From an uncultured beta proteobacterium (GTDB taxonomy: Bacteria > Pseudomonadota > Gammaproteobacteria > Burkholderiales > Casimicrobiaceae): DNA of 47,737 bases. Within the stretch, counting starts at the first letter, position 1; every line of letters starts with the position of its first letter. The stretch covers positions 1 through 47,737 of the forward strand of contig CAIWHR010000143.1 of NCBI GenBank assembly GCA_903912485.1, given 5' to 3'. The notes beneath the pieces were generated by a model that was not told where the DNA came from, ran no database searches, and worked only from the letters and a program-made list of their open reading frames with translations. Positions 1-47,737 of this stretch are shown here, in pieces. Both the position numbers and the translations under genes were made by a program.

Positions 1-1755
1 CCACGGCTTGCCTTGCGCGTCGTAGGTGAACCAGGTGGCGAACACGATGCCGCCCTGGTGCGCGAAATTGATGCCCCAGCCCGACTCGCCCGCGTTCCAC
101 CACAGACCCTGGTAGTTGGCCGCCGCGCCGACGACGGGCACGTCGCCGCCCGCCAGCGCGGCCCGCACGGCGGCCCCCGCGTCGAGCATGCCCGCGCCGC
201 AGGTGGTCGTCGTGCAATAGCACTCCAACTGGTCGACCTGCGTCCAAGCGACGGGCTGCGGTGCCGTGCACTGCGGCACCGGGGTCGCGCCACTGCTGCT
301 GCCGCCGGTGGTCGGGAATGGCCGCGCGGTCGCCTGCAACAGGGCGAGCACCTGGGCGGGAGTCAGCTCCGGCCGCACCGACAGCATCAGCGCCGCCGTT
401 CCCGCCACCAGCGGCGCCGAGAAGCTGGTGCCGAGCGAGGCGTTGAAGCTGTCGGTGTAGATCGACCCGCCCGCCGCATCCGGAATGGGCGCGTCGAGCC
501 CCACGTTGGCCGTCGTGAGCATCGGGTAGAGGCAGGGCTCGGCCGCGCCGGTGTTGACGCAGTTGCCGCCCGGCGCGCTGACGCCGATTTCGGGCCCCAG
601 ATCGGAGAATCCGACCTTGCTGCCGACGTGCCGCAGCGCCGCCACCGCGATGACGCCGGGACAATTGCCCGGCGCGCCCACCGCGTGCCCGGTGCTGTTT
701 CCCGCCGCCGCCACCACCACCGCGCCGACGGCGTTGACCTGCGCGACCGCGTCGGCGTACACGCCGGGGCACGCGCCTTCGGCACCCAGGCTGAGGTTGA
801 GAACCCGCGCCGGGTTCGGATTGACGGGCACGCCCGGGACGCCGAGGCCCGCCGCCCAGCGCATGCCGGCGATGATGTCCGAATCGTAGCCGCCGCACTT
901 GCCCAGCACCCGCACCGGCAGCACCTGCACGTTGCGCGCCACACCGGCCATGCCGACGCCGTTGTCGGCCAGGGCGCCGATCAGGCCGCTGGTCTGCGTG
1001 CCGTGCCACGAACTGTTCTCTGGCAGCGTATCGCATTGAAAGAACGGCCCGCGCACATTGTCGATCTCGGCCTGCGTCAGCCAGTCACCGGGGTCCGCGG
1101 CGTCGGCATCGCGCCCGTCGCCGTCGTTGGCCGTGGGCACGTCGCCGATCATGTCGTAGCCGGGCAGCAGGTGGCCGCCCGCCGCCGCGCGCTGCAGATC
1201 CGGGTGATCGAAGCGCACGCCGGTGTCGATCACGGCCACGACGATGGTCGAGCCGCCGCCCGCGAGGTTCCACGCCGGCTCGATATCGATCGAGGACTGC
1301 ACCGCGCCGGCAGGGGCGCGCAGATACCACTGGCCGGCCGCGGGGCCGCCGGCGCTTCGCGCAACCGCCGGACCCGTCAGGTACAGCGGATCGTTAGGCA
1401 CCGCCGTGTGGCGGCGGCGACGGTCGGGCACCGCGTACTCGACGTCGTTCTCGGCGGCAAGGCGTTGCGCCAGTTGCTCCGACGTCATGCCTTCCGCGAA
1501 CAGCACCTGCGTGCGCTCGGCCACGCCGGAGCCGGCGCGCAGCGCCAGGCCGACGCGCCGGCCGAGCGCATCGGCCTGACCCGCCTGCTGCGCGGCGCCC
1601 GCCGGCAGGTCCTTGCGCAGCAGCGGCGAATCGGCCGCGAAGCGGACGATGACGCGCGCGCCGGCGTCCACGCTCGCGGTCTGCGCCGGGGCGACGGGCG
1701 ACAACAGCATCAGCGCGCAGCCTGCGCTCAGGCCCAACAGTGTCGTCCGCGTCAT
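1..1755 (-). CDS. Subtilisin-like (S8) exported serine protease, 3' end outside the window
   Basis: The frame is open from an ATG at 1755 to the window edge (585 codons), so the C-terminus is missing. The N-terminus has a Sec-type signal peptide (MTRTT, a Leu/Ala-rich core, then APAQ), so the enzyme is probably secreted. A propeptide-like segment precedes the catalytic domain. All three S8 signatures are intact: Asp177 in VIDTGV, His251 in WHGTQ and Ser444 in GTSFSAP. After the protease domain a linker leads into the start of a WWN/ESGWGINFAHQG module (bases 117 to 1). The same module occurs twice in the divergent protease at 2016-4814. A GGAGAGG ribosome-binding site lies a few bases before the ATG. 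The family assignment is firm; the substrate is unknown. Confidence 0.9.
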   Translation of the reverse strand, partial: MTRTTLLGLSAGCALMLLSPVAPAQTASVDAGARVIVRFAADSPLLRKDLPAGAAQQAGQADALGRRVGLALRAGSGVAERTQVLFAEGMTSEQLAQRLAAENDVEYAVPDRRRRHTAVPNDPLYLTGPAVARSAGGPAAGQWYLRAPAGAVQSSIDIEPAWNLAGGGSTIVVAVIDTGVRFDHPDLQRAAAGGHLLPGYDMIGDVPTANDGDGRDADAADPGDWLTQAEIDNVRGPFFQCDTLPENSSWHGTQTSGLIGALADNGVGMAGVARNVQVLPVRVLGKCGGYDSDIIAGMRWAAGLGVPGVPVNPNPARVLNLSLGAEGACPGVYADAVAQVNAVGAVVVAAAGNSTGHAVGAPGNCPGVIAVAALRHVGSKVGFSDLGPEIGVSAPGGNCVNTGAAEPCLYPMLTTANVGLDAPIPDAAGGSIYTDSFNASLGTSFSAPLVAGTAALMLSVRPELTPAQVLALLQATARPFPTTGGSSSGATPVPQCTAPQPVAWTQVDQLECYCTTTTCGAGMLDAGAAVRAALAGGDVPVVGAAANYQGLWWNAGESGWGINFAHQGGIVFATWFTYDAQGKPW

Positions 1756-2015
1756 CGACCTCTCCGTCCGCTACGTTCCGGCTGCCGTTCGACCTGCCGT
1801 TCAACCTGCCATTCACGGGCCTCGTCGGGCTTTGGTCGACCGGCCAGCGGAACGATCCGCACGGCGGTCGGTCGAATCGGCGTTGGACCTTGAATCGCGC
1901 GCGTGGTTCGGGCAACCTTGCAGCGACGGGCGGCAGTATACGGCACGGCCCGCCTCGACGGCTCATCCGGACCGACGTCAAGCCGTCGAACGTGCCCAAC
2001 CGCTGCTCTCGAAGA
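1756..2015. promoter_or_regulatory. Divergent intergenic region between two S8 protease genes
   Basis: This 260-bp stretch separates the starts of two divergent exported-protease genes and must hold both promoters. I see no convincing -35/-10 pair on either strand. It contains a short 12-base repeat (listed separately) next to the minus-strand gene. Reading frames across it are accidental extensions of neighbouring frames. Confidence 0.4.
1779..1814. repeat. Three imperfect 12-base tandem repeats
   Basis: Three consecutive units with the core CTGCC(G/A)TTC follow one another at a 12-base period. They lie 24-59 bases upstream of the minus-strand protease start. They could be regulatory or simple slippage; nothing shows a function. 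Confidence 0.5.
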
Positions 2016-4814
2016 ATGACCCGTCCCACCATGTCGCCCCCGGCCCTGCACGCTGTCGTCACCCTCGCCACAGCGCTTTTCTTCTCCGCGTCCGCGGCGG
2101 CCGCGGAGCCGACCGCAGCCAAGCCGGTCGAGCGGCGCCTCCTGGGATCCTCCGTCGAACAGCCGGTCGCCGCCAGCGCCGACCCGAAGGTGAAGCAGGT
2201 CCTGGCCAAGCTGCGCAGCGACGTCCGGGCGACCGGTCGGCTGCGCATCATCGCCGGCGTTCGCGCCGCCTTTGCACCCGAAGCCTTGCTGCCCCCCGCG
2301 GCAGCGCAGGCGCAGCGGGACGACATCGCCGCCGCGCAGCAGCGCATTCGCTCCCGGCTTCCCAGGCAGTCCGCGGGCGACGTGACCCGCTTCGAGGTCA
2401 TTCCGTTCATCGCCTTGCAGGTGGACGCCGACGAACTCGAGGCGCTGGCCGCGATGGCCGAGATCACCGACATCCAGGAAGACCGTCCGGCCCGATGGCT
2501 GCTGCCGCAGAGCGTGCCGCTGATCCACGCCAACGACGCCTGGGCGGCGGGCTACACCGGCACCGGATGGGCGGTCGCGCTGCTCGACACCGGCGTCGAC
2601 AAGTCGCATCCGTTCCTGGGCGGGAGAGTCATCTCCGAAGCCTGCTATTCGACCACCTCGAGCGCCTACAACACGACGTCGGTGTGTCCCGGCGGAGTTT
2701 CCGCCTCGACCGCGGTCGGATCGGGGGTCAATTGCCCTTCGAGCCTTCCCGGCTGCGATCACGGCACGCACGTCGCCGGCATCGCCGTGGGACAGGGAAC
2801 CACCTTCTCGGGGGTCGCGAAGGCTGCCGGCCTCATTTCCATCAACATCGCCTCCCGGATGGACAGCGTGTCGGACTGCGGCGGGATCAGCCCCTGCCTG
2901 ATGACCTATTCGTCGGACCAGATCCGGGGTCTCGAGCGCGTCTACGAACTGCGCAACGGCTACAACATCGCCGCGGTGAACATGAGCCTGGGCGGCGGTC
3001 GTTACGACACACGCGCCGCCTGCGACGCGGCCAACGCCTCGCACAAGGCCATCATCGACACGCTGCGCTCGGCGGGCATCGCGACCATCGCCGGAACCGG
3101 CAACGACGGCTACGTCGACAGCATGGCGGCACCGGCGTGCCTGTCCAGCGTGGTCAGCGTGGGCGCGGTCTTCGACGTGCCGGGTTACGCCAACAACGGG
3201 TTCGGCTGGAACGGCGGCACCTCGACCGCCGACGCGGTCAGCTATTTCTCCAACGCCGCTGCCTTCCTCGACCTGCTGGCGCCGGGCATCATGATCAACT
3301 CGTCGATCCCCGGCGGCGGGTTCGCGAATTACTGGGGAACCTCGATGGCGGTGCCCCACGTGACGGGCTGCTGGGCGATCCTCAAGCAGGCCAGGCCCGC
3401 CGCCACGGTGGATCAGGTCGAGCAGGCGATCAAGGCCACCGGCAAGCCGGTGCAGGATTGGCGCAACGGCCGGATCACGCCCAGGATCGACTGCGACGCG
3501 GCGCTCGACGGCGTGATGTTTTCGAACCCGAATCTGCTGGCGAATCCCGGGTTCGAGAGCGGGGTGACCGGCTGGACCCAGGCGTCCACCGGAAAAGGCA
3601 CGATCATCACCAGCGACACCCGATTCCCGCCTCATGCCGGGAGCTGGTACGCCTGGTTCGGCGGTTTCGCCGGCGGCACCGACGCACTGCATCAGGATCT
3701 GACCGTCCCCGGCGCGGCGCGGAGGACGTATGTCCAGTTCTGGTATCGCATCAGCACCAACGAGGAGAGCACGATCGAAGTCAACGACACGCTGGATGTC
3801 GACATCGACAACGCCTTTACCGGCGCCCAGCTTGCCCACCTCGCCACGCTCTCCAATGTCGACGCCACCAGCGGCTGGGTTCAGAGCCCGCAATACGACG
3901 TCTCGTCGTTCAAGGGACAGACGATACGGCTGCACTTTTCGGCACGCAACGACGGCACCGACGTCACGAATTTTCTGGTCGACGACGTGGCGCTCGTGGC
4001 CGTGGAGCGGATCAACTACCAGGGCCTGTGGTGGAACGCTCCGGCCGGCACCGAGTCGGGCTGGGGCATCAACTTCGCACACCAGGGCGACATCATCTTC
4101 GCCACCTGGTTCACCTACGACACGGCCGGCAAGCCCTGGTGGCTGATCGCTCAGCTCGACAAGAGCGCCGAGGGAACCTATTCGGGCGCCGTCTACACGG
4201 TGGCCGGGCCGCCGTTCAACACGGTGCCGTTCCCGCCCGGCGGCAACCCGGGTGGAGCGGTCGAGACCCCCGTCGGCACCATGACGGCGAGCTTCGCCGA
4301 TGCGACGCACGGGACGATTTCTTACACGGTCAACGGCACGACGCAGACCAAGGCGATCGTGCCGCAGGAGTTCGGCCCGCAGGTCACCTGCACCTGGGGC
4401 GCGCAGCCCAACCTGGCGCTGGCGACCAACTACACCGACCTGTGGTGGAATGCGCCGGCGGGCAGCGAGTCGGGCTGGGGCATCAACTTCACGCACCAGG
4501 GCGACATCGTCTTCGCCACCTGGTTCACCTACGACGCGGCGCGCAAGCCGTGGTGGCTGATCGCGCTGCTGAACAAGTCCACGGCTGGCGTCTACGCGGG
4601 GCCGGTGTCGACGGTGACCGGGCCGCCGTTCAACGCGGTCCCGTTCCCGCCCGGCGGCAGCCCCGGCGGAGCGGTCGAAACCGAGGTCGGCAGCGCGAGC
4701 GTCACCTTTGCCAACGGCAACGCGGCGACCTTCACCTACCGGGTGAACGGCACGGCGCAGACCAAGACCATCACGCGGCAGGTGTTCATCGCACCGGGCA
4801 CGGTGTGCCAGTAG
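2016..4814 (+). CDS. Multidomain subtilisin-like (S8) exported serine protease with C-terminal repeat modules
   Basis: A 932-residue secreted protease. The ATG at 2016 (MTRPTM) gives a signal peptide ending near SASAAAAEP; an ATG at 2031 is an alternative, and longer upstream extensions are not signal-like. An inhibitor-type prodomain covers roughly residues 40-165. The catalytic domain covers about 170-500, with Asp191 (LLDTGVD), His249 (DHGTHVAG) and Ser443 (GTSMAVPH). Residues about 505-660 begin NLLANPGFESG and look like a jelly-roll carbohydrate-binding type fold. Two copies of a roughly 130-residue module follow (about 667-790 and 805-932), each with LWWNAPAG, ESGWGINF and ATWFTYD motifs. 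The catalytic triad is complete, so it should be active. It is divergent from a sister protease with the same module. Confidence 0.92.
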   Translation: MTRPTMSPPALHAVVTLATALFFSASAAAAEPTAAKPVERRLLGSSVEQPVAASADPKVKQVLAKLRSDVRATGRLRIIAGVRAAFAPEALLPPAAAQAQRDDIAAAQQRIRSRLPRQSAGDVTRFEVIPFIALQVDADELEALAAMAEITDIQEDRPARWLLPQSVPLIHANDAWAAGYTGTGWAVALLDTGVDKSHPFLGGRVISEACYSTTSSAYNTTSVCPGGVSASTAVGSGVNCPSSLPGCDHGTHVAGIAVGQGTTFSGVAKAAGLISINIASRMDSVSDCGGISPCLMTYSSDQIRGLERVYELRNGYNIAAVNMSLGGGRYDTRAACDAANASHKAIIDTLRSAGIATIAGTGNDGYVDSMAAPACLSSVVSVGAVFDVPGYANNGFGWNGGTSTADAVSYFSNAAAFLDLLAPGIMINSSIPGGGFANYWGTSMAVPHVTGCWAILKQARPAATVDQVEQAIKATGKPVQDWRNGRITPRIDCDAALDGVMFSNPNLLANPGFESGVTGWTQASTGKGTIITSDTRFPPHAGSWYAWFGGFAGGTDALHQDLTVPGAARRTYVQFWYRISTNEESTIEVNDTLDVDIDNAFTGAQLAHLATLSNVDATSGWVQSPQYDVSSFKGQTIRLHFSARNDGTDVTNFLVDDVALVAVERINYQGLWWNAPAGTESGWGINFAHQGDIIFATWFTYDTAGKPWWLIAQLDKSAEGTYSGAVYTVAGPPFNTVPFPPGGNPGGAVETPVGTMTASFADATHGTISYTVNGTTQTKAIVPQEFGPQVTCTWGAQPNLALATNYTDLWWNAPAGSESGWGINFTHQGDIVFATWFTYDAARKPWWLIALLNKSTAGVYAGPVSTVTGPPFNAVPFPPGGSPGGAVETEVGSASVTFANGNAATFTYRVNGTAQTKTITRQVFIAPGTVCQ
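4014..4790 (+). repeat. Tandem in-gene duplication of a 138-codon module
   Basis: Two copies about 414 bases apart (starting near 4014 and 4428) are closely similar at DNA and protein level. Both read NY..LWWNAPAG.ESGWGINF.HQGDI.FATWFTYD, later GPPFN.VPFPPGG.PGGAVET. A third, inverted and truncated copy occupies bases 1-117 in the divergent protease gene. I do not know a named family for this module. Confidence 0.8.
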
Positions 4815-4902
4815 CGCCGTCGCGCCGCGACGGCGGCGGCGCCGCCGCGAGCGGACCGAGAGGCGGCTTCGATCGGAGCCGCGTACCGTTTCCCCGAGAG
4901 TG

Positions 4903-6147
4903 ATGCCGGACGCGGCACGACTCCAAAGGCTGTGGAGGGCCCACGGCAGGTCGATCCTCGCCTGCGCGGTGACGGTCATGGCCGCGGTCGCCACCGCGTG
5001 GCTCGGCTACGAATTCTACCGCCTGCTGCTGCAGCCGGAGCGGATCGGATCGGTCGCCATCCACCCGGGCGCCATCGATCTCAAGCTGCTCCACCGGATG
5101 GTGAATGCGTGGTTCGCCGGCGAACCCGTCTACACCGGTCCGCACGCCTACCTGAACACGTACCCGCCGGCGAGCATGGCGCTCATCGCCCCCGTCTACG
5201 GCTGGCACGAGCCTTCCGCAGCCATGCTCGCGTGGATCGTCGGCGCCGTTGCCGCCCTCGCGTGGCTGCTGCCGCAACTCGTCCGCGAGAGCGGCGCCGA
5301 AACGCGGCTCGAGCGCGCCTTCGTGGCGCTGATGCCGCTGGCGATCTACCCCACCGGCGCCGTGATAGGCAACGGTCAGCTGACGCTGTTCGTGCTGCCG
5401 CTGGCGCTCGCGGGCCTTCTGCTGCTGCGCTCGCGCGACGGCAGCTGGGGCCGCGACGTCGTCGCGTCGCTGCTGATCGTCGCCGCGCTGGCGAAACCCG
5501 CCGTGGCGGCGCCTTTTTTCCTGATCGCCGCGTTCGCGGTCGGCAGCTTTCGTCCCGCGCTGCTCATCTGCGCCGCGTACGCCGCGCTGACGCTGTTCGC
5601 GGCGACGTTCCAGCCGATGGGCGTCGTCGCGCAGTTGCGGCACTTCTTCACGCTCGCCGCCGCGATGAGCGTGGCTGCGGGCGAGGCCAACCTCCACATC
5701 CTGCTTGCCGATCACGGCCTCACCGGCTGGATCGCCCCCGCGTCGCTGGCGGTCCTCGCCCTCCTCGCCGTCTGGGTGTGGCGGCATCGCCGCGTCGACC
5801 TCTGGCTGCTGATCGGGGTCGTCGCGATTGCGGCGCGGTTCTGGACCTACCACCGCTGGTACGACGATCTGCTGATCCTCCTGCCCATGCTGGCGCTGTT
5901 TCGCATCGCCAAGCGCAGTCCCGCGTCCGACCGTCTCGACCTGGCGGCGGGGACGCTGCTCGGACTGACGCTGGCGTTCATGCTGGCGCCCGGGGGCCTC
6001 TACCTGCTGCCCGCACCGTGGAACCGGATCTGCGTCGACGTCCAGGTTCTGATCTGGCTGTCGGATCTCGCCTTGCTGATCGTCGCCGCGGCACGCGAGA
6101 GGACGAAGGAGGCGGTCGCCGCGCGACCCGGAGACCGGCTCGCCTAG
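4903..6147 (+). CDS. GT87/DUF2029-type polytopic membrane protein (putative mannosyltransferase-like)
   Basis: A 414-residue protein made mainly of hydrophobic helices (about nine or ten). The first helix, near residues 18-38, is followed by a periplasmic loop with IDLKLLHRM, AWFAGEPVY and TYPPASMALIAP. This arrangement is typical of the GT-C glycosyltransferase family 87 (DUF2029), which transfers sugars from polyprenyl-phosphate donors on the outer face of the membrane. Translation may begin at ATG 4903 or the adjacent GTG 4900. The gene follows the protease gene after about 90 bases. Its stop codon overlaps the stop of the convergent adenosine deaminase gene in the sequence CTAG. The membrane topology is clear; the sugar and acceptor are unknown. 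Confidence 0.7.
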   Translation: MPDAARLQRLWRAHGRSILACAVTVMAAVATAWLGYEFYRLLLQPERIGSVAIHPGAIDLKLLHRMVNAWFAGEPVYTGPHAYLNTYPPASMALIAPVYGWHEPSAAMLAWIVGAVAALAWLLPQLVRESGAETRLERAFVALMPLAIYPTGAVIGNGQLTLFVLPLALAGLLLLRSRDGSWGRDVVASLLIVAALAKPAVAAPFFLIAAFAVGSFRPALLICAAYAALTLFAATFQPMGVVAQLRHFFTLAAAMSVAAGEANLHILLADHGLTGWIAPASLAVLALLAVWVWRHRRVDLWLLIGVVAIAARFWTYHRWYDDLLILLPMLALFRIAKRSPASDRLDLAAGTLLGLTLAFMLAPGGLYLLPAPWNRICVDVQVLIWLSDLALLIVAAARERTKEAVAARPGDRLA

Positions 6148-7694
6148 TCGCGCGCACGGCCGGATTCGAACCGCGCCAGCTGTTCCTCGAACTCCCACTG
6201 CAGGCGCGCCTTCGGGCTGGCGCCGACGAACTGCCGGCAGGCTTCGCTCGACAGCCGCGCGCCCCGCCCGTCGTCGGCGCACTCGGCCGTCGGCAGGTGG
6301 CGCCGCGGATCCGCCCAGAGGCTGGCTCCCGGCATGAACGCCTGTTCCAGGCTGTCGCGGGCCATCGCCTTGAGCTGCAGATAGTCGAGCCGCTGCTCGC
6401 GCACGCCCTTCAGGTATTCCAGCGTGATCGTCGACCGCGACACGCCGGCGTCGTCGGTCGCCAGCGCCACGGGAACGCCCTGCTCCAGATAACGCGACAG
6501 CGGGTGGCCCGCGCCGCGCACGCCCAGGATCGCGTCGTTGCTGGTCAGGCAGACCTCGACCAGGATCCTGCGCCGCGCCATCTCCCGCATCAGGTCGAGC
6601 GGCTGGTCTTCGTACATCACGTCGACGCCGTGGCCTATGCGCTCGGCGTGCCCCACCTCGATCGAGTCGCGGATGTGGAACGACAGCGCGTCGCGCGCGA
6701 CGAGCCCGGGGACCAGTTCGCCGGCGTGCAGCGCGATGTGCACCTTCGGGTAGATGCCGTGCAGGTAGTCCAGCATCCGCATCTGCAGCGAAAAATCGGC
6801 CAGCGCCGTCGGCGCGTCTTCCGGCTGCACCAGGTTGAGTGCCACCAGCCGCGGGTCGCGGGTCGCCGCCTCGAACGCCGCGACCATCTGCGCGAAGACC
6901 CTCTGCTTCGCGCCGGCGCGGTAGACCTGGAACTGGTAGCGAACGGTGACGGCGCAGGCCGGCTGCGCCTGCGGCGTGCCGCACTGCAGCAGGTCGCGCG
7001 AGTCCGCCTCGGCCTGATCGAGGTTGACGGTCACCGCGGCGGCGGCGTCCAGGATGCCGTTGGCCAGCAGCGCCTCGCGCAGGCGCGGGAGGTCGTCGTC
7101 CCATCCGACCGAACTGCCGACGGCGAGCGACTTGCCGCCGTCGGGACTCAGCATCAGTTCCAGGTACGACAGCCGCTCGACGGCTGCGCGCGAGGCGGCT
7201 TCGGCCAGCATCCTGCCGGTGTTGCCCTTGGTCGCCGCGTCGAACTTTTCGAAGGTGGCGAAGAAGTGGTCGTGACCGCTTTCGCCGCCGGCGGGGCTCC
7301 AGTTGCGCATCGACCACGCGTCGACCATCCGGTCGTGGAGTTCGGGGCTGGCCAGCGCCTCGCCGGCCGGCGGACGGCCGGCGCCGGCGTCGCAAGGCGT
7401 CACCGGCGCCGAGAGCTTCATCGACGGCAGGTCGACGCAAAGTCCCTTGTCGGCCGCCCACTGCACCAGGCTCTCGGCGTAGACCGCGCCCGAGAGGTGG
7501 TTGTGCAGGTCGCCTCCCTTGGGCATGGCGCGGAGAAACGCGCCCAGTCGCGCGGGATCGTCGCGCACGGCGCGAAATTCCGCCGCGGTCCGCTCCTCGG
7601 CGCTCGAGTCCCGGTGATTGATGCCGCCGCTGCATCCGGCGAGCAGCAGCAGCGCCGCCAGCAACTGCGAAACGATCGCTTTCGACGTCGTCAT
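6144..7694 (-). CDS. Adenosine deaminase family lipoprotein
   Basis: A 516-residue metal-dependent hydrolase of the adenosine/AMP deaminase family. It probably deaminates adenosine to inosine outside the cytoplasm. A signal peptide ends in a lipobox (LLAGC, Cys21), so it should be lipid-anchored. The zinc-site residues are visible: His64 and His66 in DLHNH, His322 and Glu325 in LHAGE, His354 in RIGHG, and the Asp413-Asp414 pair in ATDDAG. It is longer than the roughly 340-residue cytosolic enzymes. The extra length lies between residues 80 and 300, as in exported ADGF/CECR1-like forms. It is divergent from the metallophosphoesterase lipoprotein gene at 7806, and the two may share a role in nucleotide or phospholipid scavenging (inference). 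Confidence 0.88.
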   Translation of the reverse strand: MTTSKAIVSQLLAALLLLAGCSGGINHRDSSAEERTAAEFRAVRDDPARLGAFLRAMPKGGDLHNHLSGAVYAESLVQWAADKGLCVDLPSMKLSAPVTPCDAGAGRPPAGEALASPELHDRMVDAWSMRNWSPAGGESGHDHFFATFEKFDAATKGNTGRMLAEAASRAAVERLSYLELMLSPDGGKSLAVGSSVGWDDDLPRLREALLANGILDAAAAVTVNLDQAEADSRDLLQCGTPQAQPACAVTVRYQFQVYRAGAKQRVFAQMVAAFEAATRDPRLVALNLVQPEDAPTALADFSLQMRMLDYLHGIYPKVHIALHAGELVPGLVARDALSFHIRDSIEVGHAERIGHGVDVMYEDQPLDLMREMARRRILVEVCLTSNDAILGVRGAGHPLSRYLEQGVPVALATDDAGVSRSTITLEYLKGVREQRLDYLQLKAMARDSLEQAFMPGASLWADPRRHLPTAECADDGRGARLSSEACRQFVGASPKARLQWEFEEQLARFESGRARD

Positions 7695-7805
7695 GCACCA
7701 CCCCTTCCACGTTGAGCCCCTGCCCTTGCGGCGACGTTATCACGAAGCGGCGCCGCCTTCCGACCTTCCCCCTTGCTGTACAATCGGCAGCATCCGGAGG
7801 TCCCA

Positions 7806-9179
7806 GTGGCTCGCGCCGCCCGCTGCATTTCGCTGATCTTCGTTCGCCTGGTCGTCATCGGCCTCGCGTTCGCGCTTGCGGGCTGCGACGACTCGCAACC
7901 CGGCGGCGCTTCCCGCGTCGTCGTGTTCTCGGACGTTCACTTCAATCCGTTCTACGATCCGACGCTGTTCCGTGCGCTGGTGGACACGCCCGAGGACCGC
8001 TGGGCCGAGGTGTTCGCGACGTCGACCCTGACCGGCCCCGGAACCTGGGGCGACGAGACCAACTATCCGCTGCTGGTCAAGTCGCTGGACAGCATCCGGG
8101 ACGGGGGCGGCACCCAGCTGGTGATCTTCGGCGGGGACATGCTGACGCACGGCTTCAGCAGCACGTTCTACGCGCTCTACGGCAGCCAGGACGTCGCTGC
8201 GATGCGCCGGTTCACGCTGAAGACCGTCTCGTTCTTCGCGCGCCAGGTCCGTTCGCGCGTCGGCAACGCGCCGGTCGTGTTCACGCTCGGCAACAACGAC
8301 TCCTACGAGGGCAATTACAAGATCGAGCCGAACGGCGCGTTCCTGGCCGACACCGCAGGCCCGTTCTTCACGCAGTTCCTCGCCGGCGCGGCCGACAGCG
8401 CGCGTTTCATGCAGTCGTACGCGGCGGGCGGCTACTACGTGGCCGAGCCGGCCGGTCCGAAGCTCGTCGTCGTCGCGCTCAACACCATCTTCCTGTCGCC
8501 CAACGCCGCGGCCGGAATCGAAGGCGCCGTCCGGGAGGAACTCGACTGGCTCGACACCACGCTCGCAGCCGCGGGCGCCGCCGGGAAGAAGGTGTGGATC
8601 GTGATGCACATCCCGCCCGGAGCCGACATCTTCTCGACCAAGGGCAAGGTCGACGCGCAGGGTCACATCGCGGACGCGGCGATGAACTGGCAGACGGATC
8701 CGCAGGTCCGCTTCCTGCAGATCATGAACGCGCACCGGGGCGTGGTCGCCGCGACGTTCGCAGGCCACACGCACGTCGACGAGTACCGCCTGCCGGCGGG
8801 ATCGCTGGAGATCAGCTCTGCGATCAGCCCGGTCTACGGCAACGATCCCGCGTACAAGACGTTCAGCTTCGCCGACGACTCGCTCTCGCTCACCGACTAC
8901 ACGGCGACGCATCTGCGCCTGGGCGACGCCCGCGCCGTGTACGAGGCCTACTACACGTTCTCCACCGCCTACCCGGTGAGCGGGGCGCTGGATTCGGCGC
9001 TCGCCACGCTGTTCCCGATGCTGCGGCCGGCGGCGCAACCGCAGGCGACGTACCGGCAGCACTACTATGCGGGCCACGACGCGGGCAGCCCCATCACCGA
9101 TGCGAACTGGCCGGTCTACTGGTGCGGGATCGCGAAGATGGCCCGGCAGGACGTGGTCGACTGCGTCAACGGATACTGA
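7806..9179 (+). CDS. Acid sphingomyelinase-like metallophosphoesterase lipoprotein
   Basis: The best start is GTG at 7806, five bases after a GGAGG site at 7796-7800. It yields 457 residues with a signal peptide and lipobox ending at Cys27 (ALAGC). Calcineurin-type phosphoesterase motifs appear in order: Asp43-x-His45 (FSDVH), Asp111 (FGGD), Asn164-Asp165 (GNND), a histidine in VMHIPP, and GHTH. The spacing and the NND..Y segment resemble SMPDL3/acid sphingomyelinase phosphodiesterases, which cleave phosphodiesters or nucleotides outside the cell. A TACAAT -10-like box lies at 7779-7784, but I see no good -35. The substrate is not determined by the sequence. Confidence 0.87.
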   Translation: MARAARCISLIFVRLVVIGLAFALAGCDDSQPGGASRVVVFSDVHFNPFYDPTLFRALVDTPEDRWAEVFATSTLTGPGTWGDETNYPLLVKSLDSIRDGGGTQLVIFGGDMLTHGFSSTFYALYGSQDVAAMRRFTLKTVSFFARQVRSRVGNAPVVFTLGNNDSYEGNYKIEPNGAFLADTAGPFFTQFLAGAADSARFMQSYAAGGYYVAEPAGPKLVVVALNTIFLSPNAAAGIEGAVREELDWLDTTLAAAGAAGKKVWIVMHIPPGADIFSTKGKVDAQGHIADAAMNWQTDPQVRFLQIMNAHRGVVAATFAGHTHVDEYRLPAGSLEISSAISPVYGNDPAYKTFSFADDSLSLTDYTATHLRLGDARAVYEAYYTFSTAYPVSGALDSALATLFPMLRPAAQPQATYRQHYYAGHDAGSPITDANWPVYWCGIAKMARQDVVDCVNGY

Positions 9180-9234
9180 CTTCCGGCCGCCGCGCCGCCA
9201 TCCCCGCGCCGGATCCACCGTAGCGGATCGGGAT

Positions 9235-10428
9235 TCAGCGCGTCGCCGTGCCCGGGACGCGCGTCAGCGCCGCGGTCAGCCATCGAAACCCCACCCTCTC
9301 CTGCTCCAGCCTGAGGTTCCTGCGGATGCGGTTGTCGCGCAGGGCGTCGAACAGGTCACGCTCCTCCGGCAGCAGCCGGTGCAGATCGAGCAGCATCTGG
9401 TCCGGCTCCTCGCCCCAATGCGCTTCGTGCGCCTGCAAGGTGGCGCGGTCCATCAGGAACGATGACACGTGGTCGAAGTGACCGCGCAACCGGTCCAGGA
9501 TGGCAAAGCCGTGGGTGTCGATGTCGCCCCAGTAGTGGATGGCGCAGCGGGCGAGCCAGCGCGCCCGTGCCAGCGCCTCCCAGCCGTAGCCGGCGCCGAA
9601 GATCACGATGGCCCCGCTGGCCGCCGGAAAGGCGAGGAAGTTGGTCTCGTTCTCGGTGATGAAGACGCGCCCGACGGCGACGTCGAGACCGGCAAAGCTG
9701 TCGGCATCCAGCGTGACGTCCGGGCGGGCGGCGACGCCGGGCAACAGCCGGAGGCTTTCGTCGAGCACGCGGAAACGGATCCGGGCGGGTTTGTCCAGGA
9801 ATCCGTATCGGCGCGCGAACTGGCCGGTGCCCACCCGGTCGGCCTCGACGGCGCCCTCCGGCAGCGCCAGGTCGAGCAACTCGGACAGCACCGCGCGATG
9901 CGCCTCGATGAACTTGCTGTCCACCCCGGGGACGTCGACCTGGCGCAGGTAGATGCCCGGCCGAGGGTGTGCGACCAGCCAGTGAACGACCGCCAGCAGG
10001 CGTGACCATTCGCCGGCCAGAACGATGGCCTGGAGGGGCCGCCTGGCGAGCCAGGGCAGCAGCTCGGGCGCGCCGGTCCGCGTCGCCTCCGCCAGCTGCA
10101 GCAGCCGCCTGGCGTCGCGGCGCTTTCCCAGCAGCGTCAACGCATCGTCCATCGTATCGACCCACACCTGCTCGGGGAGGCGCTGCAGGCCCTGGACGCG
10201 GTGGCGGACGTCGCGCCAGGCGATGCGAAGCCGAGGCACGGTCGCCAGTTCGGCCGCCCAGACGCGCACGGCCTCGAAGCGGTCGGTCACGTCGGACGAA
10301 GCGGGCCCCTTCAGCGCCAGCCGGAGGGGGAAGTCCGCGTCGCCGGTGACCAGCAGGCGAGGCAGCGCACCGCGCTCCCAGAGCCGGGAAAGCTGGGCCT
10401 TCAGGTCGGACGGCGTGGTCCAGTTCAT
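9235..10428 (-). CDS. jetD: Wadjet nuclease subunit JetD (DUF3322/DUF2220, Toprim)
   Basis: A 397-residue protein. It matches the JetD/MksG subunit of type I Wadjet, which cleaves DNA after the SMC complex has extruded a small circular molecule. The C-terminal half has a Toprim-type fold: an acidic FITENET segment (Glu259/Glu261) and YWGDIDTHG (Asp302, Asp304). The N-terminal part matches the DUF3322 region. Its ATG overlaps the jetC stop in ATGA, so the two are translationally coupled. It is the last gene of the four-gene operon and ends 55 bases from the convergent phosphoesterase gene. All predicted metal ligands are present. Confidence 0.93.
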
Positions 10429-13400
10429 TCGGCGCCGCCGGGCGCCGCCAACAACGCCGCTGCCGTCGTCGCGTGCAGCGCCTTCCGGGCGAGGTATTCC
10501 TCGATGGTGAGGTTGCGCAACTTCGATGCCCGGCCGCCTTCGTTGTGAACGAAGCCCACGCTGGCCACGAACGGTTCGATGATGTGGATCTTCTGCAGGG
10601 GGGTGACGATCAGCAGCTGCAGGTTCAGCTTCCTGAAGAGCTCGAGGCCGTATTGCGCCGACTCGTCGGAGCCCCGCCCGAACGCCTCGTCGATGACCAC
10701 GAAGCGGAAGGATCGCGAACGCACCGCCCCCCACTCCAGGCCGAACTGGTAGGCGAGGCTGGCGGCCAGGATGGTGTAGGCCAGTTTCTCCTTCTGGCCA
10801 CCCGACTTGCCGCCCGAGTCCGAGTAGTGCTCGTACTCGGCGTCGTCGGCGCGCCAGCGCTCGCTGGCGGCAAACAGGAACCAGTGGCGCACGTCGGCGA
10901 CCTTGGCGGTCCAGCGGCGATCCTGTTCGGACAAGCCCTCGCGGCCGCGAAAGCGGTCGATGATGGCCTTGACCTGAAGGAACTTGGCTTCGGAATACTG
11001 GACATCGTCCGAGCCGGTGACCGTGCTCTCGGTACAGGCGCGCAGTTCGGCCTGGAAGTCGCGAATCTCTGCGTCGGGGCTGATCTGCGACTCCAGGACG
11101 ATGTAGCGCCCGACGTTGTAATCGATCTGCGTGAGCGACTCGTTGATGCGGGCGATCCGCTCCTTGATGGTTTCGCGCTCGCGCGCCAGGTGCGCGTTGA
11201 AGTTGGCGATCTCGTTGATGGTGTTGACGTTCAGCAATTCCTTGAAGCGGGCGACGAAGCGCGGCAGGTCGTCCCGGTTCAGCTGGTCGAGCCGTTTCTC
11301 GTATTCGAACGCCGCGTCCGCGCTGGCGTCGATCTCGGCCGTTTCGAGCCTGAACTCTTCGTTGAACGCCGCCATCGCCTTGATGATCTTCTCGACCAGG
11401 CGCTCCAGCTTCTTCTGCTCGGCGTCGATGCGCGTTTGCAGCCAGGTGCGGAAATCCTGCTCCCGGTTGTCGCAGGACTCGATGGTCAACGGGTGCTCGC
11501 CGAGGGCGTCGGCGCGCATCGACTCCAGCCGCGGTGCGAGCTGCCCGTCCGCCGGCGCGTCGCCGAGCAGGACCGTCGTCTGCTGCTGCAGGGTCTGGGC
11601 GTCGCTGCGCCGCTGCTCGATCCGGGAGCGCTTGTCCCTGGCGGCTTCGAGTTCCCGGTCCGCCTCGGCCAGCGCCTGCGCCGCCTGGCGCAGCCGCTCC
11701 CCGAGCTGCTTGAGGATGTCGGAGGCGGATGCCAGCCGGTCCCGTTCGTCGACCAGCGTCGCAATCTCGGCGGCGACGCTGCCCCAATCCAGCTCTTCGA
11801 AGCCGGTGAATTCCTCCAGCTTCGCCAGCGCTTCGAGCTTGCCTTCCAGCGCCTTGTGCCCGGCCTGGACCTTGCCGATCAGGCCGACGATCTCGCCAAG
11901 GCGCGTTTCCAGCTGCCTGCGCTTGCCTTCGAGCACGGCGATCTTGGCGACGTTGGTCCATCCCAGCACGTAGCGGCTGCGGTCGTCGATCCGGTGGCGG
12001 TCGTCCTTTTCGTGCCGGCCGGTCGGGTCCTTGATCTGGCCGGCCCTCGTGACGGCCCGGGTCTCGCGCCGGAACTGCTCCTGCGTCGCGCAGCAGGCCA
12101 CGTTGAACCGATGCGCCAGCTCCCGTTCCAGCCAGTCGTAGAACGGCGAATCCGGCTTGACCGCCAGCTTCCTCACCAGCGAATCCGCGTGCAGGTCGGG
12201 CACATCGCCTTGCCTGCGCGGGCGGACGTGGAAGTAGACCAGCCGACCGCGCAGGTGGCTGCGGTCCACCCACTCGGCCACGTCCTTGTAGTGCGCATCG
12301 GGCACCAGCAGCGACAGGCCAAAGCCGCGCAGCAGCCGCTCCGCCGCACCCTCCCATTCGCGATCCTCGTCGCGCACCTGGATCAGTTCGCCGGCAAACG
12401 GCATCGCGTCCTCGGCCACGCCGATCGCAGCACACACGGCGGCGCGGATCTGGATCTGCTGATCGTCGATGTTGCTGCGCCGCCGCTTCAGGCTGTCGAT
12501 GTCGGTGGTCAGCCCTTCGTGTTCCAGCTTGCCCTGCCGCAAGGTCACGCCGTGCTCGGTCAGCGCGTTCTGCAGGTCCGCGTCGCGCCCGCGCAGCTCG
12601 TCGCGCAGCGCCTGGCAGCGACGACGCTGGCCGGCAAACGCCTCGGCGTCGGTCGCGGCGGGCTCGTCCAGCGCGGCCGACAGTTCGCCGTAGCGTCGCG
12701 CCTTCGCCTGGCGCGCACCGCGCAGCGCTTCCTTCGTCCTGATCTCGGCAGCCAGGCGCTCCAGCCGGTCCCCGCCGTTGTCGTTGATGGCCTGCCTGAT
12801 CTCGTCGACCTGAACCCGCTGTTCCTCGCGGCGCGCTTCCAGGCGCCGGACCTGACCGTCCAGCCGTTCCCACTCGTCGGCCAGCAGCCCGAGGCGCTTG
12901 TCGAGCAGCCCAAGCTTCAGACGCGCGAAATGCCGGCGCAGCGCCTCGCGGCAGCAGCGCAAGTCGTCCACCTCCCGTACCAGCTCCGCATGCCGACTGC
13001 AGTCGGCGACCAACGGCCGCAGCAGCTCGACCTGCCGCTGCGCCTTCACCACCGCCTGGTGCGCCCGGTTCAGGTCGTCGAAGTGCGCGATCAGCGCCTG
13101 GATGCGGGGCGCCACGTCGAACGGCTCCAGCATGTGGCTGCGCACGAAGTCGGTCAGGTTCCCGACCGACTTCATCGACACCGTCTGGTGGAACAGCTCC
13201 AGAGCCTGATCGTTGTCGATGCCGAAGCGGCGCCGGAACCACGCTCCGTACTTCGGGAAGCTGTCGTCGATCTCGGCGCCCGCAGCGCGCAGCTTCTTGC
13301 GCAATTGCGCGATGTCGGAGCCGAAATGCGCGAAGTCCGCCGCAATCGACAGGTCGCGCTCGGCGCCGACGAAAAAGCGCGCCGGCTGGCCCTGGGCATC

Positions 13401-13832
13401 CTTCATCCAGAACACCTGCGCCAGCGTCACCGTCTGGTCGTAGCCCGCGTTGTGGAACACGCCCAGGATGACCGAGTAGCTGTTGTGGTCGCGCAGGCTC
13501 ACCGGCCTGGCCGCGCCGGTGATGTCGTTGCGCTCCGACTTGTAGTGCCCGAGCACGTACGAGCGCAGCGTCCGCTCCCTGCTGTCTGCTCCGGCGGCCT
13601 TGTTGTAGGCGATGCGCTGCGCCGGCACGAGCAGCGTCGTGATGGCATCGACCAGCGTCGACTTGCCGGAGCCGATGTCTCCGGTGAGCAGGCAATTGCG
13701 GCCGTCGATCTGCAGCGTCCACACGCGGCCGTCGAACGTGCCCCAGTTCAGGACTTCGAGCCGCTTCAGGCGGAATCCGGACAGGGCATCGTCGGCCGCG
13801 AACTCCAGGCCGAGCGAGTGCGGGTCATTCAT
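10425..13832 (-). CDS. jetC: Wadjet SMC-like ATPase JetC (MukB/SbcC-type)
   Basis: A 1135-residue SMC-family ATPase, the DNA-extruding motor of Wadjet. Walker A is GDIGSGKST (Lys57). The ABC signature SGGQ starts at residue 1010. Walker B is FVVIDEAF (Asp1048, Glu1049). Between them lie long Leu/Glu/Arg-rich coiled coils (about 290-480 and 640-900) flanking a central hinge region, as in MukB/MksB. The start MNDPHS at 13832 overlaps the end of jetB by eight bases; an in-frame extension to 13925 lies inside jetB and is unlikely. Both ATPase halves are complete, so the protein is probably functional. Confidence 0.95.
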
Positions 13833-14487
13833 CCGCGTCTCCCTCGGCCTGCCCGACGCCCGTGAGCCGGGCCTGATACGCCGCCAGCCGCGCGTCGAAC
13901 TCGGCCAGCCACTGGGCGTCGACAAAGGCCTTGAGGATGCGCCGCACCTCGAAGCTGGAGGGCGCCGCCGCCGCCCCGGCGGCGGGCTTCAGCCGCCGCA
14001 GGAATCCGAGATCGACGACCTTGCTGGCGTGCGCCTCGATCTGGTCGATCAGCTTGGCTTCGTTGCTGCTGTCGGGCAGAAACACGCGCACGAGCTCGAC
14101 GATGTCGTCGCGCGTCAGCACCAGGCGCGTGTCGCTCCCGCCGGCGTCGAACTCGGCCAGCTTCTTGCGCAGCAGCGCCAGCAGCAGGCTGACCGGGAAC
14201 GACAGCGGCCTGCGTGCGATCAGACGGGGCGGTCGAGGGCCGGTGTCGTCGTCAGCCGGTTCCGGTCGGCTCTTGAGGAAGGCATAGCCCTCGGCCTCGT
14301 CGAGCACCAGATCCAGCCCGAGCACCGCCACGTAGTCGCGCACGCGAGCCTGCAGGTTCAGCAGGCTGCCCCACAGCCGCTCATCCCCCTCGCGATAGAC
14401 GACCCCCTTCAGCAGGGTGATGACCAGCGTCGAAAGCTCAGGCTGGGCCGTCGGCACGGCGGCGTTGCCTTGCCGGTCGTCGTCCAT
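13825..14487 (-). CDS. jetB: Wadjet subunit JetB (DUF4194)
   Basis: A 220-residue protein of the DUF4194 (MukE/MksE-like) family. It bridges the kleisin JetA and the ATPase JetC. Visible features are [19 protein letters not shown] near the N-terminus and winged-helix-type segments further on ([26 protein letters not shown]). The start ATG at 14487 lies two bases beyond the end of jetA, and the end overlaps jetC by eight bases, so expression is tightly coupled. Longer upstream reading in this frame runs through jetA and is not real. The length is normal for the family. Confidence 0.92.
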
Positions 14488-14489
14488 CG

Positions 14490-15959
14490 CTAACGCACGA
14501 AGATGACGCGCGGCAGGCGGGCCTGCCGGCGCAGGGCGGTGCCGTCGCGGGCAACGGCGTCCCACGCGATCAGGTCGCAGGTCGCCTCGTCGACCACCGA
14601 CTTGAACGATTCGCTGCCGAGCTGCAGATAGACCATCAGCTCGGCCAGACCCTGCTGCAGCGGCTGCTCGTCGACCAGTTCGCGCAGCGTGATCTGCGAG
14701 CGCAGCTGCAGCGCCTGGCGGACATGCCGGTCCAGGCGCCGCTTGTCGACGACGACCTGGCCGTAGAGCGCCGACGGATCCACCTCGCCGTCGCTTTCGT
14801 GCAGCGCGATGTCCGCGATCACGGGCCTGAGCGCGGGCGCGTACAGCGGGCGCTCCATCGCCAGTTCGATCGAGGCGGCCGGCTCGGCAATGGTCATCAC
14901 GTCGCGCGGCGGCGGCGAATCCCGGAACCGCGGCCGCAGCGCCAGCGCCTTGGCTTCGATGCCGTGCAGGATGTCCATGATCCGGCGGTTCTCCAGCCAC
15001 GCCTGGTCGTCGAGGAAGCGCCGCAATTGCTGCGACAGCTGCGCCACGGTGCGCTGCGTGCTCTCGCCAGCCTCCAGCCAGTCGTAATGCACGCGCCGCG
15101 TGCGCGCATCCGGTTTGAGGTCGGCCACTGCGGGAAGGGCCAGCACCCGGTCCAGCAGCTGTGTCAGCTCCTCCTGCCGGCGGCTGGACATCAGGAAGTC
15201 CCAGAATGCGCGAAAGCTCCTGCCCTGGTCGGAGTCGCCGATGGCGTCGCGCTCGCCCATGATCTCTTCCAGCAGCGCGCCCTTGGCGCCTTCCCACAGG
15301 GCGATGCGCTCGCGGACCCTGCGGTCGAGCTGGCGGAAGTTGTGCTCGACCTCGCGGAAGTCGGTCAGCAGTTCCCGGGCAAGCTGCATGAACTGCTGGA
15401 AGCGGTCCTTCAGCGCCGTGTCGTCGAGCAGCGGCACGTCGCCGGCCTGCACCCGCGCCATCTCGGCGTCGATCTCGTCGCGCCGCCTTTGCAGTTCGGC
15501 GACGCGCTTGGCGGGGTCGGATTCGCTGCCCTCGCTCATCTGCTTCAGCAGTTCGAAGAGGGTGAGCAGCCGCGACTCGGTGCCGACGAAGCTGCGCTCG
15601 GAAAGCTGATCGAGCCAGGCGATGGCCTTCTCGGTGGCCGGCGTCAGGTCGAACTGCGGCTCGTCGGTGCCGGGCCGGTAGAACTTGCGCAGCCAACCCT
15701 TGTCGGGGGCCGCCCAGTCGTTCAGGTAATCGAGGGCCGGCTTCGGGAATGCGTCTTCGCCCGACTGCTGGCGCAACGCATAGAGTTCGTCCTCCAGCGC
15801 TTCGGCCAGGTCGGCCGCCGCCATCACCCGCACGTTGGGCGCAATGAAGACGCGGTGCATGAAGCTCGCCACCAGCGCCGCATGGTCGGAGCGCAGCAGC
15901 CTCCACGCGGGGTGGTGGCTGCGCAGGGCGTCGAGCGTGGCAAAGTCGAGGTTCCTCAT
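14490..15959 (-). CDS. jetA: Wadjet kleisin-like subunit JetA (DUF3375)
   Basis: A 489-residue DUF3375 protein, the MukF/MksF-like kleisin of type I Wadjet and the first gene of the jetABCD operon. The N-terminus (MRNLDFATLDALRSHHPAWRLL) is characteristic. A winged-helix region (about 1-130) is followed by long helices rich in Arg, Glu and Leu (about 140-350) and a C-terminal domain that should contact JetC. The start at 15959 has only a weak A-rich ribosome site. A TAAAAT -10-like element (15976-15981) lies very close to the start, and I see no good -35. A 124-base gap separates it from the divergent HD gene. Confidence 0.92.
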   Translation of the reverse strand: MRNLDFATLDALRSHHPAWRLLRSDHAALVASFMHRVFIAPNVRVMAAADLAEALEDELYALRQQSGEDAFPKPALDYLNDWAAPDKGWLRKFYRPGTDEPQFDLTPATEKAIAWLDQLSERSFVGTESRLLTLFELLKQMSEGSESDPAKRVAELQRRRDEIDAEMARVQAGDVPLLDDTALKDRFQQFMQLARELLTDFREVEHNFRQLDRRVRERIALWEGAKGALLEEIMGERDAIGDSDQGRSFRAFWDFLMSSRRQEELTQLLDRVLALPAVADLKPDARTRRVHYDWLEAGESTQRTVAQLSQQLRRFLDDQAWLENRRIMDILHGIEAKALALRPRFRDSPPPRDVMTIAEPAASIELAMERPLYAPALRPVIADIALHESDGEVDPSALYGQVVVDKRRLDRHVRQALQLRSQITLRELVDEQPLQQGLAELMVYLQLGSESFKSVVDEATCDLIAWDAVARDGTALRRQARLPRVIFVR

Positions 15960-16083
15960 GGCAGGGCTTTTCTTGATTTTACCTTGCCGATGTGCCTCGT
16001 GATTCGCCGGGCGCGCCGGCCGGCACGATCGATCGCGAAGGGCGGCGGCGCGTGCGCGCCGGCGCTTGCGCTACACTGCCCCC

Positions 16084-16983
16084 ATGAACGACGTGCGAGA
16101 CGCGCTCGACGCCCGCTTCCCCGGGCTTCACGCCGCCATCGAAGCGACGCTGGTCGAGGCGGAGACGCACTACAACCGCCGGAGCGGCCAGGCGCCGTCG
16201 GAATTCCTGCTCGAGCACACCCGGCGCACCGCGGCCATCGCCCGTCGGATAGCCGCGCTGGAAGGCGTCGACCCCTTCCTTCCGACGCTGGTCGCGCTCT
16301 ACCACGATGCAGGCAAGTTCCACGACGGCGAGTACCACCAGGACGGCGTGCCGGAAGAGGAGCACGCGGCGCTGCTGGCCGGGACGATGCTCGCCGGGTT
16401 CGGGGTAGATCCCGGCGACATCGCGTCGGTGCAGCAGGCGCTGCGCGCGCTGTACGACGCGCGGCTCCCCTGCGTCGGCGCCTGCCGCATCGTGCAGGAC
16501 GCCGACCGCCTCGACAAGCTGGGCCCCCTGGGCGTCGGGGCCTTCTTCACCAAGGCGGCGCTGCGCGGACGCGGCCTCGTCGACGCGCTGCTGCAGGCGC
16601 TGAGCCGGGAGCTGACCTACGCCGGCGCGGCGCCGCGATCGATGTTCACGGCGACGGGGAGGAGGCTCGCCGCGGAGCAGGCGCCGAAGACGATCGCGTT
16701 CTTCGATCAGCTTCTGGAACAGCTCGAAAGCTGGGGAATCGCCGCTTTCGAACGCCGCAGCATCGTCCTGCACGAGGACTTCCGCACGCGCGACGGCGCC
16801 ATCGTGCGGGAGATGGAAGTGACCATCGCGATGCTTCGCGCCTGCCCCGACTGCGGCGCGCCGCTCGCGCTCGCGCATCGGCGCGAACCGGGCGTCAAGT
16901 GCGACCGGCTGGTCGCGCGCTTCAGCTGCGGGCGCTGCAGCTACGCCAATGAGACCTCGCTCTGCCTGCCGGTTCTCGCCTGA
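16084..16983 (+). CDS. HD-domain phosphohydrolase with C-terminal zinc ribbon
   Basis: A 299-residue protein starting at ATG 16084. An HD-type metal site is visible: His45 (LLEHTRR), His74-Asp75 (YHDAG), with further histidines at 80 and 85. An Asp in the VQDADRLD segment is the usual last ligand. The C-terminus has CPDCG and, about 33 residues later, CGRC, which form a zinc ribbon. HD proteins hydrolyse phosphate esters such as nucleotides or cyclic nucleotides. Here the substrate is unknown. It sits between the Wadjet and bam operons and is divergent from jetA. A defence role would be a guess from position only. Confidence 0.78.
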   Translation: MNDVRDALDARFPGLHAAIEATLVEAETHYNRRSGQAPSEFLLEHTRRTAAIARRIAALEGVDPFLPTLVALYHDAGKFHDGEYHQDGVPEEEHAALLAGTMLAGFGVDPGDIASVQQALRALYDARLPCVGACRIVQDADRLDKLGPLGVGAFFTKAALRGRGLVDALLQALSRELTYAGAAPRSMFTATGRRLAAEQAPKTIAFFDQLLEQLESWGIAAFERRSIVLHEDFRTRDGAIVREMEVTIAMLRACPDCGAPLALAHRREPGVKCDRLVARFSCGRCSYANETSLCLPVLA

Positions 16984-16985
16984 AC

Positions 16986-17002
16986 CGGCGGGGCTGCCGC
17001 CG
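16986..17002. terminator. Hairpin between convergent genes
   Basis: CGGCGG and CCGCCG can pair around a five-base loop. The hairpin sits in the 45-base gap between the convergent HD gene and the end of the bam operon. There is no T-run, so intrinsic termination is uncertain. Confidence 0.3.
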
Positions 17003-17028
17003 TCCCCCGGATCGCCGCAGGGATTCGT

Positions 17029-17643
17029 TCAGGCAGGCCGGGAGTGCGCCTTGCGCCGGCCGGGAAACGCCAGCGCCTCGGTCAGCAGGTACGCCGCCTG
17101 CGCGTAGGACGTCGGACACAGCGCAAAGCACTCCTGGCAGTCCCAGCATTCCTTCGCGGCGAGCTCGGGAACGAAGCCGATCTCGCGCGCGGCGCCGCTG
17201 TCGATGAAGCCCACGGCGTGCTTCCCCTTGACTTCGGCGCAGTAGCGCACGCAAAGCCCGCAGAGCACGCAGAACGACGCTTCCTTCTCGAAGCGGTCGC
17301 GGTCGGCGCCGTACTCGCGCGCGAGGCGCACGAGTTCGGGCGCGTCCGGAGCGTGCGCCATCAACTCCTCGAGGATCACGCGGCGGATCATGTCGACCTT
17401 GTCCGACCGCGTGCGCACGACGAGGCCCTGCTCCACCGGGTAGAGGCAGGACACGACGTAGCTCGTCCTCCCGCGCGCCTCCACCTCGACCATGCACAGC
17501 CGGCAGCCGCCGTAGGGCTCCAGCTTCTCGTGGTGGCACAGCGTCGGTATGCGGATGCCGGCTTGCTGCGCCGCCTGGAGCACCGTCGTCCCGGCGGAGA
17601 CTGCGACGTCCCGGCCGTCGATCTGCAGGACGATTTCGCTCAT
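17029..17643 (-). CDS. bamI: BamI: NuoG/HoxU-like iron-sulfur subunit
   Basis: A 204-residue electron-transfer protein matching the N-terminal part of NuoG/HoxU. A plant-type [2Fe-2S] domain has Cys36, Cys47, Cys50 and Cys66. Two [4Fe-4S] sites follow, CVLCGLCVRYC and CWDCQECFALC. It would pass electrons between the NuoF-like flavoprotein and the Hdr-like part of the class II benzoyl-CoA reductase complex. Its ATG overlaps the bamH stop in ATGA. It is the last gene of the operon. The fold is clear; the bam name rests on gene order. Confidence 0.85.
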   Translation of the reverse strand: MSEIVLQIDGRDVAVSAGTTVLQAAQQAGIRIPTLCHHEKLEPYGGCRLCMVEVEARGRTSYVVSCLYPVEQGLVVRTRSDKVDMIRRVILEELMAHAPDAPELVRLAREYGADRDRFEKEASFCVLCGLCVRYCAEVKGKHAVGFIDSGAAREIGFVPELAAKECWDCQECFALCPTSYAQAAYLLTEALAFPGRRKAHSRPA

Positions 17644-19298
17644 TTCGCGGCGCCCCCGCCGGCGATCTGCCCTTCGTACTCGTCCTTGAAGTAGCGCAGC
17701 ATGCTCTTCAGCGGATCGGCGGAAGTCCGTCCCAGAGCGCACAGGCAGGCCAGCCCGGTCACCGTGGACAGGTCGTCGAGCCGCCCGAGGTCGCCGTCCT
17801 TCCCCCTGCCCTGCGTGATGTTGGTCAGGATCTTCAGCGACTGCCTCATGCCTTCGCGGCAGGGAACGCACTTGCCGCAGGATTCGGTGGTGAGGAAGTC
17901 GAGCAGGTAGCGCGCCACTTCGACCATGTCGGTGTCTTCGTCCATGACGAGCATGCCGCCGGCGCCGATCGGCGCGCCGAGCCGCGACAGTTCGTCGAAG
18001 TCGAGCGGCGCGTCGAGCAGGCTCGCCGGAATCGAACCGCCCATCGGTCCGCCGAAGTGCACCGCCTTGAGCGCCTTGCCACTAGGCACGCCGCCGCCGA
18101 TGTCGTAGACGAGGGTCCGCAGCGGCGTTCCCATCGGCACTTCCGCCACGCCGCCGTTCACGACGTTGCCCGACAGCGAAACGAGCTTGGTTCCCTTGCT
18201 GCGCTCGGTGCCGATGCCCGCGTACCACGCGGCGCCCCGGCCGATGATCTGCGGCACGTTGGCCCAGGTCTCGACGTTGTTGAGGTTGCTGGGCTGGTCC
18301 CGGATTCCGGCCACCGAGGTGCGGATGTACTTCGGTCTGGGCTCGGGCGGATGGCCTTCGATCGACCGCATCAGCGCGCTGGATTCGCCGGAGACGAAGA
18401 TGCCGACGTCGAAGTGCAGTTCGACGTGGAAGCCGAAGCCTGAGCCGAGGATGTCCTCGCCCAGCAGTCCGCATTCCTCGGCCTGCGCCAGCGCCGTCCG
18501 CACGTGCCGGATCAGCTGCGGCGAGTCGTGACGCGTGTAGACGAAACCCCGATGCGAGCCGATCGCGTACGCGCCGATGATCAGGCCCTCGAGCACCTTG
18601 TGCGGGTTGCCGGTGAACAGCGCCCGGTCCATGAACGCCCCCGGCTCGCCCTCGTGGCCGTTGACGATGACGTACTTCTCGTCGCCGGGCGCGTTGCGGG
18701 TCGTCTCCCATTTGGAACCGGCGGGAAATCCGCCGCCGCCCCGACCGCGCAGCTGGGCCTTCTTGACTTCGTCCAGCACCTGCTCCGGACTCATCTCGAA
18801 CAGCGCCTTGGCCAGCGCCGCGTAGCCGCCCAGCGCCAGGTAGTCGTCGATGCGCGTCGGATCGATCCTGGGGTTGTCGCCGATCAGGATCCGCGTCTGG
18901 TGCCGGTAGAACGGCACCTCGTCCATGTGCACCGCCTTGCGGCCGGTGTCCGGGCAGGTCCAGAGCAGGCGGTCGAGCACTTCCCCTCTGAGCGTGCAGG
19001 CGACGACGTCCGGCACGTCTTCGGGCCTGACCTCGAAGTAGCAGACGTCGCCCGGGCTGACGACGACGTTGGGGCCCTTTTCGCAGAAGCCGTGGCAGCC
19101 GGTGGTCTTCAGATCGAGCCTCGCCTCCAGGCCCTGCCTTCCGATCTCCGCGGCGAAGGCGCCGGCGACGGCGGCGGAGTCGAGGCCGCCGCAGGCCGCG
19201 CCGCCGCAGACCGCGATGCAGGGCCTGGCGGGATCCCTCGCCGCCAGGATGCCCGCCCTGAATTCCTCCAGTTCAACCGCCGAGTGGAGCCTTGGCAT
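17640..19298 (-). CDS. bamH: BamH: NuoF-like NAD(P)H/flavin subunit
   Basis: A 552-residue NuoF/HndC-type protein. The N-terminus is a thioredoxin-like [2Fe-2S] domain (CIAVCGGAACGG, then TTGCHGFCEKGP). Next come the FMN and NADH sites (RGRGGGGFPAGSKWE, GHEGEPGAF), a SLBB-type region, and the [4Fe-4S] motif ESCGKCVPCREG followed by a distal cysteine in LACLCALG. It lacks the C-terminal ferredoxin extension found in some HndC proteins. It would exchange electrons with NAD(H) in the benzoyl-CoA reductase complex. ATG at 19298 is preferred because AGGTGA precedes it; GTG at 19307 is possible. The gene starts nine bases after the bamG stop. Confidence 0.88.
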   Translation of the reverse strand: MPRLHSAVELEEFRAGILAARDPARPCIAVCGGAACGGLDSAAVAGAFAAEIGRQGLEARLDLKTTGCHGFCEKGPNVVVSPGDVCYFEVRPEDVPDVVACTLRGEVLDRLLWTCPDTGRKAVHMDEVPFYRHQTRILIGDNPRIDPTRIDDYLALGGYAALAKALFEMSPEQVLDEVKKAQLRGRGGGGFPAGSKWETTRNAPGDEKYVIVNGHEGEPGAFMDRALFTGNPHKVLEGLIIGAYAIGSHRGFVYTRHDSPQLIRHVRTALAQAEECGLLGEDILGSGFGFHVELHFDVGIFVSGESSALMRSIEGHPPEPRPKYIRTSVAGIRDQPSNLNNVETWANVPQIIGRGAAWYAGIGTERSKGTKLVSLSGNVVNGGVAEVPMGTPLRTLVYDIGGGVPSGKALKAVHFGGPMGGSIPASLLDAPLDFDELSRLGAPIGAGGMLVMDEDTDMVEVARYLLDFLTTESCGKCVPCREGMRQSLKILTNITQGRGKDGDLGRLDDLSTVTGLACLCALGRTSADPLKSMLRYFKDEYEGQIAGGGAAK

Positions 19299-19307
19299 GA
19301 TCGTCAC

Positions 19308-19755
19308 CTACCGATAGCGATTCAGGACGTCTTCGGCCTTCTCGGGCGTCATCCGGGCGTGATGCCTGCCGTCGACGATGAGCTCCGGCCCCAGGCTGCA
19401 GCTGCCGAGGCAGCTGCCGGTCTCCAGCGTGAACCTCGCTTCGGCATCGGTCTCTCCGGGCTTGACGCCGATCAGTTCCTCGACCTTCGCCAGCAGCCGC
19501 GCCGCGCAGGTGGCAGGACATGCCGGTGCAGACGTGGACCTCGTGGCGCCCCCTGGGCGTCAGGCTGAAAGTCTTGTAGAAGCTGGCGATCTGCATCACC
19601 TCGGCGAACGGCACGTCCAGCGCGTCGGCGACCTGGTGCAGCACTTCCCTGGGCAGCCAGCCGTGCTCGCTCTGGATGTCCATCAGCGCGTGGATCAGCG
19701 CGCCGGGCTTGCCGCGGTAGCCGGCGATGATGCGTTCGATGCTGTCGTCACCCAT
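19308..19755 (-). pseudogene. bamG: BamG: NuoE-like [2Fe-2S] subunit interrupted by a frameshift
   Basis: From ATG 19755 the frame encodes a typical NuoE/HndA N-terminus up to the first cysteine pair (HVCTGMSCHLRG), then goes out of frame near 19500. The other frame continues with RLLAKVEELIGVKPGE, the second cysteine pair (ETGSCLGSC) and a normal C-terminus ending VLNRYR and TAG at 19308. The shift is +1 (or an equivalent loss) within a GC-rich run, CGCGGCGCGGCTG. Joined, the two halves give a complete protein of about 149 residues. Everything else in the operon is intact, so an assembly or base-calling error is as likely as a real mutation. A [2Fe-2S] subunit would normally hand electrons to the NuoF-like partner. 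Confidence 0.82.
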
Positions 19756-19797
19756 GGTTCCGGTTCCGCCTTGTCGTTGCCCGCCGCTCGCGGTATC

Positions 19798-20565
19798 TCA
19801 TACCGTCGCCGCCTGCAGTTCGTCGCCGTCGAACCTGAGCATTCCCTGCCGTGCCAGGTCGTTGAGGTGTCTCGCCACGTCGGCAGGATCGAGGCGCAGC
19901 CCGGACGAAATTTCCCGCGCCGATACCGGCTTCGTGCGCACCAGGCCCATGATCCGGCTCATCGTCAGCTTGTCGAGAACGAGCTCCTGGAACAAAGCGT
20001 CGAAGTCGGCGCTGCCGAAGAATTCCCGGTATCCCTCGTCGGTCCTGACCGGGACCCTGAGCCTCTCCCGTTCGACCAGCTTGATGTAGGGAACGAGCTG
20101 CGTCGCGGCTTCGAGTCCCGCCTGCAGGTCGGCGACGTCCACGCCTTCCGACGCGCCGAGCGGACCGAGGCTCTTCACCTTCGACGAGAACTCGATCATG
20201 ACTTCGGCGAACCGGGTTCCCTCGCCGGCCGAGACCCATTCCAGCCGCAGCCTTTCCGGATTGACGCCGATCTGCCCGAGGATGCGCCTGGCGATCAGGC
20301 TGTTGCCCAGCGCGTCGTAGTTTCCCTCGGGGTTGTAGTGGCAGTCGTTGAGGTGGCAGCCGCCGATGAACACGCCGTCGGCCTTCTTCGCGAAGGCCCG
20401 AAAGATGAACTCCAGATCGACGCGGCCGGAGCACATCAGCCGGATCACGCGCAGGTAAGGCGGATACTGGAAGCGCGACACGCCGGCGAGGTCGGCCCCG
20501 CCGTAGCAGCACCAGTTGCACAGGAACCCGATGATGACGGGCTTGAACTCGGTCGTGATGGCCAT
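19798..20565 (-). CDS. bamF: BamF: MvhD-like iron-sulfur subunit with winged-helix-like C-terminus
   Basis: A 255-residue protein. Residues about 8-140 match the delta subunit of methyl-viologen-reducing hydrogenase (MvhD/FrhD). They include the [2Fe-2S] site CNWCC (Cys16, Cys19, Cys20) and a GGCHLNDCHY motif. This family links Hdr-type flavoproteins to an electron donor. Family MvhD proteins are usually shorter. The tail (about 200-255) contains SRIMGLVRTKPVSAREIS and DPADVARHLNDLARQGML, which looks like a winged-helix fold. No in-frame TGA is needed, so every predicted ligand is cysteine, not selenocysteine. It lies 53 bases downstream of bamE and 42 upstream of bamG. Confidence 0.85.
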   Translation of the reverse strand: MAITTEFKPVIIGFLCNWCCYGGADLAGVSRFQYPPYLRVIRLMCSGRVDLEFIFRAFAKKADGVFIGGCHLNDCHYNPEGNYDALGNSLIARRILGQIGVNPERLRLEWVSAGEGTRFAEVMIEFSSKVKSLGPLGASEGVDVADLQAGLEAATQLVPYIKLVERERLRVPVRTDEGYREFFGSADFDALFQELVLDKLTMSRIMGLVRTKPVSAREISSGLRLDPADVARHLNDLARQGMLRFDGDELQAATV

Positions 20566-20618
20566 GCCTGTTCCGCTTCCCCGTTCGGCGATGCAGTCGG
20601 TGTCCGGTCCCGGACGCG

Positions 20619-23600
20619 TCAGCCGGCGAGCGCCGCGTCAATCTGGCGGAACACTTCGTCGTCGGTGTAGTGCTTCAGCGCAATGGCGCCGGTGGGACAC
20701 TTGGCGTTGCAGAGGCCGTCGCCTTTGCACAGCACGGGGTTGACCTTGGCCTTCCTGCCGCGCGGCGTGTCCTCGAACTCGATGGCGCCGTAGGTGCAGA
20801 CGCTGATGCAGGCGCCGCAGGAGACGCAGTCGACGCTGTCGACGGCGCACACGGAGCCGGAGGCGACGACCGTGTCGTGCGTCAGCATCGTCAGCGCGCG
20901 GCCGGCGGCGCCGTAGGCCTGGCTGATGGTCTCGGACAGGTGCTTCGGGTACTGCGCCGTGCCGCAGAGATAGACGCCTTCCGCGGCGAAGTCGACCGGC
21001 CGCAGCTTCACGTGGGCTTCCTGGAAGAAGCCGTCCGGACCCAGCGACAGCTTGAACATCCTGGCGATGTCCTGGCTGCCCGCGGCGGGGATCACCGCGG
21101 CGGACAGGACGACCGCATCGACGTCGAGCGCGAGCCTGCGGCGCAGCACCGGATCGGCCGCCGTCACCCGCAGGAAGCTGCGGCCGCCCTCCTCCACGGT
21201 CTCCACCCGGGGCTTGTCGTCGGGCTCGTAGCGGATGAACTTCACGTCCTGGTTCGACGCCGCGAGGTAGCTGTCCTCCCTGAACCCGTAGGTCCGCATA
21301 TCGCGGAAGAGGACGTAGATGTCGATCTCCGGCTGCATGCCCTTCAACTTCAGCGCGTTCTTCATCGCCCCGCTGCAGCACACCCGAGAGCAGTAGTTCC
21401 GGTCTTCCTGCCTGCATCCGACGCACTGGATCATCACCAGGCTGTGCACGCCGGCGAGCCCGGCGTCGCGCCGGCTGATCTTCGCTTCCAGCTCGAGCTG
21501 CGTCATGACCCGGGCATCCTGCCCGTACAGGTACTCGGTCGGCCGGTGCTCTTCGGCGCCGGTGGCGATGATGGCCGCGCCGTGCCTGATCTCGCGGACC
21601 CTGCCCTTGGACTTCACCGTGGTGGTGAAATTTCCGACGTAGCCGGCAACCTGCGTGATGGTGGCATCGGTGATCACGTGGATCGACGAGTGCCGGTACA
21701 CCTTCTTCCTGAGGTCGTCGAGGAACGCCTGCACGTCGAGGCCCTCGAGCGTGTAGTGGATGCGGCGCGCCATGCCGCCCAGGTCGGAGGCCTTTTCCAG
21801 CAGGTAGGTCTCGTACCCCTGTTCGGCCAGCGTGCAGGCGCTGGTCATCCCGGCCACGCCGCCGCCGACGACCAGCGCGGTCTTGTTGACCGGCAGCGCG
21901 AACTCGTCCAGCGGCTCCAGCCGGGACGCGCGCGCCACCGACATGCGGACGATGTCCTTCGCCTTCCGGGTGGCGTCTTCCTGCTCCTTGGAGTGGACCC
22001 ACGAGCAGTGCTCGCGGATGTTCGCCATGTCGAAGAAATACTGGTTGATGCCGGCTTCGCGCAGCGTGTCGCGGAACAGCGGCTCGTGCGTCCTGGGCGT
22101 GCACGCCGCGACGACGACGCGGTTCAGTCCCTTGTCGCGGATGGTGTTCGAGATCGCCTGCGCGGTGTTGGTCGCGCAGGCGAACAGGCTCTCCTCGGCG
22201 TGGACCACGTTGCCCAGCGTCCGCGAGTAGTCGACGAGCCCCGGCACGTCGACCACGCGGCCGATGTTGGCGCCGCAGCGGCAGACGAACACGCCGACGC
22301 GGGCCTCCTCTTCCGAGACGTCCTTTTCCACCGGGTACACGCGCTCGCGGGTCAGCATCCCGCGCCGGGACTGCAGCAGCTGCGCCGAAAGCGCTGCGGC
22401 CGCGCTCGCGGTCACCACCGACTCGGGAATGTCCAGCGGGCCCTGGAACGCGCCGCTGATGAAGATTCCCGCGCGGCTGGTCTCGATCGGGTTGAACGGG
22501 TTCGTCTTGCAGAAGCCCTGCGGCCCCAGCTCGACGCCGAACTTCTGCGCGAACGCCTGCGCGTCCCTGGGCGGGTTCAGTCCGACCGACAGCACCACCA
22601 GTTCGAACTCCTCTTCCCTGACCCCGTCGGGCGTCGCGTACCGGATCGTGACGTTCTTGCTTTCGGGGATCTCCCTGCCTATCGACACGTAGCTGCGGAT
22701 GAACTCGACGCCGGGCAGCCGCTCCGCCCGCTGGTAGAAGCGCTCGAAGTCCTTGCCGTAGGAGCGGATGTCGTTGTGGAAGATCCTGGCCTCGAGGTCG
22801 GGAACGTGATCCTTCGCCAGGATCACCTGCTTCTGCGTGTACGAGCAGCAGACCGCCGAGCAGTAGCTGTTGCCGCCCGGCGTCAGCTGCCTCGAACCGA
22901 CGCAGTGAATCCAGGCGATCTTGTGCGGGTGCTTCCGGTCCGACGGGCGCAGGATCTGCCCCTCGTGCGGGCCGGTGGCGCAGAGCAGGCGCTCGAAGTC
23001 GAGGCTGGTGACGACGTTCTCGATCGTTCCGTAGCCGTAGTCGCCGCGAATCCTGGGGTCGAAGGTCTCGTAGCCGGGCGAGAGGACGATCGCCCCCACC
23101 TTGATCTCGACCTTCTCCGGCACCTGGCTGAAGTCGATGGCCTTGTTCTCGCAGACGCCCATGCAGATCGAGCAGGTCCTGTCCTTCAGGTAGAGGCAGC
23201 TGTCGTCGATGTAGGTGACCAGCGGAACGGCCTGCGAGAAATAGATGTGCACTGCCTTGTTCAGCGACAGGTTCTGGTTGAACGGGTCGGGAATCTTGAC
23301 CGGGCAGTACTCGACGCAGACCGTGCACCCGGTGCACTTGTCCTCGTCGATGTATCTGGGCTTCCTGACCAGCGTGACGCTGAAGTCGCCCGCCTTCCCT
23401 TCCACGCTGTCGACTTCGGTGTAGGTCAGGATCTCGATGTTGGGCTGCCGGTCGCACTCGATGAACTTCGGCGATTCGATGCACATCGAGCAGTCGTTGG
23501 TCGGGAAGGTCTTGTCGAGCTGCGACATCTTGCCGCCGATGGTCGGCGTCTTTTCCACCAGATAGACCTTGAAGCCGGCGGTGGCGAGATCGAGAGCCGC

Positions 23601-23705
23601 CTGGATGCCGCTGATGCCGCCGCCGACGACCATCACGTCGCCGTAGTTGTCGTCGGCCGGCCGCCGCGGACGCTGCGCGATCGTCTCGTGTACGTGGGGG
23701 TCCAT
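20619..23705 (-). CDS. bamE: BamE: double HdrA-like flavin/iron-sulfur subunit
   Basis: A 1028-residue fusion of two HdrA-type halves. The first half has an FAD-binding GGGISG motif at 28-33, a cysteine segment (DCSMC), and ferredoxin sites at Cys124/127/130/134 and Cys178/181/185. The second half has another FAD motif (VVGGGVAGMTSA, near 605) and its own HdrA cysteines (CVGCRQEDRNYCSRVCC). The C-terminus carries two [4Fe-4S] sites (CVSCGACISVC and CKGDGLCNAKC). HdrA proteins are the electron-bifurcating flavin centres of Hdr complexes. In the class II benzoyl-CoA reductase complex this subunit is proposed to split electrons between a high- and a low-potential branch. It starts one base after the bamD stop. 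Confidence 0.9.
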   Translation of the reverse strand: MDPHVHETIAQRPRRPADDNYGDVMVVGGGISGIQAALDLATAGFKVYLVEKTPTIGGKMSQLDKTFPTNDCSMCIESPKFIECDRQPNIEILTYTEVDSVEGKAGDFSVTLVRKPRYIDEDKCTGCTVCVEYCPVKIPDPFNQNLSLNKAVHIYFSQAVPLVTYIDDSCLYLKDRTCSICMGVCENKAIDFSQVPEKVEIKVGAIVLSPGYETFDPRIRGDYGYGTIENVVTSLDFERLLCATGPHEGQILRPSDRKHPHKIAWIHCVGSRQLTPGGNSYCSAVCCSYTQKQVILAKDHVPDLEARIFHNDIRSYGKDFERFYQRAERLPGVEFIRSYVSIGREIPESKNVTIRYATPDGVREEEFELVVLSVGLNPPRDAQAFAQKFGVELGPQGFCKTNPFNPIETSRAGIFISGAFQGPLDIPESVVTASAAAALSAQLLQSRRGMLTRERVYPVEKDVSEEEARVGVFVCRCGANIGRVVDVPGLVDYSRTLGNVVHAEESLFACATNTAQAISNTIRDKGLNRVVVAACTPRTHEPLFRDTLREAGINQYFFDMANIREHCSWVHSKEQEDATRKAKDIVRMSVARASRLEPLDEFALPVNKTALVVGGGVAGMTSACTLAEQGYETYLLEKASDLGGMARRIHYTLEGLDVQAFLDDLRKKVYRHSSIHVITDATITQVAGYVGNFTTTVKSKGRVREIRHGAAIIATGAEEHRPTEYLYGQDARVMTQLELEAKISRRDAGLAGVHSLVMIQCVGCRQEDRNYCSRVCCSGAMKNALKLKGMQPEIDIYVLFRDMRTYGFREDSYLAASNQDVKFIRYEPDDKPRVETVEEGGRSFLRVTAADPVLRRRLALDVDAVVLSAAVIPAAGSQDIARMFKLSLGPDGFFQEAHVKLRPVDFAAEGVYLCGTAQYPKHLSETISQAYGAAGRALTMLTHDTVVASGSVCAVDSVDCVSCGACISVCTYGAIEFEDTPRGRKAKVNPVLCKGDGLCNAKCPTGAIALKHYTDDEVFRQIDAALAG

Positions 23706-23706
23706 G

Positions 23707-24858
23707 CTAGATCGCTTCCCGGATGATTTCGGTGATGTCCCGGACCTCGATCGAATCGCCGTCCGGCCGGTTCAGGCGGCTGTCCTCGAAATTGGTGATG
23801 CAGTACGGGCAGGACGTCGCCAGCACCTGCGCGCCGACGCCGACCGCCTGGTCCATGCGCAGGTCGGAGAACCGCTCGCCCTTGGGCGTCTCCATCCAGA
23901 TCCGCCCGCCCCCGCCGCCGCAGCAGAAGCTGTTCTGGCGCGCCTCGGGCATCTCCCTCAGTTCCAGGCCGGGAACCCGCTTCAGCGCCTCCCTGGGCTC
24001 GTCGAAGACGCCGTTGTGCCGGCCCAGGTAGCAGGGGTCGTGATACGTCACCGCCTTGCGGAATTCCCTGGTGAGCGGGAGCCTTCCCTCGTCGATGAGT
24101 CCGAACAGGAACTGCGAGATGTGGACCACCTCGAAGTGCACCATGAACTCGGGGTACTCGTTCCTGAAGCTGTGATAGCAGTGCGGCGACGACACCAGGA
24201 TCTTCTTGACGCCGTGGTCTATGAACGCCCGGATGTTCTGCCGCGCGAGGCTCTTGAACAGCGCCTCGTCGCCGGTCTTGCGGATGCTCTCGCCGCAGCA
24301 ACTCTCGTCGGCACCCAGGATTCCGAAGTCGACGCCGGCCTTGTCGAGGATCTCGACGGTGGCCCGCGCGATCTTCCTCGCCCGCGGGTCGTAGCACAGG
24401 TAGCAGCCGGGGGAATAGAGGACTTCCATCCCTTCGGTGAAGCGCTTGACGGGCAGGCCCTGCGCCCAGTCGGCGCGCTTCGCCCGCGGCTCGTTGAGCG
24501 GGTTGCCCTCGGCCCGCAGGCTCGCGGCGACGCCGGGGATCGACCGGGCGCCGCCCGCGAAGACGTCGTACTCGGTGGCGATGCGGCGCAGCGCCACGCC
24601 GGATTCGATCTGCCTGACGTCGCGCGGACAGACCTGCGGGCACTTGCCGCAGGTCGTGCAGCGCCAGATGTCCTCGCTGTCGATTTCGGTCAGCCCGAAA
24701 GTGGCCTCGCGGACGAGCCGGCGCATGCTGAAGTTCCTGACGCGGTTCCAGGGACAGACGGTGTCGCACATCCCGCACTGGTAGCAGGACTTGAAAGCAT
24801 CGCCGCCGCTCGCCTTGATGGCGTCGATGATCTCCTTCTGGGGAGCTACGGTCTCCAT
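23707..24858 (-). CDS. bamD: BamD: HdrD-like iron-sulfur subunit with CCG domains
   Basis: A 383-residue protein starting at METVAP (24858). Two [4Fe-4S] ferredoxin sites open it: Cys25/28/31/35 (CYQCGMCDTVC) and Cys67/70/73/77 (CTTCGKCPQVC). Two cysteine-rich CCG domains follow, marked by SPGCYLCYDP with SCCGES, then DPCYLGRHN with FCCGGGGG. CCG domains hold the noncubane clusters of heterodisulfide reductases. Here the protein would carry electrons from BamE to BamC/BamB. It ends one base before the bamE start. An upstream in-frame start at 24906 gives no extra conserved sequence. Confidence 0.9.
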   Translation of the reverse strand: METVAPQKEIIDAIKASGGDAFKSCYQCGMCDTVCPWNRVRNFSMRRLVREATFGLTEIDSEDIWRCTTCGKCPQVCPRDVRQIESGVALRRIATEYDVFAGGARSIPGVAASLRAEGNPLNEPRAKRADWAQGLPVKRFTEGMEVLYSPGCYLCYDPRARKIARATVEILDKAGVDFGILGADESCCGESIRKTGDEALFKSLARQNIRAFIDHGVKKILVSSPHCYHSFRNEYPEFMVHFEVVHISQFLFGLIDEGRLPLTREFRKAVTYHDPCYLGRHNGVFDEPREALKRVPGLELREMPEARQNSFCCGGGGGRIWMETPKGERFSDLRMDQAVGVGAQVLATSCPYCITNFEDSRLNRPDGDSIEVRDITEIIREAI

Positions 24859-24925
24859 GCTTTGCTGGCCTGTCGTCGCGCTGTTCTGTCCTGGGAGTCG
24901 GTGCAACCGGGTTTCGGCCGTGGTG

Positions 24926-25465
24926 TTACGGTTTCACCCTTCTGGCCACGGTGTCGAGCACCTGTTGCAGGCCGTACTTGTCGATCAGCGATTCGATGCC
25001 GATCTCGACGTCGCCCAGGCGCACTTCCTCCACGTCGACTTCCTCTTCACGCTCTTCGTAGATCAGCGCGTCGTTCAGACACCACTCGACGCACTTCGGC
25101 TTGGCGAGCGGCGGCGTGTCCTCGCACATGTCGCACTTGAGCGGCAGGCCCGAATCGGGCTCCTTGAACAGGTCGCGCGACGGGCACGAGGCGCGGCAGA
25201 AATCGCACTCGCTGTACTCCTTGCCGTCGATGATGTACTTGTCCCTGCCGGTGCATTCCGACTGCGTGTACTCGCCGGCGTACACGGGGAGATAGATGTC
25301 GCGCAGCGGCTCGCGCACGATGCGGATGCGCGAGCGCGCCGGATTGTTGCTGCTGTACCTGGGCGCGGCGTGGAAGGCGGAACAGATCACTTCGCAGGCC
25401 CGGCAGCCGTTGCACTTGTCGGCGACGATGGTGACCGACTTGACGATCTTCCTAGCTTTGGCCAT
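24926..25465 (-). CDS. bamC: BamC: multi-cluster ferredoxin-like electron-transfer subunit
   Basis: A 179-residue polyferredoxin. The first cluster is bound by Cys18/21/24/28 (CNGCRACEVIC). Further cysteine groups are ECDFCRASC, KCDMC and KCVEWC, consistent with about three [4Fe-4S] clusters in a DmsB/HybA-like fold. In the class II benzoyl-CoA reductase, BamC pairs with the tungsten subunit BamB as the (BC)2 core and feeds electrons to the active site. The start at 25465 (MAKARK) overlaps the end of bamB by 14 bases. A 67-base gap separates it from bamD. Confidence 0.9.
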   Translation of the reverse strand: MAKARKIVKSVTIVADKCNGCRACEVICSAFHAAPRYSSNNPARSRIRIVREPLRDIYLPVYAGEYTQSECTGRDKYIIDGKEYSECDFCRASCPSRDLFKEPDSGLPLKCDMCEDTPPLAKPKCVEWCLNDALIYEEREEEVDVEEVRLGDVEIGIESLIDKYGLQQVLDTVARRVKP

Positions 25466-27419
25466 GGCGGTAGATTCCCCTTTGCTCGAGGTCCTCGGCA
25501 ACGTCGTCAAGGCCCAGCGCGTGCAGCGATTCCAGCGTCGGAATGCCGTCGCGGTTGAACCCCTTCAGCTTGTAGTACCCGTCGAGCAGCTGCGCTTCCA
25601 GGTCGGGGAAGCGCTTCTTCCAGTGGTCGTCCGGCGGCCTGTCGTCGCTGCGGCGCATGCCGCGGCGGACGTTGAACGCCCGGATCAGCGTCCGGGTCCG
25701 GGTCGCCGACTGCCACAGCGCGTCCTTGTCGAAGTCCATGCCGGTCGCCGCCGAGATGAAGTCCGGGTAGTTGTGGATGTGGTACGGCGGCTTCAGCGGA
25801 AACGACGACAGTCCGGCGCACATGCCCAGCGCGTCGTCGACGTAGTGCATCTTCTCCATCCAGTCGACGATGTCGCAGCTCGCCTCGACCGTCGGATAGT
25901 AGGGATTCGACATCTCGCCGCGCGGCTCCCAGTCGACGTAGTACTTCTTGAACTTGTCGTCGGGGACCTGGATCCAGTCCTTGACGAATTCCTCGCGCGC
26001 CTCGCGGGTGGCAAAGGGCTCCTGCGGGAACTGCCCCTCGATCTGCGTGATGTTGATCTTCTCGCCGGTCGAGTACATCAGGTAGTAGACGGGATTGAGC
26101 ATCCCCAGCTTCAGCGGCAGCTGCTCGTGCTTTTTGATCGTGTTGTGGTCGTAGGCCTCGGCGCCCTTGCCGATCCGCCGCGCCGCCCAGTAGGTCCCGT
26201 CGGCGAGCGCGTCGCCGATCCCTTCGCGGCGGACGATCCGGTCGAGCAGCCAGAAGAACCGCCCCTCGACGTCGGGCGGCATCCCGGGAAAATCCTCGTC
26301 GGTCAGGATTCCGGCCTCGAGGAGCTCGAGCGCGAAGGCCATCACCTGCGGCGCGGAGAAGCCGTCGACGCCGTACTCGGTCGCGCGCTGCGCGATCCTG
26401 AAGCCGAAGTCCAGGTCGGAAAACGCCGCCATCGTGTACGTCAGCTTCGAGTAGCACTTCATCATGTACGTGGGCAGCCCCGGGACGGAAATCGTGGCGC
26501 CGCACTTCATCGGGCAGTTGTAGCAACTGATCAGCCGGGTCCTGACGTTCTCCTGGGTCTCCCTCCACTTTTCCTCAATCTCGTGGGTCCAGAAGTCCTT
26601 GCGCCGCGTGCGCGAATTGCCCCACATGAAGCTCGTCGTGTGCCACTGCTCGTCGACGATCCTCATCTCCTGCGGCGACCCCAGCCCGGCCAGGATCGGC
26701 GGGACGCCCTGAATCGGGTTCTCTTCGCGGTGCTTGATGTACTTCAGCACGCCGTCGCACAGGTCCAGGAATTCGGCGGGCCTGGCGACGTTGAGGTCCC
26801 GGGTGCCGCGCACGACGATCGCCTTGAGCCCCTTGTCGCCCATGACGGCGCCGATGCCCCCGCGGCTGGCGCTCGACCGGCCCTGCTCGATGGAGGCGTA
26901 GAAGACGCGGTTCTCGCCGGCCATGCCGATCGACGCCACCTGCGCGTTCGGCTCCTTCAGTTCCTTGCGCAGGCGCTCGGCCGATTCGATCGCGCCCAGG
27001 CCGCGCAGATGCGAGGCATCGCGAATCTCGACCTTGTCGTTGTGAATCCACAGATAGACGAGTTCGGGCGACCTGCCGCGGATGATTACCCGGTCGAAGC
27101 CCGCATACTTCAGCTCCGGCGCCCAGAAGCCGCCCATCATCGAATACGCCATCAGCCGGGTCTGCGGCGATATCGTCGAAACGACGGTCCGGTTGCAGCC
27201 GGGCGCCGGCGTGCCGCACAGCAGACCGGTGCCGAAAATCAGCAGGTTGTCTTCGGAGAAAGGTTCGGTTTCGGGAGGAACCCTGTCCCACAGGATCTTG
27301 GCGTTGGTCCCGAGCCCTCCGAGGAACAGCCGGGTCAATTCGGGATCGCTTGCCACCCGGTCGATGCCGCCTCGGGAGAGATCGATTTCCAGGTCGAAGC
27401 CTGTTTCTCCGTACCGCAT
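25452..27419 (-). CDS. bamB: BamB: tungsten-dependent class II benzoyl-CoA reductase catalytic subunit
   Basis: A 655-residue member of the aldehyde:ferredoxin oxidoreductase (AOR) family, which binds tungsten-bis-pyranopterin and one [4Fe-4S] cluster. The whole sequence follows BamB of Geobacter-type anaerobes as I remember it: MRYGETGFDLEIDL at the start, GGLGTN, ASRGGIGAVMGDKGLKA, and the cluster cysteines in SCYNCPMKC (299/302/306) with a distal Cys in GMCAGLSS. Glu251, His260 and Cys322, reported near tungsten in BamB, are present. Position 255 is Val (see findings). The reaction is ATP-independent two-electron dearomatization of benzoyl-CoA to the 1,5-dienoyl-CoA. It is the first gene of the operon. 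Confidence 0.93.
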   Translation of the reverse strand: MRYGETGFDLEIDLSRGGIDRVASDPELTRLFLGGLGTNAKILWDRVPPETEPFSEDNLLIFGTGLLCGTPAPGCNRTVVSTISPQTRLMAYSMMGGFWAPELKYAGFDRVIIRGRSPELVYLWIHNDKVEIRDASHLRGLGAIESAERLRKELKEPNAQVASIGMAGENRVFYASIEQGRSSASRGGIGAVMGDKGLKAIVVRGTRDLNVARPAEFLDLCDGVLKYIKHREENPIQGVPPILAGLGSPQEMRIVDEQWHTTSFMWGNSRTRRKDFWTHEIEEKWRETQENVRTRLISCYNCPMKCGATISVPGLPTYMMKCYSKLTYTMAAFSDLDFGFRIAQRATEYGVDGFSAPQVMAFALELLEAGILTDEDFPGMPPDVEGRFFWLLDRIVRREGIGDALADGTYWAARRIGKGAEAYDHNTIKKHEQLPLKLGMLNPVYYLMYSTGEKINITQIEGQFPQEPFATREAREEFVKDWIQVPDDKFKKYYVDWEPRGEMSNPYYPTVEASCDIVDWMEKMHYVDDALGMCAGLSSFPLKPPYHIHNYPDFISAATGMDFDKDALWQSATRTRTLIRAFNVRRGMRRSDDRPPDDHWKKRFPDLEAQLLDGYYKLKGFNRDGIPTLESLHALGLDDVAEDLEQRGIYRHGQS

Positions 27420-27611
27420 TTCCGTCGTCCTCGCTCAGACTCTGTTCTGTCGGCGCGTCGTGCGCAGAAGCGGGCGCTTGACGTCGTTCCCGGCTGGCGA
27501 CCTGCGTTGCGCGAATGCCGATTCGCCGCGGCCGGACCGGCGACGAGCGGCGGCGCGGCAAAGGCGTCGGATCGGCGGCGGCGCCCCGAGCCCGCCACGC
27601 CCGCTGATCGG

Positions 27612-27640
27612 AGTATCACCGGTCGACACGGCGCGGTCAA
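27612..27640 (-). promoter_or_regulatory. Candidate sigma-70-type promoter of the bam operon
   Basis: On the minus strand TTGACC (27640-27635) and GATACT (27617-27612) are separated by exactly 17 bases. This predicts a transcript start near 27605 and a leader of about 185 bases before bamB. It is the best promoter-like pair in the 376-base region upstream of bamB. Otherwise that region contains only a terminator-like hairpin and a repeat. Confidence 0.55.
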
Positions 27641-27664
27641 CGGTGAGGCAGGCGGTGAGGCAGG
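27641..27664. repeat. Perfect 12-base direct repeat abutting the bam -35 box
   Basis: CGGTGAGGCAGG occurs twice in tandem directly upstream (with respect to bam transcription) of the -35 hexamer. The placement fits a binding site for an activator or response regulator, but this is inferred from position only. Confidence 0.6.
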
Positions 27665-27739
27665 CGGAAACGCGGGGCCGGTTCGCCAACTCCGCGCGCA
27701 GCAATTCCTGCAGGGGCCTTGCACGCAGCGCCGCGGCGC

Positions 27740-27772
27740 AAAATGGCGGCTCGCGATCGCGGCGATGCCGCC
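27740..27772 (-). terminator. Rho-independent terminator-like hairpin after the histidine kinase gene
   Basis: On the minus strand a GGCGGC/GCCGCC stem, with a further self-complementary CGCGATCGCG inside, is followed by ATTTTG. It lies 24 bases past the kinase stop and before the bam promoter, so it would separate the two transcription units. Confidence 0.55.
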
Positions 27773-27795
27773 ACGCGCCGGTAGCCGACCTTCCG

Positions 27796-30402
27796 TCAGC
27801 GTTCCGGCTTTTCCAGCCAGCGCAGCAGCGTGCGGAGCAAGGATTCGGGCTCGACCGGTTTGGCGACGAAGTCGTTCATCCCGGCGGCCAGGCAGCGCCT
27901 CCGGTCCTCCGCGAACGCATTCGCCGTCAGCGCGAGTATCGGGACTTCGGCGTAACCGGTGAGCTTGCGGATGCGCTGCGTGGCTTCCAGGCCGCCGATG
28001 CCGGGCAGCTGAAGATCCATCAGGATGATGTCGAACGGCTGCCCGGACGCCTGCTCGACCGCGTCGACGCCATTCTCGGCGGTGTCGACCGCCAGCCCGG
28101 CCTCCTCCAGCAACGTGCAGAACACCTCGCGGCTGACGGCGTCATCCTCGACCATCAGCACGCGTTTGCCGGCATGGCGGGTGCGCAACGCCGCCTCGGC
28201 GTCCTCGAGACCCGCGTCGCCGTCCGCCGCATGCGTCGCCACCGTCTTTCGGAGCCGGGCCGTGAACCAGAAAGTGCTCCCCTCGCCCAACGTGCTCTCG
28301 GCTCCGGCGTCGCCGCCCATCAGCCGTGCCAGCCGTCGGGTGATTGCCAGGCCGAGCCCGGTGCCGCCGTAGCTGCGCGTGCTCGAGTTGTCGACCTGCT
28401 CGAAAGCCGAGAAGAGCCTCGGCAGGTCGTCCGCGTCGATGCCGATGCCGGTGTCCCGGACTTCGAAGCGCAGCAGCGCGCTGTCCGCAGTCTCCTCGTC
28501 CACGGCGACGCGAATGGTCACGCTGCCCGCCTCGGTGAAAGTGATGGCGTTGGTGACGTAGTTCAGCAGCGCCTGGCGCAGCAGCGTGGCGTCGCCGGCG
28601 AAACGGTCGCGCAAGGCGGGCTCGACCGCAAGCAACTCGAGTCCTTTGCCGCCCGCCCGGTCCTGAACCATCGCGACGACCTCGCCGACGAGGCTGCCGG
28701 GCGCGATCGGCATTTCGTGCAGCTCGAGCTTTCCCGCGTCGATCTTCGACAGCTCGAGCACCGCGTTGATGATCGAGAGCAGGTGCTTTCCGGCGTAATC
28801 GATCTTGTCCAGCCGCGCCGTCTGCGCGGGAGTCAGTCCGGCGCGCTTGAGGAGATAGGTCATCCCGGTGATGGCGTTGAGGGGGGTGCGCAACTCGTGG
28901 CTCATGTTGGCCAGGAAGGCGCTCTTGGCAACGTTGGCCGCTTCGGCCATTTCCTTGGCGGCGGCGAGCTGCTCGGTCCTCGCCCGGACCAGGACCTCGA
29001 GATGGGAACGATGCATCTCCAGTTCGTCGGCCGCGCTCTTGGTCTCGGTGATGTCGCGACCGACGACCTGGAGTTCCACGAGATCGCCGTCCTCGTCGAA
29101 CAGCGGCGTACCCGCCCACTGGATGCAACGCCGGGTTCCGTCCTGGCATCGCTCCCATGCTTCCAGCGTCATCCGCTCCCCGGTTTGCATCTGCTTCGCA
29201 ACCATTTCCGCCGCCGCGGCCTTGATGTCCGAGGGAATCCGGTCGAGCCACCTTCGGCCGACCACGTCGGTTCCCGGCCGCTCGAACAGGCGGCGATAGG
29301 TCGAATTCGCGAACGTCACCGTGGTGTCGGGCAGATACCTGCAGATCGCGTCGTCCTGGACCTCGACGACCGCGCGATAGCGCGCGTCGCTTTGCGCCCT
29401 GGACCGGCCGAGCCTCCGGTTGCGCCACACGAAGATGCCCACGGCGATCATGGCGAGAGTGACGAAAGCGGCCGACTGCGCGGCCATGCTCCGCCACGAC
29501 CGGAACACCGCCGTGGCGGAACGGGCGGTGGCCACGACGAAGGGAAATCCGTCGACTCGCCGGTAGCCCGCGATGCGGTCGCTGCCGTCGACGGTGCTTG
29601 CGAACCGGGCGACGCCGCTGTTCGCGCCGTTCCGCATCTTGTCCACGAAGGGAGCGTCGGGCTGCGGGACGTTGATTGCCCCGGGAGCGGGAGGCCACCG
29701 CAGCACCAGCGAGCCGTCGTCGGTGCGCCGGATGGCGACGACCTCGTCGCCGTTGGCAGCCGTGTCGCGGAACAGCCTGGAAAAGAAGTCGAGATTCAAC
29801 GGGATCGCGACCACACCGCGAAAACTTCCGTCGGGAGCGGAGATGCGCTGGTAGCCGACCACGACCGAACGACCGACCGTCTCCGAGAACAGCGTCGCGG
29901 TGAACCGAATCCCGGTCTGGCCGGACCCGCGGACGTCCTTGTAGAAGGGGCGGTCGGCCAGGTTGAATCCGACCGCACGCGGTTCGCTGGTGAACCGCAC
30001 CGTCCCCTGCGCGTCGAAAACCGCGATGGCGGCAATCTCGGGAAAGGCCTTGGCAAGCCCGACGAATCGTGGTCCGGGTTGAAGCATCCCGTCGGTCACC
30101 CGCGGGGGCGACCACTCGCCGGCGGCAAGTTCGGCGGCGATCAGGTCGGTCGAAGCCTGGATGCGGCGCAGCGTGGTTTCGACCCGGGTGGCGAGGACCG
30201 TCGCATCGCTCAGCACCTCCGCTTCGGCAGCCTCGCTGGTCTGCCGGTAGGTCTGGACAAGAAAGTACGCCAGCAGGCCGCCGACGACGAGCACCGTGGC
30301 CGCGTACGAGATGCCCGACGCGCTTCGCAGCAACGACCAGGGTCGCGTCCTGAACGGTTTGAGCGCGCTCACCGCAGCCCTCGGGTGGTCGACCGCCGGC
30401 AT
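27796..30402 (-). CDS. Membrane hybrid sensor histidine kinase/response regulator
   Basis: An 868-residue protein from MPAVDH (ATG 30402, preceded by GGGAGC). The order is: transmembrane helix 31-52; a large periplasmic dCache-type sensor (about 55-300); transmembrane helix about 308-327; a PAS domain (about 340-455); a HisKA domain with phospho-acceptor His502 in SHELRTPLN; a HATPase domain with NYVTNAITF and GGTGLGL; and a C-terminal receiver domain with Asp796 (LMDLQLPG). There is no DNA-binding output domain, so a separate regulator must act downstream. It is upstream of bamB on the same strand, but a terminator-like hairpin lies between. A link to aromatic acid sensing is only positional. 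Longer upstream starts add unconserved sequence. Confidence 0.9.
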   Translation of the reverse strand: MPAVDHPRAAVSALKPFRTRPWSLLRSASGISYAATVLVVGGLLAYFLVQTYRQTSEAAEAEVLSDATVLATRVETTLRRIQASTDLIAAELAAGEWSPPRVTDGMLQPGPRFVGLAKAFPEIAAIAVFDAQGTVRFTSEPRAVGFNLADRPFYKDVRGSGQTGIRFTATLFSETVGRSVVVGYQRISAPDGSFRGVVAIPLNLDFFSRLFRDTAANGDEVVAIRRTDDGSLVLRWPPAPGAINVPQPDAPFVDKMRNGANSGVARFASTVDGSDRIAGYRRVDGFPFVVATARSATAVFRSWRSMAAQSAAFVTLAMIAVGIFVWRNRRLGRSRAQSDARYRAVVEVQDDAICRYLPDTTVTFANSTYRRLFERPGTDVVGRRWLDRIPSDIKAAAAEMVAKQMQTGERMTLEAWERCQDGTRRCIQWAGTPLFDEDGDLVELQVVGRDITETKSAADELEMHRSHLEVLVRARTEQLAAAKEMAEAANVAKSAFLANMSHELRTPLNAITGMTYLLKRAGLTPAQTARLDKIDYAGKHLLSIINAVLELSKIDAGKLELHEMPIAPGSLVGEVVAMVQDRAGGKGLELLAVEPALRDRFAGDATLLRQALLNYVTNAITFTEAGSVTIRVAVDEETADSALLRFEVRDTGIGIDADDLPRLFSAFEQVDNSSTRSYGGTGLGLAITRRLARLMGGDAGAESTLGEGSTFWFTARLRKTVATHAADGDAGLEDAEAALRTRHAGKRVLMVEDDAVSREVFCTLLEEAGLAVDTAENGVDAVEQASGQPFDIILMDLQLPGIGGLEATQRIRKLTGYAEVPILALTANAFAEDRRRCLAAGMNDFVAKPVEPESLLRTLLRWLEKPER

Positions 30403-30818
30403 GCGCCGCGCTCCCGCGGCCGGCTGAGGAACGACGTTGGCGAAGGGCCAATCTCGGGCATCTGCGTATGCTGCGCTTCCGCCACGTCGTTCGCTGCGAC
30501 GCTGCAAGTGGCATTGATGCAGGTCAAACCGGACGAATCGATTCATGCCGCCTTGCGCCGTCATCCCGTCCGGATATTCATGCTTCGGCGCGCTCGGCCA
30601 GGTCACTTGCGTCGGCGAAGCATGCAGTCGGCGAAGCATGCTCTAGGCTATGCGCGCGATTGTAGGTAGCATCCCGACGGTGAGCGCTGTGTCGGTGCCA
30701 CGCGAGGATCGGGAAGAATTCCTCGCCCAGCGCAGGAAGATTGAGCAGCCCCCGGCAGCGAAGGCGCCCAGGGGGAGCGAGCGCGGCGGCAGCCGCGCAT
30801 CCCACAGGAGCACTGCAA
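30403..30818. other. Intergenic region between histidine kinase and small lipoprotein genes
   Basis: These 416 bases separate divergent genes and presumably hold both promoters. The reading frames across it show no family resemblance and I consider them accidental. The only clear structure is the repeat at 30611-30641, plus an inverted partial copy (CATGCTTCG) near 30580. Confidence 0.5.
30611..30641. repeat. Perfect 15-base direct repeat
   Basis: GTCGGCGAAGCATGC occurs at 30611-30625 and 30627-30641, one base apart. Each unit has the inner palindrome GCATGC. A nine-base inverted copy (CATGCTTCG) lies about 25 bases away. Period and placement are compatible with a regulator-binding site upstream of the kinase gene. 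Confidence 0.55.
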
Positions 30819-31049
30819 ATGAACCGATGGGTCCTTGGCGTCACCCTGGCTGCGACAGCCTTTCTATGCGCATGCGCCACGCCGGCCGGACAGGCATCCG
30901 GCGATCCGCCCGAGGACAAGGTCTATCGCACCGGCAGCCACATCCCGGCACGCGAGCCGGTCGGCGTCAACACCAACGCCGCGTCGCAGGATTCGATCGA
31001 CACCATGGTGCGCAACCGCGCGCCGGTCGTGCCGGGCGGCGGCAGGTAG
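30819..31049 (+). CDS. Small lipoprotein of unknown function
   Basis: A 76-residue product starting at MNRWVLG (ATG 30819), with CAGGAG eight bases upstream. A short hydrophobic signal segment ends in a lipobox, LCAC (Cys19), so the mature part of about 57 residues should be lipid-anchored. The mature region is polar and Pro/Gly/Asn-rich (KVYRTGSHIPARE, VPGGGR), with no domain I recognise. RTGSHIP-type short lipoproteins are common in betaproteobacteria (recollection). It is convergent with the cytochrome bd operon. Confidence 0.72.
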   Translation: MNRWVLGVTLAATAFLCACATPAGQASGDPPEDKVYRTGSHIPAREPVGVNTNAASQDSIDTMVRNRAPVVPGGGR

Positions 31050-31061
31050 GGGCCGGATCAC

Positions 31062-31076
31062 CCGGCTGCGCGCAAG
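31062..31076. terminator. Small hairpin between convergent genes
   Basis: GCCGG and CCGGC can pair around a five-base loop. The hairpin lies in the 43-base gap between the lipoprotein stop and the end of the bd oxidase operon. There is no T-run, so this is weak. Confidence 0.25.
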
Positions 31077-31092
31077 GCGATTCGACCTCGCG

Positions 31093-31185
31093 CTACAACA
31101 ACCCGCTTTTCGCCAGCAGCGTCGTTCCCAGTTTGTACGATGCGAAGATGAGCACGACCCAGCCGATCAAAAGCACTGCCGTCAT
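31093..31185 (-). CDS. CydX-like 30-residue membrane peptide of the bd oxidase operon
   Basis: A short frame begins at ATG 31185 (MTAVLLIGWVVLIFASYKLG) and ends at TAG 31093. It encodes a single transmembrane helix and a short basic tail. A GGGAGA ribosome site lies seven bases upstream. It follows cydB by 77 bases on the same strand, where bd oxidases usually carry a small third subunit (CydX, or the DUF2474-type peptides) that stabilises the haems. The sequence is not a close match to E. coli CydX as I remember it, so assignment rests on size, topology and position. Confidence 0.6.
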   Translation of the reverse strand: MTAVLLIGWVVLIFASYKLGTTLLAKSGLL

Positions 31186-31262
31186 CAGATGTCTCCCGTC
31201 GAATGAAACGAACCTGGTTCGTGCGCGGCGGCACCGTCCTGCCGATGCCGCCCGCGCTTCCG

Positions 31263-32399
31263 TCAATAGGACTTGCTGTCGGCGACGATTTCCGCCGACG
31301 TGAGCTTGCGCGCATCCATCAGCCACCACACGTACGCGATGTAAGCAAGCACCAGCGGAATCGTCAGCGCGACGTAGCTCATCGCCGTCAGCGTGAAGTG
31401 GCTCGACGAGGCGTTGTAGATCGACAGGCTCGACTGCAGGTCGACCTTCGACGGATAGAACGGCGTGTTGTTGAATCCCGCGGTGAAGAAGACGGCGAGT
31501 CCCACCAGCACCGTGCCCAGCCCGCCGAACCAGATGCCCGCGGTGCTCTTCTTCAGGCCGGTCAGCACCACGCCCCAGATGACCAGCACCAGCCCGGCGA
31601 GCAGGAGCAGAAGCACGACGGGCATCGCCAGCAGGTTGCCGAGGTACTTGGCGGGAACGATGCTCACCTTGCCGGCCGGGTCGATGCCGAATCCGTCCAT
31701 CGTCAGCAGGCTGACCAGAACGATCAGGAGGAACGGCAGCGCATAGACGAGATTCATCAGGCACGCCTTGCGCAACCGCTGCTCGAACTCGCCGATTCCC
31801 TGGAAGTCGAGATTGTTGACCAGATACATCGACCCCAGCACGCGCGCGTTGAAGACCAGGAACAGCCCGAGCGACACGTTGAAGACCGAGAATGCGGCTT
31901 CGACGCCCCGGAGCGGATGCGTCCAGGTGACCTGATTGAAGTCGTTGAGCGTGAAGTTCGACCCGGTGAAGAAGGTGCCGACCGCGGCTCCGATCAGCAG
32001 GATGCCCACCGAGCCGTTGAGGAACAGGAAGGCCTCGTAGGTGCCTGCACCCAGCAGGTTGTCCGGCTTCGCGCGGTATTCGTAACTGACCGCCTGAACG
32101 ACAAAGGTGAACAGGATGAGTATCCACACCCAGTAGGCGCCGCCGAAGCTCGTCGAGTAGAACTTGGGAAAGGCGGCGAACAGCGCTCCGCCAAAGAGCA
32201 CCAGCGTGGTGAACGTGAGCTCCCATTTCCGCCCGAGCGAGTTGATGACGAGCCTCTTCTCGATGTCGGTGCGCGCCACCTGCCAGAGCAGCGTCTGCCC
32301 GCCCTGGACGAAGGTGAGTGCCAGAAACAGCGATCCCACGATCGACGCGAGGATCCACCAGATTTGCTGCAACAGCGCAGTGCTGAGACTACCGATCAT
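31263..32399 (-). CDS. cydB: Cytochrome bd quinol oxidase subunit II
   Basis: A 378-residue polytopic membrane protein (about eight or nine helices) matching CydB, the structural partner of CydA. The N-terminal region has QQIWWILASIVGSLFLALTF and QGGQTLLW. The C-terminal half ends in a helix with IAYVWWLMDARKL. The start at 32399 has GGAGG about ten bases upstream; a GTG at 32408 would be too close to that site. It begins one base after the cydA stop, so the two are coupled. CydB helps assemble the haem b595/d site and has no haem ligands of its own that I can point to. Confidence 0.93.
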   Translation of the reverse strand: MIGSLSTALLQQIWWILASIVGSLFLALTFVQGGQTLLWQVARTDIEKRLVINSLGRKWELTFTTLVLFGGALFAAFPKFYSTSFGGAYWVWILILFTFVVQAVSYEYRAKPDNLLGAGTYEAFLFLNGSVGILLIGAAVGTFFTGSNFTLNDFNQVTWTHPLRGVEAAFSVFNVSLGLFLVFNARVLGSMYLVNNLDFQGIGEFEQRLRKACLMNLVYALPFLLIVLVSLLTMDGFGIDPAGKVSIVPAKYLGNLLAMPVVLLLLLAGLVLVIWGVVLTGLKKSTAGIWFGGLGTVLVGLAVFFTAGFNNTPFYPSKVDLQSSLSIYNASSSHFTLTAMSYVALTIPLVLAYIAYVWWLMDARKLTSAEIVADSKSY

Positions 32400-32400
32400 G

Positions 32401-33933
32401 TTAGGCACCCTCCGGCCCGATGTTGATCTGCTTGGCCATGATCTTGATCTCCGCGATGAGCAGCAGCGTGAACACGGCCAAGAACAGGAAGAACGTCGCC
32501 TGCACGCTCCCGGCGCCGATGTTGGTCGTCGCGGCGCTGACCGGCAACATGCCCTGGATCGCCCAGGGCTGCCGCCCGACCTCCGCGACTATCCACCCGG
32601 CCTGCGAGCCGATCATCCCCAACGCGAAGGACAGGACGCCTATCCTGAGCAGTCCGCGCCTGGCGAGCAGCGTGCCGTTCCGGGCGGCAAGCAGAAAGAG
32701 CAGGAACACGACACCGAAGAAGCCAAACAGCGCGACCATCAGGTGGAACGAATAGAAGCTCAACCCCACCGGAGGCACGAGGTCTTCGGGCTTCTGCAGG
32801 AAACCGTAGCCCAGGTGCTGCTGATTCACCTTGAAGGCGGCGAGGCTCGTTTCGGCAGCGCCGGCGTCACCGGCCTTCTTCGCCTTCTTGTACGCCGTCA
32901 GGTCGCGCAGCGCCTCCTTGCCGAGACGGATCTTCTCGGCGCCCGACATGATGTTCTGCTCCTTGTTGCCGTAGACCAGATCATCGATTCCGGGCAGGAA
33001 ATTGCCGAAGCTGCGGGTCGAAAGCAATCCCAGCACGCCGGGAATCTTGACGTCCATCAGGAACGGGGACTGATTGTCGCCCGGCTTCTTGTCGCCGTTG
33101 ACGATTCCGAAGACGGTCATCGGCGCGTCTATCTGCCCCTTGTACAGCCCCTCGTACGCGGCGAGCTTCATCGGCTGCTTGCTGGCGTTGACGTAGGCCG
33201 ACTCGTCGCCGGTAATGGCCACGTAGAACGTGGAGAGCAAGCCGAACGCCGATGCGACGATGATCGATTTCCTTGCCATCTCCTCGTGCCGGCCGCGCAG
33301 CAGGTACCACGAGGCGACGGCGATCACGAACAGCGATCCGACCATGAAGCTGGTGCTGGTCGTATGCGTGAATTTCGCCATCGCCACCGGCGAAAACAGC
33401 ACCTCCCAGAAGTTCTGCATTTCGAACCGCACGGTATCCGGGTTGAACGCCATTCCGACCGGGTATTGCATCCAGCCGTTGGCCACCAGGATCCACAGCG
33501 CCGACAGGTTCGAACCGATGGCGACCATCCAGGTGGAGAACAGGTGGAAGCCTTTGGAGACCCGATCCCAGCCAAAGAACATCACGGCGAAGAAAGTGGC
33601 TTCGAGGAAGAAGGCGACGATCCCCTCGATCGCCAGCGGAGCGCCGAAGATGTCGCCGACCATCCAGGAATAGTTGCTCCAGTTGGTGCCGAACTCGAAC
33701 TCCATGATGATGCCGGTGGCGACGCCGATCGCGAAATTGATGCCGAACAGCGTCATCCAGAACCGGGTTATCCGCTTCCACTCCTCGTTTCCCGTGCGTA
33801 CGTAGATGGACTCGAAGAACGCGCACAGCAACGACAGGCCCAGCGTGATGGGCACGAACAGCCAGTGATACATCGCGGTCAGCGCGAACTGGTAACGTGC
33901 CCAGTTCACCATGCTGAGATCCACACCTTCCAT
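32401..33933 (-). CDS. cydA: Cytochrome bd quinol oxidase subunit I
   Basis: A 510-residue subunit that oxidises quinol and reduces oxygen to water with very high oxygen affinity. Conserved ligands are visible: His23 (MYHWLF), His190 (KFTHTTSTS) and Met399 (SFHLMV). The GRQPW signature is at 453-457. A long Q-loop with insertions (about 250-385) resembles the L-type subfamily. AAGGAG precedes the ATG at 33933. It is the second gene of the operon, after a DUF4492 protein. Such oxidases are used at low oxygen or under oxidative stress, which fits a genome that also encodes an oxygen-sensitive benzoyl-CoA reductase. Confidence 0.95.
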   Translation of the reverse strand: MEGVDLSMVNWARYQFALTAMYHWLFVPITLGLSLLCAFFESIYVRTGNEEWKRITRFWMTLFGINFAIGVATGIIMEFEFGTNWSNYSWMVGDIFGAPLAIEGIVAFFLEATFFAVMFFGWDRVSKGFHLFSTWMVAIGSNLSALWILVANGWMQYPVGMAFNPDTVRFEMQNFWEVLFSPVAMAKFTHTTSTSFMVGSLFVIAVASWYLLRGRHEEMARKSIIVASAFGLLSTFYVAITGDESAYVNASKQPMKLAAYEGLYKGQIDAPMTVFGIVNGDKKPGDNQSPFLMDVKIPGVLGLLSTRSFGNFLPGIDDLVYGNKEQNIMSGAEKIRLGKEALRDLTAYKKAKKAGDAGAAETSLAAFKVNQQHLGYGFLQKPEDLVPPVGLSFYSFHLMVALFGFFGVVFLLFLLAARNGTLLARRGLLRIGVLSFALGMIGSQAGWIVAEVGRQPWAIQGMLPVSAATTNIGAGSVQATFFLFLAVFTLLLIAEIKIMAKQINIGPEGA

Positions 33934-33948
33934 ACTCGCTCTCCTTTT

Positions 33949-34161
33949 CTACTTCAGCGCAGCCGCGTCGCGCATCCGCTCAAACACGTGATCCGCACGC
34001 TGATGGTCGTCAGAAAACTGGGTCTTGAGAAAATCCGGGAAAAAGAACAGCTTCAATACGAGAAAGATGAACGCAACCTTGATCAGGATGATCTTCCACA
34101 GCGTCCTGCCCACAGTCATCCGGCGGAAACCATCGCGGTAGAAGATGATGGCTTTCTTCAT
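33949..34161 (-). CDS. DUF4492 small membrane protein preceding cydA
   Basis: A 70-residue protein: a basic amphipathic start (MKKAIIFYRDGFRRMTVG), one strong transmembrane helix (about 22-42, ending LKLFFFPDFL) and a polar tail. It matches DUF4492, which I know mainly from bd oxidase operons of Bacteroidetes and Campylobacterota. It ends 15 bases before cydA on the same strand. Its function is not established, but the constant linkage suggests assembly or stability of the oxidase. An operon promoter should lie in 34162-34429; I see no strong one for this strand. Confidence 0.82.
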   Translation of the reverse strand: MKKAIIFYRDGFRRMTVGRTLWKIILIKVAFIFLVLKLFFFPDFLKTQFSDDHQRADHVFERMRDAAALK

Positions 34162-34373
34162 CGAAAGATCGGGTCCAGAGATGGCGCGCGCGCCGTGAAC
34201 GCCTCGACGGAAAGGGGAGGCGGCTGGCTGGTTGCCCTACTGCAAGCGCAACGCCTGTGCATTCTTGCGCATATCACCGACACGAGTCTTGACCTGCGCC
34301 AAGTCTTCGTGGAAGAGCCTCGGGGTGTGCGGAGCGAAGGCCTTTCCTGCGCGCAGCCGGGGCGGTCAGCACC

Positions 34374-34379
34374 TATAAT
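34374..34379 (+). promoter_or_regulatory. Perfect -10 box (TATAAT) upstream of the WG-repeat gene
   Basis: TATAAT lies 50 bases before the start of the WG-repeat gene in an otherwise GC-rich region. I see no good -35 at the usual distance, so it may be an activator-dependent or extended promoter. Confidence 0.4.
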
Positions 34380-34429
34380 TCAGTCGCCCGACCACCGCAG
34401 CGCCCCATTCGACTGTCGGAGACCAACCC

Positions 34430-35611
34430 ATGCACGCTGCCCGAACTGTCGCCACGACGATTTCCGAAGCACCGCGACTGACGCGAATCACGGCGCCGCT
34501 CATCCTGACCGCCTGGTTCGCGTTCGCGTCGGTAGCGCAGGCTGCGGGCACAGCGCTCGTCTTCCCGATTCGCGATGGCGACCTGCACGGCCTGGTCGAT
34601 CGCGACGGCAAGGTGATCCTGCCCGCCGAGTACTCGCAGCCGCTGCAGTTGTCCGACGGGCTGATCATGGCGACGAAGGGCACCCGGACCGCCTTCTTCG
34701 ATGCGACGGGCAGGATGATCATCCGGCCCCAGGAGCAGACCCGCGGCCCGTTCTCCGACGGTCTCGCTCCGGCGGTGGTTGCCGACGCCATGGGCAAGCC
34801 CGCGCTCGGCTACGTCGACCACGATCTCAAGCCGGCGATCCGCGGCGACTTCCGCGACGTCGGGCCATTCTCGGAAGGCATGGCCGAGGTGGCGGTGGCC
34901 GACGAGTGGGGCGTGGTCAAGCGCGGGTACATCGACCGGAGCGGCAAGCTCGTCGTACCCGCGAAGTACGAAAAGACCTTCCCGTTCTCCGGCGGCCTCG
35001 GCCGCGTCGGCCCGTCACGCGACCCCACGCGCGTCGTCGACAGGACCGGACGCGACGTGACACCGGAAGGCATCGACTTCATCGGCGTCCAGGCCGAGGG
35101 CATGATCCGGGTATGGAGCGCCCGCAAGGAAGGATTCATCGATGCCGCGGGCAAGCTGGTGATCCCCCCGCGCTTCGACCAGTCCGCCGAATTCAGCGAG
35201 GGCCTGGCGCGAGTCTTTCAGTCCGCTCCGGGAGGGGGGCGCTTCGGATACATCGACAAGTCCGGGAAGATGGTCATCGCGCCGCGCTTCGCGACGGCCG
35301 AGGCGTTCTCCGACGGGCTCGCGCTGGTCCGCGAGGAGGGGCCGGACGCCGGGACGGTCTTCATCGATGCGACGGGAAAGGTCGTGCTGCGTCACGAGTT
35401 CGACCGCGTCTACCCGTTCAGCAGCGGGCGCGCGGTGTTCAAGAGCGGCAACCGCTACGGCTACATCGACAAGTCCGGCAAGGTCGCGATTCCGGCGACC
35501 TGGAACTTCGCGCGGCCGTTCACGGGGCCGCTCGCCGCGGTCGTCGACGGGAAGCAGTCGGCGTACATCGACGTCGGCGGCCGGGTCGTATGGCGTTCGG
35601 AGCGGCCCTAG
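34430..35611 (+). CDS. Exported WG-repeat protein
   Basis: A 393-residue protein with a signal peptide that likely ends near AQA at residues 37-39. The rest is built of about eight WG-type repeats, each with the pattern (F/Y)IDxxGKxxIPxxFxxxxxFSxGLAxV; good examples are YIDRSGKLVVPAKYEK and YIDKSGKMVIAPRF. WG repeats form beta-rich folds thought to bind other proteins or cell-surface ligands. GGAGA sits seven bases before the ATG. There is no catalytic motif. It is divergent from the bd oxidase operon, with no obvious functional link. Confidence 0.85.
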   Translation: MHAARTVATTISEAPRLTRITAPLILTAWFAFASVAQAAGTALVFPIRDGDLHGLVDRDGKVILPAEYSQPLQLSDGLIMATKGTRTAFFDATGRMIIRPQEQTRGPFSDGLAPAVVADAMGKPALGYVDHDLKPAIRGDFRDVGPFSEGMAEVAVADEWGVVKRGYIDRSGKLVVPAKYEKTFPFSGGLGRVGPSRDPTRVVDRTGRDVTPEGIDFIGVQAEGMIRVWSARKEGFIDAAGKLVIPPRFDQSAEFSEGLARVFQSAPGGGRFGYIDKSGKMVIAPRFATAEAFSDGLALVREEGPDAGTVFIDATGKVVLRHEFDRVYPFSSGRAVFKSGNRYGYIDKSGKVAIPATWNFARPFTGPLAAVVDGKQSAYIDVGGRVVWRSERP

Positions 35612-35688
35612 GCGCGGCTCCGAGCAGGCGAGGTTGTTGCCACCCGGGAGCTTCCCCGGCGCGCCGTGCCGGGTTTACAGTGGAGGGC

Positions 35689-36006
35689 ATGCCGACTTCC
35701 GCCTCCACCATCGAATTCCTGCTCGACCAGTTGCGCAATGCGGGCCCCGTGACCACCCGCAAGATGTTTGGCGAGTACTGCCTGTACTACGCGGGATCGC
35801 CCGTGGGTCTGGTTTGTGACGACCAGCTCTACCTCAAGCCAACCGATGCGGGACGGGCCCTGCTGTCGGAGCCGTGCGAGGGCGCACCCTACCCCGGCGC
35901 CAAGCCACATCTGCTGCTCGATGCCGACGCGTGGGAAGACGCACCGACGCTGTGCCGGATTGTTCGCGCCACCGCGCTGGCATTGCCGCTCAAGAGGAAG
36001 CGCTGA
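35689..36006 (+). CDS. TfoX N-terminal domain protein
   Basis: A 105-residue protein consisting of a TfoX_N-type domain alone. The landmarks are VTTRKMFGEYCLYYAG, a GLVCDDQLYLKPT segment and PHLLLDA. Full-length TfoX/Sxy regulates competence, but stand-alone N-terminal domains are common in proteobacteria and have no known function. The start ATG at 35689 has GGAGG very close upstream. Genes on either side are unrelated. Confidence 0.8.
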   Translation: MPTSASTIEFLLDQLRNAGPVTTRKMFGEYCLYYAGSPVGLVCDDQLYLKPTDAGRALLSEPCEGAPYPGAKPHLLLDADAWEDAPTLCRIVRATALALPLKRKR

Positions 36007-36177
36007 GGCTGCGCCAGCCGCTGCCCCACCAACCCGGGACGTTCGGCCGCTGAATCACCTCGTCCGCGCACCGAGAGAACCGACCCCGCGGCGCACCGGC
36101 GACCGCCGCGTCGAAATCGCTCCGCGTCACGACGGGGCGGGTTCGCACTTCGACAGCAAATGCAGATGCGGCGGCCG

Positions 36178-36651
36178 TCACCAGAACTTCCAGCGCCACC
36201 TCTTCTTCATCGTCTTCTCGACGTGGGAGTTCCACACCGGCTCCATGCCCCGCGATATGGCGAACTCGCCGAAGCGCTTGTCGCTCTCGCTGATGTGCTT
36301 GACCAGCCACAACTTGAGAAAGTGGAGCAGCTCGAAGGTAATCGAGGCCTGCCCGCCGTCGAGCTTGTGCTGCAGGTCCACCACCTGCTCTATGAGATCC
36401 TCGTGCTGCTTCTTGTGCACCCCGAACCCGGGATAGTTGAGCAGGCGCATGAGGCTTTCCTCGGTGGTGAAGTGCACCCGCGTGTACTCGGCGAGCCGGT
36501 CGAGCACCTCGCGGCTCTTCGTCGTACCGTGGTGGAGCCGGATCGCGCTGTGCAACTCGTTGAGCAGGCCGACCAGCACCCGGTGCTGCTCGTCGACTTC
36601 CTGCAGCCCGATGCTGTACGAATCGGACCACTGGAACAGATCGCTGGTCAT
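36178..36651 (-). CDS. Bacteriohemerythrin
   Basis: A 157-residue four-helix non-haem diiron protein that binds oxygen. All ligands are in place: His23, His60, Glu64, His79, His83, His119 and Asp124 (pattern HxxxE, HxxxH, HxxxxD). The start MTSDLF at 36651 has GGAGG six to seven bases upstream; a longer upstream start is unlikely. The last 15 residues are very basic and aromatic. It is single-domain with no signal peptide, so cytoplasmic. Roles in oxygen sensing, storage or delivery are known for the family; the partner is unknown here. Confidence 0.93.
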   Translation of the reverse strand: MTSDLFQWSDSYSIGLQEVDEQHRVLVGLLNELHSAIRLHHGTTKSREVLDRLAEYTRVHFTTEESLMRLLNYPGFGVHKKQHEDLIEQVVDLQHKLDGGQASITFELLHFLKLWLVKHISESDKRFGEFAISRGMEPVWNSHVEKTMKKRWRWKFW

Positions 36652-36810
36652 GCCATTCCTCCCCGGTAACCGCACGCGCGCCCGGATCGCGCTTCGGTCG
36701 CTGTCGCCATTGTCACAGCAGCCTCGCCGGATGAAGCGCCCGCCGCGAGGAATCGTTGACCCGGATCAATCAACACCGGGTGTCGCGGCGTCGAGCGGCG
36801 TTTGGGCGGG

Positions 36811-37440
36811 TCATCCCCGGGCTGCGATCTGCCGCAACGCCTGCTCGAACTCCTCGGGCGACTGCGCACCCTGAATCAGGTAGCGCCCGTCGACCACCAC
36901 CGAGGGCACCGAGTTGATGCCCGAGCGCAGCCACCGCTGCTCGTCGGCGCGCACCTCGGCCGCGTACTCGTCGCTGTCCAGAATCCGCGCCGCGCGTTCG
37001 GCGTCGAGGCCGCACCGGGAGGCCAGATCGAGCAGCACGTCGCGGCTTCCGGGGTTGCGGCCCTCGCCGAGGTAGGCCTGCAGCAACGCGCGCTTGAGCT
37101 CGCGCTGCCTGCCTTCGTGCGCGGCCCAGTGCAACAGGCGGTGCGCGTCGAAAGTGTTCCACACCCGCGCCCGTTCGCCGAACGTGAAACCCACCGCGGC
37201 ACCGCGCTCGCGGATGACCTGCTGGTTGCGGCGGATCTGCGCCGCGTCGGTGCCGTACTTGGCCGACAGATGTTGCACCATGTCGGCACCCTCGGGCGGC
37301 ATGTCGGGGTTGAGTTCGAACGGCTGGAAGCTTAGCTCGACCGTGATCTCGCTGCCGAGCGCGGCGAGCGCCCGCTCGAGCGAGTACAGACCCACGGCAC
37401 ACCATGGGCAGGCAATGTCGGATACGAATTCGATCTTCAT
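36811..37440 (-). CDS. DsbA-family oxidoreductase, FrnE-like
   Basis: A 209-residue cytoplasmic protein (no signal peptide) of the thioredoxin-fold DsbA/FrnE group. It has the active-site CPWC at residues 11-14 and a cis-Pro segment (SVPSVVVDG). The helical insertion (about 55-150) contains NTFDAHRLLHWA, typical of FrnE/2-hydroxychromene isomerase-like proteins. These act as thiol oxidoreductases or isomerases. It lies 93 bases after the crotonase gene on the same strand, so they may be cotranscribed. The substrate is unknown. Confidence 0.88.
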   Translation of the reverse strand: MKIEFVSDIACPWCAVGLYSLERALAALGSEITVELSFQPFELNPDMPPEGADMVQHLSAKYGTDAAQIRRNQQVIRERGAAVGFTFGERARVWNTFDAHRLLHWAAHEGRQRELKRALLQAYLGEGRNPGSRDVLLDLASRCGLDAERAARILDSDEYAAEVRADEQRWLRSGINSVPSVVVDGRYLIQGAQSPEEFEQALRQIAARG

Positions 37441-37533
37441 GGATCTCGTCCATCGCGTTCGGGTTCAGCGTCACACCGTCGAGCGTCGGCACATCGTCGA
37501 GCAACTGCCGCGCCGTGTGCGCCCTCGATCCGT

Positions 37534-38313
37534 TCAGCGGCCGGTAAAGACCGCCTTGCGCCGCTCGATGAACGAGCGCACACCCTCGGCGGCGTCCGCG
37601 CTGGCCATGACCGGCACCAGATGCCGGTACATCTCGGCGACCGCCGTCTCGTGGTCCTCGGCCTGCGCCGTGCGCGTCGAGCGCAGCACACCCTGCACGC
37701 CCAGCGGAGCGCAATCGGCAATCCTGCGCGCATAGTCCATGGCGCGGGCGACCTGCTCGCCCGGCGCGACCACCTCCTGCACCATGCCCCAGCGCAACGC
37801 GTCGTCGGCGCTCCAGCGCTCGCCGGTCAGCAGCAGCTTGTGCGCATTGCCCCAGCCGATCTCGCGCGGCAGGCGGAAGGTGGCGCCGCCGCAGGGGTAG
37901 AGGCCGCGCTGCACCTCCAGCATCTGGAACTGGGTGTCGCTGGCAGCGATGCGGATCTCGGTATTGAGCAGGATTTCCACGCCCCAGGTGAAGCAATAGC
38001 CCTGAACCGCGATGACCAGCGGCTTGGCGTGGCGTTCGCCGCGCATGCCGAAGGGATCGATGCCGTCGGCGACCTCCGGCATGCCCTTGCCCGAGCCGAA
38101 GACCGGCGCCCACTGGTCCAGGTCCACGCCAGCCGTGAAGTGCTTGCCCTCGGCGCAAAGGACCGCGACACGCAGCTCCGGATCGTTGTTCAGCCGTGCG
38201 AGAGCCCGCCCGATCTCGGCATACATGGTGAGCGACAGAGCGTTGTATTTCGCCGGCCGGTTGAGGGTGATGACGAGGACGTGGCCGTCCACGCTGACGG
38301 TGGTGTGTTCCAT
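37534..38313 (-). CDS. Enoyl-CoA hydratase/isomerase family (crotonase) protein
   Basis: A 259-residue crotonase from MEHTTVSV (38313). It has the usual N-terminal NRPAKYNALS motif, the oxyanion-hole segment EGKHFTAGVDL and the second oxyanion region RGLYPCGGATFRL. One acidic residue of the hydratase pair seems present (LEVQRG), while the position usually holding the second glutamate reads AHKLL. It may therefore be an isomerase or another crotonase activity rather than a classical hydratase. This is judged by eye against the rat enzyme. It precedes the FrnE-like gene and could act in aromatic or fatty acid CoA-ester breakdown. Confidence 0.85.
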   Translation of the reverse strand: MEHTTVSVDGHVLVITLNRPAKYNALSLTMYAEIGRALARLNNDPELRVAVLCAEGKHFTAGVDLDQWAPVFGSGKGMPEVADGIDPFGMRGERHAKPLVIAVQGYCFTWGVEILLNTEIRIAASDTQFQMLEVQRGLYPCGGATFRLPREIGWGNAHKLLLTGERWSADDALRWGMVQEVVAPGEQVARAMDYARRIADCAPLGVQGVLRSTRTAQAEDHETAVAEMYRHLVPVMASADAAEGVRSFIERRKAVFTGR

Positions 38314-38550
38314 GGCGACTCCATTGGGCAAGATGGCGGGAATCCTGACAGTGGATGCCCCCGAGCGCATCGTTCACCCGGTCGTCGGCATCCCTTGCGA
38401 GAGGCAAAGGTATCACTCCTGGACTCGGTGCAGCGAGGGCGATCCGGCGGCGAGGCCGCGACACGTGCTAGGGTTGATACCATTGCGGCGCCGGCCATGC
38501 TGCGCGTGCCGGTCGGGACAGACGCGGTCACTGCCTGAGGGGATCATAGG

Positions 38551-39024
38551 ATGACGACTTGCCCGTGCGGCTCCGGGAGGGAACTGGACGAATGCTGCGG
38601 CCCTGTCATCGCAGGTGCACCGGCGCCGACGCCGGAGGCGCTGATGCGGTCGCGTTACGCCGCGTTCGTGTTGCACAAGCTCGATCACGTGGACCGCAGC
38701 CATGCACCCTCGATCCGTCAGGACTTCAATCGGGCAGAGGCCGAGCGCACCGCGGCGGAAACCGAGTGGCGCGGGCTGACGATCCACGAAGCCAGCGAAG
38801 AGGGCGACGCGGGGACGGTCGCGTTCTCCATCCTGTTTCGCCGCAGCGGCCAGGACCTGCAGCAGTATGAACTTGCGAGTTTCGAGCGAATCGACGGCTG
38901 CTGGCTGTATGCCGGCGGCAAGGTAAGCGCCAACCCCCCTCCCCGCCAGGTCCTGAAGATCGGTCGCAACGAGCCCTGTCCCTGCAGCTCGGGGAAGAAG
39001 TACAAGAAGTGCTGCGGCGTCTGA
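38551..39024 (+). CDS. ychJ: YchJ family SEC-C motif protein
   Basis: A 157-residue protein of the YchJ (UPF0225) family. SEC-C zinc-binding motifs occur at both ends: [14 protein letters not shown] (residues 4-17) and [14 protein letters not shown] near the C-terminus. The middle forms an NTF2-like domain ([22 protein letters not shown]). Its function in E. coli is not established. It is followed after four bases by a second cysteine-rich gene, probably in one transcript. Confidence 0.9.
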
Positions 39025-39028
39025 AGCG

Positions 39029-39802
39029 ATGCGCCGCGTCGAGCGTCGCTTCCGCTGCACCGCTTGCGGAAAGTGCTGTTGCGGTTCGCTGCCGCTGACG
39101 CTCGGCGATGCGCTGCGGCACGCGCACCGCTTTCCGCTCGCCTTCGTCTGGACTGCCGTGCCGCAGAGCGCCCGCGTGTACTCGCTGGTCGCACGACTCG
39201 GAACGCCGATTCGGCTTCCGCAACGGGGGAAGGTGGCCGTGCTGATCGCGCCTACCGCGTACCTGCCGCCGTCCTTTCCGTGTCCGGAACTGGCCGGCGA
39301 TGGCAGCTGCGGCATTCACGCCATCAAGCCCGCACGCTGCAGGACGATGCCGTTCTATCCCTACCGGGAAGAGCGGGACCAGGACGACCTTCTGGAACCA
39401 CGGGAGGGCTGGGAGTGCGACACCTCGGCGGCTGCACCCGTCGTCTATCGCGACCATGCGATCGTCGAACGCGACGATTTCGATCGCGAGCGAGCCGCTC
39501 TCCTCGCCGAAGCTCCCACGATGCGAACCTACACTGCGTACGTCGTGAAATACATGCCCTGGGTGATCGAATACCTGGATGCCGCGGTGCGCGATCGGAA
39601 CGGGAGGGTCGTGACCAGCCTTTCGTCCTTCCTGACCGCAACGCGAAATTCCGACAAGGCCAGGATTGCGCAACAGCAGGTGCCGGTGCTGACCGCGCTG
39701 CGTGAGAGCACGGCGGGTTCCCCCGACCTTTCGACCTACCACCGGGAGTACTGCGGTTGGTTGACGGAGATGCAGTACCTGGCCGGTTCCATCCCGACGT
39801 AA
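39029..39802 (+). CDS. YkgJ-like cysteine-cluster protein
   Basis: A 257-residue protein whose start (FRCTACGKCCCGS, cysteines 10, 13, 16-18) and a later segment (GSCGIHAIKPARCRTMPFYPY) form the CxxCxxCC-type metal or Fe-S site of the YkgJ/UPF0153 family. The rest is mostly helical with no other motif I recognise. Members are linked to zinc or iron-sulfur binding without a defined reaction. It follows ychJ by four bases, so the two are likely cotranscribed. Confidence 0.8.
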   Translation: MRRVERRFRCTACGKCCCGSLPLTLGDALRHAHRFPLAFVWTAVPQSARVYSLVARLGTPIRLPQRGKVAVLIAPTAYLPPSFPCPELAGDGSCGIHAIKPARCRTMPFYPYREERDQDDLLEPREGWECDTSAAAPVVYRDHAIVERDDFDRERAALLAEAPTMRTYTAYVVKYMPWVIEYLDAAVRDRNGRVVTSLSSFLTATRNSDKARIAQQQVPVLTALRESTAGSPDLSTYHREYCGWLTEMQYLAGSIPT

Positions 39803-39923
39803 CCGTCCCCGCAACGCGCATTGAAATCGCCCTGCCCGACCGGGTACGTTCGTTTTCCGGCCTGACGGTGACGGAGCGGGGCGAGGCCGGCGAGCAGGAC
39901 GCAGCAGGAGCGTGACGGTGCCG

Positions 39924-39938
39924 GGGAGGCATCCTCCC
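39924..39938. terminator. Hairpin downstream of the YkgJ-like gene
   Basis: GGGAGG and CCTCCC can pair around CAT, about 120 bases after the stop in the 267-base gap before the alcohol dehydrogenase gene. There is no T-run, so a role in termination is a weak inference. I see nothing else in this gap. Confidence 0.25.
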
Positions 39939-40069
39939 GCCTGCGGCCGAAGCCGAGGTGCTACAGTCCGCAGGGGACAATGGACGCGACCGGCGCCCCT
40001 CTGGCAGGCCACACGCACGATCGGTCTGCATCCCGCCGGCCATCACCTGCCACCGCATCGCCCGAAAAC

Positions 40070-41119
40070 ATGAAAGCAATCGTCGTACGCCAGACCGGAG
40101 GACCCGAAGCCCTGCGACTGGAAACGGTACCGGATCCGGTGCCGGGTCCGCGCGAGGCCCTCATCGAGGTGGGGGCGTGCGGCGTTTGCTCGCTGGACGT
40201 CGTCACCCGCAACGGCACCTATCGCAGGAACGTTGAGCTCCCGCTGATTCCCGGGCACGAGATCGCCGGCCGCATCGTTCAAGTGGGCTCCGAGGTGCGC
40301 CGCTTCCGCGTCGGCGACCGGGTGGCAACCACTCAGCGTTCGCATATCTGCGGATCCTGCCGTCACTGTCGCAGCGGCGGGGAGACCCTGTGCGAAGAGC
40401 GTCGCTTCCTCGGCCAGCAGCGGATGGTTGGCGGGTACGCCCAATACGCAGCAGTCGAGGACGACAACCTCGCGCTGGTCCCCGACGGCGTCTCTACCGA
40501 GCAGGCCGCGATTGCCGGCTGCGCGATCGGCACCGGCTTGAACGCCGTCCGCGACACCGGCCGAGTCCGGCTGGGCGAGCGCGTGCTGGTCACCGGCGCG
40601 GCGGGCGGGGTCGGCATCCACGCGCTGCAGATCGCGCGCGCGTCCGGCGCGTTCGTGATCGCGCAGACGACGTCGCAGCAAAAGGCGCAGGCGCTCGCGC
40701 ACTACGCCGACGCGGTCGTCGTGCACGCGCGCGGCGAGGACTTCTCCCCGCAGGTCCGCGCGCTCACCGCCGGCGCGGGCGCAGACGTGATCATCGACAA
40801 TGTCGGCACGCCGCTGTTCGAGCCGATGCGCCGCAGCCTCGCCGTCAACGGTCGCTGGATCCTCGTGGGCCAGGTGACCGACGGTTTTGTGCCGTTCAAC
40901 CCGGCGCAGCTGTTCCTGCGCAATCAATCGATGCTGTCGGTGCACAGCACGACGCGGGTGCAACTCGAGGATACGCTGCAGCTGATCGCGCGCGGCGTCG
41001 TCACGCCGGTGATCGCCGGCGTCGAGAGGCTCGAGGACGTCGCCGCGGTGCAGGCGCGGGTGGAGCGCGGCGACGTCTGCGGCCGGATCCTGGTCCGGCC
41101 GCCCGCACCGGGCGCGTAG
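40070..41119 (+). CDS. Zinc-type medium-chain alcohol dehydrogenase
   Basis: A 349-residue MDR-family oxidoreductase from MKAIVV (40070). The catalytic zinc ligands are Cys40 and His63-Glu64; the structural zinc site is Cys94/97/100/108 (CGSCRHCRSGGETLC). The Rossmann motif GAAGGVG for NAD(P) follows at about 170. The FGG-type loop and C-terminal ends are normal. The upstream in-frame start at 39980 adds an unconserved basic tail. It could act on alcohols or on an aliphatic or alicyclic intermediate. There is no match that singles out a substrate, and the dienoyl-CoA pathway dehydrogenase is only one option. It is convergent with the SDR at 41148. Confidence 0.85.
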   Translation: MKAIVVRQTGGPEALRLETVPDPVPGPREALIEVGACGVCSLDVVTRNGTYRRNVELPLIPGHEIAGRIVQVGSEVRRFRVGDRVATTQRSHICGSCRHCRSGGETLCEERRFLGQQRMVGGYAQYAAVEDDNLALVPDGVSTEQAAIAGCAIGTGLNAVRDTGRVRLGERVLVTGAAGGVGIHALQIARASGAFVIAQTTSQQKAQALAHYADAVVVHARGEDFSPQVRALTAGAGADVIIDNVGTPLFEPMRRSLAVNGRWILVGQVTDGFVPFNPAQLFLRNQSMLSVHSTTRVQLEDTLQLIARGVVTPVIAGVERLEDVAAVQARVERGDVCGRILVRPPAPGA

Positions 41120-41134
41120 GTCCGGTCCCCGCGC

Positions 41135-41148
41135 GCCCGGCTCCGGGC
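41135..41148. terminator. Palindromic hairpin between convergent dehydrogenase genes
   Basis: GCCCGG and CCGGGC are two bases apart in the 28-base gap, touching the SDR stop. The stem would in practice be five pairs with a four-base loop. There is no T-run. Confidence 0.3.
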
Positions 41149-41897
41149 TAGAGCGCGAGCCCGCCGTCGGCGAAGTGGACGTGCCCGGTCGTGTTGAGCG
41201 CCTCGTCCGAAGCGAGGTAGACGGCGAGCCAGGCGACCTCCTCGCAGGTGCCCAGCCGGCCGTTGAGTTGCGCGTCGACGTAGGTCTTGCGCACTGCCTC
41301 GTAGGTCTGCCCGGTCGCGGCCGCGGTCGCGCGCATCCGCTCGTTGATCGACGGCGAATCGATCGCCCCGGGACAGATCGCATTGACGCGCACGCCCCGC
41401 GCCACGAAGTCGATCGCCACCGACTTGGTCAGCGCGATGACGGCGCCCTTGGTCGTGCCGTACACGTAGCGGTTCCGGATGCCCTTCACCGATGACGCGC
41501 ACGACGCGATGTTGACGATCGAGCCCGCCCGGCGCTCGAGCATCCCCGGAAGGAACGCCCGGATCGCCCGGTGCATGCCGCGCACGTTGATGTCGAACGA
41601 GGCGTCCCACGTCGACTCGTCGCAGTCGAGGACCGTGCCGTGCGTGACGTAGCCCGCGCAATTGACGAGCACGTCCGCCGTTCCGACTTCGTGCTGCAGC
41701 GTCGCGACGTCGCCCTCCGAACGCACGTCGAGCTTGCGGCGGCTCGTTCCGGTCAGCCCGTCGAGCTTCGCGACGTCGACGTCGGTGGCCCATACCTGCG
41801 CGCCTTCACGCGCGAAGATTTCAGCGATGGCGCGGCCGATGCCCTGGCCCGCCGCCGTCACCACCGCCGTCTTGCCCTGCAACCGACCGGCGGCCAT
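41148..41897 (-). CDS. Short-chain dehydrogenase related to BDH2/DHRS6
   Basis: A 249-residue SDR with the cofactor motif TAAGQGIG (14-21), NCAG (79-82) and the catalytic Ser132, Tyr146 and Lys150 in a VYGTTK context. Overall spacing and motifs (HGTVLDCDE, SSVKG, CPGAIDSPS) resemble type 2 3-hydroxybutyrate dehydrogenase (BDH2/DHRS6). These are NAD-dependent oxidoreductases for hydroxy acids. It starts four bases after the end of the ABC-transporter substrate-binding gene, so it is the last gene of that operon. It may metabolise the imported compound. The substrate is not proven. Confidence 0.88.
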   Translation of the reverse strand: MAAGRLQGKTAVVTAAGQGIGRAIAEIFAREGAQVWATDVDVAKLDGLTGTSRRKLDVRSEGDVATLQHEVGTADVLVNCAGYVTHGTVLDCDESTWDASFDINVRGMHRAIRAFLPGMLERRAGSIVNIASCASSVKGIRNRYVYGTTKGAVIALTKSVAIDFVARGVRVNAICPGAIDSPSINERMRATAAATGQTYEAVRKTYVDAQLNGRLGTCEEVAWLAVYLASDEALNTTGHVHFADGGLAL

Positions 41898-41901
41898 GTC
41901 T

Positions 41902-43107
41902 CTACGGCAGCTGCGGCTTGATGGTCTGGTACTTCTTCGGCCAGATCGTGTACAGCTTGCCGTCGGACCACGTGACGAGGATCGGCATCGCGTAGATGTT
42001 CATGCCGGTGGCGTCGAACTTGACGCGCTCGCCCGGGTAGATCGAAGGGACGTCCATGCCGGCCAGCGTGTCGCGCAGCACCTTGGGGTCGGCCGATTTG
42101 GCCTTCTCCAGCACGTCGGCCATCAAGAGGCCGATCGCGTACCCTTCGCCGGCGGCTTCCTGCGGCAGCAGCTTCTCGTCCGGGAAGGCGGCCTTCCACT
42201 TCGCCGCAAATTCGGCGACGCCCTTGATCGGCAGGTCGCCGTTCCACGCGATCGTTCCCATCAGGTTGTCTGCCTGCTTGCCCAGCGCCTCCGAGATGGT
42301 CTTGACGGCAATTCCGGAGCCGCTGCCGACGATCGGCGCCGTGACGCCGAGGTTGCGCAGCGCCTTGGTGATCAGGATCGTGTCGTCGGTGTAGAGGTTG
42401 AGGAAGATGATCTCGGGCTTGCCCGCCAGCACCGGGCCGATGACCGGCGTCGGATCGGTGATGCCGGACGGCAGCGCCGCCGTCGCGACGACCTCGATGT
42501 TGTTCTTCTTCGCGTTGGCCAGCAGCCCGGCGCCCAGGGCCTGGCTGTTCGCATCCGAGCCGTAGAAGATCGCCACCTTCTTCGGCCGCGTGTTCTTGAC
42601 CTCGGCGTACAGCGCATTGACGTAGTCGAAGCTCGCGGCCGAGAACGCCGACGACATCGGCGGCAGCTTGAACGTATATTTGAAGCCCTTGCTGACGATC
42701 GCGTCGGCGTACGACGTCGTGATGATCGGGACCTCCGCCCGCTCCGCCTCGATCTGCGCCGACAGCGTCATCGTGCTGACGTGCGCCCCCATGAGCATCA
42801 CGGCCTTGTCCTGCGTGATGACGCGGCGAGTGACGGTGGACGCCTGCGTCGGGTTGTCGCTCGACGTGTCGGCGCTCACCAGCTTCAGCTTTGCGCCGCC
42901 AAGCGACTTGATGCCGCCCTTGGCATTGATCTCGTCGACCGCGATGCGCAGGCCGGCGACGACCTGGCGGCCGCCCTCAGCATAGCCGCCGCTCAACGAA
43001 TTGGGCGCGCCGATGACGATCTCCTTCACCTGTGCGCCGGCCGGGGCCGCGAGCACGCCGAGCGAGAGCGCGGCGGCCAGGACTGTCCATCTCGACTTCA
43101 GAACCAT
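41902..43107 (-). CDS. LivK-like periplasmic substrate-binding protein
   Basis: A 401-residue ABC-importer binding protein of the branched-chain amino acid type (Peripla_BP_6). A signal peptide (about 1-25, ending in GAQ) is followed by VKEIVIGAPNSLSGGYAEGG and EINAKGGI, which line the ligand cleft. This family binds Leu/Ile/Val but also aromatic acids, amides and other small organic acids. It is encoded after the two ATPase genes and before the SDR gene. The ligand should be judged from the genetic context rather than the family name. Confidence 0.9.
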   Translation of the reverse strand: MVLKSRWTVLAAALSLGVLAAPAGAQVKEIVIGAPNSLSGGYAEGGRQVVAGLRIAVDEINAKGGIKSLGGAKLKLVSADTSSDNPTQASTVTRRVITQDKAVMLMGAHVSTMTLSAQIEAERAEVPIITTSYADAIVSKGFKYTFKLPPMSSAFSAASFDYVNALYAEVKNTRPKKVAIFYGSDANSQALGAGLLANAKKNNIEVVATAALPSGITDPTPVIGPVLAGKPEIIFLNLYTDDTILITKALRNLGVTAPIVGSGSGIAVKTISEALGKQADNLMGTIAWNGDLPIKGVAEFAAKWKAAFPDEKLLPQEAAGEGYAIGLLMADVLEKAKSADPKVLRDTLAGMDVPSIYPGERVKFDATGMNIYAMPILVTWSDGKLYTIWPKKYQTIKPQLP

Positions 43108-43167
43108 GTGATCCTCCTTCGTGGGTTGGCAATGGTGTTACGACTCGGTAGCAGGCTTCCTGCGGTT

Positions 43168-43875
43168 TCACACACCAAGGTAGGCGCGCCGTACGAAATC
43201 CGAGTCCCGCAGCTTGGCGTGATCGCCGCTGAGCATCGTGTGTCCATTGGCGAGGAGCAGCCCCCGCGTCGCCATGTCGATGCAGGACGCGTTCTGCTCG
43301 ACGAGCAGAATCGACGCGCCCTGGTCGCGAATCCTCGCCAGCTGTTCGAACATGAGCTCCGTCATCAGCGGCGACAGACCCAGCGAGGGCTCGTCCAGCA
43401 TCAGCAGCTTGGGCGTGTTCATCAGCGCGCGGCCGATGGCGAGCATCTGCTGCTCACCGCCGCTCATCGTGTTCGCCGTCTGCCGGCGGCGACTCGCCAG
43501 GCGTGGAAAGATCCCGTAGACCCGGTCGCGCAGCTGCGCCAGCGTTTCCTTCGAGCGCTGCCGGATGAAGCTGACATCGAGGTTCTCCTCCGCCGTCAGG
43601 TTGGGAAAGATCCGCCGGCCTTCGGGAACGTGCGCGATGCCGAGATGCGCCACCTGATCGGGCCGCAGTCCCAGCAGCGAGACGCCTTCCGAGTTCAGCG
43701 TCCCTCGCGTCGGCTTCAGCAAGCCCGAGATCGCGCGCAACACGCTCGTCTTGCCGGCACCGTTCGCGCCGAGCAGGACGAAGATCTCGCCGGGCTCGAC
43801 GGAGAACGAGATGTCGTGGACCGCGGTGAGGTCGCCGTACGCGACCCGGAGGCTTTCGACGGCGAGCAGCGTCAT
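43168..43875 (-). CDS. livF: LivF-like ABC ATPase
   Basis: A 235-residue ATPase with Walker A (GANGAGKTS), Q-loop, signature (MSGGEQQMLAIGRAL), Walker B (LLMLDEPSLGL) and H-loop (LLVEQNAS). Two such ATPases energise branched-chain type importers. Its ATG overlaps the livG stop in ATGA. Confidence 0.93.
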   Translation of the reverse strand: MTLLAVESLRVAYGDLTAVHDISFSVEPGEIFVLLGANGAGKTSVLRAISGLLKPTRGTLNSEGVSLLGLRPDQVAHLGIAHVPEGRRIFPNLTAEENLDVSFIRQRSKETLAQLRDRVYGIFPRLASRRRQTANTMSGGEQQMLAIGRALMNTPKLLMLDEPSLGLSPLMTELMFEQLARIRDQGASILLVEQNASCIDMATRGLLLANGHTMLSGDHAKLRDSDFVRRAYLGV

Positions 43876-44609
43876 GGCGCGGGGCGGTGCCTGGCACCGA
43901 GATAGGCTTCGATGACGACCGGGTTCGCCGCGACCTCTTTGGGGGGGCCGTCGGCGATGACACAGCCGTGCTGCAGGACGACGAGCCGCTGCGCCATCGC
44001 CATCACGACCGGCATCACGTGCTCGACCACGATGATCGTCAGACCCTGGCGATTGAGCCCCAGGATCTCCTGGACCACTTCGTCCGCCTCGTCGCGGGTC
44101 AGGCCCGAGAGACACTCGTCGAGCATGAGAACGCGGCACCGGCCGACGATGGCGCGCGCGATCTCGACCTTCTTGCGGTCGGGAAGCGTGATCTCGCTCG
44201 GGTAACGATCGGCCTGCGCGGTGAGCCGCAGCTTGGCGAGCGCACTCGCCACCTCGTCGCGCCAGTTGCCGTCGACGACGCACTGCTGGGCGGCGACGGC
44301 GACGTTCTGCGCCACGGTGAGCGCGCCGAACAGCCTGATCTTCTGGAACGTGCGGCAAAGTCCGCTCCTGCGTCGCCGGAAGGCGGCCATCCGCGTCACG
44401 TCGTCGCCGTGGAAGGCGATCGCGCCGCTGCTCGGCGGGATGTTGCCGCTGATGACTTCGAACAGCGTCGACTTCCCGGCGCCGTTGGGTCCGATCAGGC
44501 CGACGACTTCCTGCTGCTCGACGGCAAACGAGACGTCGCTCAACGCCTGAAGCCCGCCGAATTTCCGGTGGACCGACGTGACCTCGAGGACCGCGGGATT
44601 GCGCGCCAT
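43872..44609 (-). CDS. livG: LivG-like ABC ATPase
   Basis: A 245-residue ATPase from MARN (44609). Walker A is GPNGAGKST. The signature region reads TLPDRKKVEIARAI instead of a YGxQ or SGGQ form, and Walker B reads VLMLDECLSGL. Related LivG proteins with a LPDRKRLE-type signature exist (from memory), so this is probably a subfamily feature rather than decay. It pairs with livF and is coupled to it by overlap. Confidence 0.92.
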   Translation of the reverse strand: MARNPAVLEVTSVHRKFGGLQALSDVSFAVEQQEVVGLIGPNGAGKSTLFEVISGNIPPSSGAIAFHGDDVTRMAAFRRRRSGLCRTFQKIRLFGALTVAQNVAVAAQQCVVDGNWRDEVASALAKLRLTAQADRYPSEITLPDRKKVEIARAIVGRCRVLMLDECLSGLTRDEADEVVQEILGLNRQGLTIIVVEHVMPVVMAMAQRLVVLQHGCVIADGPPKEVAANPVVIEAYLGARHRPAP

Positions 44610-44614
44610 GATCG

Positions 44615-45661
44615 TCAATCGCCGCCGCCGGCCGGCGCCGCGCGCCCCGACCGCTGCAGGCGCTTCGACTTGATGTAGCCGAGAATGCCCACCGGCGCCT
44701 TCAGGACGATCAGCAGCAGGACGATGCCGTACGCGAGCACGTCGACACCGTCCAGACCGAGGCGCGACGAGGCGACGTTGGTGCCTTCGGAGAGCAGGAT
44801 CATGATCGCGCCGCCGATGATCGGACCGCCCGCGGTGCCGAGACCCCCGATCAGCGCCGGGAGCTGGATCTGGATCGCCTGCGAGAGGCCGAATGCCGTC
44901 CCGGGATCGATCGACAGATAGAACTGCAAGTGAAGTGTGCCGGCGAGAGCCGTCATGGCGGCGCTCAGCAGGAGCGCGAGCAGCTTGGTCCGGTAGACGT
45001 TCACGCCGGCACTGGTGGCCGCTTCCTCGTCGTCGCGGACCGCCTGCAATGCGAGGCCGAAGTTGCCACGCAGCAGCCAGCGAGTGACGGCGTAGAACGC
45101 CAGGACGACGGCAAGCGAGATCCAGAGAAACGCTTCCGGCTCGCGCCATTGCATGACGGCCGGCGCGGTGCCGCGGAAGTTCACCGCCAGCCCGGTGTCG
45201 CCTCCGGTCAGCGCGAAGTAGAAGCGGGCCAGCTTTTCGAACGCGAGCGAAATGACGACGGTGGCGAGGGCGAAATAGATCCCGCGCAGGCGAAACGTGA
45301 TCGCACCGATGACGACCGCCACCGCCCCGGCAAGCGCCGCCGCGAGCCACGCGCCGACCCATGGCGTGATGCCGAAATCGTTGAACAGCAGCCCGGTGCC
45401 GTAGGCGCCCAGGCCGAAGAACACGCCGTGGCCCAGCGACAGCTGCCCGCCGATGCCGGCAATCACGTTCCATGCCTGTCCGAGCGCGATGAAGATCAGC
45501 GCCCGCACCACGATGCCGATCAGGTACGAGTTCGCGAAGGGCAACAGCGGAAGGCAGGCGACCAGCGCCACGAGGGCGACGCCGTAGCCGAGCTGGCGGA
45601 ATTCTGCCCGGCCCGGCAGACCTGCCGGGACCGGCGCGCCCGAATCGATCGTTCCGGCCAT
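44615..45661 (-). CDS. livM: LivM-like permease
   Basis: A 348-residue polytopic membrane protein of the LivM/BPD_transp_2 family, with about ten hydrophobic helices. The conserved GQLSLGHGVFFGLGAYG motif is present. It forms the importer channel together with LivH. It ends five bases before livG starts and begins two bases after the livH stop. Confidence 0.93.
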   Translation of the reverse strand: MAGTIDSGAPVPAGLPGRAEFRQLGYGVALVALVACLPLLPFANSYLIGIVVRALIFIALGQAWNVIAGIGGQLSLGHGVFFGLGAYGTGLLFNDFGITPWVGAWLAAALAGAVAVVIGAITFRLRGIYFALATVVISLAFEKLARFYFALTGGDTGLAVNFRGTAPAVMQWREPEAFLWISLAVVLAFYAVTRWLLRGNFGLALQAVRDDEEAATSAGVNVYRTKLLALLLSAAMTALAGTLHLQFYLSIDPGTAFGLSQAIQIQLPALIGGLGTAGGPIIGGAIMILLSEGTNVASSRLGLDGVDVLAYGIVLLLIVLKAPVGILGYIKSKRLQRSGRAAPAGGGD

Positions 45662-45663
45662 GG

Positions 45664-46524
45664 TCAGTGCGCCGACACGCGTCCGAACAGGCCATACGGC
45701 CGGAACGCCAGCAGCAGCAGCAGGACGCCGTACAGCGGGACATCCTGCAACGCCGACGTCCACAGCACGCTCGTCATCTGCTGGATGACGCCGCAGATGA
45801 TTCCGCCGACGAACGCCCCGCCGATGCTGCCGAGCCCTCCCAGCACCGTCGCGATCAGCGCGATGGGCATCAACAGGAAGCCGACGTGTGGGCTGACCGG
45901 ATAATAGGAGACGAGCACGGCGCCAGCGATGCCCGCCAGCGCCCCCGAACAGGCGAACGCGGTGATGTTGATCACCTGCGAGTTGAGGCCCACCAGCTGT
46001 GCTGCTTCCGGATCGTCGGCCACCGCGCGGATCGCCTTGCCCCACGAGGTCTTCCGGAGCACGGCTTCGACCGTCAGGACGCACGCGACCGAAATGGCGA
46101 ACGCAGCGAGCTGTGCGTACGAGAGGAAGATCGGACCGATCAGCAGGTACTGCGACCCCCAGTTCGAGCGGACCGCATGCGCACTCGGGCCGAAGATCAG
46201 CGTGGCCGACGTCTGCAGGATGAGCGCAACGGCGATGGCCGCCAGCAGCTGCTGCAGCGTTGCCCGGCCGACGAACCGGCGGTAGACAAGAAGGTACAGG
46301 ACCGCGCTCAGCGCGGCGACGACCACGAACGCCAGCGGTATCGCCACGAGCGGGTCGACGCCGGCCGCGCTGTAGGCGAAGAACGCGGCGAACATGCCGA
46401 TCATCACCAATTCTCCGTGCGCGAAGTTCACGATGCGCATGACGCCGAAGGCAATACTGAATCCCATCGAGAAGAGCCCGTAGACGCCTCCCACCAGAAT
46501 CCCGCTCAAGAGAGCCTGCAGCAT
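45664..46524 (-). CDS. livH: LivH-like permease
   Basis: A 286-residue membrane protein of the LivH family with about eight helices. Landmarks are MGFSIAFGVMRIVNFAHGELVM and VLGGLGSIGGAFVGG. It is the first gene of the importer operon; the AGGA-containing leader starts at a candidate promoter at 46616-46644. Confidence 0.93.
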   Translation of the reverse strand: MLQALLSGILVGGVYGLFSMGFSIAFGVMRIVNFAHGELVMIGMFAAFFAYSAAGVDPLVAIPLAFVVVAALSAVLYLLVYRRFVGRATLQQLLAAIAVALILQTSATLIFGPSAHAVRSNWGSQYLLIGPIFLSYAQLAAFAISVACVLTVEAVLRKTSWGKAIRAVADDPEAAQLVGLNSQVINITAFACSGALAGIAGAVLVSYYPVSPHVGFLLMPIALIATVLGGLGSIGGAFVGGIICGVIQQMTSVLWTSALQDVPLYGVLLLLLAFRPYGLFGRVSAH

Positions 46525-46605
46525 ACGGTCCCCGTCCTGAAGATTGTCGCGTTCACGGCGCCGCCGAGGTGTCCGGCGACCGGCCGGACCCATCGGTCGG
46601 CAATG

Positions 46606-46620
46606 GCTACCGATGAGTAT
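46606..46620. promoter_or_regulatory. Putative TetR operator 1 (GCTACnnATGAGTAT)
   Basis: This motif recurs at 47466-47480. It overlaps the predicted -10 box of the liv operon, as expected for a repressor site. Operator function is inferred from the shared sequence and its position beside a tetR gene. Confidence 0.5.
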
Positions 46621-46644
46621 CTCCTAACACTTCCAGTAATGCAA
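46616..46644 (-). promoter_or_regulatory. Candidate promoter of the livHMGFK-SDR operon
   Basis: On the minus strand TTGCAT (46644-46639) and GATACT (46621-46616) are 17 bases apart, leaving a leader of about 85 bases before livH. The -10 box overlaps the putative operator. Confidence 0.55.
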
Positions 46645-46658
46645 ATGATACTGCTGGT

Positions 46659-46687
46659 TTGCAGCGATCTTCGCGTACACATATACT
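46659..46687 (+). promoter_or_regulatory. Candidate promoter of the tetR gene
   Basis: TTGCAG and TATACT are separated by 17 bases, followed by a leader of about 65 bases that holds a 15-base tandem duplication. It is back to back with the liv promoter. Confidence 0.6.
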
Positions 46688-46690
46688 GGC

Positions 46691-46720
46691 AGGTAGATTC
46701 CGAACAGGTAGATTCCGAAC
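46691..46720 (+). repeat. Perfect 15-base tandem duplication in the tetR leader
   Basis: AGGTAGATTCCGAAC occurs twice without a gap, just downstream of the predicted tetR start site. It could be a recent slippage duplication or a regulatory site in the leader. Confidence 0.6.
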
Positions 46721-46759
46721 ACGCCTCTGCGTCGAGGCACGCAGTTCACGGGAGGCAAC

Positions 46760-47416
46760 GTGCGCGCAACCAAGGTATCGACGAGCTTGAAGGCCGAGGT
46801 CGCCGCTCTGAAGCGCCGGCGGATCCTCGAGGTCGCGACGGACCTGTTCTACGACAGCGGCTACGAGAACACGACGCTCGAGGAGGTGGCCGACCGCCTG
46901 AAAGTCACCAAGCCGTTCATCTATTCCCACTACTCGTCCAAGGCCCGCCTGCTCGCGGACATCTGCGAACTCGGGATCGCCTGCTCGCTGGCGGAAATCA
47001 ACAAGGTCCTGCCGAGCAGCGTCGGCCCGGAACAGAAGCTCCGCCTCTTCGGCGAGGGCTTCGTCCTCGCCGTCATCGGCAGCCAGAAGCAACTCGCGAT
47101 CTATAACCGGGAAGAGAAGAACCTCGAGCCGGAGGACGTCCAACGCATCGGCCGGATGCGCCGTGAGTTCGACCGCAAGCTCAACGTCCTGCTCGACGAA
47201 GGCGTCGCCAGGGGCGTCTTTCGGATCGAGGACCGCGAGCTCGCGACGCTGGCGATCGGAGGCATGGTGAGCTGGGCGTCCGTATGGTATCGGCCAAGGG
47301 GGCGGCTCGCGCCCGACACGCTCGCCACGCGCATCACCAACCTCATCTTCAACGTGGTCCGCTGCGACGACGCCCGTGCGCCCGATCGGGCGCGGACCGC
47401 GCCGAAGCAGCGCTGA
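46760..47416 (+). CDS. TetR family transcriptional regulator
   Basis: A 218-residue repressor. It begins at GTG 46760 with GGAGG at 46751-46755. The N-terminal helix-turn-helix (about 18-66) has KRRRILEVATDLFYDSGYENTTLEEVADRL and ends VTKPFIYSHYSSK. The C-terminal ligand domain (70-205) is helical and resembles regulators of acyl-CoA or aromatic catabolism only in general form. It is divergent from the liv operon and upstream of a thiolase-like gene. A common motif lies at both promoters, so it probably represses both. Confidence 0.92.
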   Translation: MRATKVSTSLKAEVAALKRRRILEVATDLFYDSGYENTTLEEVADRLKVTKPFIYSHYSSKARLLADICELGIACSLAEINKVLPSSVGPEQKLRLFGEGFVLAVIGSQKQLAIYNREEKNLEPEDVQRIGRMRREFDRKLNVLLDEGVARGVFRIEDRELATLAIGGMVSWASVWYRPRGRLAPDTLATRITNLIFNVVRCDDARAPDRARTAPKQR

Positions 47417-47436
47417 GCGATATCCCGCGACGGGGC

Positions 47437-47465
47437 TTGCTATTGCGTACGTACTGGCATAATAT
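47437..47465 (+). promoter_or_regulatory. Candidate promoter of the thiolase-like gene
   Basis: TTGCTA and TAATAT are separated by 17 bases in an A/T-richer patch after the tetR gene. The putative operator at 47466-47480 covers the predicted start site. Confidence 0.5.
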
Positions 47466-47480
47466 GCTACTCATGAGTAT
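47466..47480. promoter_or_regulatory. Putative TetR operator 2 (contains palindrome TACTCATGAGTA)
   Basis: It contains a perfect 12-base palindrome at 47468-47479 and matches the site at 46606-46620 over GCTACnnATGAGTAT. Its place immediately after a -10 box is typical of a repressor site. Confidence 0.55.
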
Positions 47481-47614
47481 GCCTTTTCTGTCGAGACCGG
47501 GAATCACGCCATCGTCGCGACGCCGCAGGTCCCGGACACCGGGCGGAAGCAAGGCCGCCGTGACCAGCGCCGCCGGCCGCAATCGAGCGCAGGGAACCTG
47601 AAGGAATGCCGCAC

Positions 47615-47737
47615 ATGCCACCGTCTCCCCCGGTCGCCGTCGTAGGAAGCGCGATTCACGCCCCGCGAGACCGCGCGCGGCGCTCGCTCGAGGAGGCCAT
47701 CTACGACGTCGCGCAGGCCGCGCTGCGCGATGCCGGC
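47615..47737 (+). CDS. Thiolase-like protein, 5' end only
   Basis: Only 41 codons lie inside the window. From ATG 47615 (AAGGA nine bases upstream; an in-frame ATG is at 47606) the product begins MPPSPPVAVVGSAIH and continues with SLEEAIYDVAQAALRDAG. This resembles the N-terminus of thiolase/SCP-x type acetyl-CoA acetyltransferases, where VAVVG and LRDAG-like segments surround the first strand and helix. The substrate cannot be told. It would be controlled by the TetR through operator 2. Confidence 0.6.
   Translation, partial: MPPSPPVAVVGSAIHAPRDRARRSLEEAIYDVAQAALRDAG

Follow-up and report, generated by a model that had tools for sequence, protein, structure and literature searches.

MbdR of Azoarcus sp. 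CIB (structure 4UDS) is a TetR repressor of anaerobic 3-methylbenzoate degradation that, in the passages of PMC4424350 devoted to it, binds ATACN10GTAT sites at an ABC transporter-CoA ligase operon, at the pathway operon and at its own gene, with 3-methylbenzoyl-CoA, a CoA thioester, as the ligand that releases it. For Thermus thermophilus, portions of PMC7022988 give the sequence bound by PfmR (TTHB023), a TetR regulator of fatty acid genes, as CTGACCGATCGGTCAG, and the consensus of SbtR (TTHA0167) as TGACYrnnyRGTCA. A further TetR-type relative, DarR, is a c-di-AMP sensor, as stated in excerpts of PMC10636190.

The locus described here resembles that of MbdR in that palindromic sites are predicted at transporter, pathway and own promoters, where MbdR has ATAC...GTAT palindromes (cf. 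the relevant parts of PMC4424350). It differs in its operator (ATACN10GTAT for MbdR vs arms 6 bp apart here) and in its enzymes, and the two regulators are only weakly similar (E 3.7e-8); the MbdR-type pattern ATACN10GTAT, at up to 1 mismatch, had 0 matches in the window, the whole stretch of 47,737 nt that was analysed. The core of the PfmR sequence, ACCGATCGGT, has the same spacing as ACYNATNRGT here, and SbtR has the ACYNNNNRGT core found here (both from the portions of PMC7022988 noted above). Outer bases differ from those of PfmR (TGAC/GTCA vs TAC/GTA here), as does the gene set, and outer bases and target genes likewise differ from those of SbtR; the PfmR/SbtR-type operator TGACYNNNNRGTCA gave 0 exact matches in the window, the inner core ACYNNNNRGT being common to both operator types. 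NadQ was considered and set aside, its consensus (ttATRCTCannntGAGYATaa, in passages of PMC5343134) having a longer spacer than the sites here; for LiuQ/FadP, also considered, a motif was not found in those passages.

The window is an entire contig (C143) of a draft genome of 5.27 Mb in 644 contigs, 96% complete, and its features are collected in Table 1. The genes livH-M-G-F-K-SDR lie on a single strand (-) from 46524 down to 41148, separated by gaps of 2-60 nt or overlapping by 4 nt, and a Zn-type alcohol dehydrogenase gene (+ strand, end at 41119) converges on the SDR gene and closes the import operon. Since these genes share one strand and are tightly spaced, a single site at livH can cover both import and SDR; livH through SDR are presumably co-transcribed, as presumably are the genes of the thiolase operon on the other side of tetR.

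Table 1. Genes and predicted operator-like sites at the tetR locus; positions are those of the window, and "hand-read" marks promoter boxes assigned by eye.
Feature	Position	Strand	Remarks
livH-type permease	45664..46524	-	first gene of import operon; ORF list and domain search (slightly shorter stretch)
livM-type permease	44615..45661	-	ORF list and domain search
livG-type ATPase	43872..44609	-	start MARNPAVLEV, end per ORF list; domain search on 43908-44615, without last codons
livF-type ATPase	43168..43875	-	start MTLLAVES; domain search on 43171-43911, beginning 36 nt early
livK-type periplasmic binding protein	41902..43107	-	ORF list and domain search
short-chain dehydrogenase/reductase (SDR)	41148..41897	-	4 nt behind livK; last import-operon gene
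tetR	46760..47416	+	TetR_N (PF00440) and TetR_C_24 (PF17932); 218 aa, GTG start; domain search
thiolase-like gene, N-terminal 44 codons	47606..47737	+	in-frame continuation on own-genome contig C116 (L133, reversed)
operator-like site 1, TACCGATGAGTA	46608..46619		upstream of livH; overlaps hand-read -10 (46621-46616, -); matrix rank 2
operator-like site 2, TACTCATGAGTA	47468..47479		perfect palindrome; just 3' of hand-read -10 TAATAT (47460-47465); matrix rank 1
operator-like site 3, TACTGGCAGGTA	46684..46695		overlaps tetR -10 TATACT (46682-46687); matrix rank 3; fits TACYNNNNRGTA
weak fourth match, TACGACTCGGTA	43139..43150		livF-livK gap; matrix score 7.99

The tetR product scored 49.8 bits against TetR_N (gathering cut-off 24) and 103.4 bits against TetR_C_24 (cut-off 26.4), and belongs to the TetR_C_24 branch (PF17932) of the TetR/AcrR family. 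It did not reach the NCBIfam equivalog cut-offs for KstR (19.1 of 280 bits), PsrA (19.8 of 300), FadR of Bacillus (29.7 of 200) or AcrR (30.6 of 271), and a second relative of it was not found in its own genome at E<=0.001. Its solved relatives by sequence include 3VPR, which we take to be PfmR, as second-best match (E 7.6e-20), KstR2 (E 1.7e-11) and 4UDS, the entry named MBDR REGULATOR (E 3.7e-8). KstR2, a TetR repressor of cholesterol catabolism, has a solved structure and was matched over most of the length; the similarity is low, however, and the model for the sister regulator KstR stayed far under its cut-off. KstR2 belongs to a CoA-thioester pathway, and its operator differs from the one here.

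The earlier note had claimed that the same motif lies at both promoters flanking tetR, and this was borne out: GCTACNNATGAGTAT occurs as exact 15-nt copies at 46606-46620 and 47466-47480, both read on the + strand. The genome-wide search, a check set beforehand, had the same outcome, the two window copies of GCTACnnATGAGTAT being the sole exact matches in the 5.27-Mb draft genome. With 2 mismatches allowed, GCTACNNATGAGTAT was found at 5 more genome places, and the reversed control pattern gave 2+2 matches. The perfect palindrome also claimed is present in the second copy (the 12-mer TACTCATGAGTA, site 2), but not in the first, whose 12-mer TACCGATGAGTA (site 1) departs from it at 2 positions. 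At up to 2 mismatches TACTCATGAGTA was not enriched genome-wide (8 places vs 12 for its reversed control), and therefore the palindrome alone is only moderately convincing and its genome-wide frequency is no evidence by itself. The degenerate form TACYNNNNRGTA had 3 matches in the window, all at this locus, vs 0.13 expected; in the whole genome it had 13, vs 53 for the reversed control, and 3 of the 13 fall inside 0.9 kb here.

One copy was said to overlap the liv -10 box and the other to follow the -10 box of the thiolase-like gene. Reading by hand agrees, giving TTGCAT / 17 nt / GATACT for liv (46644-46616, - strand, 7 of 12 consensus letters), with site 1 on the -10, and TTGCTA / 17 nt / TAATAT for the thiolase-like gene (47437-47465, 8 of 12), with site 2 right behind it and 126 nt ahead of the gene start; but a consensus scan of 46500-47737 (threshold at least 9 of 12 letters) returned neither, both being weak consensus matches. 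The sole promoter from that scan was that of tetR, TTTGCA-18-TATACT (46658-46687), and site 3, on its -10, is a probable autoregulation site, as predicted from its sequence and place. The earlier reading had missed this third site, as well as how degenerate the real consensus is and which genes complete the operon beyond the contig end. Directly 3' of the tetR -10 (46690-46719), a 15-bp unit, CAGGTAGATTCCGAA, is perfectly duplicated in tandem; the right arm of site 3 (CAGGTA) is thereby repeated, and the duplication may modulate TetR binding or the tetR leader.

Relatives of the TetR were collected in one genome-contig scan with a six-sequence TetR alignment, which gave 183 confirmed relatives; the best 80, 37-57% identical to the window TetR, were kept with their surrounding DNA. 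At up to 1 mismatch, TACTCATGAGTA had 12 sites in 10 of the 80 loci. Among 960 palindromic 12-mers of the same composition only 3 reach 12 sites, namely TACTCATGAGTA, its variant TACTGATCAGTA and the unrelated ATCATGCATGAT; if composition is not matched, the rank of TACTCATGAGTA is unremarkable, 385 of 4096 palindromes reaching 12 sites in this G+C-rich DNA. The merged form TACYNATNRGTA had 22 matches in 16 of the 80 loci (1.08 Mb) and came first of 360 letter-permuted palindromes (next 13, mean 1.1), counts that carry some selection as the form was chosen after part of its sites had been seen. Although the loci are called about 88% coding, 18 of the 22 matches fall in called intergenic DNA, and the remaining 4 are 22-54 nt past the start of a called gene. 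Across the genomes behind 10 of the 16 strict-site loci, the strict pattern showed no genome-wide excess (25 matches vs 35 for the control); by coordinate count, 16 of the 25 fall in the fetched loci, which were preselected for having a site.

A weight matrix built from the 22 TACYNATNRGTA sites of the relatives, none of them from the window, was run over the 47.7-kb window and ranked sites 2, 1 and 3 first, second and third (scores 22.3, 21.4 and 11.2). In 60 simulated windows the matrix maximum averaged about 8.2 and was 17.0 at the largest, and hits of at least 11.2 averaged 0.18 per window. Sites 2 and 1 thus outscore all 60 simulated windows, and site 3, below the largest simulated maximum and differing from the strict pattern TACYNATNRGTA at two central bases, is supported as a candidate by its score together with its place on the tetR -10. 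The match in the livF-livK gap was discarded as a site; its score is close to the mean simulated-window maximum (8.18), and it is probably due to chance.

Of the 80 loci, 24 have the looser form TACYNNNNRGTA in the 200 nt ahead of the TetR match, vs 8 for the best other permuted pattern (mean about 0.8); when the TetRs were clustered at 80% identity it was upstream in 14 of 38 clusters, vs 7 for the best control. Counted over whole loci it is less distinctive, with some permuted controls exceeding it (its 93 matches fall in 61 loci, against control maxima of 165 matches and 69 loci). In a midpoint-rooted FastTree the window TetR grouped with 20 relatives at local support 0.998, and of these 20, the fetched DNA of 15 contains one or more copies of TACYNNNNRGTA and that of 10 the strict form. 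TACYNNNNRGTA is absent from the fetched DNA of L051, L056, L057, L058 and L059, though their TetRs are 51-56% identical to that of the window. Searches within the same order or class gave mostly distant TetRs; six of the resulting loci were examined (L014, L043-L047; 3.6 kb each) and were without TACYNATNRGTA, and TACYNNNNRGTA was present in 4 of the 6. In Novosphingobium and other Sphingomonadaceae (L113, L116-L119, L122-L127) a form TGCTACNNNNNNGTATAA is placed 29 nt ahead of a called start in 7 of the 11 loci, and in the other 4 it is 4-22 nt past one; its centre is variable, as if the TAC/GTA arms alone were kept.

The comparison of relatives settles, at the level of sequence, that the repeat is real. 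It also supports the proposal of the earlier note that one TetR regulon covers import, SDR and thiolase-like steps, in that the motif is tied to relatives of this TetR, in many genera and mostly in promoter regions, unlike the permuted controls.

The circuit recurs in other genomes. In Propylenella binzhouense L72 (L048), a Hyphomicrobiales MAG (L049) and Mesorhizobium sp. J18 (L062), genes for the ligase, cyclase, CoA-transferase, both thiolase-like proteins and the OB protein adjoin TetR (47-74% identical), and all three loci have a site ahead of the acyl-CoA ligase gene; matches to TctC and SMP-30 were not found in these loci. For the TRAP transporter gene, the site is upstream in L048 and L062, and that of L049 falls 8 nt inside the called start; for an FMO-type monooxygenase gene, L049 has an upstream site and L048 one that falls 23 nt inside the called start. 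In L064, L079, L086 and L094 the DNA separating TetR from an FMO-type gene has sites. L052 has genes for a Liv transporter, a CoA-transferase, the thiolase pair and the OB protein ahead of a site and TetR. One further locus, L061, is a plasmid record (CP023455) without annotation. The transporter beside the same TetR and enzymes is swapped, TRAP in L048, L049 and L062 and Liv-type ABC in the window, L052 and L050; thus the uptake system changes while regulator, operator and core enzymes stay.

The thiolase-like gene is cut by the contig end. By searching the window's own genome with a relative's thiolase, contig C116 (13,943 bp) was found. The window end (47718-47737) has a 20-bp exact overlap with the start of the reversed contig, the reading frame is kept, and in L048, L049, L062 and L052 the two parts align to neighbouring segments of a single thiolase-like gene; from this overlap, frame and homology, C116 appears to continue the thiolase-like operon of the window. 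Next on C116 come genes for another thiolase-like protein, which shares 75% identity with that of L052, and for a ChsH2-type OB-fold protein; TctC binding, SMP-30, acyl-CoA ligase, cyclase-family and type III CoA-transferase proteins are encoded there as well, and TACYNNNNRGTA was not found on this contig. For the thiolase-OB pair, Sal/Ltp2-type aldolases with DUF35 partners, as described in parts of PMC12329534, serve as an analogy only. The same contig also has an ORF with collagen-like GPTGTTGPTG repeats (1449-2126 of L133, - strand).

In our judgement it is highly probable that the product of tetR acts locally as a repressor of transport, of acyl-CoA catabolism and of its own gene, MbdR-like and with predicted sites at three promoters. 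Computed here were the sites, the link between them and this TetR family, the arrangement of the genes and the enzyme core shared by relatives, and from them we infer TetR binding, repression and the inducer as follows. A TetR dimer would bind the degenerate palindromes (A)TACYNNNNRGTA(T) at the livH-M-G-F-K-SDR, tetR and thiolase-like promoters; as the sites overlap or directly follow -10 boxes, bound TetR would block RNA polymerase at the import, tetR and catabolic promoters. TetR would be released by an intermediate of the pathway, the likeliest being the CoA thioester that the acyl-CoA ligase of the cluster makes. By analogy with MbdR, and from the gene content, such a thioester is probably the inducer; the presence of DarR, a sensor of c-di-AMP, among the solved relatives speaks against reading this from the family, which therefore does not fix the inducer alone.

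Some TetR-family proteins activate, and it could be that the sites do belong to this TetR and that it is an activator or dual regulator, or that it controls only one of the flanking operons, site 1 being about 70 bp from the tetR -10 and able to serve liv alone. We regard this as unlikely since all three sites outscore everything else in the window by matrix and lie on or directly behind -10 boxes (2 of the 3 boxes hand-read), which is the layout of repressors like MbdR in the passages of PMC4424350 cited above. Still less probable is that some other transcription factor has the outer two sites as its operators, with the TetR gene a mere neighbour, as the 5 of 20 close relatives without a site in their fetched DNA might suggest: the loci were fetched by TetR similarity alone and their genes otherwise differ, yet the motif is common to them, in 24 of the 80 the TetR gene has it just ahead, and a search of the window's genome gave no further relative of this TetR at E<=0.001. 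A chance similarity of AT-rich promoter DNA, with which the unenriched 12-mer agrees, is barely credible and already contradicted by the sequence comparison of relatives, given the uniqueness of GCTACnnATGAGTAT, the ranks of the window sites under the relatives' matrix, the first place of TACYNATNRGTA among its permutations, and the excess of TACYNNNNRGTA upstream of TetR and in this 0.9 kb.

In the literature searched, TACTCATGAGTA and five written forms of the consensus were not found, and a keyword search gave no description of the cluster or its regulation among the matches listed. The control principle of the self-regulating repressor is ordinary; the circuit is newly located here and is supported by many relatives. 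More broadly, and with evenly balanced confidence, we suggest that this may be a widespread, unnamed TetR-operator pairing of Proteobacteria, (A)TACYNNNNRGTA(T), with the core ACYNNNNRGT common to Thermus PfmR/SbtR, one branch of which would control uptake systems that can replace one another (Liv-type ABC here; TRAP for Propylenella and Mesorhizobium) along with a conserved aldolase-like thiolase pair, ChsH2-type OB protein, acyl-CoA ligase, cyclase and CoA-transferase; these would make up an uncharacterised catabolic pathway whose inducer is the first CoA thioester that it forms. The three defined candidate sites turn a visual impression into a testable regulon, and the operator consensus is available to be tried on the 183 confirmed relatives. 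A transporter, an SDR and an aldolase-like thiolase pathway would be linked in one circuit, whose inducer could reveal the substrate.
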